A stretch of 64,000 bases of DNA, taken from NCBI RefSeq assembly GCF_003351785.1, contig NZ_CP031230.1, forward strand, positions 992,001 to 1,056,000, read 5' to 3'. Position 1 is the first letter of the stretch, and each line of letters starts with the position of its first letter. Positions 1 through 64,000 of the stretch are shown one piece after another. Both the position numbers and the translations under genes were made by a program. The DNA comes from Sporosarcina sp. PTS2304. GTDB taxonomy: Bacteria > Bacillota > Bacilli > Bacillales_A > Planococcaceae. The notes below the pieces were generated by a model. The model was not told the origin of the DNA and did no database searches. It was given only the letters and a program-made list of their open reading frames with translations.

Positions 1-1236
1 CAACAACAAGCAGATGAATTCGGTGTGAAAACAGGAGACGTGTCATTGGATTTCTCACAAGTGCAAAAGAGAAAACATCAAATTGTCGATCAATTGCATG
101 CTGGTATTAAAGGCTTGATGAAAAAAGGAAAAATAGATGTCTACCACGGAACGGGTAGAATTTTAGGTGCGTCCATTTTTTCCCCGATGCCAGGCACGAT
201 TTCAGTAGAGATGGACAATGGCGAAGAAAATGAAATATTAATTTTGAAAAACTTATTAATTGCGACAGGCTCAAAACCGCGTACACTTCCGGGGCTCGAA
301 CTGGATGAAACGCACGTGCTGTCTTCTGATGGAGCTTTAGTTATGAATGCGCTTCCATCTTCCATGACAATTATAGGGGCAGGTGTGATCGGCATCGAAT
401 GGGCTTCCATGCTGACTGATTTTGGTGTGAACGTGACAGTGCTTGATCGATTGGATCATATTTTACCGACGGAAGATCGTGAAGTGTCCGTTGCGATGAA
501 GAAAGCATTGGAAAAGCGCGGTGTCACGTTTATTTTAGGGGCTGCGATTGATACGGAATCTCTTGAAAAAGCCGAGACGGTGACGATTTCGTATACAGTA
601 GACGGAGCGACACATTCGATTAGTAGTGATAAGATTCTCGTTTCTGTCGGACGTTCGGCAGTAGTCGATGATATCGGTTTGGCGAATACGGAAATTCAAG
701 TGGAAAACGGTTTCATTCAGACGAACAAAACCTATCAGACGAAAGACGATCATATTTATGCGATTGGTGATGTGATCGGCGGTCTTCAACTCGCTCATGT
801 GGCGGAGCATGAAGGACTTCACGCGGTGGAACATATGGCAGGACGTAAAGTCGAACCGATTGATTATGAGATGGTTCCCCGGTGCGTCTACTCCTATCCT
901 GAAACCGCTGCTGTAGGATTAACGGAACAGCAAGCACGCGATCAAGGCTATGAAGTGAAGATCGGGAAATTCCCTTTCCAAGCAAATGGCAAGGCATTGG
1001 TGAATGGTCATGCGGATGGTTTCGTGAAACTCGTTACGGATCAGCAAACCAACGATATTCTCGGTGTTCATATGATGGGGGCGCACGTCACGGACCTCAT
1101 CTCAGAAGCGGGATTAGCGATGGTCATGAATGCGATTCCTTGGGAAGTTTCTTCTATGATACATCCCCACCCTACATTATCAGAAGCGTTCGGTGAAGCG
1201 GCGTTGGCAGTAGAAGGACTCGCCATTCACATGTAA
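1..1236 (+). CDS. lpdV: Dihydrolipoyl dehydrogenase (E3) of the branched-chain 2-oxoacid dehydrogenase complex, 5' partial
   Basis: E3 reoxidises the dihydrolipoyl groups of the E2 subunit with FAD and passes electrons to NAD+. The reading frame is open from the first base, so the gene enters from outside the window and about 411 codons of a usual ~470 are present. The N-terminal FAD site and the redox-active disulfide (CxxxxC) lie outside. Seen here are the NAD-binding GAGVIGIEWASML, the second FAD motif AIGDVIGGLQLAHVAEHEG and the C-terminal dimerisation domain with the catalytic HPHPTLSEAFGEA. The stop is followed after a few bases by the bkdAA ribosome binding site, so it is one operon with bkdAA-bkdAB-bkdB, in the B. 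subtilis order. That neighbourhood makes it the bkd-specific E3 rather than the pyruvate dehydrogenase one. Confidence 0.93.
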   Translation, partial: QQQADEFGVKTGDVSLDFSQVQKRKHQIVDQLHAGIKGLMKKGKIDVYHGTGRILGASIFSPMPGTISVEMDNGEENEILILKNLLIATGSKPRTLPGLELDETHVLSSDGALVMNALPSSMTIIGAGVIGIEWASMLTDFGVNVTVLDRLDHILPTEDREVSVAMKKALEKRGVTFILGAAIDTESLEKAETVTISYTVDGATHSISSDKILVSVGRSAVVDDIGLANTEIQVENGFIQTNKTYQTKDDHIYAIGDVIGGLQLAHVAEHEGLHAVEHMAGRKVEPIDYEMVPRCVYSYPETAAVGLTEQQARDQGYEVKIGKFPFQANGKALVNGHADGFVKLVTDQQTNDILGVHMMGAHVTDLISEAGLAMVMNAIPWEVSSMIHPHPTLSEAFGEAALAVEGLAIHM

Positions 1237-1250
1237 AGGAGGAAATGGTT

Positions 1251-2255
1251 TTGAACAATCGACATATTGAATTAGGATTGACAGATGAAGATGTGTTGCA
1301 AATGTATGAAAAGATGTTGATGGCCCGTCGTTTAGATGAACGGATGTGGCTGCTTAACCGTGCGGGCAAAATTCCGTTCGTTATTTCATGTCAAGGACAA
1401 GAAGCGGCACAAGTAGGCGCGGCTTTTGCGCTGGATAATGAAAAAGATTGGATCGCACCGTATTATCGGGATATGGGGATTGTTTTGCACTTTGGCATGA
1501 CACCGAAAGAGTTGATGCTGTCGGCTTTCGCGAAAGCTGAAGATCCGAACTCGGGCGGGCGCCAAATGCCTGGACATTTCGGACAGCGAAAAAACCGTAT
1601 TATTACAGGATCTTCTCCCGTCACCACACAATTACCGCATGCAGTCGGTGTTGCACTTGCTGCCAAAATGAATAAAGAAGATTTCATCACATTCGTCACG
1701 CTTGGAGAAGGCTCTTCCAATCAAGGAGACTTCCATGAAGGGATGAACTTCGCTGGTGTGCATAAATTGCCGACTGTTATTATGGTGGAAAACAATAAAT
1801 ATGCGATTTCCGTTCCAGTCGACAAACAAATCGCGTGTGAGCACGTATCCGATCGTGCTATTGGCTATGGAATGCCAGGTGTCACGGTTGACGGCACCGA
1901 TCCATTAACTGTCTATGAAGCGGTGAAAGAAGCGGCAGATCGTGCGAGAGGCGGAGAGGGTCCAACGTTAGTCGAAGCGGTTTGTTATCGATTAACTGCC
2001 CACTCTTCTGACGATGACCAGCGCTTGTATCGAGATGCGGAAGAACTGGAGCAGGAAAAGAAACTCGATCCATTACTGACATTCATTCAGTACTTGCAAG
2101 AGCAGGATGTATTAACGGATGAGCTGCAAAATGAAATCGAAGAACGCGTGAAATTATTAGTTGATGAAGCGACTGAATATGCAGAGTTGGCTCCTTATGC
2201 ACGTCCTGAACATGCATTGCGACATGTGTATGATGAAGAAGGAGGCGAAGCATAA
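1251..2255 (+). CDS. bkdAA: Branched-chain 2-oxoacid dehydrogenase E1 alpha subunit
   Basis: Thiamine-diphosphate-dependent decarboxylase subunit acting on the 2-oxo acids of valine, leucine and isoleucine. The thiamine diphosphate motif is visible as GEGSSNQGDFHEG followed by ENNKYAIS, and the loop RLTAHSSDDDQRLYR is typical of E1 alpha. About 334 residues, normal for the family. I chose the TTG at 1251 because the strong AAAGGAGG at 1235-1242 lies 8 bases upstream of it; an ATG at 1245 is in frame but only 2 bases from that site, so the alternative protein is two residues longer. The stop overlaps the start of bkdAB by one base (TAATG), which suggests translational coupling. Confidence 0.95.
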   Translation: MNNRHIELGLTDEDVLQMYEKMLMARRLDERMWLLNRAGKIPFVISCQGQEAAQVGAAFALDNEKDWIAPYYRDMGIVLHFGMTPKELMLSAFAKAEDPNSGGRQMPGHFGQRKNRIITGSSPVTTQLPHAVGVALAAKMNKEDFITFVTLGEGSSNQGDFHEGMNFAGVHKLPTVIMVENNKYAISVPVDKQIACEHVSDRAIGYGMPGVTVDGTDPLTVYEAVKEAADRARGGEGPTLVEAVCYRLTAHSSDDDQRLYRDAEELEQEKKLDPLLTFIQYLQEQDVLTDELQNEIEERVKLLVDEATEYAELAPYARPEHALRHVYDEEGGEA

Positions 2256-3238
2256 TGGCCGTTCGTTCATTTATAGATGCAATCAATATGGCGATGAGAG
2301 AAGAAATGGAGCGCGATGATCAAGTATTCGTGCTGGGTGAAGATGTGGGGCGTAAAGGCGGCGTATTTAAAGCGACGATCGGCTTATACGATCAGTTCGG
2401 GGAATACCGTTCGCTCGATACACCGCTTGCGGAATCTGCTATTGCAGGGGTCGCGATTGGTGCGGCAATGTATGGGATGCGTCCGATTGCTGAAATGCAG
2501 TTTGCGGATTTTATTATGCCAGCGGTCAACCAAATCGTTTCTGAAGCGGCGAAAATTCGTTATCGTTCGAATAATGATTGGTCTTGTCCGCTTGTCATTC
2601 GTGCGCCATTTGGTGGAGGAGTCCATGGAGCGCTATATCATTCGCAGTCGGTTGAATCGATGTTTGCTTCTACTCCAGGATTGAAAATTGTCATCCCTTC
2701 CACTCCGTACGATGCGAAAGGATTGCTGAAAGCCGCCGTGCGTGACGAAGATCCGGTATTATTTTTCGAGCATAAACGCGCGTATCGATTAATTAAAGGG
2801 GAAGTGCCGGATGAAGAGTACGTGCTACCGATCGGCAAAGCAGATTGTAAGCGCGAAGGAGAAGATTTGACGATCATAACGTATGGTTTATGTGTCCACT
2901 TTGCCCTGCAAGCTGCAGAACGATTAGCGGATGACGGTATTTCTGTTCATATTTTAGATTTGCGTACGGTGTATCCGCTAGATAAAGAAGCAATTATTGA
3001 AGCGGCTTCCAAAACAGGAAAAGTGCTGTTGGTGACAGAAGATAATTTGGAAGGCAGTATAATGAGTGAAGTGTCTGCGATTATTGCAGAACATTGCTTG
3101 TTTGAATTAGATGCACCTATCAAACGTCTGGCGGCGCCTGATGTACCTGCGATGCCGTATGCTCCTACGATGGAAAAATTCTTTATGATGAATCCGGACA
3201 AGGTAGAAAAAGCGGCAAGGGATTTAGCTGAATTTTAA
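2255..3238 (+). CDS. bkdAB: Branched-chain 2-oxoacid dehydrogenase E1 beta subunit
   Basis: Beta subunit of the E1 decarboxylase, 327 residues as in Bacillus. The N-terminal pyrimidine-binding transketolase domain carries GEDVGRKGGVF (near residue 28) and MQFADFI; the C-terminal transketolase domain carries DLRTVYPLDKEAI and LLVTEDNLEGS. The start codon shares a base with the bkdAA stop and is preceded by GGAGGCG. It forms an alpha2-beta2 tetramer with BkdAA and docks on the E2 core encoded next. There is a 50-base gap before bkdB with its own good ribosome binding site. Confidence 0.95.
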   Translation: MAVRSFIDAINMAMREEMERDDQVFVLGEDVGRKGGVFKATIGLYDQFGEYRSLDTPLAESAIAGVAIGAAMYGMRPIAEMQFADFIMPAVNQIVSEAAKIRYRSNNDWSCPLVIRAPFGGGVHGALYHSQSVESMFASTPGLKIVIPSTPYDAKGLLKAAVRDEDPVLFFEHKRAYRLIKGEVPDEEYVLPIGKADCKREGEDLTIITYGLCVHFALQAAERLADDGISVHILDLRTVYPLDKEAIIEAASKTGKVLLVTEDNLEGSIMSEVSAIIAEHCLFELDAPIKRLAAPDVPAMPYAPTMEKFFMMNPDKVEKAARDLAEF

Positions 3239-3288
3239 TTGGACTCAGCAAAAATCATGAATGCAATTGATTCTAAGGAGGCATACAA

Positions 3289-4620
3289 ATGGGCGTCGAA
3301 AAAATCACTATGCCGAAATTGGGCGAGAGTGTAACAGAAGGTACTATTGAAAAGTGGCTAGTCCAACCAGGGGATGTAGTCGCTAAATACGATTCATTAG
3401 CTGAAGTCACGACAGATAAAGTAACGGCGGAAATTCCTTCTTCGTTTGCGGGAACGATTACAGAAATCGTCGCAAAAGAAGGCGACACAATCGAAGTTGG
3501 AGAAACGGTTTGTTTGATTGAAATAGAAGGTCAGTCAGCTGTTTCCGAACAAGTGTCTGAACAGTCATCAGAAGAACCAGAAGAAGCAGGCGAAGTGCCA
3601 AAACCTGAGACAAAACCGCAACCTCAATCGCAACCAAAAACACAAGGTAAAGCGGCAGGTCGATTTTCGCCGGCGGTTCTGAAATTGTCGCAAGAACACG
3701 GCATCGACTTGGCGAATGTAGCAGGCACGGGACGCGAAGGAAGAATTACGCGGAAAGATATATTGGCGTTTATCGATAATCCGACAGTCGCGCAACCTTC
3801 TGAAGAGCCTGCCAAAACACCGAATGAACAGCCACCGGCACAGAAGGACATTGCGGAGTTTGATACAGAGAAGTCTGGTTTCGAACAAAACGTGACGCCG
3901 CATGTGCAGTTGGAAAATGGAGATATTGAAATTCCGGTGACGAGTGTGCGCCGGGCGATCGCAAAAAACATGGTGCGTTCTGTAACTGAAGCACCTCATG
4001 CGTGGACGATGATTGAAGTGGACGTCACCGATCTTGTCGCATTGCGTGATAGTGTCAAAGAAGACTTCAAACAAAAAGAAGGCTTTAATTTAACATACTT
4101 TGCCTTTTTCATTAAAGCAGTTTCGCAAGCGTTGAAAGAGTTTCCTGCCGTTAATTCAATGTGGGCAGGCGATACGATTGTCATGAAAAAAGATGTGAAT
4201 ATATCGATTGCCGTGGCGACAGATGAAGCGCTCTATGTGCCTGTCATTAAGCAAACGGATGAAAAAACGATTAAAGCATTGGCGCGTGACATTCACGAAT
4301 TGGCGGGTAAAGTGCGTAACGGCAAGTTGCAAGCGAAAGATATGCAAGGCGGGACGTTTACGGTCAATAATACTGGTTCGTTCGGTTCGGTGCAGTCGAT
4401 GGGGATCATCAATTATCCGCAAGCAGCGATTTTACAAGTTGAAACAATCGTCAAGCGCCCGGTCGTAATGAATAATGGCATGGTCGCTGTCCGTGATATT
4501 GTCAACTTGTGTTTATCACTTGATCATCGTGTGTTGGATGGGCTAGTCTGCGGACGTTTCTTAGCTCGTGTGAAAGAATTGCTGGAGAATATGTCTAAAG
4601 ATACGACGTCATTGTATTGA
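3289..4620 (+). CDS. bkdB: Branched-chain 2-oxoacid dehydrogenase E2, dihydrolipoamide acyltransferase
   Basis: Core acyltransferase that moves the branched acyl group from lipoate to CoA. Domain order: lipoyl domain at about residues 4-78 with the lipoylated lysine in EVTTDKVTAEIPS; an acidic Pro/Gln-rich linker (about 85-120); a peripheral-subunit-binding domain (about 122-162, SPAVLKLSQEHGI and GTGREGRITRKDIL); a second Pro-rich linker; and a catalytic domain ending in LSLDHRVLDG, which contains the active-site His and Asp. 443 residues, close to the Bacillus length. Preceded by AAGGAGG. A terminator-like hairpin follows, so this is the last gene of the operon. Confidence 0.95.
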   Translation: MGVEKITMPKLGESVTEGTIEKWLVQPGDVVAKYDSLAEVTTDKVTAEIPSSFAGTITEIVAKEGDTIEVGETVCLIEIEGQSAVSEQVSEQSSEEPEEAGEVPKPETKPQPQSQPKTQGKAAGRFSPAVLKLSQEHGIDLANVAGTGREGRITRKDILAFIDNPTVAQPSEEPAKTPNEQPPAQKDIAEFDTEKSGFEQNVTPHVQLENGDIEIPVTSVRRAIAKNMVRSVTEAPHAWTMIEVDVTDLVALRDSVKEDFKQKEGFNLTYFAFFIKAVSQALKEFPAVNSMWAGDTIVMKKDVNISIAVATDEALYVPVIKQTDEKTIKALARDIHELAGKVRNGKLQAKDMQGGTFTVNNTGSFGSVQSMGIINYPQAAILQVETIVKRPVVMNNGMVAVRDIVNLCLSLDHRVLDGLVCGRFLARVKELLENMSKDTTSLY

Positions 4621-4640
4621 TGAAATGGTGTATAAAAGGT

Positions 4641-4687
4641 GCTGTCCAGAAAGTCAGATTCGTCTGATTTTCTGCGACGGCTTTTTT
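4641..4687 (+). terminator. Rho-independent terminator after bkdB
   Basis: A long imperfect hairpin with arms GCTGTCCAGAAAGTCAGA and TCTGATTTTCTGCGACGGC around a small ATTCG loop, followed by a T run. It lies 20 bases after the bkdB stop. Several G-T pairs and a bulge are present. Confidence 0.75.
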
Positions 4688-4712
4688 ATGCTTCTAAAAA
4701 AACTATCGGATC

Positions 4713-5008
4713 TCGTCTGCTACTTCATGTTCGTTTTTTAGATGGAATAAGGCTGACTTGAAGAGTCATGCGGCTTACGCTTCCAGACGATACGCTTTCC
4801 GGAGGGGACGCGGCGGATCGTCAAGCGTTGCGAGTTACACCTGTCAAGTGCAAAGATGTGCTGCTTCTCGCTGCGCTTCACTCGCAAAAGCCATCCTTCA
4901 CAACGGCTTTCCCTTATCCTCCCGGAGTCGATCGTCTGTAAGCTCCAAGCCGTAATTAGTGTGTGCAAGACAGTTTGATTACTCTTTGTATGTAGTGAAG
5001 ACTACGTG
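4713..5008 (+). repeat. Palindromic repeat, type A copy 1 (with internal module)
   Basis: Non-coding unit containing ACGCTTCCAGACGAT, CTTTCCGGAGGGGACGCGG and a partner arm CCTCCCGGAGTCGATCGTC, so the unit can fold on itself. Between the arms is a module of about 65 bp with AAGTGCAAAGATGTGCTG and CGCTTCACTCGCAAAAGCC. It ends with GTGTGCAAGACAG and ATTACTCTTTGTA. The same layout occurs at 5014-5250 (without the module) and 25765-26022. Open frames through it are by-products of repeat composition. Confidence 0.8.
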
Positions 5009-5013
5009 GGCTT

Positions 5014-5250
5014 GTCTGCTACTTCATGTTCGTTTATTAGATGGAGTGAAGCTGACTTGAAGAGTCCTGTGGCTTACGCTTCCAGACGATACGCTTTCCG
5101 GAGGGGACGCGGCGGACCCCGCAAAAGAGCGCTGCGGGTTACGCCTGTCGTCCTGATCCTCCCGGAGTCGATCGTCTTCCAGCGCAAGCCGAAACTTAGT
5201 GTGTGCAAGACAGGTTGATCACTCTTTGTAGTTGGTGAGAACCATGTAGA
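5014..5250 (+). repeat. Palindromic repeat, type A copy 2 (module absent)
   Basis: Direct repeat of the preceding unit: both begin with TCTGCTACTTCATGTTCGT and share GCTTCCAGACGATACGCTTT and CTCCCGGAGTCGATCGTC. The 65-bp internal module is missing and GGACCCCGCAAAAGAGCGC stands in its place. It ends with ACTTAGTGTGTGCAAGAC and GATCACTCTTTGTA. Confidence 0.8.
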
Positions 5251-5302
5251 ATTGTCTGATACAATCTGACCGTTTTTGAAGTTAAAAAGCGGTGAAGTGT
5301 TG

Positions 5303-5423
5303 CTAGCTACTATGACTGTTTCGATGGGCTGCGTGGAAAAAGCAATAACTATATATATTCAGTCAGGCAATCTAAAGCTTCACCCATTCTGTTCAGAAAG
5401 CTGAACTTACCATACTCTATTTC
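5303..5423 (+). repeat. Linker joining type A and type B repeats
   Basis: About 120 bases containing GCTACTATGACTGTTTCGAT, GGAAAAAGCAATAACT and ACTTACCATACTCTATT. A close copy lies at 26031-26151, again between an A unit and the B units. This shows that A, linker and B travel as one composite. Confidence 0.75.
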
Positions 5424-5975
5424 TGGACGAACACGGACTGACTTACGAACACTAAGTCAAGGATTCTCCCGGAAGAACCGGCGACTCCTGGAGGATCAGC
5501 GAGAGCCGTAGCGAAGGACGGCTTTTGCGAGTGAAGCGCAGCGAGAAGGAGCACATCTTTGCACTTGACAGGCGTAATCGCCAATGCACTTTTGGCGAGT
5601 CCGCCGCGCACCCTCAGGAAAGCGTCCGGTACTGTAGGGAGAATCCTAGCACGTACACTCATTTTCTGCACCACCAATGGAAGAGTTACTTATCCTACTC
5701 CAACTTCTGACCGAACACAAACTGACTTCCCGACACAACCTCAAGGGTTCTCCCGGAAGAACCGGCGACTCCTGGAGGATCAGCGAGAGCCGTAGCGAAG
5801 GACGGCTTTTGCGAGTGAAGCGCAGCGAGAAGGAGCACATCTTTGCACTTGACAGGCGTAATCGCCAATGCACTTTTGGCGAGTCCGCCGCGCACCCTCA
5901 GGAAAGCGTCCGGTTCTGTAGGGAGAATCCTAGCACGTACACTCTTTTCTGCACCGCACTTAGTACTTTAATTTA
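5424..5975 (+). repeat. Palindromic repeat, type B, two tandem copies with internal module
   Basis: Two direct copies starting at 5424 and 5707, period 283 bp. Each has outer arms GATTCTCCCGGAAGAACCGG (second copy GGTTCTCCCGGAAGAACCGG) and a CCGGT.CTGTAGGGAGAATCC partner, an inner GACTCCTGGAGGATCA, the module GCGAGAGCCGTAGCGAAGG through ATCTTTGCACTT, and AGTCCGCCGCGCACCCTCAG. Type B is roughly the reverse complement of type A, so the cluster reads A-A-linker-B-B with its two halves inverted relative to each other. The second copy ends just before the promoter of the SAM riboswitch. Confidence 0.8.
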
Positions 5976-5993
5976 GAATTTTCAGATAAATCA

Positions 5994-6020
5994 TTGACAT
6001 TCCGATCGACATTGTATAAT
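5994..6020 (+). promoter_or_regulatory. Sigma-A-type promoter for the S-box leader
   Basis: TTGACA at 5994-5999 and TATAAT at 6015-6020, both perfect consensus but 15 bases apart, which is short. A -10 read two bases later (TAATAT) would give 17. Transcription would begin near 6028, about 45 bases before the riboswitch. Confidence 0.65.
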
Positions 6021-6071
6021 ATAAACTCATTGCTTAGAATGTTTCGTGTTTTCTATTAACTACATATGTAT

Positions 6072-6160
6072 TTCTATCAAGAGAGATGGAGGGACTGGCC
6101 CTATGAAATCTCGGCAACATTATTGTGCCAAATCCAGCAAGCACTGCTTGAAAGATAGAA
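6072..6160 (+). ncRNA. SAM-I (S-box) riboswitch
   Basis: Conserved S-box core: AGAGAGATGGAGGGACTGGC, then CCCTATGAAATCTCGGCAAC, GTGCCAAATCCAGCAAGC and TTGAAAGATAGAA. The closing helix P1 pairs TCTATC (6073-6078) with GATAGA (6154-6159). S-box RNAs bind S-adenosylmethionine and, when occupied, favour the downstream terminator. It controls the MFS transporter at 6294 and probably msrA, which links both to methionine or SAM status. Confidence 0.93.
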
Positions 6161-6205
6161 AGGGTTCATCGATAGTATTCTAAATGAATATGAATCTATG
6201 TTAAC

Positions 6206-6238
6206 GACTCTTTCCCTCTTCGGAAAGGGTCTTTTTTG
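6206..6238 (+). terminator. Intrinsic terminator of the SAM riboswitch
   Basis: Stem GACTCTTTCC / GGAAAGGGTC around CTCTTC, followed by seven T, 46 bases after the aptamer and 55 bases before the transporter start. This is the expression platform. Confidence 0.85.
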
Positions 6239-6293
6239 TTAACGAAAATGTAACCGACATCTAAGAAAAGTAAGCAAGAATGGAGAGAAGAGA

Positions 6294-7556
6294 ATGTTAG
6301 AGAGAATTGGGATTACAAAAAATTTAGGATGGGGCTTTTTCGGTGTCATGCTATTTATGATGGGAGACGGAATTGAAGCGGGTTGGCTCAGTCCATTTCT
6401 AGTAGATAATGGCTTGACGATTCAGCAATCCGCTGCGATATTTACCGTTTATGGGATTTCGATTGCGTTAGCTTCTTGGTTTTCAGGTGTGTGCTCCGAT
6501 GTGTTCGGACCGAAGCGAACGATGATGATCGGTTTGGCGGTGTATATTATCGGTACGGCCGGTTTTATCACATTCGGTTTTCCGACGATGAATTATGAAG
6601 TGATGCTGTTAACGTATTTCATCAAAGGGTTTGGCTATCCTTTGTTTGCCTACTCTTTTCTGACTTGGGTCATTTATAAAACACCAGCGCGGAAACTAAG
6701 CTCTGCCGTTGGTTGGTTCTGGTTTGCTTTTTGTGCAGGGATGATGGTGCTTGGCGCTTGGTATTCAAGTTATGCAATCCAGTATCTTGGCTATATTAAT
6801 ACGCTGTGGAGTTCTATTTTTTGGGTATGTCTTGGTACATTCTTTGCTTTAGTGCTGAATAAAGATACATTTGTGAAGAAAGATGTATCGAATTATCGGG
6901 AAACGATGCGAGAGCTAGTAAAGGGAATAACGATTCTAAAATCAAATCCGCGCGTCGCTGCAGGCGGTGTCGTCCGTGTAATCAATACGTTAAGTGCGTA
7001 TGGGTTCCCTGTTTTCTTACCTATTCACATGGCACAGCATGGAATAGAAACAACGGCTTGGTTGCAATTATGGGGGACGTTTTTTATAGGGAATATTATA
7101 TTTAACTTAGTATTCGGCTTTGTAGGTGACACGTTCGGTTGGAAAAATACGATTATTTGGTTTGGTGGAATCGGCTGCGCTATTTTCACGCCGCTATTAT
7201 TTTATACACCAGTACTGACGAATGGAAGTATTTTGATGACGAGTATCGTTGGATTCATCTGGGGCGGGTTAGTTGCTGGTTTTGTTCCGATTGGTGCATT
7301 AGTTCCTTCGATTGCGGGTGATGAAAAAGGAGCGGCGATGTCTGTGCTCAACTTTGCGGCAGGTTTATCGACATTCGTTGCACCGGCCATTGCGTTAGCT
7401 TTCATCGGTCTAGTCGGAGCCGAAGGAGTTGTATGGATTTTCAGTTTCCTATATGTTGTAAGTGCGGTCATTGTGAAATTCATTCGTGTGCCGGAAGAAG
7501 AGGACATGCGTAAGTCCGTACGCGTATATTCAGAAAGTACAGCACGCGTGGAGTAA
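6294..7556 (+). CDS. MFS transporter under SAM-riboswitch control (RbtT/DalT/CsbX-like)
   Basis: A 420-residue major facilitator with about 12 hydrophobic segments and the family signature GVCSDVFGPKRTMM in the loop between helices 2 and 3. The overall sequence resembles the RbtT/DalT/CsbX polyol-transporter branch, but the substrate cannot be read from the sequence. The S-box RNA upstream says it is expressed when SAM is low, so a role in uptake of methionine or a methionine precursor is a fair inference, against the sugar-alcohol label its family would carry. The ATG at 6294 follows GGAGAGAAGAGA. msrA begins 24 bases after the stop and is probably co-transcribed. Confidence 0.85.
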   Translation: MLERIGITKNLGWGFFGVMLFMMGDGIEAGWLSPFLVDNGLTIQQSAAIFTVYGISIALASWFSGVCSDVFGPKRTMMIGLAVYIIGTAGFITFGFPTMNYEVMLLTYFIKGFGYPLFAYSFLTWVIYKTPARKLSSAVGWFWFAFCAGMMVLGAWYSSYAIQYLGYINTLWSSIFWVCLGTFFALVLNKDTFVKKDVSNYRETMRELVKGITILKSNPRVAAGGVVRVINTLSAYGFPVFLPIHMAQHGIETTAWLQLWGTFFIGNIIFNLVFGFVGDTFGWKNTIIWFGGIGCAIFTPLLFYTPVLTNGSILMTSIVGFIWGGLVAGFVPIGALVPSIAGDEKGAAMSVLNFAAGLSTFVAPAIALAFIGLVGAEGVVWIFSFLYVVSAVIVKFIRVPEEEDMRKSVRVYSESTARVE

Positions 7557-7579
7557 CGCAACAATAGAATGGAAAGGCG

Positions 7580-8119
7580 ATGGTGTCATTGACGACGAAT
7601 AAATTTGAAAAAGCGGTATTCGCAGGTGGGTGTTTCTGGTGTATGGTCAAACCATTTAAAGAATGGCCAGGAATTGAAGATGTCGTTTCAGGCTATATGG
7701 GAGGGCATGTCGACAATCCGACGTATGAAGAAGTGAAAAAAGGGGATTCAGGTCATGTAGAAGTAGTGGAAATCACGTACGATCCGGCCGTTTTCTCGTA
7801 TGAACGATTACTTGACGTGTTTTGGCAACAAATTGACCCGACCGATGCGGAAGGACAATTTCACGATCGCGGTTCATCGTATACGACAGCTATATTCTAC
7901 TCTACTGACGAGCAAAGGAAAATTGCTGAACGATCGAAGGCTGCGTTAGGGGAGAGCGGATTATTTTCAAAGCCGATCGTGACAGCGATCCGACCCGCAG
8001 AGACATTTTATCGCGCGGAAGAGTATCATCAGGATTATTACGAAAAGGAAAAAGAACATTATAAAGACAATCGTGCCCGTTCTGGTCGTGATGAATTTAT
8101 AGCCGCTCATTGGGCATAA
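7580..8119 (+). CDS. msrA: Peptide-methionine (S)-S-oxide reductase
   Basis: Reduces methionine S-sulfoxide, free or in proteins, back to methionine. The catalytic motif GGCFWC is near residue 16, followed by the typical [15 protein letters not shown] and [12 protein letters not shown]; the C-terminal part has EYHQDYYEK. 179 residues, normal for the family. ATG 7580 lies very close to the purine run GGAAAGG, so GTG 7583 or TTG 7589 may be the true start; the protein changes by at most three residues. Its place behind the S-box-controlled transporter fits a methionine-linked operon. Confidence 0.93.
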
Positions 8120-8122
8120 TAT

Positions 8123-8157
8123 CCCCCCTTCGACAAGTCGATCGAAGGGGGTTTTTG
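8123..8157 (+). terminator. Terminator after msrA
   Basis: Stem CCCCCTTCGA / TCGAAGGGGG around a short loop, then TTTTTG. It begins just past the msrA stop. Confidence 0.85.
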
Positions 8158-8346
8158 TATAGGAAATACTTCCGCTACTCCTTAAAGCTAGTCGAATGAA
8201 TTTGCAATAGTCTTTTTCAAAGTATGAGCTTTTATTTGATTTATGTGAAAATTATATGACAAGTTTTGTTATTCCTCTTTCTTCATTTGTCACACTACGG
8301 TACACTAGAACTATTAATGGTTACAAAAGGGGGAAGTAACACCGTT

Positions 8347-10020
8347 ATGCCTATACATACTATGAAATCATTCACATTTACGGCGCCCAATTATGAAGAG
8401 TGGAAGGAAACTGCCATTCAATCATTAAAAGGAAAGCCGTTTGAATCGTTGTTTACGAAAACTACTGAGGGAATTGAGTTGAAACCTTTATATACGAAAG
8501 ACGATTTGGCGGGGCAAACCGTCTCACGTGTGACGAAGCCTGCATTTGGTTGGACAGTTGCACAACCTGTCAGCGCGGCGACTGGAGAGGAATTTTTACT
8601 TCAAGTACAGGAATCTTTGGAGCGGGGCAATCAAGCTATTGCGTATAATGGACTTCATGCGATGACTTGGAGTGACGAAGCGCTTCGTCAGTTGGCGGAA
8701 TTACTTACGCACTATCCGATACTGTTTACAGAAGTGAAAAAAGAGGATCCGATTTTGCAAGCCTTTACATTCATTGAAGAAACGAAGCGTTCTGAAGTGA
8801 CGGGGATCTGCATTGGGGATTTGGAAGTATTGCCTGAAAATATTCCGAATGTAAAAACAAAAGGTGCGGATTTATGGACAGCACATCATGAAGGTGCTGA
8901 TGCGGTTACTGAATTGGCATTATCTCTTGCGATTGCTGCTGACTTAGCGGAAAAAGCACCTTCATTTGAAGCGTTTGTAGAGAATTTTTATGTTCGTTTT
9001 GCATCGGATACGCATTTCTTTATGGAAATCTCAAAGTTCCGCGCATTCCGTGTGTTATGGAAATTATTTAACGAAGCGTATGGAGTGGACGATCCGAAGC
9101 AAGTTCCGTTGCTAGCGATTACGTCATTGCGTTCGTATTCCAAACTCGATCCGTACGTGAACTTGTTGCGGGGCGGGAATTCGGCATTTGCTGCTGTCCT
9201 CGGTGGAGCGGACTGGCTGACAGTATTGCCTCATGATGTCTTGACGGGTACTTCACCAAGTTCCAATCGTTACGCACGTAATATTCAACTAATCTTAAAA
9301 GAAGAAACACATATCGACCAAGTGCTTGATCCTGCAGGCGGGTCGTACTTTATCGAGAGCTTAACGGCTGAGTTAGTTAAGAAAGCGTGGGATAAGTTCC
9401 TCGCAATTGAAGAAGATGGCGGTTATGAATCATTCTTGCAATCTGGTGAATTGAGCAAGCTACATGCGGCGCGTCAGGCGGAACTGGCGAGTGGGAAAAA
9501 GACGCTTATTGGAACGAATGTCTATGCAGAATTAATCGACACCAACTTGGCAGAAGCATCATCTGTTACGGTTTCCAAGCGTTTAGCTGAACCATTTGAA
9601 CATCTTCGTGCTCGTTCACAAGAGGAGTTGCCAAAAACCGTATTACTGAACTTCGGTGAGCTGAAAGAGTATAAACCGCGTGCGGACTTTGTCAGTGGAT
9701 TTTTAGCGGTTGGCGGGATTGATGCAGAGTGGAGTCCTTCTTTCGAGACTATTGAGCAAGCGCTCGGTTGGATGAACGAAGTACAACCACACTATGCGGT
9801 GATCTGTGCATCTGCAAATGCGACAGAAGAAGTCGTTACGAACTTCTTGAAAGAATATGCAGGAAATGTAGTGTTGGATGTCGCCGGAAAGTATGCAAAA
9901 GAACTTTCCGATCAATGGCTTGCTGACGGGCTGAACGGCTTTGTGTTCGCGGGACAAGATAAAATAGCTAAATTACAGGACATTGCCAACATTACGATAG
10001 GAGGCCATCCAGTTGAGTAA
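8347..10020 (+). CDS. mutA: Methylmalonyl-CoA mutase small subunit
   Basis: Non-catalytic partner of MutB in the heterodimeric, B12-dependent enzyme that interconverts methylmalonyl-CoA and succinyl-CoA. The mutase barrel domain is recognisable ([45 protein letters not shown]). The C-terminal part has a degenerate B12-domain-like fold without the DxHxxG cobalt-ligand motif, as expected for the small subunit. I start at ATG 8347 (MPIHTMKSF), 557 residues, downstream of AAAAGGGGGAAG. The longer frame from 8266 adds a hydrophobic, unlikely extension. The end overlaps mutB by 8 bases. Confidence 0.93.
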
Positions 10021-12169
10021 ACCCGATTTTAAAAAAGTAGATGTACACCAAACATTGAACGAATTGTCGCCACATGCGCAAGGAAAAGATGCGTTCACAA
10101 CGAATGAAGGCATTGACGTTTCACCGGTCTACACAGCGCAAGATATTGAACAGACGGAGCACTTATCAGATTTTCCGGGCATTGCACCTAACACACGCGG
10201 CCCGTATCCGACGATGTATGTCGCTCGTCCTTGGACAGTCCGTCAGTACGCCGGATTCTCTACTGCGGAAGAAAGTAATGCATTTTATCGCCGGAACTTG
10301 GCGATGGGACAAAAAGGATTATCCGTCGCGTTTGACTTGGCGACACACCGTGGATATGATTCCGATCACCCGCGTGTAACAGGGGACGTCGGTAAAGCGG
10401 GCGTTGCGATTGATTCGATTGAAGATATGAAAATTTTATTTGATGGGATTCCTCTCGATCAAATGTCAGTATCGATGACGATGAATGGTGCCGTTCTGCC
10501 CATCATGGCGTTTTACATCGTAGCTGCTGAAGAACAAGGTGTCCCGACTGAGAAACTGTCAGGAACGATTCAGAATGATATTTTGAAAGAATATATGGTA
10601 CGAAACACGTACATTTTCCCGCCGGCGATGTCGATGCGGATCATTGCGGATATTTTCTCGTACACTTCCCAAAATATGCCGAAGTTCAACTCGATTTCCA
10701 TCTCGGGTTACCATATGCAAGAAGCAGGTGCGACAGCTGATATTGAACTGGCGTATACATTGGCAGATGGGTTGGAGTATGTACGTACCGGCTTGCAAGC
10801 AGGAATAGATATCGATTCCTTCGCGCCACGCCTATCGTTTTTCTGGGCAATCGGCATGAACTATTACATGGAAATCGCAAAAATGCGTGCAGCTCGTAAA
10901 ATTTGGGCGCAGATGATGCAGTCATTTGATCCGAAAAACTCGAAGACATTGGCATTGCGTACACACTCTCAAACGTCTGGTTGGAGTTTGACGGAGCAAG
11001 ATCCTTTCAACAACGTCACGCGTACATTAGTGGAAGCGAATGCGGCCGCAATGGGGCATACGCAGTCATTGCACACGAATGCATTGGATGAAGCAATTGC
11101 GCTGCCGACAGATTTCTCTGCTCGTATTGCGCGGAATACGCAATTATTCTTGCAGGAAGAAACGATGATGACGAAAGTAATTGATCCTTGGGGCGGCTCG
11201 TATTACGTCGAGAAATTGACGGAAGAATTGATGGAGAAAGCTTGGGAGTTAATTGCGGAAATCGAATCACTTGGCGGTATGGCTGAAGCGATTGAAACAG
11301 GCTTGCCGAAGATGAAAATCGAAGAAGCCGCAGCGAAACGACAAGCGAAAATTGATTCGCGTGCAGAGACAATTGTCGGTGTGAATAAATACCGTTTGGA
11401 TACAGAAGATGCGATCGACATTTTGGATATTGACAATACGTTGGTTCGTCAAAAGCAAATTGACCGTATTCATGACATGAAAGCAAAACGTGACGAGGCG
11501 ACCGTTCAGGCGGCACTTGAAGCGATTATGCAATCAGCGAAAAGTGGTGAAGGAAACTTACTAGCCTTAGCGGTAGACGCTGCGAGAGCACGTGCGACGA
11601 TCGGTGAAATTTCCGATGCGATCGAATCCGTTTCGGGTAGACATAAGGCGGTGATCCGTTCAGTGAGCGGTGTATACAGTTCAAACTTCTCCAACGAAGA
11701 AGAGATTCAAGAAGTGAAAGATATGACAGACGAATTCCTAGAAAATGAAGGGCGTCGTCCACGAATTTTAATTGCGAAAATGGGTCAGGATGGACATGAC
11801 CGCGGAGCGAAAGTCATCGCCTCTTCATTTGCGGATTTAGGATTTGACGTAGATATCGGACCGTTATTCCAAACGCCTGAAGAAACCGCGTTGCAAGCTG
11901 CGGAAAATGATGTGCATGTGATCGGTGTAAGTTCACTCGCGGCAGGTCATAAAACGTTAGTACCGACTTTGCGTGAAGAGCTGAAGAAAATCGGGCGAGA
12001 AGATATTCTCGTAGTAGTAGGTGGAGTAATTCCTGCGCAGGACTATGATTTCTTACGTAAAAACGGAGCGGCGGCTATTTTTGGACCGGGTACAGTCATT
12101 CCTGTAGCGGCTCAAAAAGTGATTGAGGAAATCTACCGTCAGTTAGGTTACGAGGAAGTGGCGGATTGA
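10013..12169 (+). CDS. mutB: Methylmalonyl-CoA mutase large (catalytic) subunit
   Basis: Adenosylcobalamin-dependent isomerase of 718 residues. The N-terminal TIM barrel has [18 protein letters not shown] and [20 protein letters not shown], the substrate-binding region. The C-terminal B12-binding domain has [12 protein letters not shown], which contains the DxHxxG motif with the cobalt-coordinating His (near residue 597), and the [12 protein letters not shown] and VVVGGVIP segments of the Rossmann-like fold. It starts with TTG inside the end of mutA, behind AGGAGG, and its end overlaps meaB, so the three genes form a tightly coupled operon that yields succinyl-CoA. Confidence 0.97.
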
Positions 12170-13251
12170 CAAACGAACAAAACACGGGAAAGGATTCAGC
12201 GATGCATGTGATGCGCGGGATTAAATCCACACACGATGGATTCGTTGCCTCCTCCCGTAAACGTTTTGTCAAAAAGGATTCGTCGCACGGTGATTTAGAT
12301 GTTTTACGCGCAGAGATTGAAAACGGCTCACGTCTCCATCTAGCTAGAGGAATTACATTGCTCGAAAGTACGAAGCCGAGCGATAAAAAGATCGGACAAG
12401 AAATTTTAACGAGTCTGTTGCCGAAGACTGGCAATTGTATTCGAATCGGCATTACGGGTGTTCCGGGTGCGGGCAAAAGTACGTTTATCGAAGCGTTCGG
12501 CTTGATGTTAGCGGATATGGGCTTGAAAGTCGCAGTTCTTGCGATCGATCCGAGTTCTACGCTAACAGGCGGAAGTATTTTAGGAGATAAAACGCGGATG
12601 GAAGAGTTGGCGCGGCATGAAAATGCATTTATCCGACCTTCCCCGTCTGCGGGAACTCTAGGCGGTGTTCACAAAAAGACGCGTGAAACGATGTTGCTTT
12701 GTGAAGCTGCTGGATATGACGTCATCTTAATCGAAACGGTCGGTGTTGGACAAGGAGAAACGATTGTGCGCGGCATGGTCGACTATTTCTTGTTGCTCGT
12801 CTTAACAGGCGCGGGGGATGAACTGCAAGGGATGAAAAAAGGGATTATGGAATTGACGGATGGCATCATCGTGCATAAAAATGACGGCAACAACAAAGCA
12901 CTCGTGAAAAAGACCGTCAGAGAATATACGAGAATTTTGCACATGCTGCAGCCCGCTTCTCCTAACTGGACATCTACCGCCAAGCCGGTCTCATCAATCG
13001 AACGAACCGGACTACAAGAAGTGTGGGAAACGATCTTACAGTTTGAACGAGCGATGAAAGACAGCAATCATTGGGAAGTCAGACGCCAGCACCAAACGAG
13101 AGACTGGTTCCATTCGATGATTAAAGACCACTTAATCGACTCGTTTTTCGCGGAACAAGGCAGAAAAACTGAAGTGAAAGCACTAGAAAGAGAATTACTA
13201 GAAGGCCATGTAACAGTTTCTGGTGCAATTGACCGATTGTTTTCTTCTTGA
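12166..13251 (+). CDS. meaB: Methylmalonyl-CoA mutase-associated GTPase MeaB (ArgK family)
   Basis: G3E-family GTPase that protects and reactivates methylmalonyl-CoA mutase and gates loading of adenosylcobalamin. The P-loop is GVPGAGKST (near residue 97), followed by [20 protein letters not shown] and ETVGVGQGE (switch regions). 361 residues, slightly longer than many homologues because of an N-terminal tail of about 20 residues. The start is a TTG overlapping the mutB stop; an internal ATG (MHVMRG) would give a shorter protein. Its chaperone role matches its place at the end of the mutAB operon. Confidence 0.93.
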
Positions 13252-13368
13252 TTTGCCCCGGTTTATGCTATGATTGAAGTGGGTGGCCTAGCCTACTATA
13301 AACGGCAACACGTCCGTAATGAAAGCGGTCATCACAATTATACGTAATAGGAAGGGAGATCCTGTAAA

Positions 13369-13809
13369 ATGACGATGAACTTTGATTTTTACATGAACGA
13401 TATGACAAGCCAAGCGAGATCCGAAATGGAAGCGAGCGGCTACGAGCAACTAAAAACACCTGAAGACGTAGAGGCAGCATTCAAACGTCCAGGCACGACA
13501 CTAGTCATGATCAACTCAGTCTGTGGATGCGCAGGAGGAATCGCACGCCCCGCAGCAGCACACGCTGTCCACTACGACAAGCGCCCAGATCACCTAGTCA
13601 CAGTATTCGCTGGCCAAGACAAAGAAGCAACAGCACAAGCACGCATGCACTTCGGTGAAGATCACATCCCATCCTCACCATCATTCGCCCTACTAAAAGA
13701 CGGCAAACTCATCGGCGAAGTAGGACGCTTCGAAATAGAAGGACACGACCCCATGTCAGTCGTCGTCAACCTACAAGAACAATTCGAACAACACTGCGAA
13801 GAACTCTAA
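13369..13809 (+). CDS. brxB: Bacilliredoxin BrxB (YphP/YqiW family)
   Basis: Thioredoxin-fold protein that removes bacillithiol from S-bacillithiolated proteins after oxidative stress. The CxC active site is visible as [16 protein letters not shown] (about residues 50-65), with [12 protein letters not shown] near residue 100. 146 residues, like B. subtilis YqiW, which also sits near the bkd genes. The ATG follows AGGAAGGGAG. The gene stands alone between the mutAB-meaB operon and a run of repeats. The codon choice is visibly richer in C-ending codons than in its neighbours. Confidence 0.93.
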
Positions 13810-13810
13810 C

Positions 13811-14284
13811 AAAAGCGGAAGCGGCTGTTCAGCTCCGACAGGCGTTGGAAGAAAAGTAATAAAGGCGCTCTTTGCCTTTCTTGCTTTTCTGAAACGACCC
13901 GAGGAGCTAGCCGCTATAGCTAGATGTCACCAAAAGCGGAATGCGCCGTTCAGGCTCGACAGGCGTTGGAAGACTTACCAAAAAGGCGCTCTTTGCCTTT
14001 ATGGTAAGTCTGAAACGACCCGAGAGCCTGGCGCATGCAGCTAGCCGTCACCAAAAGCGGAATGCGCCGTTCAGGCTCGACAGGCACTGGAGGCCTTACC
14101 GAAAAGGTGCGCTCTTTGCACCTTATCGGTAAGACCGAAGTGTCCCGAGAGCCTGGCGCATGCAGCTAGCCGTCACCAAAAGCGGAAGCGGCCGTTCAGC
14201 TCCGACAGGCGTTGGAAGACTTACCAAAAAGGCGCACTTTGCCTTTATAGTAAGTCTGAAACGACCCAAAAAGCTAAAGTTACA
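13811..14284 (+). repeat. Four tandem copies of a ~121-bp hairpin repeat (type C)
   Basis: Copies begin with AAAAGCGGAA at 13811, 13932, 14053 and 14178, periods 121, 121 and 125. Each has a GTTCAG.CTCGACAGGC segment, an inner hairpin (for example AGACTTACCAAAAAGGCG paired with GCCTTTATGGTAAGTCT) and an outer pairing between GCGCCGTTCAGGCTC and GAGCCTGGCGC. The inner arm sequences differ between copies while pairing is kept. The last copy is truncated at its 3' end. Similar AAAAGCGGAAGCGG intergenic repeats are common in Bacillaceae and Planococcaceae genomes (from memory). Confidence 0.85.
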
Positions 14285-14302
14285 CAATCACATCAAAAAC
14301 AA

Positions 14303-14340
14303 AAAACCGTTCGCATGATGATTCATGCGAACGGTCCTTA
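14303..14340 (-). terminator. Terminator of the Prli42 gene
   Basis: Perfect stem CCGTTCGCATGA / TCATGCGAACGG with a four-base loop. The T run (TTTTTTGTTTTT) is on the minus strand, so it ends the small minus-strand gene at 14347-14442. Confidence 0.85.
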
Positions 14341-14346
14341 CTACTA

Positions 14347-14442
14347 TCAAAAGAATACGCTGAGGCCCATGAAAAGCGTAGACGCGATCATGGCAACAAT
14401 CATTAAGTAGACGACAGTTTTTTGGATTTTTTTATTACTCAT
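14347..14442 (-). CDS. prli42: Stressosome-associated membrane peptide Prli42
   Basis: A 31-codon gene. The product begins MSNKKIQKTVVYLMIVAM and ends with a hydrophobic LFMGLSVFF tail: a short basic N-terminus and one membrane helix. This matches the Prli42 family, which in Listeria tethers the stressosome to the membrane through RsbR. The start is preceded by TAAGGAG at good spacing, and a perfect terminator follows the stop on the same strand. It is too short for usual ORF cut-offs. No stressosome genes are in the window. Confidence 0.85.
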   Translation of the reverse strand: MSNKKIQKTVVYLMIVAMIASTLFMGLSVFF

Positions 14443-14566
14443 GCAACATAACTCCTTACACGTTGAAATAGGTATGGTTTTATTTTAACAGAATGTTGGA
14501 ATTTCACAACTAGAATGGCTGTTCCATGCAAAAAGTAAAGATCACTAGCCAAAAGGGGAATGACAG

Positions 14567-14977
14567 ATGAACAAAGTAGATCACATTGGGATTGCGGTTA
14601 GAAATATTGAAAAGTCATTGGATTACTACATACATACACTTGGCCTTACAGTCATGGCAATTGAAGAAGTGGCAAGTCAAGGCGTGAAAGTGGCATTTAT
14701 CGATGCGCATAACGTGAAAATTGAATTGCTGGAGCCAATGTCTGACACGAGCCCGATTGCCAAATTTATTGAAAAGCGCGGAGAAGGAGTACACCATATC
14801 GCATTTGGCGTCTCGGATATTCGTACGAGAATGCAAGAATTACATGAAAAAGGGGTACAGTTGCTGTCAGATGAACCAAAACCGGGGGCAGGCGGAGCAG
14901 AAGTTGCGTTTTTACATCCGAAATCATCATATGGCGTGCTGTATGAATTATGTGAAAAGACCAAGGGGGAAGAATAA
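14567..14977 (+). CDS. mce: Methylmalonyl-CoA epimerase
   Basis: VOC-fold enzyme that converts (2S)- to (2R)-methylmalonyl-CoA, the form used by the mutase. Metal ligands are visible in VDHIGIAV (His near residue 4), GVHHIAFGV (His near 77) and the C-terminal YELCE (Glu). 136 residues, standard. The ATG follows AAAAGGGGAATGACAG. The stop abuts the ATG of the carboxyltransferase gene, so the two are co-translated. It corresponds to B. subtilis yqjC and completes the propionyl-CoA route with mutAB nearby. Confidence 0.95.
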   Translation: MNKVDHIGIAVRNIEKSLDYYIHTLGLTVMAIEEVASQGVKVAFIDAHNVKIELLEPMSDTSPIAKFIEKRGEGVHHIAFGVSDIRTRMQELHEKGVQLLSDEPKPGAGGAEVAFLHPKSSYGVLYELCEKTKGEE

Positions 14978-16525
14978 ATGAATATTTACGATAAAATTAA
15001 TGAACTGTATGACAAGAAGCGCGAAATCGAGCTAGGTGGCGGCGACGAGCGGATTATGAAGCAACACGAAAAAGGAAAATTGACAGCTCGCGAGCGTATC
15101 GAATTATTGCTAGACGAAGGAACATTCGTTGAACTAAATCCTTTCGTAGTTCACCGTACACGCGATTTCGGCATGGACAAACTCGAAGGACCAGGCGACG
15201 GTGTCGTAACAGGTTACGGAAAAATCCACGGCCGTCCGATTTATTTATTCTCACAAGATTTCACTGTATTCGGCGGAGCACTTGGGGAAATGCACGCGAT
15301 GAAAATTGCCAATGTAATGGATCTAGCTGCTAAAAATGGTGCGCCTTTCATCGGCTTAAACGATTCAGGCGGTGCGCGTATTCAAGAAGGAGTATTGTCA
15401 CTGGACGGATACGGAGAAATTTTCTATCGTAATGCGATTTATTCTGGCGTCATTCCGCAAATCTCTGTTATTTTAGGACCTTGTGCAGGCGGCGCGGTGT
15501 ATTCTCCAGCAATTACAGATTTCGTTATTATGACGGACAAAACGAGCCAAATGTTCATTACAGGACCTAAAGTAATCGAAACGGTCACAGGTGAAAAGAT
15601 TTCATCTGAAGGACTGGGCGGCGCAAAAGTTCATAACACGATTAGCGGAAACGCACATTTACGTGGAGAAAGTGAAGAAGTGGTTCTTGAAAAAGTTCGT
15701 GACTTGTTGACCTATTTGCCACAGAATAATACAGAAAAAACACCGATTCAACCGTATGAAGAGCAAGATGATTACCGCGAAGATTTAGCGGAAGTCGTAC
15801 CGTACGAAACGATTCGTCCGTATGATGTACGTAAAGTATTGGAGCATGTAGTAGACGAAGGGTCATTTTTTGAAATCCAGCCGGAATTTGCGAAAAATGC
15901 AGTAGTCGGCTATGCACGTATGAAAGGTGAAACGGTTGGATTCGTTTGTAATCAGCCAAAAGTGATGGCGGGGGGACTCGATATCGACTCTTCCGATAAA
16001 ATCGCACGTTTCATCCGCACATGTGACTCATTCAATATTCCGATCATTACATTTGAAGACGTGACGGGCTTCTTCCCGGGAATCAAACAAGAGCACGGCG
16101 GCATCATTCGTCACGGCGCGAAAATCTTGTATGCATATTCAGAAGCAACAGTACCAAAAATCACGTTAATCTTGCGCAAAGCATTTGGGGGCGCGTATGT
16201 TGCATTGAACTCGAAGTCGATTGGTGCGGATGTAGTGTATGCTTGGCCAAACGCAGAAGTAGCTGTAATGGGAGCGGAAGGGGCAGCGAATATTATCTTC
16301 GCACGCGATATCGCGAAAAGTGAAGATCCTGAAGCGACTCGTGCAGCGAAAATCGAAGAATACCGCGAGAAGTTTGCGAATCCATACGTAGCGGCTTCAC
16401 ACGGCATGATTGACGATGTCATTGACCCGCGTGAAACACGTATTAAGCTACTGCAAGCACTTGAAATGATGCGTAATAAACAGGAAGATCGTCCGAAGAA
16501 GAAGCACGGCAACATACCTCTATAA
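14978..16525 (+). CDS. yqjD: Acyl-CoA carboxyltransferase beta subunit (propionyl-CoA carboxylase / methylmalonyl-CoA carboxyltransferase type)
   Basis: Crotonase-fold carboxyltransferase that moves CO2 between biotin and propionyl-CoA. Two carboxyltransferase halves: the N half with LNDSGGARIQEG and GPCAGGAVYSPA, the C half with VTGFFPGIKQEHGGIIRHGAK and KAFGGAYVALNSK. 515 residues, as in PccB and the 12S transcarboxylase subunit. No biotin carboxylase or biotin carrier gene lies next to it, so the partner is encoded elsewhere and the reaction direction cannot be read from here. The epimerase next door supports methylmalonyl-CoA as product or substrate. Confidence 0.93.
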   Translation: MNIYDKINELYDKKREIELGGGDERIMKQHEKGKLTARERIELLLDEGTFVELNPFVVHRTRDFGMDKLEGPGDGVVTGYGKIHGRPIYLFSQDFTVFGGALGEMHAMKIANVMDLAAKNGAPFIGLNDSGGARIQEGVLSLDGYGEIFYRNAIYSGVIPQISVILGPCAGGAVYSPAITDFVIMTDKTSQMFITGPKVIETVTGEKISSEGLGGAKVHNTISGNAHLRGESEEVVLEKVRDLLTYLPQNNTEKTPIQPYEEQDDYREDLAEVVPYETIRPYDVRKVLEHVVDEGSFFEIQPEFAKNAVVGYARMKGETVGFVCNQPKVMAGGLDIDSSDKIARFIRTCDSFNIPIITFEDVTGFFPGIKQEHGGIIRHGAKILYAYSEATVPKITLILRKAFGGAYVALNSKSIGADVVYAWPNAEVAVMGAEGAANIIFARDIAKSEDPEATRAAKIEEYREKFANPYVAASHGMIDDVIDPRETRIKLLQALEMMRNKQEDRPKKKHGNIPL

Positions 16526-16543
16526 AAAAGGGAGTCTTTACCA

Positions 16544-17668
16544 TTGAATGAAACACGTCTGTTAGAAGAGTTTTTGGAGTTAGTGAAAATTGATTCTGAA
16601 ACGAAAAACGAACGTCAAATTGCGGATGTGCTCACGAAGAAATTAGAAGCACTCGGTTTTGAAGTGACTGAAGATGACACAGCTGAAACAACGGGACACG
16701 GCGCCGGGAATTTAATCGCTAATTTGGCGGGTACGTTGGACGCTGATCCGATTTATTTCACCTGTCATATGGATACAGTCGTTCCAGGCCAGCAAATAAA
16801 GCCGATCGTTAAAGAGGATGGCTATGTATACAGTGATGGCACGACGATTTTAGGTGCCGACGACAAAGCAGGAATCGCAGCTCTTCTTGAACTAGCGAAA
16901 GTACTTCAGGAATCCGGCAAGCCTCATGGTCCGATTCAATTCATCATAACAGCTGGAGAGGAAAGTGGGCTCGTCGGCGCAAAAGCGATGAATCCGAACT
17001 ACTTGAAAGCGAAATACGGTTTTGCGATTGACAGCGATGGAAAGGTTGGCGGCATTGTCACGGCTGCCCCTTACCAATCGAAGCTGTGGACGACGATTTA
17101 CGGCAGAACGGCGCATGCAGGCGTTGCGCCTGAAAAAGGGATTTCGGCTATCACGCTTGCGGCTAAATCCATTGCAGGCATGAAACTGGGCCGCATTGAT
17201 CGCGAAACGACTGCGAATATCGGACGATTTGAAGGGGGACGCGCAACGAATATCGTTTGTGAAGAAGCGTTCATTTTATCCGAAGTCCGGTCTATTCAGC
17301 CTGACAAAATGCAGCGTCAAATCGATTCAATGATAGAAAAATTCAGTACGACAAGCCGATCACTTGGTGGACGTGCGGAAACGAAGACGGAATTGATGTA
17401 TCCTGGCTTCCATTTACAAGACGATGAAGTAGTCGTGCAAGTCGCGATGCAAGCGATTCGCAACGTCGGACGCAAACCGCAGACGATGACGAGCGGTGGC
17501 GGAAGTGACGGAAATGTCTTTAATGGCATGGGTGTCCCGACTGTGACATTGTCTGTTGGCTATGAAGAAATTCATACGAAACAGGAGCGGATGCCGATCG
17601 AAGAGTTGAATAAGCTAACAGAATTGCTGTTGGAAATAGTTGACTTGGCTAGTAATCAAGCGAACTAA
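16544..17668 (+). CDS. yqjE: M20 family metallopeptidase, PepT-like (YqjE)
   Basis: Cytosolic zinc aminopeptidase-type protein of 374 residues. Zinc-site motifs: TCHMDTVVPGQ (near residue 75), GADDKAGIAALLE (near 105) and AGEESGLVGAKAM (near 140), with the dimerisation domain between about 180 and 290 (TIYGRTAHAGVAPEKG). It starts with TTG behind AAAAAAGGGAG, as expected by synteny with B. subtilis yqjC-yqjD-yqjE. A tripeptidase T-like activity is the family expectation; the true substrate is unknown. Confidence 0.9.
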   Translation: MNETRLLEEFLELVKIDSETKNERQIADVLTKKLEALGFEVTEDDTAETTGHGAGNLIANLAGTLDADPIYFTCHMDTVVPGQQIKPIVKEDGYVYSDGTTILGADDKAGIAALLELAKVLQESGKPHGPIQFIITAGEESGLVGAKAMNPNYLKAKYGFAIDSDGKVGGIVTAAPYQSKLWTTIYGRTAHAGVAPEKGISAITLAAKSIAGMKLGRIDRETTANIGRFEGGRATNIVCEEAFILSEVRSIQPDKMQRQIDSMIEKFSTTSRSLGGRAETKTELMYPGFHLQDDEVVVQVAMQAIRNVGRKPQTMTSGGGSDGNVFNGMGVPTVTLSVGYEEIHTKQERMPIEELNKLTELLLEIVDLASNQAN

Positions 17669-17699
17669 ATATTTTACTGCGTGGAAAGAAGGTGCTAGT

Positions 17700-18164
17700 A
17701 TGCAAGCTGTCATCGTGCAAACAGGAAATGAAGAATATGCATTACCTGTAGAATCTGTCGTCTCCATTGAGAAACTTGAATACATTACACCGATCCCCCA
17801 TCTGCCAACCTATTTATTAGGGCTGATGAAGTCGCGGGGAGAGTTGGTACCGATTTTGGACTTCAGTCAAATTTTGTACCATCGGCCTGCAGCACGTAAC
17901 GAAGAATCGCATATTGTGGTTTTGACGACGAGTCAGATTGAAATTGGCTTATTGGTGTTGGATGCGAAAGAAATCTTGGAATTACCAGAAGAGCGACTGA
18001 CGTCTACCGCATTGAAAGCTTATTCCAAGACACCTTATTTCACGACAGTAGCCAATTTGGAAGATCGTGTGATTACAGTCATTGACCCGGAACTGTTAGC
18101 GACTTCGTTGGCAGGCATGGATGAAATTTCTGCCTACGTCCGAGAACAAAGTCAAACATCGTAA
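17700..18164 (+). CDS. CheW-like domain protein
   Basis: A 154-residue protein made of a single CheW-like beta-barrel domain. The start reads MQAVIVQTGNEEYALPVESV, and ITPIPHLPTYLLGLMKSRGELVPILDF is the usual CheW core. CheW couples chemoreceptors to the CheA kinase; a lone gene away from a che operon may be an auxiliary coupling protein or a CheV-like regulator without a receiver domain. ATG 17700 has AAAGAAGGTG upstream. A longer frame from 17640 overlaps yqjE and lacks support. A terminator follows. Confidence 0.85.
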   Translation: MQAVIVQTGNEEYALPVESVVSIEKLEYITPIPHLPTYLLGLMKSRGELVPILDFSQILYHRPAARNEESHIVVLTTSQIEIGLLVLDAKEILELPEERLTSTALKAYSKTPYFTTVANLEDRVITVIDPELLATSLAGMDEISAYVREQSQTS

Positions 18165-18185
18165 CCAAATGAATTATATCGTGTG

Positions 18186-18224
18186 GAAAAAGTGGCAAAC
18201 GCTAGCTAGTTTGCCGCTTTTTCC
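18186..18224 (+). terminator. Terminator after the CheW-like gene
   Basis: Stem GAAAAAGTGGCAAAC / GTTTGCCGCTTTTTC around GCTAGCTA. The arms carry A and T runs, so it can work in both directions. Confidence 0.8.
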
Positions 18225-18276
18225 TGTTGCTTGTAGTACAATCGATGTACACTAGTCAAGAAAGAAAGGTGTCGCT

Positions 18277-19455
18277 ATGACGGATCAACCGAATCCACGA
18301 GTCATTATGCATCTTGATATGAATAGTTTTTTTGCTTCTGTCGAACAAGCGGCTAATCCGAAACTAAAAGGAATTCCACTCGCTGTAGCAGGCAATCCGA
18401 AAGAGCGACGAGGAATTTTAGTTACCTGCTCATATGAAGCGAGGGCGTTCGGGGTGTATACGACGATGACAGTTGGGGAAGCGAGACGACTTTGCCCACA
18501 GTTAACGATTGTTCCACCGCGTCACGAATTGTATCGCCAAATGTCCGATTCCGTTTTTGAAATTTTACGCAGTTATACAGAATGTGTCGAGCCTGTTTCG
18601 ATCGATGAAGCGTATATTGATACGACGGAAATCGGCGGACTGACACGCGCATATGAGCTGGCGGAAGAAATCCAGCAACGTATTGTACAGGAATTGGATT
18701 TGCCTTGTTCGATCGGCATCGCACCGAATAAATTTTTAGCGAAAACCGCTTCTGATATGAAAAAACCGATGGGTGTGACTATTTTACGGAAGCGTCAAGT
18801 GGCCGATATCTTATGGCCGCTACCCGTTCTAGAGATGCATGGAATTGGCAAACGTACAGAAGAAAAATTGCATAGTGCCGGCATTCGCACCATTGGAGAA
18901 TTAGCTGTCGCTGAGAAAATGATTGTAGAAAGACTGCTTGGAAAAAATGGTCTGCGTCTGCAACAACGGGCGAATGGAATCGATTCACGTCCTGTCGATC
19001 CCGAAAGTGCAGAAGAGCGGAAAAGCATCGGCAGCTCCACTACGTTACCGATCGATCTTCTAGATTTGGATGAATGTATTCCGATATTCGAACGATTGGC
19101 GAATAAAGTGGCGGCGCGTTTAGCAGCTAAATCGTTAGCGGGTGTGACGGTCAGTATTCAAATACGGTACGCAGACTGGCAACAGACGACTCGCAGCCGC
19201 ACCGGTGATCCCGTGTATTTGGCAGAAGATATTACTGCGATTGCGCTCGAGTTGTTTACACGCCATTGGAATGACGAACCGATTCGATTGCTCGGCGTGA
19301 CCGTTTCGAACGTGCTCGAGCGGCATGAAATGGTTGAACAACTAACATTCGATAATTTTGAACAGCTGGAAAAAGAACATCAAGTAGACCAACTCGTCTC
19401 TTCTCTGACGAAACGTTTTGGTGACGGTGCGATTAAAAAAGGCTGGTCGGAGTAA
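18277..19455 (+). CDS. dinB: DNA polymerase IV (Y-family translesion polymerase)
   Basis: Error-prone polymerase that copies past damaged template bases. The palm motifs are MHLDMNSFFASVEQA (first catalytic Asp, near residue 11), VSIDEAYID (catalytic Asp-Glu, near 108) and CSIGIAPNKFLAKTASDMKKP. A helix-hairpin-helix LEMHGIGKRTEEKL and a little-finger domain after about residue 240 follow. 392 residues, normal for PolY1/YqjH. It starts with ATG behind GAAAGGTG. It has no obvious SOS box in the short upstream gap, which I checked only by eye. Confidence 0.95.
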   Translation: MTDQPNPRVIMHLDMNSFFASVEQAANPKLKGIPLAVAGNPKERRGILVTCSYEARAFGVYTTMTVGEARRLCPQLTIVPPRHELYRQMSDSVFEILRSYTECVEPVSIDEAYIDTTEIGGLTRAYELAEEIQQRIVQELDLPCSIGIAPNKFLAKTASDMKKPMGVTILRKRQVADILWPLPVLEMHGIGKRTEEKLHSAGIRTIGELAVAEKMIVERLLGKNGLRLQQRANGIDSRPVDPESAEERKSIGSSTTLPIDLLDLDECIPIFERLANKVAARLAAKSLAGVTVSIQIRYADWQQTTRSRTGDPVYLAEDITAIALELFTRHWNDEPIRLLGVTVSNVLERHEMVEQLTFDNFEQLEKEHQVDQLVSSLTKRFGDGAIKKGWSE

Positions 19456-19472
19456 ACGAAAGGAGAACGTCA

Positions 19473-20417
19473 ATGGATATAGAATTTTTAGGAACAGGCG
19501 CTGGCATGCCGTCTAAACAACGAAATACTTCAGCACTCATCCTCGATTTAACAGATGAAAATAGAGAAAACTGGTTGTTTGATTGTGGAGAAGCTACCCA
19601 GCATCAGCTGCTGTACAGCACTATTAAACCGAAGAAAATTACTAAAATTTTCATTACTCATTTGCATGGAGATCATATTTTCGGCTTACCGGGTTTTTTA
19701 AGTTCACGCGCATTTTTAGGGGGGGACGATCCGGTTGATCTTTACGGTCCTGCTGGGTTGAAAGAATGGCTGCACCATACGTATCAAGTAACGGGGACGT
19801 ATTTGCCGTATAAGTTAAATGTCCATGAAGTGACAGACGGTTTGATAGTGGAGACGGAAGAGTTTAACGTTTATGCGAAGGAAGTGCAACATGTAGTAAA
19901 AAGTTTCGGTTTCCGTATTGAGCAGAAAGAATTACCTGGGACGTTATTGATTGACAAGGCGCTTGAATCCGGCGTGCCAAAAGGTCCTTTGCTGCAAAAG
20001 TTAAAGGCCGGTCAGGATGTGGTGTTAGCTGATGGACGTGTCGTATATAGTAAAGATGTGACGACTGAGCGCAAGCCAGGCTTTGTGTTGGCGGTCATTG
20101 GGGACACGTCTTATTGTAAGGCGTCGGTGGAGCTGGCGCGAGATGCGGATGTGTTGATTCATGAGGCGACGTTTACGAATGAGTATGCGGCGGGTGCGAA
20201 GGAGTTCGGACATTCGACGGTGGTGGATGCAGCGATGGTTGCGAAGGAAGCTTGTGTGAAGGAGCTGATCGTAAATCATATTAGTTCGCGTTTTATGGCG
20301 AGTGAGATGGCTAGTTTTCGTGCGGAGGGTGCTGCGGTGTTTCCGCGGTTGTCGGTTGCGGAAGATTTTATGCGGTTTCGTTGGAAGCATGGGGAGTTGA
20401 GTTGTGTGAAGCAGTAG
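19473..20417 (+). CDS. rnz: Ribonuclease Z
   Basis: Metallo-beta-lactamase endonuclease that trims the 3' end of tRNA precursors lacking an encoded CCA. The metal site THLHGDHIFGLPGFLSSRAF starts near residue 62; EFGHSTVVDAAMVAKEA and VNHISSRF give the remaining ligands. The exosite segment at about residues 155-175 (FRIEQKELPGTLL) is present. 314 residues, typical of the short form. 17 bases separate it from dinB, as in the B. subtilis yqj region. The last third is unusually rich in GCG and GTG codons compared with the first half. Confidence 0.95.
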   Translation: MDIEFLGTGAGMPSKQRNTSALILDLTDENRENWLFDCGEATQHQLLYSTIKPKKITKIFITHLHGDHIFGLPGFLSSRAFLGGDDPVDLYGPAGLKEWLHHTYQVTGTYLPYKLNVHEVTDGLIVETEEFNVYAKEVQHVVKSFGFRIEQKELPGTLLIDKALESGVPKGPLLQKLKAGQDVVLADGRVVYSKDVTTERKPGFVLAVIGDTSYCKASVELARDADVLIHEATFTNEYAAGAKEFGHSTVVDAAMVAKEACVKELIVNHISSRFMASEMASFRAEGAAVFPRLSVAEDFMRFRWKHGELSCVKQ

Positions 20418-20488
20418 AGCCGCCATGAGCCAGCTAGCAGGAGAGTGCAACTAGTTTGCTCATGGCTTCGGCTGACCCCGCAAACTAC

Positions 20489-21298
20489 TTACGACATCGC
20501 GCCGAGTTCGCGGGATCTAGCTTCTGCGCTGTTTATGCAGTCAGCGATGACCGATTTGAATTGGTGCGACTCCAACGCGCGCAAGCCTGCTGCGGTCGTA
20601 CCACCCGGGCTTGTCACGTTCGTGCGCAGCGTAATCGGTTCTTCACCTGTCGTTTTCAACATCGCCGCAGCACCTTCTAACGTTTGGACGATGAGCTCGC
20701 GTGCGTCAGTAGCATCTAAGCCGCATGCGACGGCAGCTTCTTCCAGCGCCTCAACCAAATAATACACATACGCTGGACCGCTGCCGGACAAGGCAGTGAC
20801 TGCATGCAAATCGTCTTCTTCTACAACTTTTACAATACCAATCGCGCTCAAAAGACTAAGAATCGACTGTCTCATTTCGCTCGTCACTTCTTCATTGAAC
20901 GCAATACCGCTTGCAGACAAACCGATCGTCGCGGACGTGTTCGGCATCGAACGAGCGATTGGGCGAGCACCTAGACCACTCTCAAATGTCTCGATCGAAA
21001 TACCCGCGATGACCGATAGAAAAGCCGTATGGTCGGTAATGTACGGGCGAATGTCTTTCATCACTTGCTGGACGTCTTTTGGTTTTGTCGCCAAAACGAT
21101 TAAATCGATTTCCGAAATGAATGAACGATCCTCGCACACTTTCGTAATTCCGTAACGATCTTCCAGCTCACATAAACGATTCGCATCTGAACGATTCATC
21201 ACATACACTTGTTTCCCCGGTAACACTTGCTTCTCTACAATTCCTGCAATGATTGCTTCGGCCATAGAACCAGCGCCAACGAATAAAATTTTCTCCAT
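20489..21298 (-). CDS. proI: Pyrroline-5-carboxylate reductase
   Basis: Last step of proline synthesis: NAD(P)H reduction of pyrroline-5-carboxylate. The Rossmann motif KILFVGAGSMAEAII is at the N-terminus and the C-terminal dimerisation domain has ALSGSGPAYVYYLVEALEEA and TSPGGTTAAGLRALE. About 269 residues. I take ATG 21298; an in-frame ATG at 21307 adds MLE but sits almost on the purine run AGGGG. The position between rnz and yqjP matches B. subtilis yqjO. The T-box leader upstream makes it respond to uncharged tRNA-Pro. Confidence 0.95.
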   Translation of the reverse strand: MEKILFVGAGSMAEAIIAGIVEKQVLPGKQVYVMNRSDANRLCELEDRYGITKVCEDRSFISEIDLIVLATKPKDVQQVMKDIRPYITDHTAFLSVIAGISIETFESGLGARPIARSMPNTSATIGLSASGIAFNEEVTSEMRQSILSLLSAIGIVKVVEEDDLHAVTALSGSGPAYVYYLVEALEEAAVACGLDATDARELIVQTLEGAAAMLKTTGEEPITLRTNVTSPGGTTAAGLRALESHQFKSVIADCINSAEARSRELGAMS

Positions 21299-21338
21299 TT
21301 CCAACATCCCCTATAGTGATTATTCTGTCAAATATACG

Positions 21339-21383
21339 TAAAAAAAGCGTTTTCGTCCCTAACTATCAGGACGAAAACGCTCG
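21339..21383 (-). terminator. T-box attenuator terminator upstream of proI
   Basis: On the minus strand GAGCGTTTTCGTCC pairs with GGACGAAAACGCT, followed by seven T. It sits directly after the conserved T-box and before the proI start, as the alternative to the antiterminator. Confidence 0.9.
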
Positions 21384-21583
21384 GTTTCCGCGGTGCCACC
21401 TAAATTTGCTGGAGTACCAGCACAACTTCATGCCTTCTTTATCGCAGAAGGTACGGTTGTGTTTCCACAACAGCTCGGAAGGAGGTTCGACAGGGAGTGG
21501 GATGCATGGCTCGCAGCCTTGACCATGCTCTCTTATATCCGTCACCACATCTACTCGTCTTCCTCGACGCTCGTTCAGCTATT
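21384..21583 (-). ncRNA. T-box leader of proI
   Basis: The conserved T-box GGTGGCACCGCGG is present on the minus strand at 21388-21400. Stem I begins near 21575 with ACGAGTAGA (AGTA element) and GTGGTGACGGATATAAG; its lower stem pairs GGAAG with CTTCC. Just inside the closing helix is GAACCTCC, whose CCT (21483-21485) is a plausible proline specifier. T-box leaders bind uncharged tRNA; here proI would be read through when tRNA-Pro is uncharged. Confidence 0.9.
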
Positions 21584-21589
21584 TTCATG

Positions 21590-21618
21590 ATTATGTCATG
21601 TACGTACAGAAATGTCAA
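21590..21618 (-). promoter_or_regulatory. Promoter of the proI T-box transcript
   Basis: On the minus strand TTGACA (21613-21618), 17 bases, then CATAAT (21590-21595). A start site near 21583 fits the beginning of the T-box stem I. Confidence 0.8.
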
Positions 21619-21625
21619 TCCATGA

Positions 21626-22735
21626 TTAGCTATCGATAAATAGATAGACGATAAATAACAAGATCAGTACACTAATCGTCAAAAAGACTACTTTCATGAC
21701 GCTGATCGGATAATTGCCTGATACTTTCCCCGTTTGTCCATTGACGATAAATTGATACACTTTTTCATTGAAATGAAAGGAAGAAATCCAAATGGGCAAT
21801 AAAATATGTTTATACGTAATATCTGTAAACTCAGTAGATAAATTGACGACTTGTACGATATCGCCTGCTACTTTGCGTTCAATGCCAGACGTAATACCGC
21901 TTTTCATCATACCTTGCGCTTCAGTGAACCCTTGTTGAAGAGACGTTTGGTAGCGCTCAGCTAAAAAACCGGACATATATTCTAATTTATAATCAGTTAA
22001 GCTCGATAACTGGAAAGGCTGTACTTTTTGTAATAGTTTCGGTTCGATAGTGGAAGACGCCTTGATCAACACATCATCGAAAAACTGCTCATAATTTCCG
22101 CTTTCCTGATGCCAGCGGATTTTTTGCACTTGCTCGGTCACTTGTCTCGCTTTGCCGTCCTCATAAACGGTATGTGTGACGGTTTCGTAATAATAATTGC
22201 CGACGCGCACGACGTAATGGGAGTAAGTTTGGCTATCATACGTCCAATAAGGCAAGTACGCACCGGAAATTTTATGCAGCCGATACGTTTTCTTTAATTC
22301 GGTAGGGGCGAAGAAATGCCCTTTAATCCATTCCTTGAACTTATCGAGTGCTTGGTCTTGTGAGATTTGGAACGGAATGAGCAAGCCTGGTTGGATCCCT
22401 GCATCTTTTTCCGTGATAGAAATATGCGAGGAACCGCAGAACGAACAAAAATCGGCTACGACGTTCGCTTGAAGGACAGATTCCGCACCACAGTTTTGAC
22501 ACTGAAATACACGCGTGTCTTCTTGCCATAAGTGATTTCGACTGTCGCCTGCCGCTGTGAAATCCAGCTCTACCGTCTGATCGTACGTCGCTTCAATTGC
22601 TTGTTCATTTCCACAAAACGGACATTTTAATCCGCGGGTTTCCGGGTGGTATTCCGTGTTTCCGCCACAAGACGTACATTTAATATTTTCCGTTTGTTCC
22701 ATCGTTGGTTGTTGCTGCTCGTCAAATGAAGTCAA
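21626..22735 (-). CDS. ydjG: Zinc-ribbon membrane protein YdjG
   Basis: 369 residues with two N-terminal zinc ribbons (CTSCGG...CPFCGNEQ near residues 20-42 and CQNCGA...CSFCGSSH near 78-101), a long soluble middle domain, and a single C-terminal membrane helix (VVFLTISVLILLFIVYLF). B. subtilis YdjG is described as a TFIIB-type zinc-ribbon protein that works with YdjH and YdjI in placing the PspA-like protein at the membrane. Here it follows the ydjI homologue by 10 bases, so the pair is an operon, but no pspA gene is adjacent. TTG start behind GAGGGATGCC. Confidence 0.85.
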   Translation of the reverse strand: MTSFDEQQQPTMEQTENIKCTSCGGNTEYHPETRGLKCPFCGNEQAIEATYDQTVELDFTAAGDSRNHLWQEDTRVFQCQNCGAESVLQANVVADFCSFCGSSHISITEKDAGIQPGLLIPFQISQDQALDKFKEWIKGHFFAPTELKKTYRLHKISGAYLPYWTYDSQTYSHYVVRVGNYYYETVTHTVYEDGKARQVTEQVQKIRWHQESGNYEQFFDDVLIKASSTIEPKLLQKVQPFQLSSLTDYKLEYMSGFLAERYQTSLQQGFTEAQGMMKSGITSGIERKVAGDIVQVVNLSTEFTDITYKHILLPIWISSFHFNEKVYQFIVNGQTGKVSGNYPISVMKVVFLTISVLILLFIVYLFIDS

Positions 22736-22745
22736 CCGGCATCCC

Positions 22746-23879
22746 TCACTTCGCGCTCAATGTCTCACCGCATTCTGCACAAAACTTAGCGTTTGGCAGA
22801 TTGGCATGTGAGCACGCAGGACATTTTTTCTCGGACACTTGTGCCGTCCCGCAAACATTACAGAACTTCGCATCTTTTGGAATATGCGCCTGACAATTTA
22901 TACAAGACGCTTGTTCCACTACAGTAGATTTTCCACACTCCGGACAAAATTTCGAATCCGCACCAATCGTTGCCTGGCAATGCGGACATACTTTCGTCGC
23001 AGTAGTCGTTGCCGGTTGGTTGTTCGGATTCATCGCTTGAGACATCACTTGCCCCATCGACATTCCCGCACCCATCCCGACGCCAGCTCCTGCTAAGCCG
23101 CCTTCGTTTTTCGCCGCATCACGAATTGCCTCAGCTGCTTGGTATTGCTGGTATTGCTGCATATTGCCGAGCACACCCATCGTTGTCTTTTTATCCATCG
23201 CTTCTTCGACTTCTTTAGGAAGTGACAAGTTTTCGATGTATAGCGAAGTGATCTCAAAACCAAACTCCGCAAAACGAGGAATCATTTTCTGTTTACTCGC
23301 TTCACTTAATTCGTCATAATGCATCGCCAGATCAAGCGCGGGGATTTGAGATTCCGCAAATAAATCAGACAATCCCGAAATGATCATTTTCTTTAAATGC
23401 CCTTCAATCGCACTCGTATCATACGAACTATTCGTCCCAAACAACTCACGCAAGAAAACGACCGGCTCTTTCACGCGGTATGAATAAATTCCGTAGCCGC
23501 GCAGACGAATCATTCCGAAGTCGTGATCACGCATCATAATAGGATTTGACGTCCCCCATTTTTGATTGATGAACTGCTTCGTATTAATAAAATACACTTC
23601 TGCTTTAAATGGGGAGTCAAATCCATATTTCCATGACTTTAACTTCGTCAAGATCGGCATGTTTTGAGTATAGAGAACATGTCGCCCTGGACCGAAAACA
23701 TCCGCAATTTCTCCTTCATTCACCATAATGGCCACTTGAGATTCACGGACAGTTAATTCTGCTCCCATTTTGATTTCATTATTGTGTACTGGAAACTGAT
23801 AGACCAATGTATTTGACTGCTGATCTTGCCATTCAATGACCTCGATAAATTGATTTTTAAAGAACCCGAAAATTCCCAT
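22746..23879 (-). CDS. ydjI: SPFH-domain / virion-core-like protein YdjI
   Basis: 377 residues from the ATG at 23879, which has AGGAGGG in front; the open frame upstream has no ribosome binding site. The product starts MGIFGFFKNQFIEVIEW, continues as an SPFH (band 7) domain to about residue 230, then a Gly/Met-rich linker (GGLAGAGVGMGAGMSMGQVM), and ends with three zinc ribbons (CPHCQATIG...CPECG, CINCQAHI...CNVCG, CPACSHAN...CAECG). In B. subtilis YdjI is a scaffold for envelope-stress proteins. Co-transcribed with the ydjG homologue. Confidence 0.87.
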   Translation of the reverse strand: MGIFGFFKNQFIEVIEWQDQQSNTLVYQFPVHNNEIKMGAELTVRESQVAIMVNEGEIADVFGPGRHVLYTQNMPILTKLKSWKYGFDSPFKAEVYFINTKQFINQKWGTSNPIMMRDHDFGMIRLRGYGIYSYRVKEPVVFLRELFGTNSSYDTSAIEGHLKKMIISGLSDLFAESQIPALDLAMHYDELSEASKQKMIPRFAEFGFEITSLYIENLSLPKEVEEAMDKKTTMGVLGNMQQYQQYQAAEAIRDAAKNEGGLAGAGVGMGAGMSMGQVMSQAMNPNNQPATTTATKVCPHCQATIGADSKFCPECGKSTVVEQASCINCQAHIPKDAKFCNVCGTAQVSEKKCPACSHANLPNAKFCAECGETLSAK

Positions 23880-24059
23880 TACAATCCCTCCTGCTCGACA
23901 GTTTTTTGCATAATCTGTGTTTTCTTGTAGTATACCATACGAAAGACTTTCGATTTTGGTTTCATTTTGCATAGATAATTTCAGAGCCGTTACGTGACGC
24001 ATCGGAAAAAAAAGAGTACAATAGAATGAATAGCCATTCACTTCCAAGGAGGACTGTAC

Positions 24060-25004
24060 ATGATACATAAGATTGCCACACCGACTCCGTTCGGGGTAGG
24101 AGATGTTAATAGCTTTTTACTAAAAGGGGATGCGTTGACATTAGTCGATGCAGGAACGAAAACACCTGAAGCGCGAGACGTGTTACAACAGGAATTACGC
24201 AAACTAGGGTATACGTTTAACGATATTGAGCAAGTGTTCGTCACGCATCATCATCCCGATCATTGCGGCTGGGTAGAGACGTTTGATCGTGCTGAAATTC
24301 AAGGGCATCCATATTTGGACTATTGGTTGTCACGCGATGCAGCGTTTCTAGATCGACATGACCGTTTTTATGAACAATCGATGCACGAAGAAGGGGTTCC
24401 TGACGAATATATGAAATGGGTGAAGCGGTTCCGCCGTTCGGTCGAGTTAATGGGCAACCGACCCGTTGATCGTCTATTGAATGAAGGCGACGCACTGCCA
24501 GGACATCCAGGGTGGATCGTACAAGAGTCACTCGGGCACGCACAAAGTCACTTATCGTTATGGAATGAACGGGAAGGGGTGTTAATCGGCGGTGATTTAT
24601 TGTTGGAGAAAGTATCTTCCAATCCGTTAGTCGAGCCCCCGCTTTATGAGGAGCAAGGTCGTCCACGGTCATTGCTTCAATACAATGCTTCTCTTACTAG
24701 ATTGCTCGATTTACCGATTCAGACAGTTTACGGAGGGCATGGCGGTGAAATCTACAACGCCCACGAATTAATTACAGGGCGCTTAGCGAAACAACGAGAT
24801 CGAGCGATGAAAGTATATGAAATGATTAAAGAAAAATCACAGACAGTCTATGAACTGACGCAACGTCTATTTCCTGCAGTTTATGAGAAAGAACTCGGTT
24901 TGACGTTATCTGAAACACTTGGCCAACTGGACTATTTGGTTTCCCGGGAAATGATTGAAGAAACATTGGACGACAATGGAGTACACTACTATGCCGTCCG
25001 CTAA
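24060..25004 (+). CDS. yqjP: MBL-fold metallo-hydrolase (YqjP)
   Basis: 314 residues with the metallo-beta-lactamase site VFVTHHHPDHCGWVETF near residue 60, further metal ligands in ESLGHAQSHLSLW and GGDLLLEK, and a C-terminal winged-helix-like tail typical of the LACTB2/YqjP group. Substrate unknown. The ATG has CAAGGAGGACTG upstream. The gene is divergent from ydjI and overlaps the following oxidoreductase by 14 bases, the same pairing as yqjP-yqjQ in B. subtilis. Confidence 0.88.
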   Translation: MIHKIATPTPFGVGDVNSFLLKGDALTLVDAGTKTPEARDVLQQELRKLGYTFNDIEQVFVTHHHPDHCGWVETFDRAEIQGHPYLDYWLSRDAAFLDRHDRFYEQSMHEEGVPDEYMKWVKRFRRSVELMGNRPVDRLLNEGDALPGHPGWIVQESLGHAQSHLSLWNEREGVLIGGDLLLEKVSSNPLVEPPLYEEQGRPRSLLQYNASLTRLLDLPIQTVYGGHGGEIYNAHELITGRLAKQRDRAMKVYEMIKEKSQTVYELTQRLFPAVYEKELGLTLSETLGQLDYLVSREMIEETLDDNGVHYYAVR

Positions 25005-25743
25005 AACAGTGCTCATTACCGGAGCGACGAGTGGTGTTGGATTTGAGCTGGCGAAACGGTTACATCGTGCTGGTTTCCGAGTGCTCGCTACTGGACGCAA
25101 TGCTGGGGCCCTTCAGCAACTTCAAACGCTTGGAATCGAAGGATTTTGTGCAGATTTACGAGATACGAAACAACTGGACTGGCTCGTATCTCGTATTGGA
25201 TTACCTGACATCGTCGTATTTTCCGCAGGAGTCGGTCGTTTTAGTTTGGCCATAGACGCTACAGATGATGAAATGGAAGAAATGTTTCAAATGAACGTTC
25301 TCGTACCGATGCAACTAACAAAACGCCTGCTTCCTGCAATGACTGAGCGTGGACGGGGTCATTTGCTGTATATCGGCTCACAAGCAGGGAAAGTCGCCAC
25401 ACCGAAAACATCTGTCTACGCGGCGACAAAACACGCATTGATCGGCTATACGAATGCACTTCGAATGGAAGTCGCCCCGCATCAACTCGCGGTGTCCGTC
25501 ATCCACCCTGGACCGATCGACACACCGTTCATCGAATTGGCAGATCAGACAGGGAGCTACAAGCAAGCACTCGGTTCTCAGTTATTATCTGTAGAAACCG
25601 TCGTAAATGCCATCGTCACGACAATCGAACACCCACAAAGAGAAGTAAACCTCCCACGCATCATGGGCTGGACGAGTAAATTGTATGCATTGGCACCGTC
25701 AATAGTAGAAACAGTCGGCAAGCCATTTTTTTATAAAAAATAA
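24991..25743 (+). CDS. yqjQ: Short-chain dehydrogenase/reductase (YqjQ)
   Basis: About 250 residues from ATG 24991 (MPSAKTVLITGATSGVGFEL), which has TGGAG nine bases upstream; earlier in-frame starts lie deep within yqjP. NAD(P)-binding GATSGVG near residue 11, the NxxxxP-type region FSAGVGRF, and the catalytic YAATKHA (Tyr and Lys) near residue 150 with the upstream Ser of LLYIGSQAG. Classical SDR; substrate unknown. The AAAAAATAA end is followed directly by the second repeat cluster. Confidence 0.88.
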   Translation: MPSAKTVLITGATSGVGFELAKRLHRAGFRVLATGRNAGALQQLQTLGIEGFCADLRDTKQLDWLVSRIGLPDIVVFSAGVGRFSLAIDATDDEMEEMFQMNVLVPMQLTKRLLPAMTERGRGHLLYIGSQAGKVATPKTSVYAATKHALIGYTNALRMEVAPHQLAVSVIHPGPIDTPFIELADQTGSYKQALGSQLLSVETVVNAIVTTIEHPQREVNLPRIMGWTSKLYALAPSIVETVGKPFFYKK

Positions 25744-25764
25744 ACTATGAGTAGGGTGATTGAA

Positions 25765-26022
25765 TGGAGTGAGGGTAACTTAGCGTGTCTTGCGGCTTGC
25801 GCTTCCAGACGATACGCTTTCCGGAGGGGACGCGGTGGACCGTCAAGCACTGCGGGTTACACCTGTCAGTGCAAAGATGTGCTCCTTCTCGCTACGCTTC
25901 ACTCGCAAAAGCCGTCCTTCGCTACGGCTTTTCCTGAACCTCCCGGAGTCGATCGTCTTCCAGCTTCAGCCGAAACTTAGCGTGTGCAAGACAGGTTGAT
26001 CACTCTTTGTATGTGGTGAAAG
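25765..26022 (+). repeat. Palindromic repeat, type A copy 3 (with internal module)
   Basis: Same layout as the units at 4713 and 5014: GCGCTTCCAGACGATACGCT, CGGAGGGGACGCGG, the module with GTGCAAAGATGTGCTCC and CGCTTCACTCGCAAAAGCC, then CCTCCCGGAGTCGATCGTC and GTGTGCAAGACAGGTTGATC. It begins almost at the yqjQ stop. Confidence 0.8.
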
Positions 26023-26030
26023 ACCAACAT

Positions 26031-26151
26031 CAGCTACTATGACTATTTCGATGGACTGAGTGGAAAAAGCAATGACTCTATATGTATTCAATCAGGCAAT
26101 CCAAAGCTTTATCTACACTGTTCAGGAAGTAGAGCTTACCATACTCTATTT
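26031..26151 (+). repeat. Linker between type A and type B repeats, second copy
   Basis: Contains CAGCTACTATGACTATTTCG, GTGGAAAAAGCAATGACT, ATCAGGCAATCCAAAGC and GAGCTTACCATACTCTATTT, closely matching 5303-5423. It shows that the two distant clusters are copies of one composite structure. Confidence 0.75.
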
Positions 26152-27240
26152 CTGGACGAACACAAACTGACTTACGAACACAAACTCAAGGATTCTCCCG
26201 GAAGAACCGGCGACTCCTGGAGGATCAGGACGACAGGCGAAATCGCCAAAGCACTTCTGGCGAGTCCGCCGCGTCCCCTCAGGAAAGCGTCCGGTTCTGC
26301 AGGGAGAATCCTCACACATACACTCATTTTCTGCACTGCACTGAATAAGTCACTTACCCTACTCTAATTTTTGGACGAACACAGACTGACTTCCCGACAC
26401 AAACTCAAGGATTCTCCCGGAAGAACCGGCGACTCCTGGAGGATCAGGACGACAGGCGAAATCGCCAAAGCACTTCTGGCGAGTCCGCCGCGTCCCCTCA
26501 GGAAAGCGTCCGGTTCTGCAGGGAGAATCCTCACACATACACTCATTTTCTGCACTGCACTGAATAAGTCACTTACCCTACTCTAATTTTTGGACGAACA
26601 CAGACTGACTTCCCGACACAAACTCAAGGATTCTCCCGGAAGAACCGGCGACTCCTGGAGGATCAGGACGACAGGCGTAATCGCCAACGCACTTCTGGCG
26701 AGTCCGCCGCGTCCCCTCAGGAAAGCGTCCGGTTCTGCAGGGAGAATCCTCACACATACACTCATTTTCTGCACCAAGAAAGAAGAATCATTTATCCCAC
26801 TCTAACTTCTGGACAAACACCAACTGACATCCCGACACAAACTCAAGGATTCTCCCGGAAGAACCGGCGACTCCTGGAGGATCAGGACGACAGGCGTAAT
26901 CGCCAAAGAACTTTTGGCGAGTCCGCCGCGCCCCCTCAGGAAAGCGTCCGGTTCTGCAGGGAGAATCCTCACACATACACTCATTTTCTGCACTGCACTG
27001 AATAAGTCACTTACCCTACTCTAATTTTTGGACGAACACAGACTGACTTCCCGACACAAACTCAAGGATTCTCCCGGAAGAACCGGCGACTCCTGGAGGA
27101 TCAGGGCGACAGGCGTAATCGCCAAAGAACTTCTGGTGAGTCCGCCGCGCCCCCTCAGGAAAGCGTCCGGTTCTGTAGGGAGAATCCTCACACGTACACT
27201 ATTTTTCTGCACCACATGAGGGAAGTCACTCATCTAACCA
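26152..27240 (+). repeat. Five tandem ~219-bp type B palindromic repeats
   Basis: Units start at 26152, 26372, 26591, 26810 and 27029 with TGGACGAAC or TGGACAAAC; periods are 220, 219, 219 and 219. Each has arms GGATTCTCCCGGAAGAACCG and CCGGTTCTGCAGGGAGAATC, an inner GACTCCTGGAGGATCAGG facing CCTCAGGAAAGCG, and a small GGCG..ATCGCC hairpin. The 65-bp module found in the first cluster is absent from all five. The copies are nearly identical, so the expansion looks recent. Frames that stay open through several units are repeat artefacts. Confidence 0.9.
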
Positions 27241-27470
27241 AACCCTTCCTAAAAAATAATCATATTATGTAAACTTCATACATCCAAAAAAAGAAGTTTG
27301 AATAGTATGTAATAAATGATATAGTATATATACAGAAGTTCACAAAATAGACAAACAATGAATCACGACGAACAAGCGACTGACTGATTGCTCATTCAAC
27401 TAGCACCCGACACCCTGACGAGTAATTTTCTAAGTGATTTCATTACTACGAAAAGAAGGGTGGGGTTTAG

Positions 27471-28736
27471 ATGTTGGCTAGAGAACACGATCAAAACATT
27501 TGGAAGTACGCTTTTGCAAGTGTGGCGGTAACCGTGAGTACACTCGGATTTGGACGGATGTCTTACGGAATACTTATGCCATTTATGAAGGAAAATTTAG
27601 CTATGTCTTACAAACAAGCGGGGATGCTGGCAACGACCGTGTCCATCGGCTACTTAGTGATGGTCATCTTCGTCGGATTGCTCGCTTCAAAAGTAGGGGC
27701 GAAAAAGCTCGTCGTCTTTGGAACAGGACTCGTCGCTACCGGATTATTCATGCTGTCAGTTGTCACAAGTTATACACTAACGATTACGTCCATGCTTATC
27801 CTCGGAATTGGAACCGCTTTCACATACACGCCACTTATTACAATTCTCGTCGGCTGGTTCCCACGAAAGCGCGGAATGCTCATTGGCTTTTTAGTAAGTG
27901 GGATGGGGCTTGGGACATTGATTTCGAGCACGTTGATTCCGTTTTTTACGACATGGTTTGGAGATCTCGGCTGGCGCTATTTATGGTTTTTCTACGGTGT
28001 ACTTTCCATCGTGTCTATTATTATAGCGATGATCATTTTACGTGATCCGCCCATTCCTTTATTGAAAAAAGAACAGCAAAAACGTTCGTTCTACAAGCGT
28101 GTCTATTTCAATAAACGAGTATTGCGCGTGGCATTCATCTATGGCTTAGTAGGATTTGCATATTTAGTTCCTCAAAGCTTCTTGTTCAGCTATATTTTGG
28201 AAGTAGGATTAACGAAATATCAGGCAGGACAAATTATGGCGGTGAGTGGTGTGATGGCGATCATCAGCGGTCCTTTATGGGGCGGTGTCTCCGATCGGAT
28301 CGGCCGTAAGTCGGCATTGCTGTTTACATTAGCGATCGGTGCTACTGCGTTGATCATTCCTGTACTGTTCCCGGTATATATCGGTTTGTTGAGTAGCCAG
28401 TTTCTTTGGGGAGCTACGATCGTCGGCATGTTGTCTCTTTGTCAGGCATTGTCCACAGAGCAAGTTCACCCGACCTATGCACCTGTTGCGCTCGGCTACG
28501 TGACATTTTTCTTCGCGGCCGGCCAATTGCTCGGACCAGGAATGGGCGGCTGGATTATCGATCATTTCAATCAAATTCCGCTCGCGCTCATGATGTGCAG
28601 TTTGTTGCTTGGAATCGCATTTATCTTGTCGATCCGCATTACGGAACACGCGGTCGATTTGGACGTGACGGAGTTAGAAGCTAAGCCGGTGTTAGCTAAT
28701 TTTTGTATGAAAGAAGGATCACCGGAGAAATCGTAA
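27471..28736 (+). CDS. MFS transporter (YbfB/YjiJ-like)
   Basis: 421 residues, about 12 membrane segments, with the MFS loop motif GGVSDRIGRKSALLF between helices 8 and 9 and LASKVGAKKLVVFG between helices 2 and 3. The N-terminal FGRMSYGILMPFMKENLAMSY is typical of the YbfB/YjiJ group of unknown substrate. ATG 27471 follows AGAAGGGTGGGG. The 230-base leader after the repeat cluster contains AT-rich dyads (AAACTTCATACA, ATAGTATGTAATAAATG) that could hold its promoter and an operator. A bidirectional terminator follows the gene. Confidence 0.85.
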   Translation: MLAREHDQNIWKYAFASVAVTVSTLGFGRMSYGILMPFMKENLAMSYKQAGMLATTVSIGYLVMVIFVGLLASKVGAKKLVVFGTGLVATGLFMLSVVTSYTLTITSMLILGIGTAFTYTPLITILVGWFPRKRGMLIGFLVSGMGLGTLISSTLIPFFTTWFGDLGWRYLWFFYGVLSIVSIIIAMIILRDPPIPLLKKEQQKRSFYKRVYFNKRVLRVAFIYGLVGFAYLVPQSFLFSYILEVGLTKYQAGQIMAVSGVMAIISGPLWGGVSDRIGRKSALLFTLAIGATALIIPVLFPVYIGLLSSQFLWGATIVGMLSLCQALSTEQVHPTYAPVALGYVTFFFAAGQLLGPGMGGWIIDHFNQIPLALMMCSLLLGIAFILSIRITEHAVDLDVTELEAKPVLANFCMKEGSPEKS

Positions 28737-28796
28737 GTATATAGAGAAGAAGGGGAGCGTGGCAGCTGTCCTCATGACTATAAGCAACGACAAACG

Positions 28797-28837
28797 AAAA
28801 CAGGCAGAGAAAACAAATTGTTTTCTCTGCCTGTTTC
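28797..28837. terminator. Bidirectional terminator
   Basis: Stem AAACAGGCAGAGAAAACAA / TTGTTTTCTCTGCCTGTTT, near perfect, between the plus-strand MFS gene and the convergent small minus-strand gene. Confidence 0.85.
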
Positions 28838-28883
28838 ATGTATGAGACTTTGCGGACATTCCCATCATTTATCGTTCACTACA

Positions 28884-29063
28884 TTACACTTTGTCGTCTA
28901 ATGAAGTCGATTCAGAAGTTGGTATGAAATCACTTGCTGGTGCTTCTTTTTTAATGTCGTAATATTTCTCCGAGCCAAGACCGCCTTCGCTAATCATTTT
29001 GGAAATTTCCTTCGTCCGCATTTCATTTCGTTTGACGATTTCTTTTCGGTTTTGTTCAGTCAT
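28884..29063 (-). CDS. Small hypothetical protein, 59 residues
   Basis: A 59-codon gene with a very strong GGGAGGAGGGG upstream of its ATG. The product begins MTEQNRKEIVKRNEMRTKEI and continues with SKMISEGGLGSEKYY; it is charged, soluble and has no Cys. I do not recognise the family. It has its own terminator on one side and about 400 bases of non-coding sequence on the other. Confidence 0.7.
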   Translation of the reverse strand: MTEQNRKEIVKRNEMRTKEISKMISEGGLGSEKYYDIKKEAPASDFIPTSESTSLDDKV

Positions 29064-29271
29064 GGATATTCCCCTCCTCCCCTATAGTGAAAATCATGAA
29101 AGACTACCTTCAACTTAGCCTATTCATCACTTTCCATAGACGTGCCTAGCAAATTCTAGAAAGTAAGAGACAAAAGGTAGCCTGACAAGTACACTACCTT
29201 TCTAATCTAGTGTACCACAAAAGTTTTTAAAATTTCAAATTATCTGAATGTGTTTTATGTTAAAAAGAAAG

Positions 29272-29365
29272 TAGAGTAGGGTGAGTGATTCTTCCTGTGC
29301 GGTGAAAAAAATAGTGTATCGTTTGGAAGTGCAAGCTAGAAGACACTCTAAGTTAGCATCACTCG
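29272..29365. repeat. Degenerate remnant of the type A/B repeat family
   Basis: AGAGTAGGGTGAGTGATTC followed by TGTGCGGTGAAAAAAATAGT and GTATCG resembles the reverse complement of the type B 3' end (CACTCATTTTCTGCACTGCA ... CTTACCCTACTCT). No arms of the hairpin remain. Apart from this and short AT-rich stretches, nothing else is visible between 29064 and 29398. Confidence 0.45.
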
Positions 29366-29398
29366 CTTGTAAATAAATGAATGTACTGAAAACAACAA

Positions 29399-29437
29399 AA
29401 AACTCCAAAAGTAGCCTAATGTAGCTACTTTTGGAGA
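29399..29437 (-). terminator. Terminator of the small lipoprotein gene
   Basis: Stem CTCCAAAAGTAGC / GCTACTTTTGGAG with an 8-base loop; on the minus strand it is followed by TTTTTTGTTGTTTT. Confidence 0.85.
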
Positions 29438-29460
29438 GGTAGTATTATTGTGTTTACGTA

Positions 29461-29715
29461 TTAATCGCTCTTTTCCACATCCATCTCCGGATCAATATCC
29501 GTATCCATATCTACATCCGCATCGGGCTCTGCGTCCGGTTCTACTTCCGGTTCCACTTCAATATTCTCATCCGGTGTCGTATCTGCCGGCTGATCCACAT
29601 TCACATCGTCATTATCTTCAATAACTGGATCTTCATCTCCACATGCACTTAATACACCAATAGATAATAGAGCCGCTGCTCCTACTTTTACAAAGTTATT
29701 GTTTTTTAGATTCAT
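29461..29715 (-). CDS. Small acidic lipoprotein
   Basis: 84 residues: a basic N-terminus, a hydrophobic stretch (VGAAALLSIGVLSAC) ending in the lipobox LSAC, then a tail of almost only Asp, Glu, Pro and Val (EVEPEVEPDAEPDADVDMD). After lipidation of the Cys it would be an acidic, disordered surface tail, perhaps binding cations. The family is not recognised. The ATG follows AGGAGGAATTTTATC. Monocistronic, with its own terminator. Confidence 0.8.
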   Translation of the reverse strand: MNLKNNNFVKVGAAALLSIGVLSACGDEDPVIEDNDDVNVDQPADTTPDENIEVEPEVEPDAEPDADVDMDTDIDPEMDVEKSD

Positions 29716-29900
29716 GATAAAATTCCTCCTCGACTGATTTGGTTGCTTATCGTGCCTATCGTAATAATAGCCGAAATGATTGGTTTTAAACCTATTGGTG
29801 ACTAAATGAATGTTTAGTTGAAGTAATTTTACATTTTTTAGGGTTAAAAAGTATTCAGTATAAGTCTTTAGGCTGTTTCTTCTATTTTATTTTGCCTACA

Positions 29901-29940
29901 GTGTATCCTTGTGCAAAAAACTCTCTATATAGCTAGTGAA
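29901..29940 (+). promoter_or_regulatory. Conserved upstream element of phage-type replication genes, copy 1
   Basis: GTGTATCCTTGTGCAAA followed by CTCTCTATATAGCTAGTGAA. The same pattern stands at 30383 and, decayed, at 50045, each about 35-70 bases before a DnaD-like gene. It probably contains the promoter (TATATA at the -10), possibly also an operator. Confidence 0.5.
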
Positions 29941-29971
29941 GGAACACATAACAAAATGAGGGGGAAGAACG

Positions 29972-30307
29972 ATGGAATTAATAATCAATGAACCGTATTT
30001 TCAGCTGAACAATGCAGCAGCCAGAAGAGTAGGATTAAATGAAGGGTTGCTGTTGCAACGACTGCATGAATTGTTAGTAGAGTCACAAGAACGGTATGAA
30101 GATAACGAGTGGGTCAGTCGGTCGTACAAACAGTGGCATGAAGAGTTTTCATTTTGGTCTGTGGACACAATTATTCGAGGCTTGAAAAAATTGCAGGAGC
30201 ATGGGTATGTGATTTCTTCGCTTGAGTACCGAAAAGAAAAAAGTTACCGTATCCATTATGAAAAGTGTGAGTCGCACGGCATCGTTTTCTATCAGTCTGC
30301 ACGATAA
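29972..30307 (+). CDS. Truncated phage replication-initiation protein (DnaD-like N-terminal region)
   Basis: 111 residues with the winged-helix-like pattern LNEGLLLQRLHELLVES ... SRSYKQWHEEFSFWSVDTII ... LKKLQEHGYVISS seen at the N-terminus of phage DnaD-like initiators. It is a shortened relative of the 261-residue protein encoded next: the N-terminal halves align throughout but this one stops where the partner continues into its C-terminal domain. Either a natural single-domain regulator or a truncated duplicate. ATG behind GAGGGGGAAGAACG. A weak terminator follows. Confidence 0.75.
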   Translation: MELIINEPYFQLNNAAARRVGLNEGLLLQRLHELLVESQERYEDNEWVSRSYKQWHEEFSFWSVDTIIRGLKKLQEHGYVISSLEYRKEKSYRIHYEKCESHGIVFYQSAR

Positions 30308-30312
30308 CACTA

Positions 30313-30343
30313 GGGTTGAAGCTACTCGCTTCAGCTCTTTTTT
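30313..30343 (+). terminator. Terminator after the truncated DnaD-like gene
   Basis: GGGTTGAAGC / GCTTCAGCTC hairpin with a five-base loop and a TTTTTT run. Confidence 0.65.
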
Positions 30344-30382
30344 CGTGACTATTTTCATAGCACAAAAAAATATTGTCATAAA

Positions 30383-30420
30383 GTGTATCCTTCTGCAAAT
30401 AGCCCTCTATATATCAAGTG
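30383..30420 (+). promoter_or_regulatory. Conserved upstream element, copy 2
   Basis: GTGTATCCTTCTGCAAA, then CCCTCTATATATCAAGTG. It aligns with 29901-29940, including the spacing between the two blocks. Confidence 0.5.
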
Positions 30421-30469
30421 AAGAGGCGGAAACCCGTCACTTTTAACATAATTTGAGGAGGATGCACAG

Positions 30470-31255
30470 ATGAATTTATTAATTAATGACACCCCATTAC
30501 AATTACTGCCGTTGCTGGCGAAAGAAGTCGGAGTGAACGGAGCAATTTTTTTGCAACAACTGCATTTCCGTTCGTTAGTTTCGAAAAAAATAAAGGATGA
30601 ACATCGTTGGGTGTGCAAGACGTATATTGACTGGATGGAGGAGTTTCCTTTTTGGTCGGAGCGAACGATTCAGCGTCTTATTTATGACTTGGAAAACAAG
30701 GGCTACTTAATTACTAGTTCTGAGCACAATCATATGAAAATTGATAATACGAAATGGTATCGCATTCATTATGAAAAAGTAGTTGCTACATCTTGCCAAC
30801 TTGACGAGAAGGTTTCGTCAACATGTCGAACTGCATGTCGTCAAGTTGACGAGATGGACTTCGTCAACTTGACGAAACCAATAACTAAAGAACTTAAAAC
30901 AAGTAAAACAAAAGATCTTGTCGAGATGAATCACGACGCTATAGTTTCTGTCATTGAGTACTTAAACCAAAAAGCCGACAAACAATTCAAAGCCCGAACC
31001 GCTACTACACAAAAGTCGATCACTGCCCGATTGAAGGAAGGCTACACAGTCGATGATTTCAAAAAAGTCATTGACCATAAAACGTCGCAATGGCTGAATG
31101 ATCCACGATTTACCTGTTATTTACGACCGTCAACATTATTTACACCGACAAATTTTGAAAATTATTTGAATGAAAGTCTAGCAGCTACCCAACCTCCTAA
31201 ACGTAGACAACCTTTACGACCGCCCGTACTAGATTTTAGCAGAGGAGAGAGATAA
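30470..31255 (+). CDS. Phage-type replication protein (DnaD-like, conserved phage C-terminal domain)
   Basis: 261 residues. The N-terminal winged-helix region has VNGAIFLQQLHFRSLV and EEFPFWSERTIQRLI; the C-terminal domain (about residues 155-245) has DFKKVIDHKTSQWLNDPRF and LRPSTLFTPTNFENYL, the Phg_2220_C signature of phage and ICE replication organisers. Such proteins recruit the replicative helicase to the origin, and a DnaB-like helicase gene starts 3 bases downstream. A Cys/Thr-rich linker (about 105-140) separates the domains. ATG behind GAGGAGGATGCACAG. Confidence 0.85.
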   Translation: MNLLINDTPLQLLPLLAKEVGVNGAIFLQQLHFRSLVSKKIKDEHRWVCKTYIDWMEEFPFWSERTIQRLIYDLENKGYLITSSEHNHMKIDNTKWYRIHYEKVVATSCQLDEKVSSTCRTACRQVDEMDFVNLTKPITKELKTSKTKDLVEMNHDAIVSVIEYLNQKADKQFKARTATTQKSITARLKEGYTVDDFKKVIDHKTSQWLNDPRFTCYLRPSTLFTPTNFENYLNESLAATQPPKRRQPLRPPVLDFSRGER

Positions 31256-31258
31256 TCG

Positions 31259-32506
31259 ATGATCACTAGTGAACTTGCTGAGAAAAGCATACTAGGCACG
31301 ATGTTACAGGAAAATTATTTGATAATGGATAGCGGGATGGAAGAGTGGTATTTCCAAAAGCAACTCCATAAAAATATTTTCATGAGTATGTGTGAACTGG
31401 CTCGTAAAGACAAGCCCGTAGATTATATTACGCTAGTCGTCGTCAGAGAACCTGCAGAACTAGGCGGTGCCAATTACTTAGCAGAACTGAACAATTATGC
31501 GAATGCAGCACGTTTTGACGAATACAAAGAACTCGTCATCGAGCAGTGGAGAGCACTAGAGAAAGGGCACATCCTCCAGCAAGCACTGCAAAACGACTGG
31601 ACGATCGAACAAATTCAAAACGCTTTTGACGCATTGCAGTTGAATCACTCCACAGCACCGCAAACATCGATCCAAGCGGACTTACTCGCCCAATACGAAC
31701 GACCTTTCATACCGCTTGAGAAACTCACGGGTATTTCTACTGGATTACACAGTATGGATTATTTGTTAAATGGCTTTCAACCTAGTGAATTCATCATTAT
31801 CGCCGCAAGACCTTCCATGGGAAAAACGGACACATTGAATCATTTTGCGTTAACGGCCGGCATTCAAGGTCATTTGCCGATCATCTTTTCTCTTGAAATG
31901 AGCCGAACGTCCATCACCGATCGTCTCATCGCCAGTGCAGGATGGTACAGTCGTTTGAAAATGCGTGATCCTCACAAACATTTTACAGAAGAACAGAAGA
32001 AGAAGTGGCCAAATGCCTTGGATTACGTAGCTAGATCAAATATTCATATCGACGACCGAAGTGGGTTGAAAGTGAGCGAAATAAAAGCAACAGCTCGAAA
32101 AATTATAAAAGAAACGCCAGACAAACGCCCGATTATTTTCATTGATTATTTACAGATTATCCGACCGGAACATCCCGCAGACAATCAAACACAAGCAATC
32201 GGCCAAATTAGCGCAGATCTGAAAACGTTAGCGAAAGAATTTAACTGTCCTGTCGTCGTCTTGTCGCAACTATCACGGGCAGTCGAACAACGTCAAGATA
32301 AACGGCCGATTATGAGTGATCTACGCGACTCAGGAAATATCGAACAAGACGCAGATGTTGTATGTTTCTTGTATCGCGAAGACTACTACACCTCTACACC
32401 GGCTGATGAATTGGATATGTATATCGCCAAGCACCGCAACGGACCGATTGGCAATTTCACTGTTGGCTATTATAAAGACACAGGTACACTGACAAATAAT
32501 AACTAG
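31259..32506 (+). CDS. DnaB-like replicative helicase, phage type
   Basis: 415 residues. Hexameric 5'-3' helicase with Walker A ARPSMGKTDTL (near residue 183), Walker B PIIFIDYLQII (near 294), the H3 region PVVVLSQLSRAVEQR and the arginine finger region MSDLRDSGNIEQDADVV. The N-terminal domain (about 100 residues) is shorter than in chromosomal DnaB, as in phage and plasmid helicases. It is cotranscribed with the DnaD-like gene. The host's chromosomal DnaB would be encoded elsewhere, so this is part of a prophage-derived replication module. Confidence 0.9.
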   Translation: MITSELAEKSILGTMLQENYLIMDSGMEEWYFQKQLHKNIFMSMCELARKDKPVDYITLVVVREPAELGGANYLAELNNYANAARFDEYKELVIEQWRALEKGHILQQALQNDWTIEQIQNAFDALQLNHSTAPQTSIQADLLAQYERPFIPLEKLTGISTGLHSMDYLLNGFQPSEFIIIAARPSMGKTDTLNHFALTAGIQGHLPIIFSLEMSRTSITDRLIASAGWYSRLKMRDPHKHFTEEQKKKWPNALDYVARSNIHIDDRSGLKVSEIKATARKIIKETPDKRPIIFIDYLQIIRPEHPADNQTQAIGQISADLKTLAKEFNCPVVVLSQLSRAVEQRQDKRPIMSDLRDSGNIEQDADVVCFLYREDYYTSTPADELDMYIAKHRNGPIGNFTVGYYKDTGTLTNNN

Positions 32507-32521
32507 AAGAGAAAGTAGGAA

Positions 32522-32989
32522 ATGAGAATAGTTACGGTTAATGATTTATTCAACTATGCGGTAGAAACCGACATGTCCTTAACTGCCCATAGTATTTTCT
32601 GGGCGATCACCGAGCGAAAAGTCCATATGGAAGACGACAGTCAAACGCTGCAGCACGTCTCATTCGATCGGCAAGCCGTTGATCAATTGATGAAAGAAAA
32701 CAAGCTGTGCATCGGCCGTATCCAACTTTTCGTCATGCAATGTGAAACACCCGGTTTGTACGCATTTTACGTAGCGGAAGCGGCATCACATGTCTTTCAA
32801 CTACATCACACATATTTTCGTGAACGAGGTGTCAACGTGACGCAAGCTGATCGTCTCCTATGCAGGCTAATGAGATGCGCGCGTACAGGAAAAGAAGAAA
32901 GTCTCTACACATTCAAAAAAGAAGTCGCAAGTTTCCCAGCATACCTCGGTCACGCCCGTGCTGGAGAGCGTGTGCTGTATGGAAGATAG
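32522..32989 (+). CDS. Hypothetical protein of the phage-type replication module
   Basis: 155 residues, no membrane segment. It starts MRIVTVNDLFNYAVETDMSL, contains FDRQAVDQLMKENKLCIGRI and CETPGLYAFYVAEAASHVF, and ends with a basic tail. Family not recognised. It follows the helicase by 15 bases with GAGAAAGTAGGAA as a modest ribosome binding site, so it is likely in the same transcript. A role in replication or regulation of the element is only guilt by association. Confidence 0.65.
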   Translation: MRIVTVNDLFNYAVETDMSLTAHSIFWAITERKVHMEDDSQTLQHVSFDRQAVDQLMKENKLCIGRIQLFVMQCETPGLYAFYVAEAASHVFQLHHTYFRERGVNVTQADRLLCRLMRCARTGKEESLYTFKKEVASFPAYLGHARAGERVLYGR

Positions 32990-33018
32990 GTAGTGAATAG
33001 GAGTAAGGAGAGATGGAC

Positions 33019-33156
33019 ATGACAGATGTAGTGTTGATCCCGGTCATTATTGGGTTGGTGGAAGCAGTAAAAGGATATGGTTTCTGTGGGAAGGTGATGA
33101 GGCAGACTGATCGTCAAGAATCCGCCCATTCAGCCGATATAGTAGGCAACAAGTAA
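33019..33156 (+). CDS. Holin-like phage protein remnant, 45 residues
   Basis: The product starts MTDVVLIPVIIGLVEAVKGY, the usual beginning of small phage holin-like proteins, but then runs into a short polar tail and stops after 45 residues instead of continuing with a second hydrophobic segment. ATG 33019 has AAGGAG eight bases upstream; ATG 33013 is also in frame but too close. Probably truncated. Confidence 0.6.
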   Translation: MTDVVLIPVIIGLVEAVKGYGFCGKVMRQTDRQESAHSADIVGNK

Positions 33157-33171
33157 AAACGGAGGGATTCT

Positions 33172-33663
33172 ATGAAAATTCAGGGAAATCCATCGATCCA
33201 GCAAACTTTGCGTTCGTTGGCACCACGTACATTACAAGAAACACCTGCAAACGACCCTGAAATGCAGCAGCATATAGACAGGCTGCGCGAAATGGCAAAA
33301 GAAGAAGCCGCTTATCAAAAAAGACTCGAAGCCGAACACATCGCGAAAAAAATCGCACGCGGTGAACACGTGTCCGAGCAAGAACGCCAAACCCTCAGCG
33401 CACAAGACGCCAGCTGGCTCGCAAAAGCAGAACAAGCGAATATGGAGCGCCAACGCATCCGCGCACAACTGGCGAAAGCGACAGACAAAGTAGCTGAACG
33501 TGCCATAGTATTAGAAGGGAAGATGCTGGCGGGTGAACTACTCAAGCGTGGGGAAGACTTGCTTGGCGAGTTGGTGTTGGAGGCGGTTGACGAGGCGGAA
33601 CGACAGCATAAGGGAGTTGCACGTGGCGTAGCCGTACCACCGATTTTTGATCAGCGATTGTAG
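33172..33663 (+). CDS. Hypothetical helical protein of the prophage remnant
   Basis: 163 residues, strongly charged and helical: HIDRLREMAKEEAAYQKRLE, HIAKKIARGEHVSEQER and ERQRIRAQLAKATDKVAERA predict long helices or a coiled coil. No membrane segment or Cys. Such proteins occur among phage structural or scaffold genes, but I do not recognise the family. ATG behind ACGGAGGGATTCT, 15 bases after the holin-like gene. A terminator follows. Confidence 0.65.
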   Translation: MKIQGNPSIQQTLRSLAPRTLQETPANDPEMQQHIDRLREMAKEEAAYQKRLEAEHIAKKIARGEHVSEQERQTLSAQDASWLAKAEQANMERQRIRAQLAKATDKVAERAIVLEGKMLAGELLKRGEDLLGELVLEAVDEAERQHKGVARGVAVPPIFDQRL

Positions 33664-33710
33664 GTTGAAGTTGCTCCATTGAACACCGTAACAGTTCAAT
33701 AAAATAAATT

Positions 33711-33742
33711 CCAACCTCACCAATTAGGGTGAGGTTTTTGTT
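33711..33742 (+). terminator. Terminator ending the prophage remnant genes
   Basis: Stem AACCTCACC / GGGTGAGGTT around AATTA, then TTTTTGTTTT. Confidence 0.8.
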
Positions 33743-33806
33743 TTACAATAAAAAACAGCTACAATTGAAAATTCGCTACACATAAATAGTTGAATAGGCA
33801 CTATCT

Positions 33807-33880
33807 GCTCATAGAAAGTGTCCCCGCGCTCATAGAATTACGCACTCGCTCATGGAACCGCCATGCCCGCTCATAAAAAG
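33807..33880 (+). repeat. Four phased GCTCATAGAA motifs
   Basis: GCTCATAGAA (33807), GCTCATAGAA (33828), GCTCATGGAA (33848), GCTCATAAAA (33869): starts 21, 20 and 21 bases apart, about two helix turns each, with unrelated sequence between. They lie 125-200 bases upstream of the SLH-protein start. Confidence 0.7.
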
Positions 33881-34004
33881 TACCTATTAAGAAAAATGCA
33901 TTTAATTTCAGATTATTCAAAATTCTTATGGAGAAGTTTACTAATCCTTGGTAGTATAGTAGATAGAGGCTGTCGCTGCAATAAACTACAAAGGAGTGAA
34001 TGAC

Positions 34005-35246
34005 TTGAAAGAAGTAGTCAAAGTTGCGCTCTGGACGTTACTGTTGCTTGGGTTGTCGTTTGTTTATATGGAATCCGGTGTAGTGTCTGCGAAAGAGTTT
34101 AAAGATGTCTCAACGAAGCATCCGAACTACAAAGCCATTCAGGAAATGCAGAAGGCGGGGTTTATTAGCGGCTATCCTGATGGAAGTTTTCGCCCGCAGG
34201 AGCCCGTCAGCCGGAAGCATGTGGCGGTATTGCTCGATAAAGCATTGAAGTTCCCGCAACCGACCACCCAACGAGCTGTTTTTTCGGACGTTCCAAAAAG
34301 TCATGCGTACTATGCACCGATTATGAAACTGTACGATCAAGGCATTGTCAGCGGAGCGAACGGGAAATTTAATCCTGAGTCTTCTCTAACACGGATTCAG
34401 ATGGCGAAGATGCTGGATTTGGCATTTGACTTCAATATGACAGAACATGCAGGATTTTCGGATCTGCTCGTTACTCATTGGGGATATGTCCATGCGAATG
34501 CATTATACGCGAATCATGTAGCGAGTGGGGATAGAGGACAATTTAAGCCAAATGAAAAAGTGACGCGTGCTCATTACGCAGAGTTTCTTTACCGGGCGAT
34601 GCAAGCAAATACAGCACAACCGACTGGTGATGCATTAGTTAAGAAAGAAGCACTGGATAAATTATTCCGCTTAACTTCTTTAATTGAACGAACGTTTCAT
34701 CTAAGTGAAGAAAATCATCAAACGTTCAATCAAGTACGATCTGAATTTCTCCACTATGCGACTCCGCGCTACGTCGATGAAATAATCGGAGGCGTGTATA
34801 GAGGGGAGTTTGACTACTTACCTTACGTAAATGATACACTTCATACAGAAGTGAAATTACGCTTAGAGTACTCAAAACCTGATCCGGACGTCCTGCATGT
34901 GTCTACGATCCAATTCCGGAATTTACATGATGATAAGGGAGGATTTGTACATGCGGTGTTTATAAAGGATGCGGGTCAATGGAAGATTTCAAGTTATGAT
35001 GTAGAGTTCCCAGGTACAAAGAACTTCCAACTGACTGTAGATGAAGCGAAGTTCGCCATTCAGGATGATTATGATCGCCACGGATTTCAAAATGTACGAA
35101 TAACATATGTTTCAAAAAGTCAAGTGACCGGCGAAGATTATATGACTCATGAAAAGTATACGTTTGATAAATATAAATTCATGATTGATAGTCACCTTGG
35201 TCTACACTATGTTACTATCAACTCTGATAGTGGTCTGATTAATTAA
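34005..35246 (+). CDS. S-layer homology (SLH) domain protein
   Basis: 413 residues: a signal peptide (VALWTLLLLGLSFVYMESG, cleavage after SAKA-like VSAK) and three SLH domains at about residues 27-200 (EFKDVSTKHPNYKAIQEM / GYPDGSFRPQEPVSR; VFSDVPKSHAYYAPIMKL; GFSDLLVTHWGYVHANAL). These bind pyruvylated secondary cell-wall polymers and hold the protein at the surface. The C-terminal 200 residues are an unrecognised, mostly beta domain. I use TTG 34005, 8 bases after AAGGAG; the GTG at 33996 overlaps that site. Confidence 0.88.
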   Translation: MKEVVKVALWTLLLLGLSFVYMESGVVSAKEFKDVSTKHPNYKAIQEMQKAGFISGYPDGSFRPQEPVSRKHVAVLLDKALKFPQPTTQRAVFSDVPKSHAYYAPIMKLYDQGIVSGANGKFNPESSLTRIQMAKMLDLAFDFNMTEHAGFSDLLVTHWGYVHANALYANHVASGDRGQFKPNEKVTRAHYAEFLYRAMQANTAQPTGDALVKKEALDKLFRLTSLIERTFHLSEENHQTFNQVRSEFLHYATPRYVDEIIGGVYRGEFDYLPYVNDTLHTEVKLRLEYSKPDPDVLHVSTIQFRNLHDDKGGFVHAVFIKDAGQWKISSYDVEFPGTKNFQLTVDEAKFAIQDDYDRHGFQNVRITYVSKSQVTGEDYMTHEKYTFDKYKFMIDSHLGLHYVTINSDSGLIN

Positions 35247-35290
35247 CATTAAACCTCAGTAATCCCTAGGTCGTTGAGGGAGGAGTAGTC

Positions 35291-35383
35291 ATGAGAAAAT
35301 GGTTATTGGTGTTTGCGATAATATTATTAGTTTTGCTTGGGCTGAAATATTATACGCTTTTTACTGCGGTGCCTATTCAGTAA
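35291..35383 (+). CDS. Small membrane peptide, 30 residues
   Basis: A 30-codon frame starting MRKWLLVFAIILLVLLGLKY, one membrane helix with a short polar end, preceded by GAGGGAGGAG at good spacing. A terminator hairpin follows. No family recognised; could also be a leader of the next transcript. Confidence 0.5.
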   Translation: MRKWLLVFAIILLVLLGLKYYTLFTAVPIQ

Positions 35384-35410
35384 GATCTATAAGCGACAGT
35401 CAGCCGAGGA

Positions 35411-35456
35411 AACAACACAGTATATGCCAATGTTGGTAAGTGCTGTGTTGTTTTTT
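35411..35456 (+). terminator. Terminator
   Basis: Stem AACAACACAG / CTGTGTTGTT with a 22-base loop that can pair further, then TTTTTT. Confidence 0.75.
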
Positions 35457-35518
35457 AGTCTGCTACTTTTCATGATATAATAGAAAAAATTCTGTTTTGA
35501 GAAGAAAACGTATAAGGG

Positions 35519-35866
35519 ATGTGCTGTTTGTTGGTGGCGATGATAAAATTTACGGTGGCGGCGGTTGTACTCGTATTGTATGGAATCGCGTTGCGTAAAG
35601 ATGTAAAGGCTCTGACGGAAGAGCAGCGAAAGCGACCTATTGTTTTTATTATGGAATTGCTGCCTACGATTGGACTCGTCTTATTTTTACTCGGTTGGGT
35701 AATTTACAGGAATGTGGCGGTTGGAGGGACAGCGATCGTTATCTGTCTCATCGGGTTTTCTTTTGATTTATCGCGTCAATGGAAACATAATACACCGCGT
35801 GAAAATGGCAAAACCGTTGTAGTGATTGTGTTGTTGGTGATTGTATCAATGGCATTTTTTCTTTGA
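35519..35866 (+). CDS. Small membrane protein of unknown function
   Basis: Up to 115 residues with three or four hydrophobic segments (MIKFTVAAVVLVLYGIAL, FIMELLPTIGLVLFLLGWVI, GGTAIVICLIGFSF, VVVIVLLVIVSMAFFL). Not recognised. The start is uncertain: ATG 35519, TTG 35531 and ATG 35540 are all in frame, and only a weak AAGGG or GGTGG precedes them. It stands alone before the ABC transporter pair. Confidence 0.6.
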   Translation: MCCLLVAMIKFTVAAVVLVLYGIALRKDVKALTEEQRKRPIVFIMELLPTIGLVLFLLGWVIYRNVAVGGTAIVICLIGFSFDLSRQWKHNTPRENGKTVVVIVLLVIVSMAFFL

Positions 35867-35935
35867 CTTCTATGCCTGTCTACTAGAATACTAGCTATCT
35901 TCATCAATAAAAATTTTGAACAGAGGAGGGATACT

Positions 35936-36829
35936 ATGCTGAAAGTGAGCGGATTGAGTAAGCGGTTCGGGGAAGTCCAAGCAGTAAAAGATGTTTCCTT
36001 TCATGTGGAAAAAGGAACGACTTTCGCTTTTCTCGGAACGAACGGTGCAGGCAAGTCAACGGTCATTCATATGATCATCGATTTGCTGAAGCCTGACACA
36101 GGAGAGATTGTTTTCACAGGAGGAAACTTACAAGAAGTGACAGGCGTTGTGTTTCAAACACACCGTCTCGATGAAGAGTTGACAATTGAAGAAAATTTAC
36201 TGATTCGCGCGAGATTGTATGGAATGTCGAAGCATGAAGCGAATGAACGGATCGATGAATTATTGGCGTTGACGAATATTTCCGACAAGCGCGACCGCGT
36301 ATATGGCACATGCTCGGGGGGAGAAAAAAGAAAGACAGATATGATCCGCGCGCTATTGCATCGACCGGCTTTTTTAGTTTTAGATGAACCTACGACTGGA
36401 CTAGACGCCGAGTCCCGTGAAGAAATTTGGACGTTTTTACGTAAGCTCCAGCAAGAACAGGGATTGACGATTTTTCTGACGACACATTATATCGAAGAAG
36501 CGGAACTAGTCGATTATGTCCTCATTATGCATGATGGGAAAGTCGAAGTTGAAGGAACGCCCGCTCAGTTGAAATCATCGTATACGAAGATGTTGTTAAC
36601 CCTTCATACGACAAATCAACAAAAAGTCACGGAAGTCGTGCAGAGAACCGGCTTTGCATTTTCCACTACACATGAAAAAGTAGTAGTCGAGATTCAGAAA
36701 AGCACCGATGCGATTGCGATTTTACATGAAGTCGAACCTTTCCTTGATCGTTTCACTTTGAAAGAGACGAGTGTAGAAGATGTCTTTTTAGAAGTGACAA
36801 AACAAGTCAAATCGAAGGTGATCTTATGA
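35936..36829 (+). CDS. ABC-2 type exporter, ATP-binding subunit
   Basis: 297 residues. Walker A GTNGAGKST (near residue 37), Q-loop GVVFQTHRLDEEL, signature CSGGEKRK (near 126), Walker B FLVLDEPTTGLD and H-loop TTHYIEEAE. The C-terminal 80 residues form the DrrA-like regulatory part. It powers the permease encoded next, whose start overlaps the end of this gene by four bases. Drug, peptide or lipid export is typical of the family; the substrate is unknown. ATG behind GAGGAGGGATACT. Confidence 0.9.
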   Translation: MLKVSGLSKRFGEVQAVKDVSFHVEKGTTFAFLGTNGAGKSTVIHMIIDLLKPDTGEIVFTGGNLQEVTGVVFQTHRLDEELTIEENLLIRARLYGMSKHEANERIDELLALTNISDKRDRVYGTCSGGEKRKTDMIRALLHRPAFLVLDEPTTGLDAESREEIWTFLRKLQQEQGLTIFLTTHYIEEAELVDYVLIMHDGKVEVEGTPAQLKSSYTKMLLTLHTTNQQKVTEVVQRTGFAFSTTHEKVVVEIQKSTDAIAILHEVEPFLDRFTLKETSVEDVFLEVTKQVKSKVIL

Positions 36830-37665
36830 TGACATTAATACAGCGTCATATGAAATTATTTTTTAAAGATTATGCTAGCGTATTCTTTTCGTTGTTGTCG
36901 GTGTTTATCATCATTGCGTTGTATGTACTATTCTTATCGGAAAATATTTCTTCCAGTATACCTGCATTCGATCAACGGGCAGCGTTTGTTTTCCTATGGA
37001 TGTTTGCGGGGATTGTAGCTGTAACGACTGCGACGGCTCCACTTGGCGCGCTCGGGAAGTTTATCGAAGACCGCGTCGGTAAGAAAAGTGAGGATCTGTT
37101 GCTGACGAAAATTACGAAGCAGACACTAGCGTATTCCTATGTCTTTTATTCATTTATAATGGGACTTATTTTCACTGCTTTGCTGTTTGTATTCGGTTTA
37201 CTCTATACGTACATCAAATTTTCCATTTCATTGGAATTGTCGTTGTCATTGTTGGCGGTGCTGCTCATTAGTACGCTTATGCACACGTTGCTGTTTTATT
37301 TCATCACATCCAGTTTGCGAACGATGAGTGCATTCAGCGGATTTTCCACGATTGTAGGGACGTTGATAGGGTTTTTGGCAGGTATTTATATTCCGATCGG
37401 GATACTACCTACGTACTTGCAAAAAATCATGATTCTTTTTCCAACGACACAATCTACAGTGCTCTTAAGAGAGTTGCTCATGACCGATGTACTAATGCCG
37501 ATGAAACAGCTGTTGCCAGACGAAGCATACGCGGAAATTATAAGAGTGCTGGGCGTTCAGCTTCAATGGGGTGATCATGTGCTATCCACTCAGTTTTCTT
37601 GGATGTACGTAATAGGCGTGACGATTGTGTTAGGAGTACTCGTCTGGGTGAGAAACCGTAAATAA
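36826..37665 (+). CDS. ABC-2 type exporter, permease subunit
   Basis: 279 residues with six membrane segments (VFFSLLSVFIIIALYVLFL, VFLWMFAGIVAVTTA, SYVFYSFIMGLIFTALLFVFG, LSLSLLAVLLISTLMHTLLFY, LIGFLAGIYIPIGILP, and a final C-terminal helix), as in ABC-2 permeases. A conserved soluble stretch FIEDRVGKKSEDLLLTKI lies after helix 2. It starts with ATG overlapping the upstream ATPase gene. Together they form a two-gene exporter. Confidence 0.88.
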   Translation: MMTLIQRHMKLFFKDYASVFFSLLSVFIIIALYVLFLSENISSSIPAFDQRAAFVFLWMFAGIVAVTTATAPLGALGKFIEDRVGKKSEDLLLTKITKQTLAYSYVFYSFIMGLIFTALLFVFGLLYTYIKFSISLELSLSLLAVLLISTLMHTLLFYFITSSLRTMSAFSGFSTIVGTLIGFLAGIYIPIGILPTYLQKIMILFPTTQSTVLLRELLMTDVLMPMKQLLPDEAYAEIIRVLGVQLQWGDHVLSTQFSWMYVIGVTIVLGVLVWVRNRK

Positions 37666-37756
37666 ACGTAAGGTTTTCCATGCCAAAGCAAGAATACTCT
37701 GTACGTGATACAATGGATTGCAGATAGAAATAGACAACTTTTGGAGGATGGACTAC

Positions 37757-38518
37757 ATGACGAAATGGAATGCAACATTGTATGATGACAAACATAAATT
37801 TGTCTCCAATTATGGGGGCAATCTTGTATCATTGTTACAACCGCAAGCAGGCGAACACATTTTAGATCTTGGGTGTGGAACAGGTGATTTAGCGCATGAT
37901 ATTTCAGCAAGCGGCGCAACGGTAGTCGGTGTAGACGCATCTGAATCTATGATTGAAGCAGCAAAAGAGAAATATCCGGAGGTTCAGTTTAGTGTGGAGA
38001 ACGGGGAGACGCTTTCCTTTGAGCCACAATTTCAAGCGATCTTTTCAAATGCTGCTATTCATTGGATGCACGATCAATATGCGGTCGCTCAAAATTGTTT
38101 TCATGCACTTCTTCCAGGCGGTCGTTTCGTAGCTGAATTGGGTGGGGCGAAAAATATTCAATCTATAGTCGATGCTATTCAAGAGGCATGTCAACGATTA
38201 AATCTTATGTATGATGCCGCTGCTTTCCCTTGGGTGTTTCCGACGAAAGAGCAAATGACTCTTCACTTGGAAGATGCGGGGTTTACCATTAGACATATGG
38301 AGCATTACGAACGCCAAACACCTTTAGTCGGTGAAGATGGTATCCGTAACTGGCTGTACATGTTCAGTCAAACGATGTTCAAACAACTTACGAATGATGA
38401 AAAAGAAGCGGTCTACACGGAATGTGAACGTATTTTGCGTCCGCTTCTCTATACAGACGGTCAGTGGGTCGTGGATTATTGGCGTCTTCGTTTCGTTGCA
38501 GATAAGCCTGCAGAGTAA
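37757..38518 (+). CDS. Class I SAM-dependent methyltransferase
   Basis: 253 residues. SAM-binding motif I HILDLGCGTGDLAHDI near residue 36, motif II VVGVDASESMIEAA, and AIFSNAAIHWMHDQYAVAQN, which resembles trans-aconitate 2-methyltransferase-like enzymes. Substrate unknown. ATG 37757 has TTTTGGAGG at good spacing; in-frame codons upstream lack support. A terminator hairpin follows the stop. It is probably a single-gene transcript. Confidence 0.85.
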   Translation: MTKWNATLYDDKHKFVSNYGGNLVSLLQPQAGEHILDLGCGTGDLAHDISASGATVVGVDASESMIEAAKEKYPEVQFSVENGETLSFEPQFQAIFSNAAIHWMHDQYAVAQNCFHALLPGGRFVAELGGAKNIQSIVDAIQEACQRLNLMYDAAAFPWVFPTKEQMTLHLEDAGFTIRHMEHYERQTPLVGEDGIRNWLYMFSQTMFKQLTNDEKEAVYTECERILRPLLYTDGQWVVDYWRLRFVADKPAE

Positions 38519-38537
38519 ACAGCATTATAGTGAGTAG

Positions 38538-38567
38538 AAGCTAGCGGAACGTTCGCTAGCTTTTTTT
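38538..38567 (+). terminator. Terminator after the methyltransferase gene
   Basis: Stem AAGCTAGCG / CGCTAGCTT around GAACGTT with a seven-T tail. Confidence 0.85.
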
Positions 38568-38660
38568 GTGCCGTTATACGAAAAATGAAAAATGTTCCGT
38601 TTTTTTTATTGTCTGCATAAACTACTGTAAAGGAGTAACAAAGGGAGGTGCTTATGGGAA

Positions 38661-39278
38661 ATGAACGTATTCATGAATCAGCATCACCATCTGTACAAAA
38701 ATCCTTCACCTAGTAAACACGTGAATCAAAACATCTCGAGAAGCGATCCCGAAGTTGAGCGGTTTCACCAACAACTGAATGACTCGTTACGTAAACTGGA
38801 CGAATTAGAAAAACGACTAACAAACAGACAGTCCATTCAATGGCATGAAACAACTATGCAACTGCAACAGATGAAAGTGTATACAGATGAGAAAAATCAG
38901 CAAATGAAAAGAAAATTGAAGCGACAAGCACAATCCCATCAACTTGCAAAAAGAAAATGGTACAGCCGCGTAAAAAATATTCAACAAGCGATGAGTCAAC
39001 TACAGAAACGACAGAAAGACTATGTACTAGCGATAAAAAGATTGGAAGAACAATTGGCTGTACACCAACAACTAATCGCCGACCTCACTCAAAAACTGAA
39101 CTCACAATCACTCGAAAGTATCCAATTAGAAAATCAAGTACTGCCGACACCACCCGAGTGCGAAAAAAGCAACCAAGCACCTCCCTTTAAAAGAAAAAGG
39201 ACATTCATCAACCATGAGAGAACGTATACCATCAACAAAAAGTTCAGTAGACGGTCTGTACGGGATGAACGCGAGTGA
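38661..39278 (+). CDS. Hypothetical coiled-coil protein, 205 residues
   Basis: Very polar, rich in Gln, Lys and His, with a long helical region at about residues 30-155 (QQLNDSLRKLDELEKRLT, QKRQKDYVLAIKRLEEQL) that predicts a coiled coil. No Cys-rich or membrane part; the C-terminus is basic. Family not recognised; spore-associated proteins sometimes have this composition, but that is only a guess. The ATG at 38661 is 12 bases from GGGAGG, while an out-of-frame ATG at 38654 opens a 19-codon frame that could be a leader. The end overlaps the next gene. Confidence 0.6.
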   Translation: MNVFMNQHHHLYKNPSPSKHVNQNISRSDPEVERFHQQLNDSLRKLDELEKRLTNRQSIQWHETTMQLQQMKVYTDEKNQQMKRKLKRQAQSHQLAKRKWYSRVKNIQQAMSQLQKRQKDYVLAIKRLEEQLAVHQQLIADLTQKLNSQSLESIQLENQVLPTPPECEKSNQAPPFKRKRTFINHERTYTINKKFSRRSVRDERE

Positions 39279-39624
39279 AGAAAGGATGATGTACGTGACG
39301 GAAAGCAATAAAGACAAATGGCAACATGAAGTAACGAAACGATTCCCCGAAATGGAGCAACTGCAGGAAATTCTCCAGCAGATTGAACCGAAAGCGCCAG
39401 AGAATGCGAATACTTATGAGGTAAAAACGGTAAACAAACAACAGCTTGAAGCGATGAAACGATCTGCGCTCAGTACAAACGGAACATTTGAAAAACACGA
39501 ATCCAATGAATCTAAAAAAAATAAGGAAGTGCTGGACGAGATGAAAGCCCAGTTAACCGCAATTGAAGAAAAATTAAATGTACTCATTCATTATGTACGT
39601 AACAATGGGCAACATAACTTGTAG
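39214..39624 (+). CDS. Hypothetical protein overlapping the previous gene, 136 residues
   Basis: Starts MRERIPSTKSSVDGLYGMNA and continues with a soluble, helical body (RFPEMEQLQEILQQIEP, EVLDEMKAQLTAIEEKLNVL). Its first 65 bases overlap the coiled-coil gene in another frame, so the two are translationally linked. There is no strong ribosome binding site, only AAAAAGG further upstream. Not recognised. Both genes share high Lys and Gln content, so they may be functional partners. A bidirectional terminator follows. Confidence 0.6.
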   Translation: MRERIPSTKSSVDGLYGMNASEERMMYVTESNKDKWQHEVTKRFPEMEQLQEILQQIEPKAPENANTYEVKTVNKQQLEAMKRSALSTNGTFEKHESNESKKNKEVLDEMKAQLTAIEEKLNVLIHYVRNNGQHNL

Positions 39625-39629
39625 TTAGG

Positions 39630-39666
39630 TAAAGCCGCCACTTTAATGTTACATGTGGCGGCTTGT
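39630..39666. terminator. Bidirectional terminator
   Basis: Stem AAGCCGCCAC / GTGGCGGCTT with a short inner loop, lying between two convergent genes. Confidence 0.75.
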
Positions 39667-39677
39667 ATACTCATACA

Positions 39678-40379
39678 TTATCGTTCGTTCAAGTCAAAAT
39701 CGGTGCTCGTCGGTACGATCGTCTCGCATGGACCGGGTGCCTGGTCGAATGCGTCTCCTACAGTTACCGTATTGTTTAATCTGAAAGCAGGAGCAGCGAT
39801 GAATAAGTTTTCCTTTTTCCATAGCTTGTCAATGACAAAACCGTTTACGATCAATTTAGATCCATCTGCTGAAACATAACAATCCAAATATACTTGGACA
39901 CATGAGCCGTCTGCGATCATTAGCGCATCACTAGCACAGACAGAACATCCGATTCCAGGGTCTGTAGAAACACTGAAGAAATCGTAAAATGAGAATGTTT
40001 GTGTATCGTTGATGACGATAGCACAAGATGAATCTTCTGGGTTTGGAATGATGACCTGATAGCCGATCGTCACATCTACCGCAGAACAATCTTCTCTTGG
40101 CACTTCATTAGCACATGTTAAAATGACTTCACAATTCGTCGCATCGATCGGGCTAACGACTCCTCGACAATTTGCTGCACCGGCTGAAAAATCCGCGATC
40201 TGATAGTATCTTCTGAAAGAGTCTACTCCAATGAATCGATCTTGATGGGTACAGATTAGCGTGAAAGGATCGAAGCCGATAATAGAACCGAGCGAGTTCT
40301 GAAGCTTTTTTGGAAAAGCGCCCGACTGTTTATAAAGTGATAGTAAATCCATTCCCTTGCTTTCGTTTTCTTTTGACAT
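39678..40379 (-). CDS. Cys-rich hypothetical protein, possibly a spore-surface protein
   Basis: 233 residues with about 13 Cys, several near each other (GIGCSVCASDALM, CEVILTCANEVPREDCSA, VYLDCYVSAD), and beta-type sequence throughout. It begins MSKENESKGMDLLSLYKQSG with no signal peptide. Disulfide-rich beta proteins made in the mother cell, such as endospore appendage or coat components, look like this, and the SASP gene shows a spore-former, but I cannot place it in a named family. ATG behind AGGGGGAAATTAC. Monocistronic. Confidence 0.6.
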   Translation of the reverse strand: MSKENESKGMDLLSLYKQSGAFPKKLQNSLGSIIGFDPFTLICTHQDRFIGVDSFRRYYQIADFSAGAANCRGVVSPIDATNCEVILTCANEVPREDCSAVDVTIGYQVIIPNPEDSSCAIVINDTQTFSFYDFFSVSTDPGIGCSVCASDALMIADGSCVQVYLDCYVSADGSKLIVNGFVIDKLWKKENLFIAAPAFRLNNTVTVGDAFDQAPGPCETIVPTSTDFDLNER

Positions 40380-40483
40380 GTAATTTCCCCCTACATTTAT
40401 TTTGTAAGACCTTACACCCTTACTATATGAATGAAGGAGGGAAGTGCTTGGGTAGATGTCAACAGGATATTGAAATGAAAGGG

Positions 40484-40520
40484 AAACAAGCGTGTCTTAT
40501 AGGAAGACACGCTTGTTTAC
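40484..40520. terminator. Terminator of the alcohol dehydrogenase gene
   Basis: Stem AAACAAGCGTGTCTT / AAGACACGCTTGTTT with a small loop, immediately after the stop of the minus-strand gene; near-perfect and symmetric. Confidence 0.85.
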
Positions 40521-40530
40521 TATACACCAA

Positions 40531-41598
40531 TTAATCAAACGTTAAGACGACACGTCCGTTAATCTTGCCGTTGACCATTTTATCAATGATCGTATTCACT
40601 TCAGCGAGTGGAGCTGTTTCGATTTGCGCTTTTACTTTTCCGCGCGCCGCAAAATCGAGTGCTTCTTTCATGTCTAAACGCGTGCCGACGATCGACCCTT
40701 TAACAGTTACCGCATTTAACACGGTATCAAAAATAGGAATCGGCAACTGTTCGTTTGGAAGACCGACCGCCACTAGCGTTCCGCCACGTTTCACCGAACG
40801 ATAGGCTTGTTCGAATGGTACTTTCGCAACTGCCACACTGATGGCCGCTTGTGCACCACCGACTTGTTTCTGAATCGCTTCAGCAGGATCTTCGTTTTGA
40901 CCGTTGACCGTAATATCAGCTCCGAGTTTTTTCGCAAGTTCCAACTTTTCATCTGCAATATCTACAGCGATTACGTTGAAGCCCATAGCTTTCGCATATT
41001 GCAACGCGACGTGTCCAAGTCCACCGATACCGTAAATCGCTACCCAGTCACCAGGCTTCGCACCCGAAACTTTCAATGCTTTGTACGTCGTCACACCTGC
41101 ACAAAGAATAGGAGCAGCATCGACAGAACTTAACTCATCAGGAATTTTCGCTAGGTAATCAGCTGCTGCGAGACAATATTCCGCGTAGCCGCCATCGACG
41201 GAATAGCCGCCGTTTTCTTGGTCGTGACATAGCGTTTCCTGACCGTCGAGACAGTACTCACATTCACCACATGCGGAATATAGCCAAGGAATCCCTACAC
41301 GATCGCCCACTTTTACAGACGTCACATTCGGCCCGATCGCTTCGACCACACCTACACCTTCATGACCAGGAATGAGAGGAAGCTTCGGTTTTACCGGCCA
41401 GTCTCCGTTAATCGCGTGTACGTCCGTATGACAGACACCACACGCTTCCAGTTTTACGAGTGCTTGACCATTTCCTGGTGTCGGCTTTGGCGTATCCTCG
41501 ATTTGTAACTTCGTTTGGAATTCCTTGACAATTGCGGCTTTCATCGATGTTTGTTCTGTTGACTCTTGCGCTTGTTTACCTTCGATAGCTGATTTCAT
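40531..41598 (-). CDS. adhP: Zinc-dependent alcohol dehydrogenase AdhP
   Basis: Medium-chain dehydrogenase of 355 residues that oxidises ethanol or reduces acetaldehyde with NAD(H). Catalytic zinc site [14 protein letters not shown] and PGHEGVG; structural zinc site [18 protein letters not shown]-binding [13 protein letters not shown]. The ATG at 41598 has AAAAAGGAGG at correct spacing and adds an 18-residue, Gln/Glu-rich tail ([18 protein letters not shown]) before the usual MKAAIV start; the tail is unusual for AdhP. Monocistronic. Confidence 0.93.
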
Positions 41599-41815
41599 GA
41601 ATGATTCCTCCTTTTTCTTGTGTACCCTTTACTACAAGTGCTTGTCTGAAAAAGAATCATGATGTCTACGTCAAATGTGTACGAGCTTATCCTCTATGAA
41701 GCTAGGATGTTATCGATTATAGCAAGTCTTTATCGGAATGTAAACAAATTTCAAAATAATACAAAAATAAACTTAATACGACGTTTATTTTATGTAACTC
41801 TGTTTATTTTCTTAT

Positions 41816-41844
41816 GTATAGTTTCTCGAAAATCGACCATTCTA
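41816..41844 (+). promoter_or_regulatory. Sigma-G-type promoter of the SASP gene
   Basis: GTATA at 41816-41820, 17 bases, then CATTCTA at 41838-41844. This fits the forespore sigma-G pattern (-35 GNATR, -10 CATNNTA). It would start transcription about 15 bases before the ribosome binding site. Confidence 0.75.
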
Positions 41845-41866
41845 TGAGTGTCAGGAGGTGAGAAAC

Positions 41867-42079
41867 ATGCCAAACAGCAACAACAACAACTCAAACCAAT
41901 TATTAGTACCAGGCGTCCAGCAAGCGATCAATCAAATGAAAGAAGAGATCGCAAACGAATTCGGTGTTAATCTTGGACCAGATTCCACATCGCGTGCCAA
42001 CGGATCCGTCGGCGGAGAAATCACAAAGCGATTAGTGCGTCAGGCTCAGCAGCAGATGAATGGAAATATGCCACAATAA
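41867..42079 (+). CDS. Alpha/beta-type small acid-soluble spore protein
   Basis: 70 residues. DNA-binding spore protein that coats forespore DNA and protects it from UV and heat. The two conserved blocks are visible: [19 protein letters not shown] with the germination-protease cleavage region EIANEFG, and [20 protein letters not shown]. The Asn/Gln-rich N-terminus ([14 protein letters not shown]) is typical. ATG 41867 lies six bases after AGGAGGTG. The promoter upstream fits sigma-G, and a strong terminator follows. Confidence 0.95.
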
Positions 42080-42087
42080 TTTATAGA

Positions 42088-42124
42088 AAGTCCCCAAGCT
42101 ATTTTTATTAGCTTGGGGACTTTT
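42088..42124 (+). terminator. Terminator of the SASP gene
   Basis: Stem AAGTCCCCAAGCT / AGCTTGGGGACTTTT, nearly perfect, between the SASP gene and the CRISPR array. Confidence 0.9.
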
Positions 42125-42165
42125 AGGTTTATGTGTGGTGGGGGAGGATTGATGGTGTTATTTTA

Positions 42166-45100
42166 ATTTCAATCCACGCTCTTCGTACAGAGAGCGACAA
42201 GGTCGCACATCTGGTTGCATGTATGTTTATCAGAATTTCAATCCACGCTCTCCATACAGAGAGCGACTGAACGATGCGCTAGATCGCTTCGCTCGCATGT
42301 CAATTTCAATCCACGCTCTCCATACAGAGAGCGACCGTCCGTAAATTCAAATTCTGCCATTTCACCGCGATTTCAATCCACGCTCTCCATACAGAGAGCG
42401 ACTTATGCGTTTTGTAAAAAAAGCCGTCCGAACGAATTTCAATCCACGCTCTCCATACAGAGAGCGACAGGAGCCAGCAGAATGGAACGATACTACCTAC
42501 TATTTCAATCCACGCTCTCCATACAGAGAGCGACCACCAAGAAAAGTTCGTTGTCACGAACATAGAAATTTCAATCCACGCTCTCCATACAGAGAGCGAC
42601 GTGGCAGTCTATTACATACACCTATTTTATATAAAGTATTTCAATCCACGCTCTCCATACAGAGAGCGACTGAATCGCATCACTGGTATATGACTATGAC
42701 GACAAATTTCAATCCACGCTCTCCATACAGAGAGCGACCGGAAAAGAGATACGTGTATTATCGGGTGATATGATTTCAATCCACGCTCTCCATACAGAGA
42801 GCGACAGTTTATTTCTATCGCTGAAAATGGCGTGCGAATATTTCAATCCACGCTCTCCATACAGAGAGCGACGGGTGCAGGAAATCGTTCTAGAAGTTTC
42901 AGGGGACATTTCAATCCACGCTCTCCATACAGAGAGCGACTCTGTTATGCCACAAAATGACTGTGATAATAATTATTTCAATCCACGCTCTCCATACAGA
43001 GAGCGACAAAATTGGCATAATATGGTCAAAAAATAAATAAGATTTCAATCCACGCTCTCCATACAGAGAGCGACTATTGGCCATTCGTCTATTACGTGCT
43101 CTTCTTCGCTATTTCAATCCACGCTCTCCATACAGAGAGCGACGATAATTCTCCCTCAAAAATATATAATTCCACATCAATTTCAATCCACGCTCTCCAT
43201 ACAGAGAGCGACTAGAAAGGGTGATTTTGGATTGAAACGCACACCTATTTCAATCCACGCTCTCCATACAGAGAGCGACCCTCAAAATCTTGCACTGGAT
43301 TTAAGGCTATTTCTATTTCAATCCACGCTCTCCATACAGAGAGCGACCAATAAAAACTTGGAAATCGGAGTAAAACATGAATTTCAATCCACGCTCTCCA
43401 TACAGAGAGCGACCTGATCGCTTAGGCGGTCGTTTTCTGCTGCAAAGATTTCAATCCACGCTCTCCATACAGAGAGCGACAATCACTTTCGCTCCGGTTT
43501 ATCATATTAACGGAATTTCAATCCACGCTCTCCATACAGAGAGCGACTCACCAACGAAGCCAACGAGATCCCCTTCTGCTATTTCAATCCACGCTCTCCA
43601 TACAGAGAGCGACAAAAGGAGGGTTATCTATGATTCTCACACTCGGAATTTCAATCCACGCTCTCCATACAGAGAGCGACGACAACTTCTTCCTCAGGCA
43701 CGTCAAAACCAAATATTTCAATCCACGCTCTCCATACAGAGAGCGACTGATTAAAAATGAAAACAATCATTGTAGACAAAAATTTCAATCCACGCTCTCC
43801 ATACAGAGAGCGACAATGATATTTGCACCTGTAATTAAGGCGAGTAGGTATTTCAATCCACGCTCTCCATACAGAGAGCGACAAAGACTCAACGTGAATG
43901 GCAACTACAGCCCAGGATTTCAATCCACGCTCTCCATACAGAGAGCGACGTAACCGCCTCATCGTCTCGGATTTCTCGGCTATTATTTCAATCCACGCTC
44001 TCCATACAGAGAGCGACGGAAATCGGGTTTATGTTTAAACACTCACACAATATTTCAATCCACGCTCTCCATACAGAGAGCGACTTTAAGAAGCGGTTGG
44101 ACACGCGAACAACCGGATATTTCAATCCACGCTCTCCATACAGAGAGCGACTCATACGCTCAAACAGTCGATCTTCGGGAATAAAGATTTCAATCCACGC
44201 TCTCCATACAGAGAGCGACCCGAACCTTTATCAATCGACTCGATCGGCACGTTATTTCAATCCACGCTCTCCATACAGAGAGCGACGCGGCCGCTGCATA
44301 ATACAATAAATCATCCGCATGATTTCAATCCACGCTCTCCATACAGAGAGCGACTTTAGGACAAACACAGGCGAGATTGTACCTGATGAATTTCAATCCA
44401 CGCTCTCCATACAGAGAGCGACGAATAAAAAAAGTATTACTAACTTCGGATACGGTATTTCAATCCACGCTCTCCATACAGAGAGCGACGACAAAAGTTG
44501 TTGTTCTTGTTGCTCTTGATAAAATTTCAATCCACGCTCTCCATACAGAGAGCGACAGAGGACCATAAACATCTATACATCAGCAAGGAAATTTCAATCC
44601 ACGCTCTCCATACAGAGAGCGACCAATTGGGATGACGCAACGGATACATGGACACTAATTTCAATCCACGCTCTCCATACAGAGAGCGACTTGTGCGTCC
44701 TAGTACGTTGTCCCAGTTATGGTTATTTCAATCCACGCTCTCCATACAGAGAGCGACGTCGTTCAGCCCTAACCCTATGACTCCTAGTCACGATTTCAAT
44801 CCACGCTCTCCATACAGAGAGCGACCTCTTAGTCGTTTATCATCGTTACCATTCCCTAGAATTTCAATCCACGCTCTCCATACAGAGAGCGACGTCGTTC
44901 AGCCCTAACCCTATGACTCCTAGTCACGATTTCAATCCACGCTCTCCATACAGAGAGCGACCTCTTAGTCGTTTATCATCGTTACCATTCCCTAGAATTT
45001 CAATCCACGCTCTCCATACAGAGAGCGACAAGCAGGTTACCGAATTGTTATGCACGTACACGATATTTCAATCCACGCTCTCCATACAGAGAGCGACGGC

Positions 45101-46987
45101 CCAGCAGACGCACGCGCGAAAGCGAAGTCTTGATTTCAATCCACGCTCTCCATACAGAGAGCGACCCATGTTGCTGACTCCTTTCTGTCGTATTTTGTTC
45201 GATTTCAATCCACGCTCTCCATACAGAGAGCGACACCTGCAAGAGCTGTGCAATGTTGCCTGCAAAGTATTTCAATCCACGCTCTCCATACAGAGAGCGA
45301 CGGTTACTCTTTTTACATATTTACAAACTATATTTATTTCAATCCACGCTCTCCATACAGAGAGCGACATATAAAACAGGCACAATTAGACAAGCTGTAA
45401 TATTTCAATCCACGCTCTCCATACAGAGAGCGACGCTTTATCATCGGAAAAGCAAAATCATTTATTAGTAATTTCAATCCACGCTCTCCATACAGAGAGC
45501 GACAAAGGTAGCACCGAAGTTATCTAACAGTAAAGCATTTCAATCCACGCTCTCCATACAGAGAGCGACTTACTCGCACCGTATCACCCAACTCGATCGA
45601 CTATTTCAATCCACGCTCTCCATACAGAGAGCGACACCAATACAGTTGTAAAAAGAAACCACTCAGTCGATTTCAATCCACGCTCTCCATACAGAGAGCG
45701 ACTTGAAAGGTATTTTATCTATTTACAATGTTACCATTTCAATCCACGCTCTCCATACAGAGAGCGACGCAAATCCCAAGCCTTTCGATGTAACTCATTC
45801 ATCGATTTCAATCCACGCTCTCCATACAGAGAGCGACATCAGATATCAGAAAATACGGTATCGACGGAGAAATTTCAATCCACGCTCTCCATACAGAGAG
45901 CGACCAGTCGGTTCTGCAAGGGCAATGTAGATAGCCGGAGATTTCAATCCACGCTCTCCATACAGAGAGCGACCATCGGCAGAGGCAGATTTCGGAGATG
46001 AAGTGGTCATTTCAATCCACGCTCTCCATACAGAGAGCGACTTAACAGATGCTTGCTTTCGATCAAACAGCGTAATATTTCAATCCACGCTCTCCATACA
46101 GAGAGCGACCAACATGATCTAATAATTCATCTATTTTAACTTGTATTTCAATCCACGCTCTCCATACAGAGAGCGACAAAGGGTTGATCCAGCAATATCA
46201 CCGTGAACAGATATTTCAATCCACGCTCTCCATACAGAGAGCGACTAAAAGGGTTTGAATTACCAAAGCCGGGCAAATATATTTCAATCCACGCTCTCCA
46301 TACAGAGAGCGACAAACTTTTTCGATTTCTGTGCTACCTTTTTTCTTATTTCAATCCACGCTCTCCATACAGAGAGCGACAAAAATCTCACACTCTCCTT
46401 TAGCTCGAATTTTCATTTCAATCCACGCTCTCCATACAGAGAGCGACTTTGCGATTTCCAACTTTTCGGCGTTCATTTTTTTATTTCAATCCACGCTCTC
46501 CATACAGAGAGCGACTTTAAATTTTTTATTTCGCCGCCATCAAGTAGGTAATTTCAATCCACGCTCTCCATACAGAGAGCGACGGTTATAAATATTGGCC
46601 AGGGGAGGTAAGACGATATTTCAATCCACGCTCTCCATACAGAGAGCGACAGAGATCGGAATCGAAAATCTACCAACTTTAGCAATTTCAATCCACGCTC
46701 TCCATACAGAGAGCGACAGTTATATGTATAGCCCTCGAACTCCACACGATTATTTCAATCCACGCTCTCCATACAGAGAGCGACTCGGGCGCGGTACCCG
46801 GCTGTATCCTGGTAAAACTATTTCAATCCACGCTCTCCATACAGAGAGCGACCACGCAGGCGGCATAGATGTGATTGATTTTGCGGATTTCAATCCACGC
46901 TCTCCATACAGAGAGCGACCTTCTGTGGCGTGCCGCTTAAAATTATCTCCAGTAATTTCAATCCACGCTCTCCATACAGAGAGCGAC
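42166..46987 (-). CRISPR. Type I-C-like CRISPR array, 72 repeats and 71 spacers
   Basis: I counted 72 copies of a 33-bp repeat. On the minus strand it begins GTCGCTCTCTG and ends GTGGATTGAAAT, the layout of type I-C repeats; the inner arms GCTCTC and GAGAGC make the crRNA hairpin. Spacers are 33-37 bp, mostly 34-35. The copy at 42166-42198 has two changes (CTTCGTAC in place of CTCCATAC), which marks the trailer end, so the leader is at the high-coordinate end and transcription is on the minus strand. All other repeats look identical by eye. Spacers at 44758-44792 and 44826-44860 recur at 44894-44928 and 44962-44996. No cas gene flanks the array. Open frames inside it come from repeat periodicity. 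Confidence 0.98.
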
Positions 46988-47150
46988 TACGAGATGTTGT
47001 ATCTTCTCCCTCCCAGTGTACTACATAAAGTGAAAAAAATGAATAGTCTATCAATTAGAGGTTATTTTCTGTTGGAAAACGCCAGAAAAATGCGCGAACC
47101 TCCTGGTGATTTCGTGGGCACTTAGGGTTCGCACATTCAAATGTGAAAAA
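46988..47150 (-). promoter_or_regulatory. CRISPR leader
   Basis: AT-rich sequence directly upstream (minus strand) of the first repeat. It contains an inverted repeat: GCGAACC at 47094-47100 facing GGTTCGC at 47126-47132, about 25 bases apart, inside a stretch that on the minus strand reads GTGCGAACCCTAAGTGCCC then CCAGGAGGTTCGCGC. From memory, type I-C leaders carry such a GTGCGAACC...GGTTCGC motif. It is the likely integration and promoter region. Confidence 0.7.
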
Positions 47151-47243
47151 AGTAGAACCATACCCTTTTACTACAAACCCACAGAAAGAAAAAGCTCATA
47201 TAGATCAATACTGTTTCTTACACAAGTACTTTTTAAGAACTAG

Positions 47244-47305
47244 CTATCATACAAACAGCCAGCAAACCAAACAGTTGGAATAGTTTCACGCTGTTAGTAT
47301 GATAG
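47244..47305. repeat. Inverted repeat overlapping the yghU promoter
   Basis: CTATCATACAAACAGC (47244-47259) and GCTGTTAGTATGATAG (47290-47305) match in 15 of 16 positions, 30 bases apart. The right arm covers the -10 TATGAT of the promoter of the glutathione transferase gene, so it may be an operator. Confidence 0.6.
47275..47303 (+). promoter_or_regulatory. Promoter of the yghU-like gene
   Basis: TTGGAA (47275-47280), 17 bases, TATGAT (47298-47303), 30 bases before the ATG at 47333. Confidence 0.6.
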
Positions 47306-47332
47306 AGTCACTACATAATAGGAGGCGTTACT

Positions 47333-48124
47333 ATGACAAAATATGAATTACCAAACGTATGGAAGTGGGAAGAAGAGAATTCAAATAGATGGGGGAATCG
47401 TCCGACAGCGGGTGAACGGTTTGAGCAAACGTTACCAGTCGGAGAGGCACCGCTCCAACTCTATTCACTGGGAACTCCAAACGGTATAAAAGTGACAATT
47501 ATGCTGGAAGAGTTAAAAGAATTGGATGTTGACGGTGCAGATTATGATGTATATGAAATCAATATTGGAGCGCAAGAACAATTTGGTTCAGATTTTGTCA
47601 AGATCAATCCTAACTCCAAGATTCCTGCCTTGGTCGATCAAAGTCAAAGTCCGCGTGTGGAGATTTTTGAATCAGGATCGATTTTGCTGTACTTGGCTGA
47701 GAAATTCAAACAACTGATTCCGACAGATATACATGGACGAACAGAAACCCTTAATTGGCTATTCTGGCAAATTGGGGCGGGTCCTTATATTGGTGGAGGG
47801 TTTGGCCACTTTTTCGCTTATGCGCCGGAACCTATGAAATATCCGATTGATCGTTTTACTATGGAAACGAAACGTCAACTAGACTTACTGAATAACACAT
47901 TAGCTAAGCGTTCTTATATTGCGGGTGATACGTATACGATTGCAGATATCGCCATATGGTCTTGGTACGGACGTCTAGCTTTAGGGAAGTTGTATGAAGG
48001 CTCGTATGAATTTTTGGACATGGATGAATATACCCATCTCTTGGAATGGTCTCAACGTATCGAAAAACGACCTGGCGTTCAAAAAGGTCTTGCGGTAGAG
48101 TATCTATCATATACGTCAACTTAA
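47333..48124 (+). CDS. yghU: Glutathione S-transferase family protein, YghU-like
   Basis: 263 residues. N-terminal thioredoxin fold with LYSLGTPNGIKVTIMLEE and INPNSKIPALVD, then FESGSILLYLAEKF, and a helical C-terminal domain with YIAGDTYTIADIAIWSW. YghU-type proteins are disulfide-bond reductases using low-molecular-weight thiols. The last codons come from an IS231-type element: before insertion the end would read VEYLSLSK, now it reads VEYLSYTST and stops inside the IS end. Activity is probably little affected. ATG behind TAGGAGGCGTTACT. Its original terminator is now 1.6 kb away at 49803. Confidence 0.9.
   Translation: MTKYELPNVWKWEEENSNRWGNRPTAGERFEQTLPVGEAPLQLYSLGTPNGIKVTIMLEELKELDVDGADYDVYEINIGAQEQFGSDFVKINPNSKIPALVDQSQSPRVEIFESGSILLYLAEKFKQLIPTDIHGRTETLNWLFWQIGAGPYIGGGFGHFFAYAPEPMKYPIDRFTMETKRQLDLLNNTLAKRSYIAGDTYTIADIAIWSWYGRLALGKLYEGSYEFLDMDEYTHLLEWSQRIEKRPGVQKGLAVEYLSYTST
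48097..48107 (+). repeat. Target site duplication of the IS231-type element, left
   Basis: AGAGTATCTAT, repeated exactly at 49744-49754. The 11-bp length fits IS231-type (IS4 family) elements. Confidence 0.85.
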
Positions 48125-49743
48125 GGTTTATTCCTTCGTTTTTACTCGTCAAGTGACGTTCCACTTCTTGATTTGTATGGTTTGAATTTATAGGAATACG
48201 GGAATGTCTTTAGTAACCTTTCACTTTATGGATTTGAAGGCATAGTAAATAAACCCCTGTATGTTCTTTTTTAAAAAATAGGTGTGTTTATGTTAGCCAG
48301 TGAATAGGACCGGGTTTCTTTACGTTTTTCGGGCCATTGCTGGCTAATATATTGAGTAACTCGTCCATCACTTCCCTCCACTTGGGAGAAGCACGTGCCT
48401 GCCAAAGTTTCCACACCCGTTCACTCACTTCTCGGATTCCAATCCGCTCACTTAGAATCAGTTGTTTCTCTTTCCAGAAATAATGACGTATTTGATACGT
48501 AAGCAGCACACTCAATAGGAATATAATTAACTCCGCATACAAATGACACAGCCATCTTTCTGCCTTCATATTTCGATAACGTGCTACCCCTAAGTCAGAC
48601 TTCCATGACTTGAAGAGGAGCTCAATTTGCCATCTGTAGCGATAGAGTGAACAGATTTCCGACGCTGGAATTTCTGCTGGCAGATTAGTCACATAGATAG
48701 ATATGCCAGACAAGTCTTTTACTTTTTGTTTAATTTTTCCCGGCTTTGTCTGTTTGCGTCGCTTAATACGAAATTCCTGACGTTTTTGTTCTTCCGCCGT
48801 CATCCGATAGATTACTAAGCGAGAGGGCATTCTCTCGTGCTTACCTATATATACGCGCGGGAATTCTCTGCTTTCTCCTGGTTTCATGGTCTGTATTTCC
48901 TCTTCTAGAAACAATCGTATATGAGCGTACTTTTTCATAATCTCTCCGTTTTTGTGATAACGGGGATGAGGCGAATCCACATAAAACATAGTATCTGCAC
49001 GTGCACGTGATACATAAAATGCTTCTTTTTGTTCAATTTCCCTAAACAGATCACATTTGAAATAGCCCAGATCTTGAAGAAGCAGATCATCTTTCTGCAC
49101 GTTTTCTAAACGGCTGAGTCCTGAAAGAGAATCTCCCGCTTTTCCAGGCTGGAGTTCAACATAACAAAACTTTCCTGTAAGATAATCAAATTCTAATTGA
49201 CACTTGACACCTGCACCCGTGGTCCCGGGGAACATGACGTGAAGCGCGTCAGGCAATTTCACGGAGCTGCCATCCAAAATCCTCATGCTTCTAAACGGGT
49301 ATGTGGTGGCGATGGGAAGCTTAGAGAAGGCCAATTTGGATTGACTTTCAAACAATCGGAGAAAGATCCGTTCCATGAACTGAACCGCGTGTTCGTTAAA
49401 CCGTTTATCCAGTGCTTGCTTAGAGAGCGTCAGACTCGGTTTGGCCAGCTTCGCACACAGATGAGTTAATGAACTTTCTGCGATCTTACCCGGCTCGGCA
49501 AAGAGAAGTTGAAGAAAAGTATTTATATCCAGCTTGCGTTTCCGTTGAATAAACTTTGTCTCTCTAGCGATAGAGGAAAGTTCTTTTGGGTGACAGAAGA
49601 GTAAACAATCGACGCTGCTGGTAAAAAGGATGTTTAGGCTTCATGATGTATACCTCCTTATATTTGGTGTGTTAAAGATATATACCAACAAATAAAGGGA
49701 ATCAATCGTAAAGTACTAAATTTTTCTTAAGTTGACGTATATG
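48108..49743 (-). mobile_element. IS231-type insertion sequence (IS4 family), 1636 bp
   Basis: Both ends carry the 18-bp inverted repeat CATATACGTCAACTTAAG, close to the IS231 end CATGCCCATCAACTTAAG (recalled). The element is flanked by an exact 11-bp duplication and lies in the 3' end of the yghU-like gene. Removing the IS and one duplication restores VEYLSLSK and a stop codon. Length is close to the ~1650 bp of IS231. The single transposase gene is on the minus strand and broken by a frame change. Confidence 0.9.
48288..49644 (-). pseudogene. IS231-type transposase, frame interrupted near the start
   Basis: DDE transposase. ATG 49644 follows TAAGGAGG, but after 26 codons the frame meets TAG because of an AAAA run (plus-strand TTTT at 49584-49587). 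Omitting one base at that run makes one frame to 48288, giving about 451 residues, and the 69 codons upstream of the later ATG 49376 then read as a normal IS231 N-terminal region (SKQALDKRFNEHAVQFMERI). Catalytic parts are intact: LDGSSVKLPD, LLQDLGYF and the YREK region YRYRWQIELLFKSWKSDLG. Either a null mutation or a site of frameshifting or transcript slippage. Confidence 0.85.
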
Positions 49744-49754
49744 AGAGTATCTAT
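49744..49754 (+). repeat. Target site duplication of the IS231-type element, right
   Basis: AGAGTATCTAT, identical to 48097-48107; the following CGCTAAGTAAGTAA is the displaced original 3' end of the yghU-like gene. Confidence 0.85.
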
Positions 49755-49802
49755 CGCTAAGTAAGTAATTTTTAAAGTAAGGTGAGGCTGCGACATAACA
49801 TG

Positions 49803-49842
49803 CAAAAAGCGTAAAGGATACTTCATCCTTTACGCTTTTTTA
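49803..49842 (+). terminator. Terminator displaced from the yghU-like gene
   Basis: Stem CAAAAAGCGTAAAGGA / TCCTTTACGCTTTTT with TACTTCA loop. It lies about 35 bases after the original stop codon. The remaining bases to 50044 hold only a decayed copy of the GCTTCAGCTC terminator seen at 30313. Confidence 0.75.
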
Positions 49843-50044
49843 ACGTAGTGACTGCAATAGTGATTCGTAGGATGGGGAATCTACCATGACGCCAGAAGCA
49901 GCATGAATTTACATGTATCTACATATTTTGTAGAGATAAAAATGTTTAGAAGGAATTAAAAAAATTGCTGAAAGAGTTGGGGCATATAGCTTCAGCTCTT
50001 ATTTGTCGTGTGTTTTATCTGCAAATAAAAATATTTTAAAAAAC

Positions 50045-50082
50045 GATGTATCATACAAAAAGCACTCTATATAGCGGATGAA
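50045..50082 (+). promoter_or_regulatory. Conserved upstream element, copy 3 (decayed)
   Basis: GATGTATCATACAAA, then CACTCTATATAGCGGATGAAG. Same arrangement as at 29901 and 30383, with several changes. Confidence 0.4.
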
Positions 50083-50128
50083 GAGGCGAATGACTATCAC
50101 TTACAAAAATAGCGAGGAGGACGAAACG

Positions 50129-50613
50129 AGGAGTTTATTAGTGGATGAAACACCTTTACAAGTACTGCCATTGTTAGCATAAGACGTATGGCTGAATGGG
50201 GCGATATTTTTACAGCAACTAAGTTTTCGATCATTTGATTTCAAAAAATGTGCGGGATAAATATGTTTGGGTGTGTAAAACGTTTAACGAATGGAAAGAA
50301 GAGTTTCCGTTATAGTAGAGCAATACGATCAAGCGCCTCATTTACGAACTCGAGGAAAAACGTATGGTGCATACGACATCTGCGACGACCGAATCTGATT
50401 AAAAGAAAGACAAATGAAAGCCATCGTCCGAAGAATTATAAAAAGAATCTAGACAAAAGTCCAATTATCATCATTGATTCTCTACAAACCATCAGATCCG
50501 AACATCGCATCGTCAACCAAACTCAATCCATCGGCGGATTAACTGTCTATTACAGCAAAGCCACCGGCAAGCTCGGTGACATTGACTATCTAACTGACAA
50601 AGGAGAGTGTTGA
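50129..50613 (+). pseudogene. Decayed and internally deleted copy of the DnaD-like / DnaB-like gene pair
   Basis: The first part reads LLVDETPLQVLPLLA, stop, DVWLNGAIFLQQLSFRSF, clearly the start of the DnaD-like protein at 30470 with in-frame stops and frame changes. The last part reads RRIIKKNLDKSPIIIIDSLQ and HRIVNQTQSIGG, the Walker B region of the DnaB-like protein at 31259, then jumps to YYSKATGKL, its C-terminal end. About 1.5 kb of the original pair is missing. It is a second, dead copy of the same module. Confidence 0.8.
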
Positions 50614-50614
50614 A

Positions 50615-50785
50615 ATGGTTACTGTAGCTCAATGTCATAGAGGCGAGCACACCAATGTACTAGAAAAGCGAAAAGAAGTATATGAAGCTGCACGGGCTAG
50701 TCATCCCGAACATTGGATGCGTGACACAAAAAACTGGAATCCGCGCGAACAGGTAGCCTTAAATCCGATGTGTGAAAAGAAATAG
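50615..50785 (+). CDS. Small protein resembling a transposase C-terminal end, 56 residues
   Basis: The frame begins MVTVAQCHRGEHTNVLEKRK and ends with ARASHPEHWMRDTKNWNP and VALNP. The pattern of a YEAARASHPE helix followed by an aromatic/basic loop and LNP resembles the last residues of some integrase-core transposases. It could be a remnant, though the ribosome binding site AAAGGAGAG before the ATG is good. It follows the dead replication module directly. Confidence 0.45.
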   Translation: MVTVAQCHRGEHTNVLEKRKEVYEAARASHPEHWMRDTKNWNPREQVALNPMCEKK

Positions 50786-50997
50786 GTTGACTGATCACAC
50801 CCACTGTACCTAGTGGCTTGAATGGAAAGAACGCTTTTCCTTTCGATTCAAGTCACTAGGCGGGCAAGCGCAGCGCGGTAGCTTGGATTAGACATGGAGA
50901 GTTGAATTTTATTGAATTAGGTATTTGAGGAAAGTTAATCAGCCTGATACGACATCTATATTGACAACTATCGATTGCGATGTAAATAGTAAAATAA

Positions 50998-52914
50998 CTA
51001 ACGTTTTTCTTTATTGAAATAAACTAAAGAACCTTCTGCCTTCGCTGCATTAAAATTTAATTTTAAATTAAGCTCGATGGACTTCCTAGTTGCTTGTAGA
51101 TATTGTATAGCTAAATCTATATCTAAAGAGACCTTGATATTATTAATAATAGGAATTTCATATTTTCCTTCTAGGCTTTGATATTTACTTAACAAATAAT
51201 TAATAGCAACCTTATTTAATTCTTTTATATTAACATTAATTTGACTAGCATTATATCTAATATTTTCCGAATTAGTTACGAACCAAAAAGATGGTTTGAA
51301 AAAAGTTTCTTCTAAATATAAGTTATAGTCTTTAATTCTTTCATTATAAAGTTCCTTAACCTCGGGATTTTCATAATATAAAAAGAAAGAATCACTTCTA
51401 ATATTTGTAACAATCAAGTTATAATTTTTACAATCCATATTTTCTATGAAAATCGAAAGTTTATTTATCCGATCTTCATGGGTATTAGTTATTCTCATTT
51501 TTGATAGGCAGAATTCTTTGATGATGTATTTATTAATTTCACTAATCATCGTTTCCTTCAAACTATCTACAACACTTTTAATGTTTTGTTCATGATCAAA
51601 TACAATCGTCGGAACTGAGATAGAATATGATAATTCTTTATCTAAGGTTAAAGTAGTGTCATTTTTAAAATTGATTAGTAGTGACTTACTCCTAACATCA
51701 ACTAGTCTTTCTTTTATAAGGTCTTCCTTCAATCCCAGATCCTTACTAATACCAATACAATCATTAATTTCATGTTCTACGTAAAGTTTTTTTAGTTTAT
51801 GTAAACCATCGTATAATTCTTGAGCTACTTCTTGATTTATACCAAATCCAAAATGGCTTTTAAAAACTTTATAGCGTTCAACTAAAGACTCCACTGAATC
51901 AGATTCAAAATTCATTAAGTAACTAGAAATTTCTTCTTTGTCGAGTTGTTCAAAAAAACCACTATTTGTCGAAGATTCAATAAATACAAGAAATTCTTTA
52001 ATAACATTCTCCATTATCATCCACTTGAATATGATAGTATCGCCATGCATTCTTTCCCATCCAGTTAATTCTTTGAAAGCTGAACTGGCAAAAAGAGATA
52101 AGTCATTTCGTGTAACCGAAAAGTCATAACCTATTCTGTTAAATACATCCAATTCGAGAAATGCTTTGAATTTATTTCCGTCAACTAAATCTTCTTTATA
52201 TATTAAATAATATAGATATATAGCTAAGTTAAAGATAATTTCCATAGATTCATTTTTTATACCGTTTAGAAAAAATAAATCTTCAGTGACATTATTAAAA
52301 TTTTCAATATCTCGATTATCAATCATTGTTTTTAAAACCCTTTGTGTAACTAGTTTTGCGGTATCTTTATTTCTTGATAATACTAATAAAGATATATTCT
52401 TAGAGTAACCTTTAAGGATATCTTCTTTTTTATAACCTGGTAAAAGTTTGTTTTTGTAAATAATATTATAAAAGGCAGCATGGCTCTGAGTTACGAAATT
52501 CAACTGTGAGCTGTCACCTTCATCTGCTGTTTCACGTAAAATTTGAAGTAATTTGTAGATAGATTGCAGATAATTCTCATTAATAAACTCACTATTTTCT
52601 AAGTGTTTTAAAATAGCTTTAATTTCGTCATCTAAATAGACGAAGTGCCCTTGCGTGAAAACTGTTCCATATAAATTTAAAATTAACTCCATTGCCTCGT
52701 CCAATTTATCTTTTTCGAAACATTTTTCAAATAGTTCTGTAATTCTTTCATCGATTAGATTGGAAATCTTTTTAGTAATGTCAGTTGATTCATTAGATAA
52801 AATAATTTCATATAGCTCTTTAAAAAGTGAAATATTTTTTTGTAACAAACCGTATCTATCTCTCTCGATTGCATCGATTGAATGGATATAAAGCTGCTCT
52901 ATTATTTTATTCAA
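50998..52914 (-). CDS. Large soluble protein of unknown function in an AT-rich two-gene unit
   Basis: 638 residues, mostly helical, rich in Leu, Asn, Lys and Glu, with no signal peptide, membrane segment or nucleotide-binding motif that I can see. It begins MNKIIEQLYIHSIDAIERDR. The C-terminal quarter has alternating patterns (YEIPIINNIKVSLDIDLAIQ) that suggest a beta-containing domain. Its ATG overlaps the stop of the membrane-protein gene upstream by four bases, so the two are coupled. Base composition is far more AT-rich than the neighbours, with AAA, AAT and TTT codons dominating, which points to recent transfer. Accessory functions, including defence, are possible but unproven. Confidence 0.75.
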   Translation of the reverse strand: MNKIIEQLYIHSIDAIERDRYGLLQKNISLFKELYEIILSNESTDITKKISNLIDERITELFEKCFEKDKLDEAMELILNLYGTVFTQGHFVYLDDEIKAILKHLENSEFINENYLQSIYKLLQILRETADEGDSSQLNFVTQSHAAFYNIIYKNKLLPGYKKEDILKGYSKNISLLVLSRNKDTAKLVTQRVLKTMIDNRDIENFNNVTEDLFFLNGIKNESMEIIFNLAIYLYYLIYKEDLVDGNKFKAFLELDVFNRIGYDFSVTRNDLSLFASSAFKELTGWERMHGDTIIFKWMIMENVIKEFLVFIESSTNSGFFEQLDKEEISSYLMNFESDSVESLVERYKVFKSHFGFGINQEVAQELYDGLHKLKKLYVEHEINDCIGISKDLGLKEDLIKERLVDVRSKSLLINFKNDTTLTLDKELSYSISVPTIVFDHEQNIKSVVDSLKETMISEINKYIIKEFCLSKMRITNTHEDRINKLSIFIENMDCKNYNLIVTNIRSDSFFLYYENPEVKELYNERIKDYNLYLEETFFKPSFWFVTNSENIRYNASQINVNIKELNKVAINYLLSKYQSLEGKYEIPIINNIKVSLDIDLAIQYLQATRKSIELNLKLNFNAAKAEGSLVYFNKEKR

Positions 52915-53444
52915 CCTTTCTCCTCTTTCTGGGTTTTTGAGCCCTTGAGCTTTGTAGTGAATTCATTTATAATGCTCTGTCTAACTTTATTTTCAATTGT
53001 ATCGAAATTTACTAAAAGTGAAAAAGTTTGATACATAAGAGTTGAGACGCTTAACAATGAAATAAATAAAATAAAAACAGTTCCAAACAACCATTCGTAA
53101 GCAACGAAAAAATAGTTAGCAAAAATTAATGCAATAAGCACGAAAATTATTTCTATTTTAGATAGAAAAAATGCTTTTTCTTCAATAAATACAAAGTGCA
53201 TTACATCTTTCCCAAATATCTTTTCTTTTATAAATCCAACTGTTAAAGCCACAACTGCGATACTTATTGATATTGCAACAGCTTGAACTTGCCATATAGC
53301 TAAAATAAGATTATTAATATTTTCACTTTCTATTGTTAGAAATTTGATATGAAATGTGTCGAAAAGCCAAGTACCGGATTTCGCAAGTAATAGAATTAAT
53401 ATTAGTGTAATAACCATTCGGAAAAAGGATGTCTTTGTAAACAT
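52911..53444 (-). CDS. Four-helix membrane protein, partner of the 638-residue protein
   Basis: 177 residues with four hydrophobic segments (FFRMVITLILILLLAKSGTW; VQAVAISISIAVVALTVGFI; IEIIFVLIALIFANYFFVAY; FILFISLLSVSTLMYQTFSL) and a basic C-terminal tail ending KLKGSKTQKEEKG, likely in the cytoplasm. It would place the coupled large protein at the membrane. Family not recognised. ATG behind AAGAGGTGAAAAATG; the upstream region to 53600 is AT-rich and probably holds the promoter. Confidence 0.75.
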   Translation of the reverse strand: MFTKTSFFRMVITLILILLLAKSGTWLFDTFHIKFLTIESENINNLILAIWQVQAVAISISIAVVALTVGFIKEKIFGKDVMHFVFIEEKAFFLSKIEIIFVLIALIFANYFFVAYEWLFGTVFILFISLLSVSTLMYQTFSLLVNFDTIENKVRQSIINEFTTKLKGSKTQKEEKG

Positions 53445-53608
53445 TTTTCACCTCTTTAAAACTTTTTATAAACAATTTAAGGCATCTTTGTGTTAATAAA
53501 GCGCACCTGTGCTCTGCAAAAATACGACACTATTCAGACAACCGATAGATAAATAATTACGCAAGAAAATTCTACGACTACATTCCGAGGGTTCTTGTAT
53601 CTTGGCCC

Positions 53609-54046
53609 TCAATCCTCCCTAACAACCAACCGAGCCAACCCATTCTCCTCAAACTCTTCCTCATACCGTTCCTCAATCTCAAGTAGCCGCTTAAATCGCT
53701 CATCCTTATCCCTCGGAACAACTGCCTCATTCGCTAAATCTCTTTCAGCCAGTCGACTAGAAAGTTCATTCCAAAACACATCATTATCATTCACATCAAT
53801 GATCGGCTGCAATTGATTTTCATATGCTTGGGTCGGATAGTATTCATTGTGGTCTCGCTCAAATGTAATGATGTCATCATAGCCAAAATCCTTCGCAAAT
53901 GAGTTGATATATTGGTACAGTTCTTCATACTCCTTGATCAGTTGCTCGGGATTTCTAGAAGAATTGGCTGTCCATTCGCCTAAGTGGACCAAGTCAAGTA
54001 AGTGTTTGAATTGCTTCTTTGTGAAATTAATTTTCATTATACTCAT
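53609..54046 (-). CDS. Hypothetical protein, 145 residues
   Basis: Soluble and acidic, starting MSIMKINFTKKQFKHLLDLV, with aromatic-rich middle (YDDIITFERDHNEYYPTQAY) and an acidic helical end (FKRLLEIEERYEEEFEENG). It looks like a conserved bacterial protein of unknown function, and I cannot name a family. The ATG has AAGGAGAATGAGT upstream. Composition is close to the chromosome average, unlike the AT-rich pair next to it. Confidence 0.7.
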   Translation of the reverse strand: MSIMKINFTKKQFKHLLDLVHLGEWTANSSRNPEQLIKEYEELYQYINSFAKDFGYDDIITFERDHNEYYPTQAYENQLQPIIDVNDNDVFWNELSSRLAERDLANEAVVPRDKDERFKRLLEIEERYEEEFEENGLARLVVRED

Positions 54047-54250
54047 TCTCCTTTATTCATCTGCGATTATCGTATCACAAGAATCTGTATTTGCAGTAAA
54101 TCCATTCCGAATAAAAACTATGAAAATTGAATTTCTTCCTTTTGACGCATCGAATCCATCTACACTACACTCAATGAACAACGAGTAATATTCTCTTATT
54201 TTAGCTAAAAAAATGATACAATTATATTAACAGAATTGGAGGCTATCGCC

Positions 54251-54565
54251 ATGAATGATGAAACCCTACGCTCAGCTATTGAAAATTGGGAAGCTTTGAG
54301 TGGCACGCCAGAAGAATTTTTTGCGTATGAATCTAGATTGAAACGAGTGATTGATGAAGAAGCGGCTGTAAAGGAAGCGGAATTGCGATTGCAGGAGGCT
54401 GTTCAGAAAGCTACACAGAAAGCGAATCGTAAGGCTAAAGAAGAGAAAATTAGAACAGTTCAAAGTCTTTTAGCATTAGAAGTGGAGATGGAGAAAATTG
54501 CGATGGCTGTAGAAATGGATGTGCAAGACGTTCTTGCTATTCAAGCAGACATGCGTCACAAGTGA
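54251..54565 (+). CDS. Small helical protein resembling the C-terminal tail of Rpn-family nucleases
   Basis: 104 residues from ATG 54251, which follows TTGGAGG; the TTG at 54236 lies inside that site. Entirely helical and charged: ETLRSAIENWEALSGTPEEF, a coiled stretch with KATQKANRKAKEEK, then SLLALEVEMEKIAMAVEMD. The last part resembles the small C-terminal helix-turn-helix tail of Rpn (PD-(D/E)XK transposase-like) proteins. There is no nuclease domain, so it could be a remnant or an independent small protein. Confidence 0.55.
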   Translation: MNDETLRSAIENWEALSGTPEEFFAYESRLKRVIDEEAAVKEAELRLQEAVQKATQKANRKAKEEKIRTVQSLLALEVEMEKIAMAVEMDVQDVLAIQADMRHK

Positions 54566-54607
54566 AGTTTCGAGATAATAAAGCAATAAAAAAAGAAGGT
54601 GATCTCC

Positions 54608-55504
54608 ATGAAATCGAAACCTATTTATGTCGAAGTTCCGATACATGTCCCGCTAGAGCGCGTTTGGGAAGCGTCGCAGCAACCCGATCTTCACGCGCAG
54701 TGGGATTTGCGTTTTTCTTCCATTCGCTATTTACCGAAAGAAGAGGGAGAGGCGCAACGGTTTACGTATACACGTGCGGTTGGTCCGTTCGCTGTAGAAG
54801 GTTGGGGAGAGAGTAGTGGTTCGGCGGTGTTGAAGGATGGTTCGCGTAGTTCGTCTTTGCATTTCGGCACCGATCAAAAGATTTCCCCGATAAAAGAAGG
54901 ACGCGGCTACTGGAAGTATGAGCCGACGGAATATGGCACGAAGTTTTTGACGCAATATGATTATCAAACGAATTTTGGTTTTCTAGGTAGGATGATAGAT
55001 TGGATGTTTCGACCGTTGATGGGCTATGCGACTGCACTCAGTTTTGATGTGCTGAAGCGCTGGCTTGAAAAAGGGGAAGCCTCGATTTCGCAGTATCGAC
55101 GGTATTTTATGATGCAACTCATTACAGTGTTTTTCGCTTTTTTATGGGTGTATCAAGGGCTAGTACCTAAGATTTTGGCGATGCATCCAGAGGAGAAAGC
55201 GATGGTGGCGAGTGGTCTGTCTCTAACGGACGCAGCGGCGACGAATGTAGTGTGGGCGATCGGCTTAGCTGAAGTGGTGTTTGGAGTTGTTTGGTTGATC
55301 TATCGAAAGAAACGGCATCTGTTACTCTTGCAGTTGATCGCATTTCCTGTATTAACGATTGCGGCTCTTGTGGTTGCGCCCGAAACAGCGGTGCATCCAT
55401 TCAATCCGGTGACGTTTAATCTATCATTCATTGTATTGAGTGCGGTTGGGTTGCTTGTGGCGCGAGATTTGCCGAGCGCTGCGTCTTGTAAGAGGAAGAG
55501 GTGA
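54608..55504 (+). CDS. yndG: SRPBCC-domain and DoxX-like membrane protein (YndG)
   Basis: 298 residues. The N-terminal half is a SRPBCC/START-like ligand-binding domain (VEVPIHVPLERVWEASQQPD, YGTKFLTQYDYQT); the C-terminal half has four membrane helices of the DoxX-like type (FMMQLITVFFAFLWVYQGLV, AIGLAEVVFGVVWLIYRKK, LLQLIAFPVLTIAALVV, FNLSFIVLSAVGLLVA). ATG 54608 follows AAGAAGGTGAT. It leads an operon with yndH- and yndJ-type genes, the same order as B. subtilis yndG-yndH-yndJ, whose role is unknown. Confidence 0.82.
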   Translation: MKSKPIYVEVPIHVPLERVWEASQQPDLHAQWDLRFSSIRYLPKEEGEAQRFTYTRAVGPFAVEGWGESSGSAVLKDGSRSSSLHFGTDQKISPIKEGRGYWKYEPTEYGTKFLTQYDYQTNFGFLGRMIDWMFRPLMGYATALSFDVLKRWLEKGEASISQYRRYFMMQLITVFFAFLWVYQGLVPKILAMHPEEKAMVASGLSLTDAAATNVVWAIGLAEVVFGVVWLIYRKKRHLLLLQLIAFPVLTIAALVVAPETAVHPFNPVTFNLSFIVLSAVGLLVARDLPSAASCKRKR

Positions 55505-55510
55505 CGTGCG

Positions 55511-56116
55511 TTGTCTATTTATAAGAAGGCGTTAGCAGAAGATTTTTATCGGCTTCATCCGATGCTTCAAAAAAGATATGCCTTTGAAGAGTCGGTCTTT
55601 CGAGCGTCAGGCGTGATGAATCGAATCACGGGCGGTCCGCGATGGCTGTCACCGTTGTTTCGACTAGGAGCGAAAGTGAAGTTTGTTTTCCCTGAAAGCG
55701 GCACGGCTATTCCTTTTACGATCGTTAACACGGCTTCTGTTACCTCGACGGGTCAGGAAGAAGTTCATTGGGAACGTAAGTTTATGTTTCCTGCTACTAC
55801 ACGTTATTTCAATGCGTTGATGAGTTTGGATGAAAGTCGGCTCGTTGTGAAAGATTATCTCGGGGAACCGTCTTTCTTTTATTCGGATTTACGATTTACC
55901 GTTTCAGAAGATGGCGCGTTGACGATCGATTCGCTCCGACAGCGGCTAGTGCTCGGCAAGGTAGAAATTCCACTGCCGAAAATGTTGCAGGGGCTTGCGA
56001 CGGTAGTGGAATCGTATGATGAGTGGCGCAGTGTGTTTCGTATTCAAGTAGAAGTGAAGAACTCGCTCCTTGGCACGTTATTTTCTTACGAAGGGGAGTT
56101 TACGGAAGATGCGTAA
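55511..56116 (+). CDS. yndH: DUF4166 protein (YndH)
   Basis: 201 residues, starting with TTG six bases after the yndG stop region (MSIYKKALAEDFYRLHPMLQ). The DUF4166 pattern is visible: LHPMLQKRYAF near the start, HWERKFMFP in the middle and SLRQRLVLGKVEIPLP further on. Beta-rich, soluble and without known activity. The stop overlaps the start of yndJ by eight bases, so the three gene products are probably made together and act on the same membrane or lipid target. Confidence 0.82.
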   Translation: MSIYKKALAEDFYRLHPMLQKRYAFEESVFRASGVMNRITGGPRWLSPLFRLGAKVKFVFPESGTAIPFTIVNTASVTSTGQEEVHWERKFMFPATTRYFNALMSLDESRLVVKDYLGEPSFFYSDLRFTVSEDGALTIDSLRQRLVLGKVEIPLPKMLQGLATVVESYDEWRSVFRIQVEVKNSLLGTLFSYEGEFTEDA

Positions 56117-57677
56117 GTTTGTAGTTGTTCATCTGTTGCTGTTTGTTGTGACGCTACTAGTGAGTGGTCAGCCGTGGCCGTATGGATTATTAGTAGTCGC
56201 GCAACTTTTCTATATCCCTGTTCTGTTACGCATGGTATGTACGGAACGTGGGTGGTTTTGGAAGTATTATCCGTTCGTCGCCATTCCTGCGTATGCGTCG
56301 GTAATACTTGGACAAGTTGTGGACTGGGCAGGCTCGTTTGCGGTGCTGTATTTGTTGTTTACAGTATATATCGCTCTTTATGGAGTGACACGTTTTCTCC
56401 GTCGGGGATTTACGCATCTGGAGGAATTTGCGATTGATCTCGGATTGATCTACGTGGCGATGGGGGGCGTCTGGTATTTCGCTTTCGCTACAGGAATCGA
56501 TCTCGGATTTAGTCCGCTGCTTACGTGGTTGACGGCTATCCATTTCCATTATTCGGCTGTCATCTTGCCAGTTTTCATCGGCTGGCTCGGGCGGTTGCAT
56601 CCGTCGCGGGCGTATCGATTCGCTACGGTCGCGCTGCTTGCGTCACCGATGATTGTCGCTGTGGGGATTACGTTTTCACGATGGATTGAAGTCGTTTCTG
56701 TGTTTCTTTATATGTATGGATTCGCTGTAATTATTTGGCTCGTTTGGCGCACTTCTTTTGCAAATTCACTACAAAAGTGGCTGTTGCGCTTTTCTTTCAG
56801 CGCGCTTGCTGTGACGATTTCGTTTTCGTTGCTGTATGTGCTGAGCAATGGTTTCGGTTTAATCACGGTGACAATTGACTTCATGCTTCGTTTTCATGGC
56901 GTGCTCAATTGTGTCGTCTTCGCAGGTGTCGGTTTGCTCGGTTGGTCGCTTCGTGTCCCTCCCGCACATACAGAACCGCCGTTTCCGATCAGTACGGTAC
57001 GCGGAAGACGAGTAGCACGAGAGATTGGTGAAATCGGTCGCCATGTTGGATTATCCGATGATTTGACGGTGTACGGGCTGTCATCTGCGACGGTTTCGCC
57101 GACGATTTTACGTTTTTACGAACAGACGAATGATTTTCGATTGTATGCTGCTGTTTTTTGGCGAAGCTGGTTCAAGCCGTTTGCGTTCGTATATTCGCTT
57201 TTCAGCCGGCGTACCCAGCAAATCAATTTGCCTCTCTGTTCGGAAGAAGTCGAGATGACAGGGGCGATTTATACGTTACGTGAAGGATTGGATGGCCGGG
57301 AAAACGTGCGCATATGGGAGAGGAACATCGGAGAACAGACGATTTTCACGGCGCTTTATTCGCAACATGAGACGAATGGACGAGTCTATATGAACATCGC
57401 GTTACCTTTGCCTTTTTCGACGATGACGGGAGTTTTGGAGTTGCAGGCAGTGGACGGCGGATTGCGCTTGACGAGTGAGCGGACCGATTCGATGTCCGAT
57501 GCAGGAGTCTATTTGTCGTTTAGCGATCGCGGGGCGTGTAAATTGCCGTTACGCGAAACGTTTTTCATTGAAGAAGTAGAGGACGGTGCATTACGGGCGA
57601 CGCATCATATGTGGATCGGTCCGTTGCCTTTTTTGACGATTAATTACTCAATTGTAGCTAACAGTAAAAGGGAATAG
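56109..57677 (+). CDS. yndJ: YndJ-like membrane protein
   Basis: 522 residues from ATG 56109 (MRKFVVVHLLLFVVTLLV). About ten membrane helices fill the first 300 residues (for example FAVLYLLFTVYIALYGVT, FSFSALAVTISFSLLYVL), then a soluble C-terminal domain of about 220 residues (GEIGRHVGLSDDLTVYGLSS, FYEQTNDFRLYAAVFW). Matches the length and layout of B. subtilis YndJ. Function unknown. Last gene of the operon. Confidence 0.82.
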   Translation: MRKFVVVHLLLFVVTLLVSGQPWPYGLLVVAQLFYIPVLLRMVCTERGWFWKYYPFVAIPAYASVILGQVVDWAGSFAVLYLLFTVYIALYGVTRFLRRGFTHLEEFAIDLGLIYVAMGGVWYFAFATGIDLGFSPLLTWLTAIHFHYSAVILPVFIGWLGRLHPSRAYRFATVALLASPMIVAVGITFSRWIEVVSVFLYMYGFAVIIWLVWRTSFANSLQKWLLRFSFSALAVTISFSLLYVLSNGFGLITVTIDFMLRFHGVLNCVVFAGVGLLGWSLRVPPAHTEPPFPISTVRGRRVAREIGEIGRHVGLSDDLTVYGLSSATVSPTILRFYEQTNDFRLYAAVFWRSWFKPFAFVYSLFSRRTQQINLPLCSEEVEMTGAIYTLREGLDGRENVRIWERNIGEQTIFTALYSQHETNGRVYMNIALPLPFSTMTGVLELQAVDGGLRLTSERTDSMSDAGVYLSFSDRGACKLPLRETFFIEEVEDGALRATHHMWIGPLPFLTINYSIVANSKRE

Positions 57678-57775
57678 TAAGGCTAGTTTTTCCTTGTACG
57701 TCGTCTTCATGCTATAATAAAGTCATTCTATAGTACTTACGAAAACGCGTGATGATTGATGGAGGGAAACTCAAG

Positions 57776-58612
57776 ATGAAAACTGAGGCTATATTAAAAA
57801 AAGAAGCAATGAAAGTCCTAAAAGAAACGAGTCGTACCTTTTATATTCCGATTAAATTACTAGAACCGAATGTGAGAGAAGCCGTTGCGTCTGCTTACCT
57901 TTGCATGCGCGCAATCGATGAAATTGAAGACCATGAACAACTCGATAAAGTAGTAGTCGTCTCATTATTGCAGCAAGTGAGTGATTTATTGGACCGGAAA
58001 ATTGAGACAGACGAGCCGATTGCAGAAGAACTTGCAGAATTATTCGCACCGTACCGTGACCAATTACCAGAAGTGACATTGCGCTTAGCGGATTGGATCG
58101 ATTTCTGCCCGGATACGGTGACAGATAAAGTATTAGAATCCACTGCGATCATGGGTAGAGGGATGGCGGAATGGGCGGAGAAAGACTGGATCGTTGCGAC
58201 GCGTGAAGATCTCGATGATTATACATACTATGTAGCGGGATTGGTCGGTGTCATGTTGGCTGACATTTGGCGCTGGTATGATGGGACGGAAACGGATAGA
58301 GACCTTGCGATCGGCTTTGGCCGCGGCTTGCAGTCGGTCAATATTTTACGCAACTACAAAGAAGATGCCGTGCGCGATGTTAACTTTTTCCCGAATGGCT
58401 GGAAACTGCCGGAAATGTTTAGCTATGCGGAAGAGAACCTGGCATTGGCGGACCGCTACATCGAAGATATCCAAACGAAAACGATCTTGAATTTCTGTAA
58501 TATTCCATTGGCTTTGGCACATGGTACGCTGGACGCACTTAAAGAAGGACGCGAGAAAATGTCGCGTGTGGAAGTAGTGGCGACGGTCAATAAAGCGATG
58601 CTGAAAAAATAA
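57776..58612 (+). CDS. Squalene/phytoene synthase-family protein, YisP-like
   Basis: 278 residues, class I terpenoid synthase fold. The first Asp-rich motif is intact in AYLCMRAIDEIEDHEQLD (DEIED). The second motif reads ILRNYKEDAVRDVNFFP, with Asn where head-to-head synthases have the first Asp of DYxxD. This is like B. subtilis YisP, which acts as a farnesyl diphosphate phosphatase rather than a true synthase (known for YisP, inferred here). ATG 57776 follows GGAGGG; the earlier in-frame GTG/ATG codons overlap that site. Lies between the yndGHJ operon and lytS, with a 16-22 base gap to lytS, so it may share its transcript. Confidence 0.85.
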   Translation: MKTEAILKKEAMKVLKETSRTFYIPIKLLEPNVREAVASAYLCMRAIDEIEDHEQLDKVVVVSLLQQVSDLLDRKIETDEPIAEELAELFAPYRDQLPEVTLRLADWIDFCPDTVTDKVLESTAIMGRGMAEWAEKDWIVATREDLDDYTYYVAGLVGVMLADIWRWYDGTETDRDLAIGFGRGLQSVNILRNYKEDAVRDVNFFPNGWKLPEMFSYAEENLALADRYIEDIQTKTILNFCNIPLALAHGTLDALKEGREKMSRVEVVATVNKAMLKK

Positions 58613-58633
58613 TCGAGTGAACGGAGGATGGCG

Positions 58634-60361
58634 ATGCTAGATTTGCTCATCATTATGTTTGAACGAGTCGGGATGATAGTGGCAGTCGCTTTCCTCCTGA
58701 CTCGTTTTCGCTTTTTCCAAAATATGATTCACCAAGATGTGCTCGATCGGCGACAAGAACTCACCGCTATTTTGTTTTTCGGTCTATTCGGTATTTTTGG
58801 GACGTATTTTGGTGTAGCACTCGACATGCAGACATTTCATTTTGAAAATATGTCCTGGCAATTAACGACAGATGAAGCAATTGCGAACTCGCGCGTCATC
58901 GGAGTCGTGGTGGCGGGATTGCTTGGAGGCTATCGTCTCGGAATTGGGGCGGGCTTGATCGCAGGGATTCACCGGATGTCTCTCGGAGGATTCACGGCGA
59001 TTTCTTGTGGGATCTCGACGATCATTTCTGGTGTCATTGCAGGCTATTTTTATAAAAAGGGCAAACATACGACGCCGCTCGCTGCGTTTTTAATCGGCGC
59101 ATTGGCAGAAGCGCTCCAAATGCTGCTCATTCTAGTAATTGCCGATCCGTTTCCGAAAGCGCTTGCACTCGTTCAGGCGATTGGATTGCCGATGATTTTG
59201 GCGAACGGCATAGGTGCAGCGCTATTCATGTTGATCGCCTATAATGTCATTAGCGACCAAGAAAAGATTACAGCGTTGCAAGCGCAAAAAACCTTGCGAA
59301 TTGCCGATCAGACGCTTGGTTATTTACGTACAGGCATGAAGCAACAAACCGCGGAAGCTGTCTGTAAAATTTTATTCAATGAATTGCGACCAGGTGCTGT
59401 CGCGATGACGAATAAAACGGATATTCTTGCATTTCTCGGGCCAGTAGGTGAACCATTGCACGGACCGATTCAAACGGACATCACCAGGCAAGTGATCCAG
59501 CAAGGAACGCTCGTCGTCGCGGATACAATCGAACCGGACCCGTATAATTCATCCTGCGAAGCGGTTGTTATCGCGCCGTTAAAAACGCGCAACGAAACGG
59601 TAGGAACGTTGAAACTCTATTATCCGTCACGCAAAGCGATTACCGACGTAACAATAGAGTTGATCGCTGGACTTGCAGAACTGTTAAGCAATCAATTGGA
59701 AATTGCGGAAGCGGATCGTGCCTATCAGTTGGCGAAAGAAGCTGAAATTCAAGCACTGCAAGCACAAATCAGTCCGCATTTCTTGTTCAATTCTATGAAT
59801 ATTATTATTTCATTGATCCGCACCAATCCGGACGAGGCGAGGAAATTACTATCTTCACTGTCTTACTTCTTGCGTCAAAATTTGCAAGGGACGACAGCGA
59901 AACTCGTAACTCTCCAGCAGGAACTCGCTCACGTCGAAGCATATTTAATGATAGAAGAAGCTCGCTTCATCGATAAGTTAAAAATTTGCATCGACACCGA
60001 TCCAGCGATTATGCATCATAAGATCCCGCCACTGACGCTCCAACCGATTGTCGAAAACGCGATTACTCACGGTATTAAAGACTTGGCGGCAGACGCAATC
60101 GTTCATATTTCTATTGAAGACATGGAGCGGTTCATTCGCATTACCGTACAAGATAATGGCAGCGGAATGGAAGAAGAACGTCTACAACAAGTGGGGCAAA
60201 CGCAAGTACTGTCTGAAAAAGGGACGGGTGTAGGATTATATAATGTCAATCGACGCCTGCAAATGTCGTTCGGCACAGAACTGGAAATCCATAGCGCACC
60301 GGATAAAGGAACGAGCATTTCGTTCCATATTCCGAAGTCGGAGGGAATGCCTGATGAGTGA
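58634..60361 (+). CDS. lytS: LytS-type sensor histidine kinase
   Basis: 575 residues. Six or so N-terminal membrane helices of the 5TM-5TMR_LYT type (LIIMFERVGMIVAVAFLL, AILFFGLFGIFGTYFGVA), a GAF-like domain at about residues 215-350, then the LytS/YehU kinase: phosphorylated His in QISPHFLFNSMNIIISLIR, and the ATPase with LQPIVENAITHGI and DNGSGMEEERL. ATG 58634 is preferred over 58628, which lies against the GGAGG. The start of the regulator gene overlaps the end of this gene by eight bases. Confidence 0.92.
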   Translation: MLDLLIIMFERVGMIVAVAFLLTRFRFFQNMIHQDVLDRRQELTAILFFGLFGIFGTYFGVALDMQTFHFENMSWQLTTDEAIANSRVIGVVVAGLLGGYRLGIGAGLIAGIHRMSLGGFTAISCGISTIISGVIAGYFYKKGKHTTPLAAFLIGALAEALQMLLILVIADPFPKALALVQAIGLPMILANGIGAALFMLIAYNVISDQEKITALQAQKTLRIADQTLGYLRTGMKQQTAEAVCKILFNELRPGAVAMTNKTDILAFLGPVGEPLHGPIQTDITRQVIQQGTLVVADTIEPDPYNSSCEAVVIAPLKTRNETVGTLKLYYPSRKAITDVTIELIAGLAELLSNQLEIAEADRAYQLAKEAEIQALQAQISPHFLFNSMNIIISLIRTNPDEARKLLSSLSYFLRQNLQGTTAKLVTLQQELAHVEAYLMIEEARFIDKLKICIDTDPAIMHHKIPPLTLQPIVENAITHGIKDLAADAIVHISIEDMERFIRITVQDNGSGMEEERLQQVGQTQVLSEKGTGVGLYNVNRRLQMSFGTELEIHSAPDKGTSISFHIPKSEGMPDE

Positions 60362-61079
60362 AATAATTCGTGCGCTCGTAGTAGATGATGAGCGCTATGC
60401 ACGGGAAGAATTAATCTATCTATTGGAACAATCCGATCAAGTGAAAATTGTCGGTGAAGCAGATTCCGGTGAAACGGCGATCGTCAAAGCGATCCAGCTT
60501 CAACCGGACGTCGTATTTCTAGATATTGAAATGCCGAAAGTCGATGGAATGGTAGTGGCCAAATCGCTCAGTGCCATGAAGAAAATTCCTTTCATCGTGT
60601 TCGCCACTGCGTATCCACAGTTCGCCGCGGAAGCGTTTCGCATTCATGCCACGGACTATTTACTGAAACCGTATGATGAAGAACAATTGCGTCAAACGAT
60701 CGAACGCATCGCAACGTTGCTACTTCCGGCAGAAACTACTCTTCCGCGCATTAACCGCCTGCCTGTAGAGACGGAAGGAGAAATCCATTATATTCCGATT
60801 GACGATATTTTATATATTCATAGAGAAGAAAAATGGACGAAAATTGTTACGCGTACACGTGAATATGAAGCGAGGACGACTTTGAAGGAGTTGGAAAGCA
60901 AGCTGACTTCGTTTTCGTTTTTTCGCATCCATAAAAGCATCGTCGTCAACTTAGCGTATATCGTTCGCTTGACTCCATGGTTTAACGGAGCTTATCAGCT
61001 GGAATTGCTCGATCGTACAGAACCGTTGCCTGTCAGTAGAAACTATGTCAAAGAACTGCGTCATCGATTGGAAGGTTGA
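60354..61079 (+). CDS. lytR: LytTR-family response regulator
   Basis: 241 residues. Receiver domain with ALVVDDERYAREEL (acidic pocket), the phosphorylated Asp in VVFLDIEMPKVDGM (near residue 55) and the Lys in DYLLKPYDEEQL. The LytTR DNA-binding domain follows from about residue 140 (DILYIHREEKWTKIVTRT, FFRIHKSIVVNLAYI). Partner of the kinase encoded just upstream. In E. coli the related BtsSR pair senses pyruvate and turns on a CstA-family pyruvate importer; the cstA-like gene 130 bases downstream suggests the same logic here. Confidence 0.92.
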   Translation: MSEIIRALVVDDERYAREELIYLLEQSDQVKIVGEADSGETAIVKAIQLQPDVVFLDIEMPKVDGMVVAKSLSAMKKIPFIVFATAYPQFAAEAFRIHATDYLLKPYDEEQLRQTIERIATLLLPAETTLPRINRLPVETEGEIHYIPIDDILYIHREEKWTKIVTRTREYEARTTLKELESKLTSFSFFRIHKSIVVNLAYIVRLTPWFNGAYQLELLDRTEPLPVSRNYVKELRHRLEG

Positions 61080-61210
61080 CCGCTGCATGTTAGCAGTCTA
61101 GCAGTGCATCTTACTGCGCGATTCTGACATGTTGCGGGAATTCTTCATACGACGAGCCCCTCTCCCTTATAATGAATGTAAGCGTTATCATTAGAAAGGG
61201 GAGAATAGCA

Positions 61211-62665
61211 ATGATTACATTTTTATTTTCTATCGTGTTATTGATTGTCGGATATTTCACGTATGGTAAATATATCGTGAAAATGTTCGGAGTGAAGGAA
61301 GACCGGGCGACTCCAGCGTATACAAGTGCGGACGGAGTCGATTATGTACCGATGAGCACGAGTAAAAACTCATTGATTCAGCTATTGAACATTGCCGGTG
61401 TAGGACCGATTTTCGGACCGATCATGGGTGCGCTTTACGGCCCGGTCGCATTCGTCTGGATCGTCGTCGGCGCAATTTTCGCAGGAGCAGTACATGATTA
61501 TTTAACAGGCATGATTTCCATTCGTAATCGCGGCGCACATTTGCCTGAACTTGCGGGGAAATTCCTTGGGAAAGTGATGAAGCACGTCGTCAACGCATTT
61601 GCGCTCTTGTTATTAGTTTTAGTCGGTACGGTGTTCGTTTCGGCGCCAGCAGGACTTTTATACAATCTGATGAACGGTTGGATGGCACTAGGAATTATCG
61701 TAGCACTTATTTTCCTTTATTATATTTTGGCTACTTTATTGCCGATTGATAAAATTATCGGACGTTTCTATCCAATCTTCGGTGCGTTACTTGTGATCAG
61801 TGCATTCGGTGTCGGCGGCATGATGGTCATTAAAGGTGTACCAATTCCTGAATTAACGTTTGCGAACTTGCATCCTGATAATTTACCGATCTTCCCATTA
61901 CTTTTCTTGACGATTTCTTGTGGGGCACTATCTGGTTTCCATGCGACACAGTCTCCGATCATTTCCCGGACGACACAAAAAGAAAGTCAAGGACGCAAAA
62001 TTTTCTACGGTATGATGATTGCAGAAGCTGTCATCGCCATGATTTGGGCAGCGGCAGGTATGGCATTGTTCAATGGAGCGAACTTAAGTGAAATTCTAGC
62101 GGCTGGCGGACCGGCAGTCATTGTCAGCGAAGTGTCTGTCGCAATGCTCGGTGCAGTGGGCGGAACTCTCGCTATTCTAGGGGTGATTATTTTACCGATC
62201 ACGTCAGGCGATACAGCATTCCGTAGTGCACGCATGATTATTGCGGATTATATTAAGTATCCGCAAGTCAAACTTATGAGTCGTCTATGGATCGCATTAC
62301 CGATGTTTGCGATTTCTATCGCACTTACACAAGTCGATTTCAATATTTTATGGCGTTACTTCTCTTGGGCGAATCAGTCTACAGCAGTGATCGCGTTGTT
62401 CGTCGGGGCGATGTATCTCTTCATTGCAGGCAAGAATTACTGGGTAGCACTCATTCCCGGGACGTTCATGCTGATGGCGACTACAACGTATATATTAAAT
62501 GCAGCGATTGGTTTTGGGCTTCCGATGAATGTCTCGCTAATCGGTGCTACAGTCATTTCGATCTTCCTAGTCGCGTTATTCTTTAATGCAGCAGTAAAAG
62601 CGCGTGCTGCAAAAATACCGCTAGAAGAAGATATTACAGGCTGGAATTCAACGTCTACAATTTAA
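61211..62665 (+). CDS. cstA: CstA-family transporter (probable pyruvate importer)
   Basis: 484 residues from ATG 61211, which follows AAAGGGGAGAA. About 13-15 membrane segments with the CstA signatures FGPIMGALYGPVAFVWIV, GAVHDYLTGMISIRNRG, GALSGFHATQSPIISRT and LPITSGDTAFRSARMIIADY. CstA/BtsT proteins import pyruvate and, by older reports, peptides. The length matches the shorter Gram-positive form. Its place after the LytS/LytTR pair makes it the likely target of that pair. TTATAATG at 61163-61170 may be the -10 of its own promoter. A terminator follows. Confidence 0.9.
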   Translation: MITFLFSIVLLIVGYFTYGKYIVKMFGVKEDRATPAYTSADGVDYVPMSTSKNSLIQLLNIAGVGPIFGPIMGALYGPVAFVWIVVGAIFAGAVHDYLTGMISIRNRGAHLPELAGKFLGKVMKHVVNAFALLLLVLVGTVFVSAPAGLLYNLMNGWMALGIIVALIFLYYILATLLPIDKIIGRFYPIFGALLVISAFGVGGMMVIKGVPIPELTFANLHPDNLPIFPLLFLTISCGALSGFHATQSPIISRTTQKESQGRKIFYGMMIAEAVIAMIWAAAGMALFNGANLSEILAAGGPAVIVSEVSVAMLGAVGGTLAILGVIILPITSGDTAFRSARMIIADYIKYPQVKLMSRLWIALPMFAISIALTQVDFNILWRYFSWANQSTAVIALFVGAMYLFIAGKNYWVALIPGTFMLMATTTYILNAAIGFGLPMNVSLIGATVISIFLVALFFNAAVKARAAKIPLEEDITGWNSTSTI

Positions 62666-62684
62666 TAAAAGAAGACACACACGA

Positions 62685-62720
62685 AATGTATGAAGGTTCT
62701 CAGCCTTCATACATTTTTTT
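62685..62720 (+). terminator. Terminator after cstA
   Basis: Stem AATGTATGAAGG / CCTTCATACATT around TTCTCAG with an extended T tail. Confidence 0.85.
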
Positions 62721-62851
62721 ATGTTATATATGGCGTTTTTTGTCGATTAATACGTCTAAAGAATGCTTGCGAAAGTTGTCAATTATTCTATATACTATAC
62801 ATAGTACATTTAAAGTGTAATATTACACCTTTTAAGAAAAGAGGAGTATCT

Positions 62852-63307
62852 ATGGATAAACAACAGCTTATCGCTCTCGTGCATCCTCGCTTGAAATTAA
62901 TTCGTACCGAGAGGGAATATACGCAAGATCAGATGGCGGACAGTGTAGGCATATCGAAGAAAACGCTCGTGCAACTAGAAAAAGGCCGCCAAGAGTTGGG
63001 GTGGACGGTGGCTGTTGCGATCTGTGCGGTGTATCGGGAGAGTACGATATTGCGAGCGGTTCTCGGAGAAGATCCGGTAGAATTAGTAGAGATGGCGGTG
63101 CATTCGGAAATTCATTCGCAACAGCTTACTAGCGCTGTGGTGACGTGGTGGACTGATATAGGGATGTGGCAACAATACAAGCTCCAACAGCATACTGTGA
63201 GCGGACATTATCGCATTATTGGGGAAGGAAATCAGCGGCTGTATAGTAGCGCTGTAAAAGAAAAAGCACTAGCGGAATTTAAGAAATATATGGATATAAT
63301 GAATTGA
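62852..63307 (+). CDS. XRE-family helix-turn-helix regulator
   Basis: 151 residues from ATG 62852 (GAGGAGTATCT upstream). The N-terminal helix-turn-helix is MADSVGISKKTLVQLEKGRQ (about residues 28-47), typical of the XRE group; the C-terminal 90 residues (about 60-150) form an unrecognised domain with HSQQLTSAVVTWWTDIGMWQ. It stands alone between cstA and the NRDE gene. Its target is not evident. Confidence 0.85.
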   Translation: MDKQQLIALVHPRLKLIRTEREYTQDQMADSVGISKKTLVQLEKGRQELGWTVAVAICAVYRESTILRAVLGEDPVELVEMAVHSEIHSQQLTSAVVTWWTDIGMWQQYKLQQHTVSGHYRIIGEGNQRLYSSAVKEKALAEFKKYMDIMN

Positions 63308-63334
63308 TTATAGCAATATACTTTCAACGAAAAA

Positions 63335-63376
63335 GATAAAAACCAGTACTCATTTAGGAGTGACTGGTTTTTTCGA
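63335..63376. terminator. Bidirectional terminator overlapping a stop codon
   Basis: Stem AAAAACCAGTACTC / GAGTGACTGGTTTTTT. It ends the XRE gene on the plus strand; the stop of the minus-strand NRDE gene (63354) lies in its loop. Confidence 0.8.
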
Positions 63377-64000
63377 TCGTAAATGTAAAAGTATTCGCAT
63401 GCGAAAAACTCCCGTTCGTATACGTGCGTTCTTCAAAATAGACTTCATCGTTCTTATCAATCGTCACAACTGTCGTGCAACGTGTGCCGTAGTCCGTTGA
63501 AGCGATGAAAATGGAAGATAATAAACTTTCTAACTCATTTCCGACACCGGTATCTGGTAGTTGTTCAGTCGGGAATGTTTCTGCGCGTTGCATGATGGCG
63601 AATAATGTGTCTGGATCGACTACATTATGTTGCTTCAAATGTTCTTGTAGCAACGCTTTCGTTTTCTTTACTTTTGGCCATGGAGTGTCTAAGAAAGCAT
63701 TGCTCAATCCGTACGTACCAGGAGAAAGCGACTGGATGGATTGTTCGATGTTCGAGTAATAATATAATTCGTCAGCCGATCCTGCCAGTACATTGAAGCC
63801 TGTGTAGCGCTCTTTATTGGCATGTAGTTCTTCCATGAACATTTGCGGATCGGTGTCTGATTGTAAGAACGATGAGACGATATGTCCGCGTGAAATTTCT
63901 CCTGTAAGCGGCAGAGTGAAGTCGCGGTAATTAGTAAGAGCGGCAATTTTTCCTTGTTTATTGACACCGAGCCACGTGCCGAATTGTTCTAGATCACGTC
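63354..64000 (-). CDS. NRDE-family (TANGO2-like) protein, 5' partial
   Basis: Minus-strand gene whose beginning is outside the window. The open frame to the right edge reads RDLEQFGTWLGVNKQGKIAA then LTNYRDFTLPLTGEISRGH, the conserved start of NRDE/TANGO2 proteins, and continues through TPWPKVKKTKALLQEHL to a C-terminus with ASTDYGTRCTTVVTI, an Ntn-hydrolase-like pattern. About 215 of a usual ~255 residues are present. The family is implicated in heme or acyl-lipid handling; function in bacteria is unclear. The ATG at 63842 is internal, not the start. Confidence 0.85.
   Translation of the reverse strand, partial: RDLEQFGTWLGVNKQGKIAALTNYRDFTLPLTGEISRGHIVSSFLQSDTDPQMFMEELHANKERYTGFNVLAGSADELYYYSNIEQSIQSLSPGTYGLSNAFLDTPWPKVKKTKALLQEHLKQHNVVDPDTLFAIMQRAETFPTEQLPDTGVGNELESLLSSIFIASTDYGTRCTTVVTIDKNDEVYFEERTYTNGSFSHANTFTFTIEKTSHS

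What the first reader, a model, noticed from the sequence alone, without database searches (positions are those of the whole stretch)
42166..47332. A 72-repeat type I-C CRISPR array with leader but no cas genes
Type I-C arrays normally sit directly downstream of cas3-cas5-cas8c-cas7-cas4-cas1-cas2. Here the leader side (46988-47332) is followed by a glutathione transferase gene, and no reading frame in the 64 kb resembles a Cas protein. The repeats are almost all identical and the leader motif is intact, so the array was active recently. Either it is served in trans by a cas set elsewhere, or the cas operon was lost. An IS231-type element now lies 1.1 kb from the leader.
Basis: partly seen in the sequence, partly recalled or inferred. 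Interest (0 to 1): 0.75.

Follow-up and report, generated by a model that had tools for sequence, protein, structure and literature searches.

The report
Remote-served type I-C CRISPR array
A long bacterial immune-memory array that looked stranded without its enzymes is very probably still in use, because one complete set of matching enzymes sits 1.2 million bases away in the same chromosome, beside a second array that holds an identical recent memory.

Summary
Window 42166-46987 holds 72 repeats and 71 spacers of a type I-C CRISPR array; 71 repeats are identical, the leader lies on the right, and no cas gene is in the window. The genome is a Sporosarcina chromosome (3.50 Mb, one contig). It has one complete, intact I-C operon (cas3-5-8c-7-4-1-2) 1.23 Mb away, with its own array of 102 repeats.

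Main evidence: spacer 2 of the window array and spacer 3 of the cas-side array are the same 34 nt, each between its own array's repeat type. The repeats differ at 4 of 33 bases, but the changes keep the hairpin, and the 11-nt crRNA handle is identical. Both leaders carry the same 42-bp motif. The mappable targets of two window spacers lie next to TTC, the I-C PAM. The same repeat occurs away from cas in two congeners, both with I-C cas elsewhere.

Remote arrays served in trans are known, so this is a new example of a known kind. Less ordinary are the tolerated repeat divergence, a leader lineage shared with a cas-distant array in another species, and motif-to-repeat distances in steps of about one DNA turn.

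The parts
42166..42198 (-). Trailer-end repeat, 2 changes from the consensus (oldest end)
42235..46987 (-). 71 identical 33-bp repeats and 70 spacers of the I-C array; transcription inferred right to left
46853..46886 (-). Spacer 2, identical over 34 nt to spacer 3 of the cas-side array (C1:2272060-2272093)
46785..46819 (-). Spacer 3, matches a conserved phage helicase gene, TTC on the PAM side
45030..45064 (-). Spacer 29, matches a Vibrio phage with 4 mismatches, TTC on the PAM side
44758..44996 (-). Tandem duplication of a two-spacer block (spacers 30/31 and 32/33)
46988..47135 (-). Leader; right limit somewhere between 47134 and about 47242
47092..47133 (-). Conserved 42-bp inverted-repeat motif of I-C leaders, 104 bp from the first repeat

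Best explanation
This is a second, remote array of a single type I-C CRISPR-Cas system. Cas4-Cas1-Cas2, made from the operon 1.23 Mb away, adds new spacers at the leader end of both arrays. Cas5c cuts both transcripts at the base of the shared hairpin and leaves the same 11-nt handle. Cas8c-Cas7-Cas5c with Cas3 then uses crRNAs from both. Shown here: the anatomy, the single intact I-C cas set, the shared spacer, the repeat-stem compensation, the shared leader motif, and TTC next to the few mappable targets. Inferred: transcription, processing, and interference by window-array crRNAs.
For: Intact cas3-5-8c-7-4-1-2 at C1:2272.4-2280.3 kb, the only I-C Cas1 found; no type III RAMP protein and no second cas3 over cut-off. 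Identical 34-nt spacer near the leader of both arrays, each between its own repeat type. Repeats differ at 4 of 33 bases with the stem kept by compensation and the last 14 bases identical. Same 42-bp leader motif in both leaders. TTC beside targets of window spacers 3 and 29. The two other genomes with this repeat also hold I-C Cas1 away from the array. 71 of 72 repeats identical.
Against: No expression or acquisition data exist here. Only one spacer is shared out of about 170. Only two independent window protospacers could be mapped, both imperfect. The repeats are not identical, and a large survey found equal acquisition only for arrays with identical repeats (PMC12814883). One cas-side spacer (c26) has a target without TTC.
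Confidence: 0.88

Rival explanations
1. The array is a relic: its own cas operon was lost, or it came by transfer together with its spacers, and it no longer gains spacers in this cell line.
For: It sits in a block that varies between species and has no cas beside it. A related array in G017 shows decayed repeats at its old end.
Against: 71 of 72 repeats are identical, the leader motif is intact, and spacer 2 equals spacer 3 of the cas-side array, which dates activity to the same period. No cas remnant was found.
Confidence: 0.07
2. The shared spacer was copied from one array to the other by recombination, so it does not show shared acquisition.
For: Spacer duplications do occur here: a tandem two-unit block in the window array.
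Against: A copied tract would have to end within 14 identical repeat bases on one side and 7 on the other, since flanking repeats and neighbouring spacers are those of each array. The cas-side array shows independent re-capture of the same protospacers with different lengths (c6/c54, c28/c43).
Confidence: 0.08
3. Another CRISPR system in the genome, such as a type III effector, uses this array.
For: Some type III systems share arrays with I-C systems elsewhere (PMC8482600).
Against: No RAMP-family protein in the genome, only one I-C Cas1 and one cas3 over cut-off; repeat and handle are of I-C form.
Confidence: 0.02

Closest known systems
Remote (isolated) CRISPR arrays served by a distant cas locus (PMC5294841; PMC12814883)
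   Same: Array far from cas, same subtype as the only cas set in the genome, leader present, long and regular.
   Different: The repeat is not identical to that of the cas-side array (4 of 33 bases), yet one recent spacer is shared.
Type I-C system of Bacillus halodurans (PMC3890593; PMC6519985)
   Same: Same cas gene content, same hairpin-plus-tail repeat form, TTC/GAA PAM, Cas5d processing expected.
   Different: 33-nt instead of 32-nt repeats; here two arrays with different repeat types and one far from cas.
Cas-distant array of Sporosarcina obsidiansis (G056 C24:8997-10113, L040)
   Same: Same repeat, 104-bp motif spacing, leader groups with the window leader at 0.97 support.
   Different: 17 repeats, other neighbouring genes, no spacer in common.

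Membership tests
Type I-C CRISPR array | Partly palindromic repeat of about 32 nt ending in GTGGATTGAAAT | tested here: met
   compared with the B. halodurans repeat quoted in PMC3890593
Type I-C CRISPR array | Unique spacers of regular length (33-37 nt) | tested here: met
   71 spacers, 69 distinct
Type I-C CRISPR array | Leader with the motif of cas-side I-C leaders | tested here: met
Type I-C CRISPR array | TTC PAM beside targets | tested here: inconclusive
   Two window spacers with TTC, too few and not exact
Type I-C CRISPR-Cas system | cas3-cas5c-cas8c-cas7-cas4-cas1-cas2 in the genome, all intact | tested here: met
   not adjacent to the window array
Remote array served in trans | No cas genes near the array but a matching set elsewhere in the genome | tested here: met
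Remote array served in trans | Acquisition or crRNA processing depends on the distant cas set | not testable with these tools
   Indirect support only: shared spacer
True orphan array | No cognate cas genes anywhere in the genome | tested here: not met

The most novel reading that the evidence does not exclude
Cas-distant I-C arrays form their own lineage that moves between genome positions and species without cas genes and depends on whatever I-C cas set is resident. Members would share the CTCTCTGTATGGAGAG repeat core and a leader about one helical turn shorter than cas-side leaders (104 against 113-117 bp). It would include this array, the S. obsidiansis C24 array and perhaps arrays of G154 in another genus.
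Probability: 0.2. Interest if true: 0.55.

Novelty: new member of a known kind. Interest (0 to 1): 0.36.

Why it matters
It turns an apparently stranded array into a natural test of how much repeat and leader change one Cas4-Cas1-Cas2 complex tolerates: two long arrays, repeats 12% different with a preserved stem, one machinery, one common spacer. It also shows how a neighbourhood search can wrongly call such an array orphan. The stepwise motif-to-repeat distances suggest that a protein bound at the leader motif must face the integrase on the same side of the DNA, which can be tested directly.

Tried and rejected
Cas operon lost at this site: no remnant by tblastn; G012 has the same neighbours and no cas there. 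Type III use: no RAMP protein. Protospacer of the shared spacer: none in 68 Sporosarcina genomes beyond the two arrays themselves; one IMG/VR contig matched the first 20 bases but not the rest, taken as chance; further viral scans gave nothing. Window-type repeat on viral contigs: none. Plasmid and phage searches with whole arrays mostly returned other I-C arrays through repeat similarity.

Full report
Observation. The window array has 72 repeats and 71 spacers (42166-46987). 71 repeats are identical and the trailer copy has 2 changes. In crRNA sense the repeat is GTCGCTCTCTGTATGGAGAGCGTGGATTGAAAT, on the - strand. The variant repeat at the left end and the leader motif at 47092-47133 give the same polarity. 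The neighbours are a spore protein gene, a GST gene and a DDE transposase. Nothing in the window resembles the seven Cas proteins of this genome.

The genome. The window lies at 992001-1056000 of a single contig of 3,495,830 bases. The named relative found by Cas8c is Sporosarcina obsidiansis, 82% identical, so the genus is taken as Sporosarcina. One Cas1 of the I-C kind is present at 2272731-2273747. Around it lies a complete operon in the standard I-C order with all frames open. Next to cas2 is an array of 102 repeats of GTCGCTCCCTGTATAGGGGGCGTGGATTGAAAT, 101 of them identical. No other cas3 passes the cut-off and no RAMP protein is found.

Sharing. All spacers of both arrays were compared. 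Exactly one is common: window spacer 2 and cas-side spacer 3, 34 of 34 bases, close to the newest end in both. Each sits between repeats of its own type, so a copied tract would have had to end inside 14 identical repeat bases on one side and 7 on the other. The cas-side array also holds two protospacers captured twice with the same PAM-side end but different lengths (c6/c54 and c28/c43). In S. obsidiansis two arrays on the cas contig share a spacer with one mismatch. Repeated capture from one site is thus seen in these systems without copying. The simplest reading is that one Cas4-Cas1-Cas2 fills both arrays.

Repeats. The two repeats differ at positions 8, 15, 17 and 19. Positions 8 and 17 pair and changed together; 19 changed an A-U pair to G-U; 15 lies in the loop. 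Across nine related repeats the stem is always paired, with two pairs showing changes on both sides, and slid controls do not show this. The repeats are related to each other, so the shuffle count is not a probability. The 11 bases that become the crRNA handle are identical. Cas5d cuts at the base of the hairpin and recognises the hairpin and the 3' tail (PMC3890593), so one Cas5c could process both transcripts. That step is inferred.

Targets. Window spacer 3 matches a conserved phage helicase gene with 2-8 mismatches in many phages; the closest matches are all preceded by TTC. Window spacer 29 matches a Vibrio phage with 4 mismatches and TTC. Cas-side spacer c60 has TTC in phage Javan308, while c26 has ACA. 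Shuffled spacers gave no hits in the first set; reversed spacers gave one in the second. TTC is the canonical I-C PAM (PMC8482600). Only two independent window protospacers could be tested.

Relatives. With up to one mismatch the window repeat occurs in 3 of 61 Sporosarcina genomes. A second, somewhat different search of 261 genomes of the family found no further exact carrier, but found variants with a changed stem pair in other genera. All three carriers have I-C Cas1, which 11 of 68 Sporosarcina genomes have over the cut-off; p = 0.003 if genomes were independent, which they are not. In none of the three does the array lie next to cas: 1.23 Mb away here, about 464 kb away on the same contig in G017, and on another contig in S. 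obsidiansis. The three sites have different neighbours. In G012 the left neighbours and the far right flank are shared, while the 12-kb block from the array to about 54 kb is replaced by other genes. The array therefore sits in a variable block.

Leaders. A 42-bp motif (TGCGAACC..AAGTG..CA..AAA..C...GGAG..TCGCGC in these genomes) is found in nearly all I-C leaders examined. Its distance to the first repeat is 104 bp in the window, in S. obsidiansis C24 and in two arrays of G154; 113-117 bp in most others; 124-125 bp in four arrays with 32-nt repeats; 135 bp in one poor match. The steps between classes are 10.2 and 10.8 bp. This fits one helical turn, but the values follow lineages, so there are few independent shifts. 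The window leader and the S. obsidiansis C24 leader group together with support 0.97, apart from the cas-side leaders of their own genomes. That hints at a lineage of cas-distant arrays. It is not proven: the G154 leaders do not join them in the tree.

Known context. Isolated arrays that may work with distant cas loci are described (PMC5294841). A large survey finds that arrays with identical repeats acquire spacers at similar rates whatever the distance from cas, and that I-C arrays mostly lie close after cas (PMC12814883). The present case fits that picture but with non-identical repeats. I rate it a new member of a known kind.

Noticed in passing
leaders of the window, L012, L039, L040, L045-L051, L172, L174, L176, L177: Distance from the I-C leader motif to the first repeat falls at about 104, 114, 125 and perhaps 135 bp, steps of about one DNA turn.
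   Followed up: partly
L172 (G154:C94:1-20000) and L174 (G160:C4:74001-94000): Two and four I-C-type arrays within 20 kb with no Cas homologue in the stretch read; whether cas genes lie elsewhere in these genomes is unknown.
   Followed up: partly
L012:7406-14264: The cas-side array has two protospacers captured twice with equal PAM-side end and different length (c6/c54, c28/c43).
   Followed up: yes
L012:9996-10027: A cas-side spacer matches 32 of 32 bases of an aminoglycoside adenylyltransferase gene on a small Macrococcoides plasmid.
   Followed up: no
42080-54120: The block with the array, yghU and the IS element is replaced by about 2 kb of other genes in congener G012, so it is a variable site.
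   Followed up: partly
43213-43246: Spacer 56 contains 10 bases of the repeat in reverse (TTTCAATCCA), perhaps chance, perhaps taken from another CRISPR array.
   Followed up: no
6071-6161: SAM riboswitch on the + strand.
   Followed up: no
31259-32506: Protein with a weak match to PADLOC mad8 (E 1.3e-07); no other part of that system was looked for.
   Followed up: no
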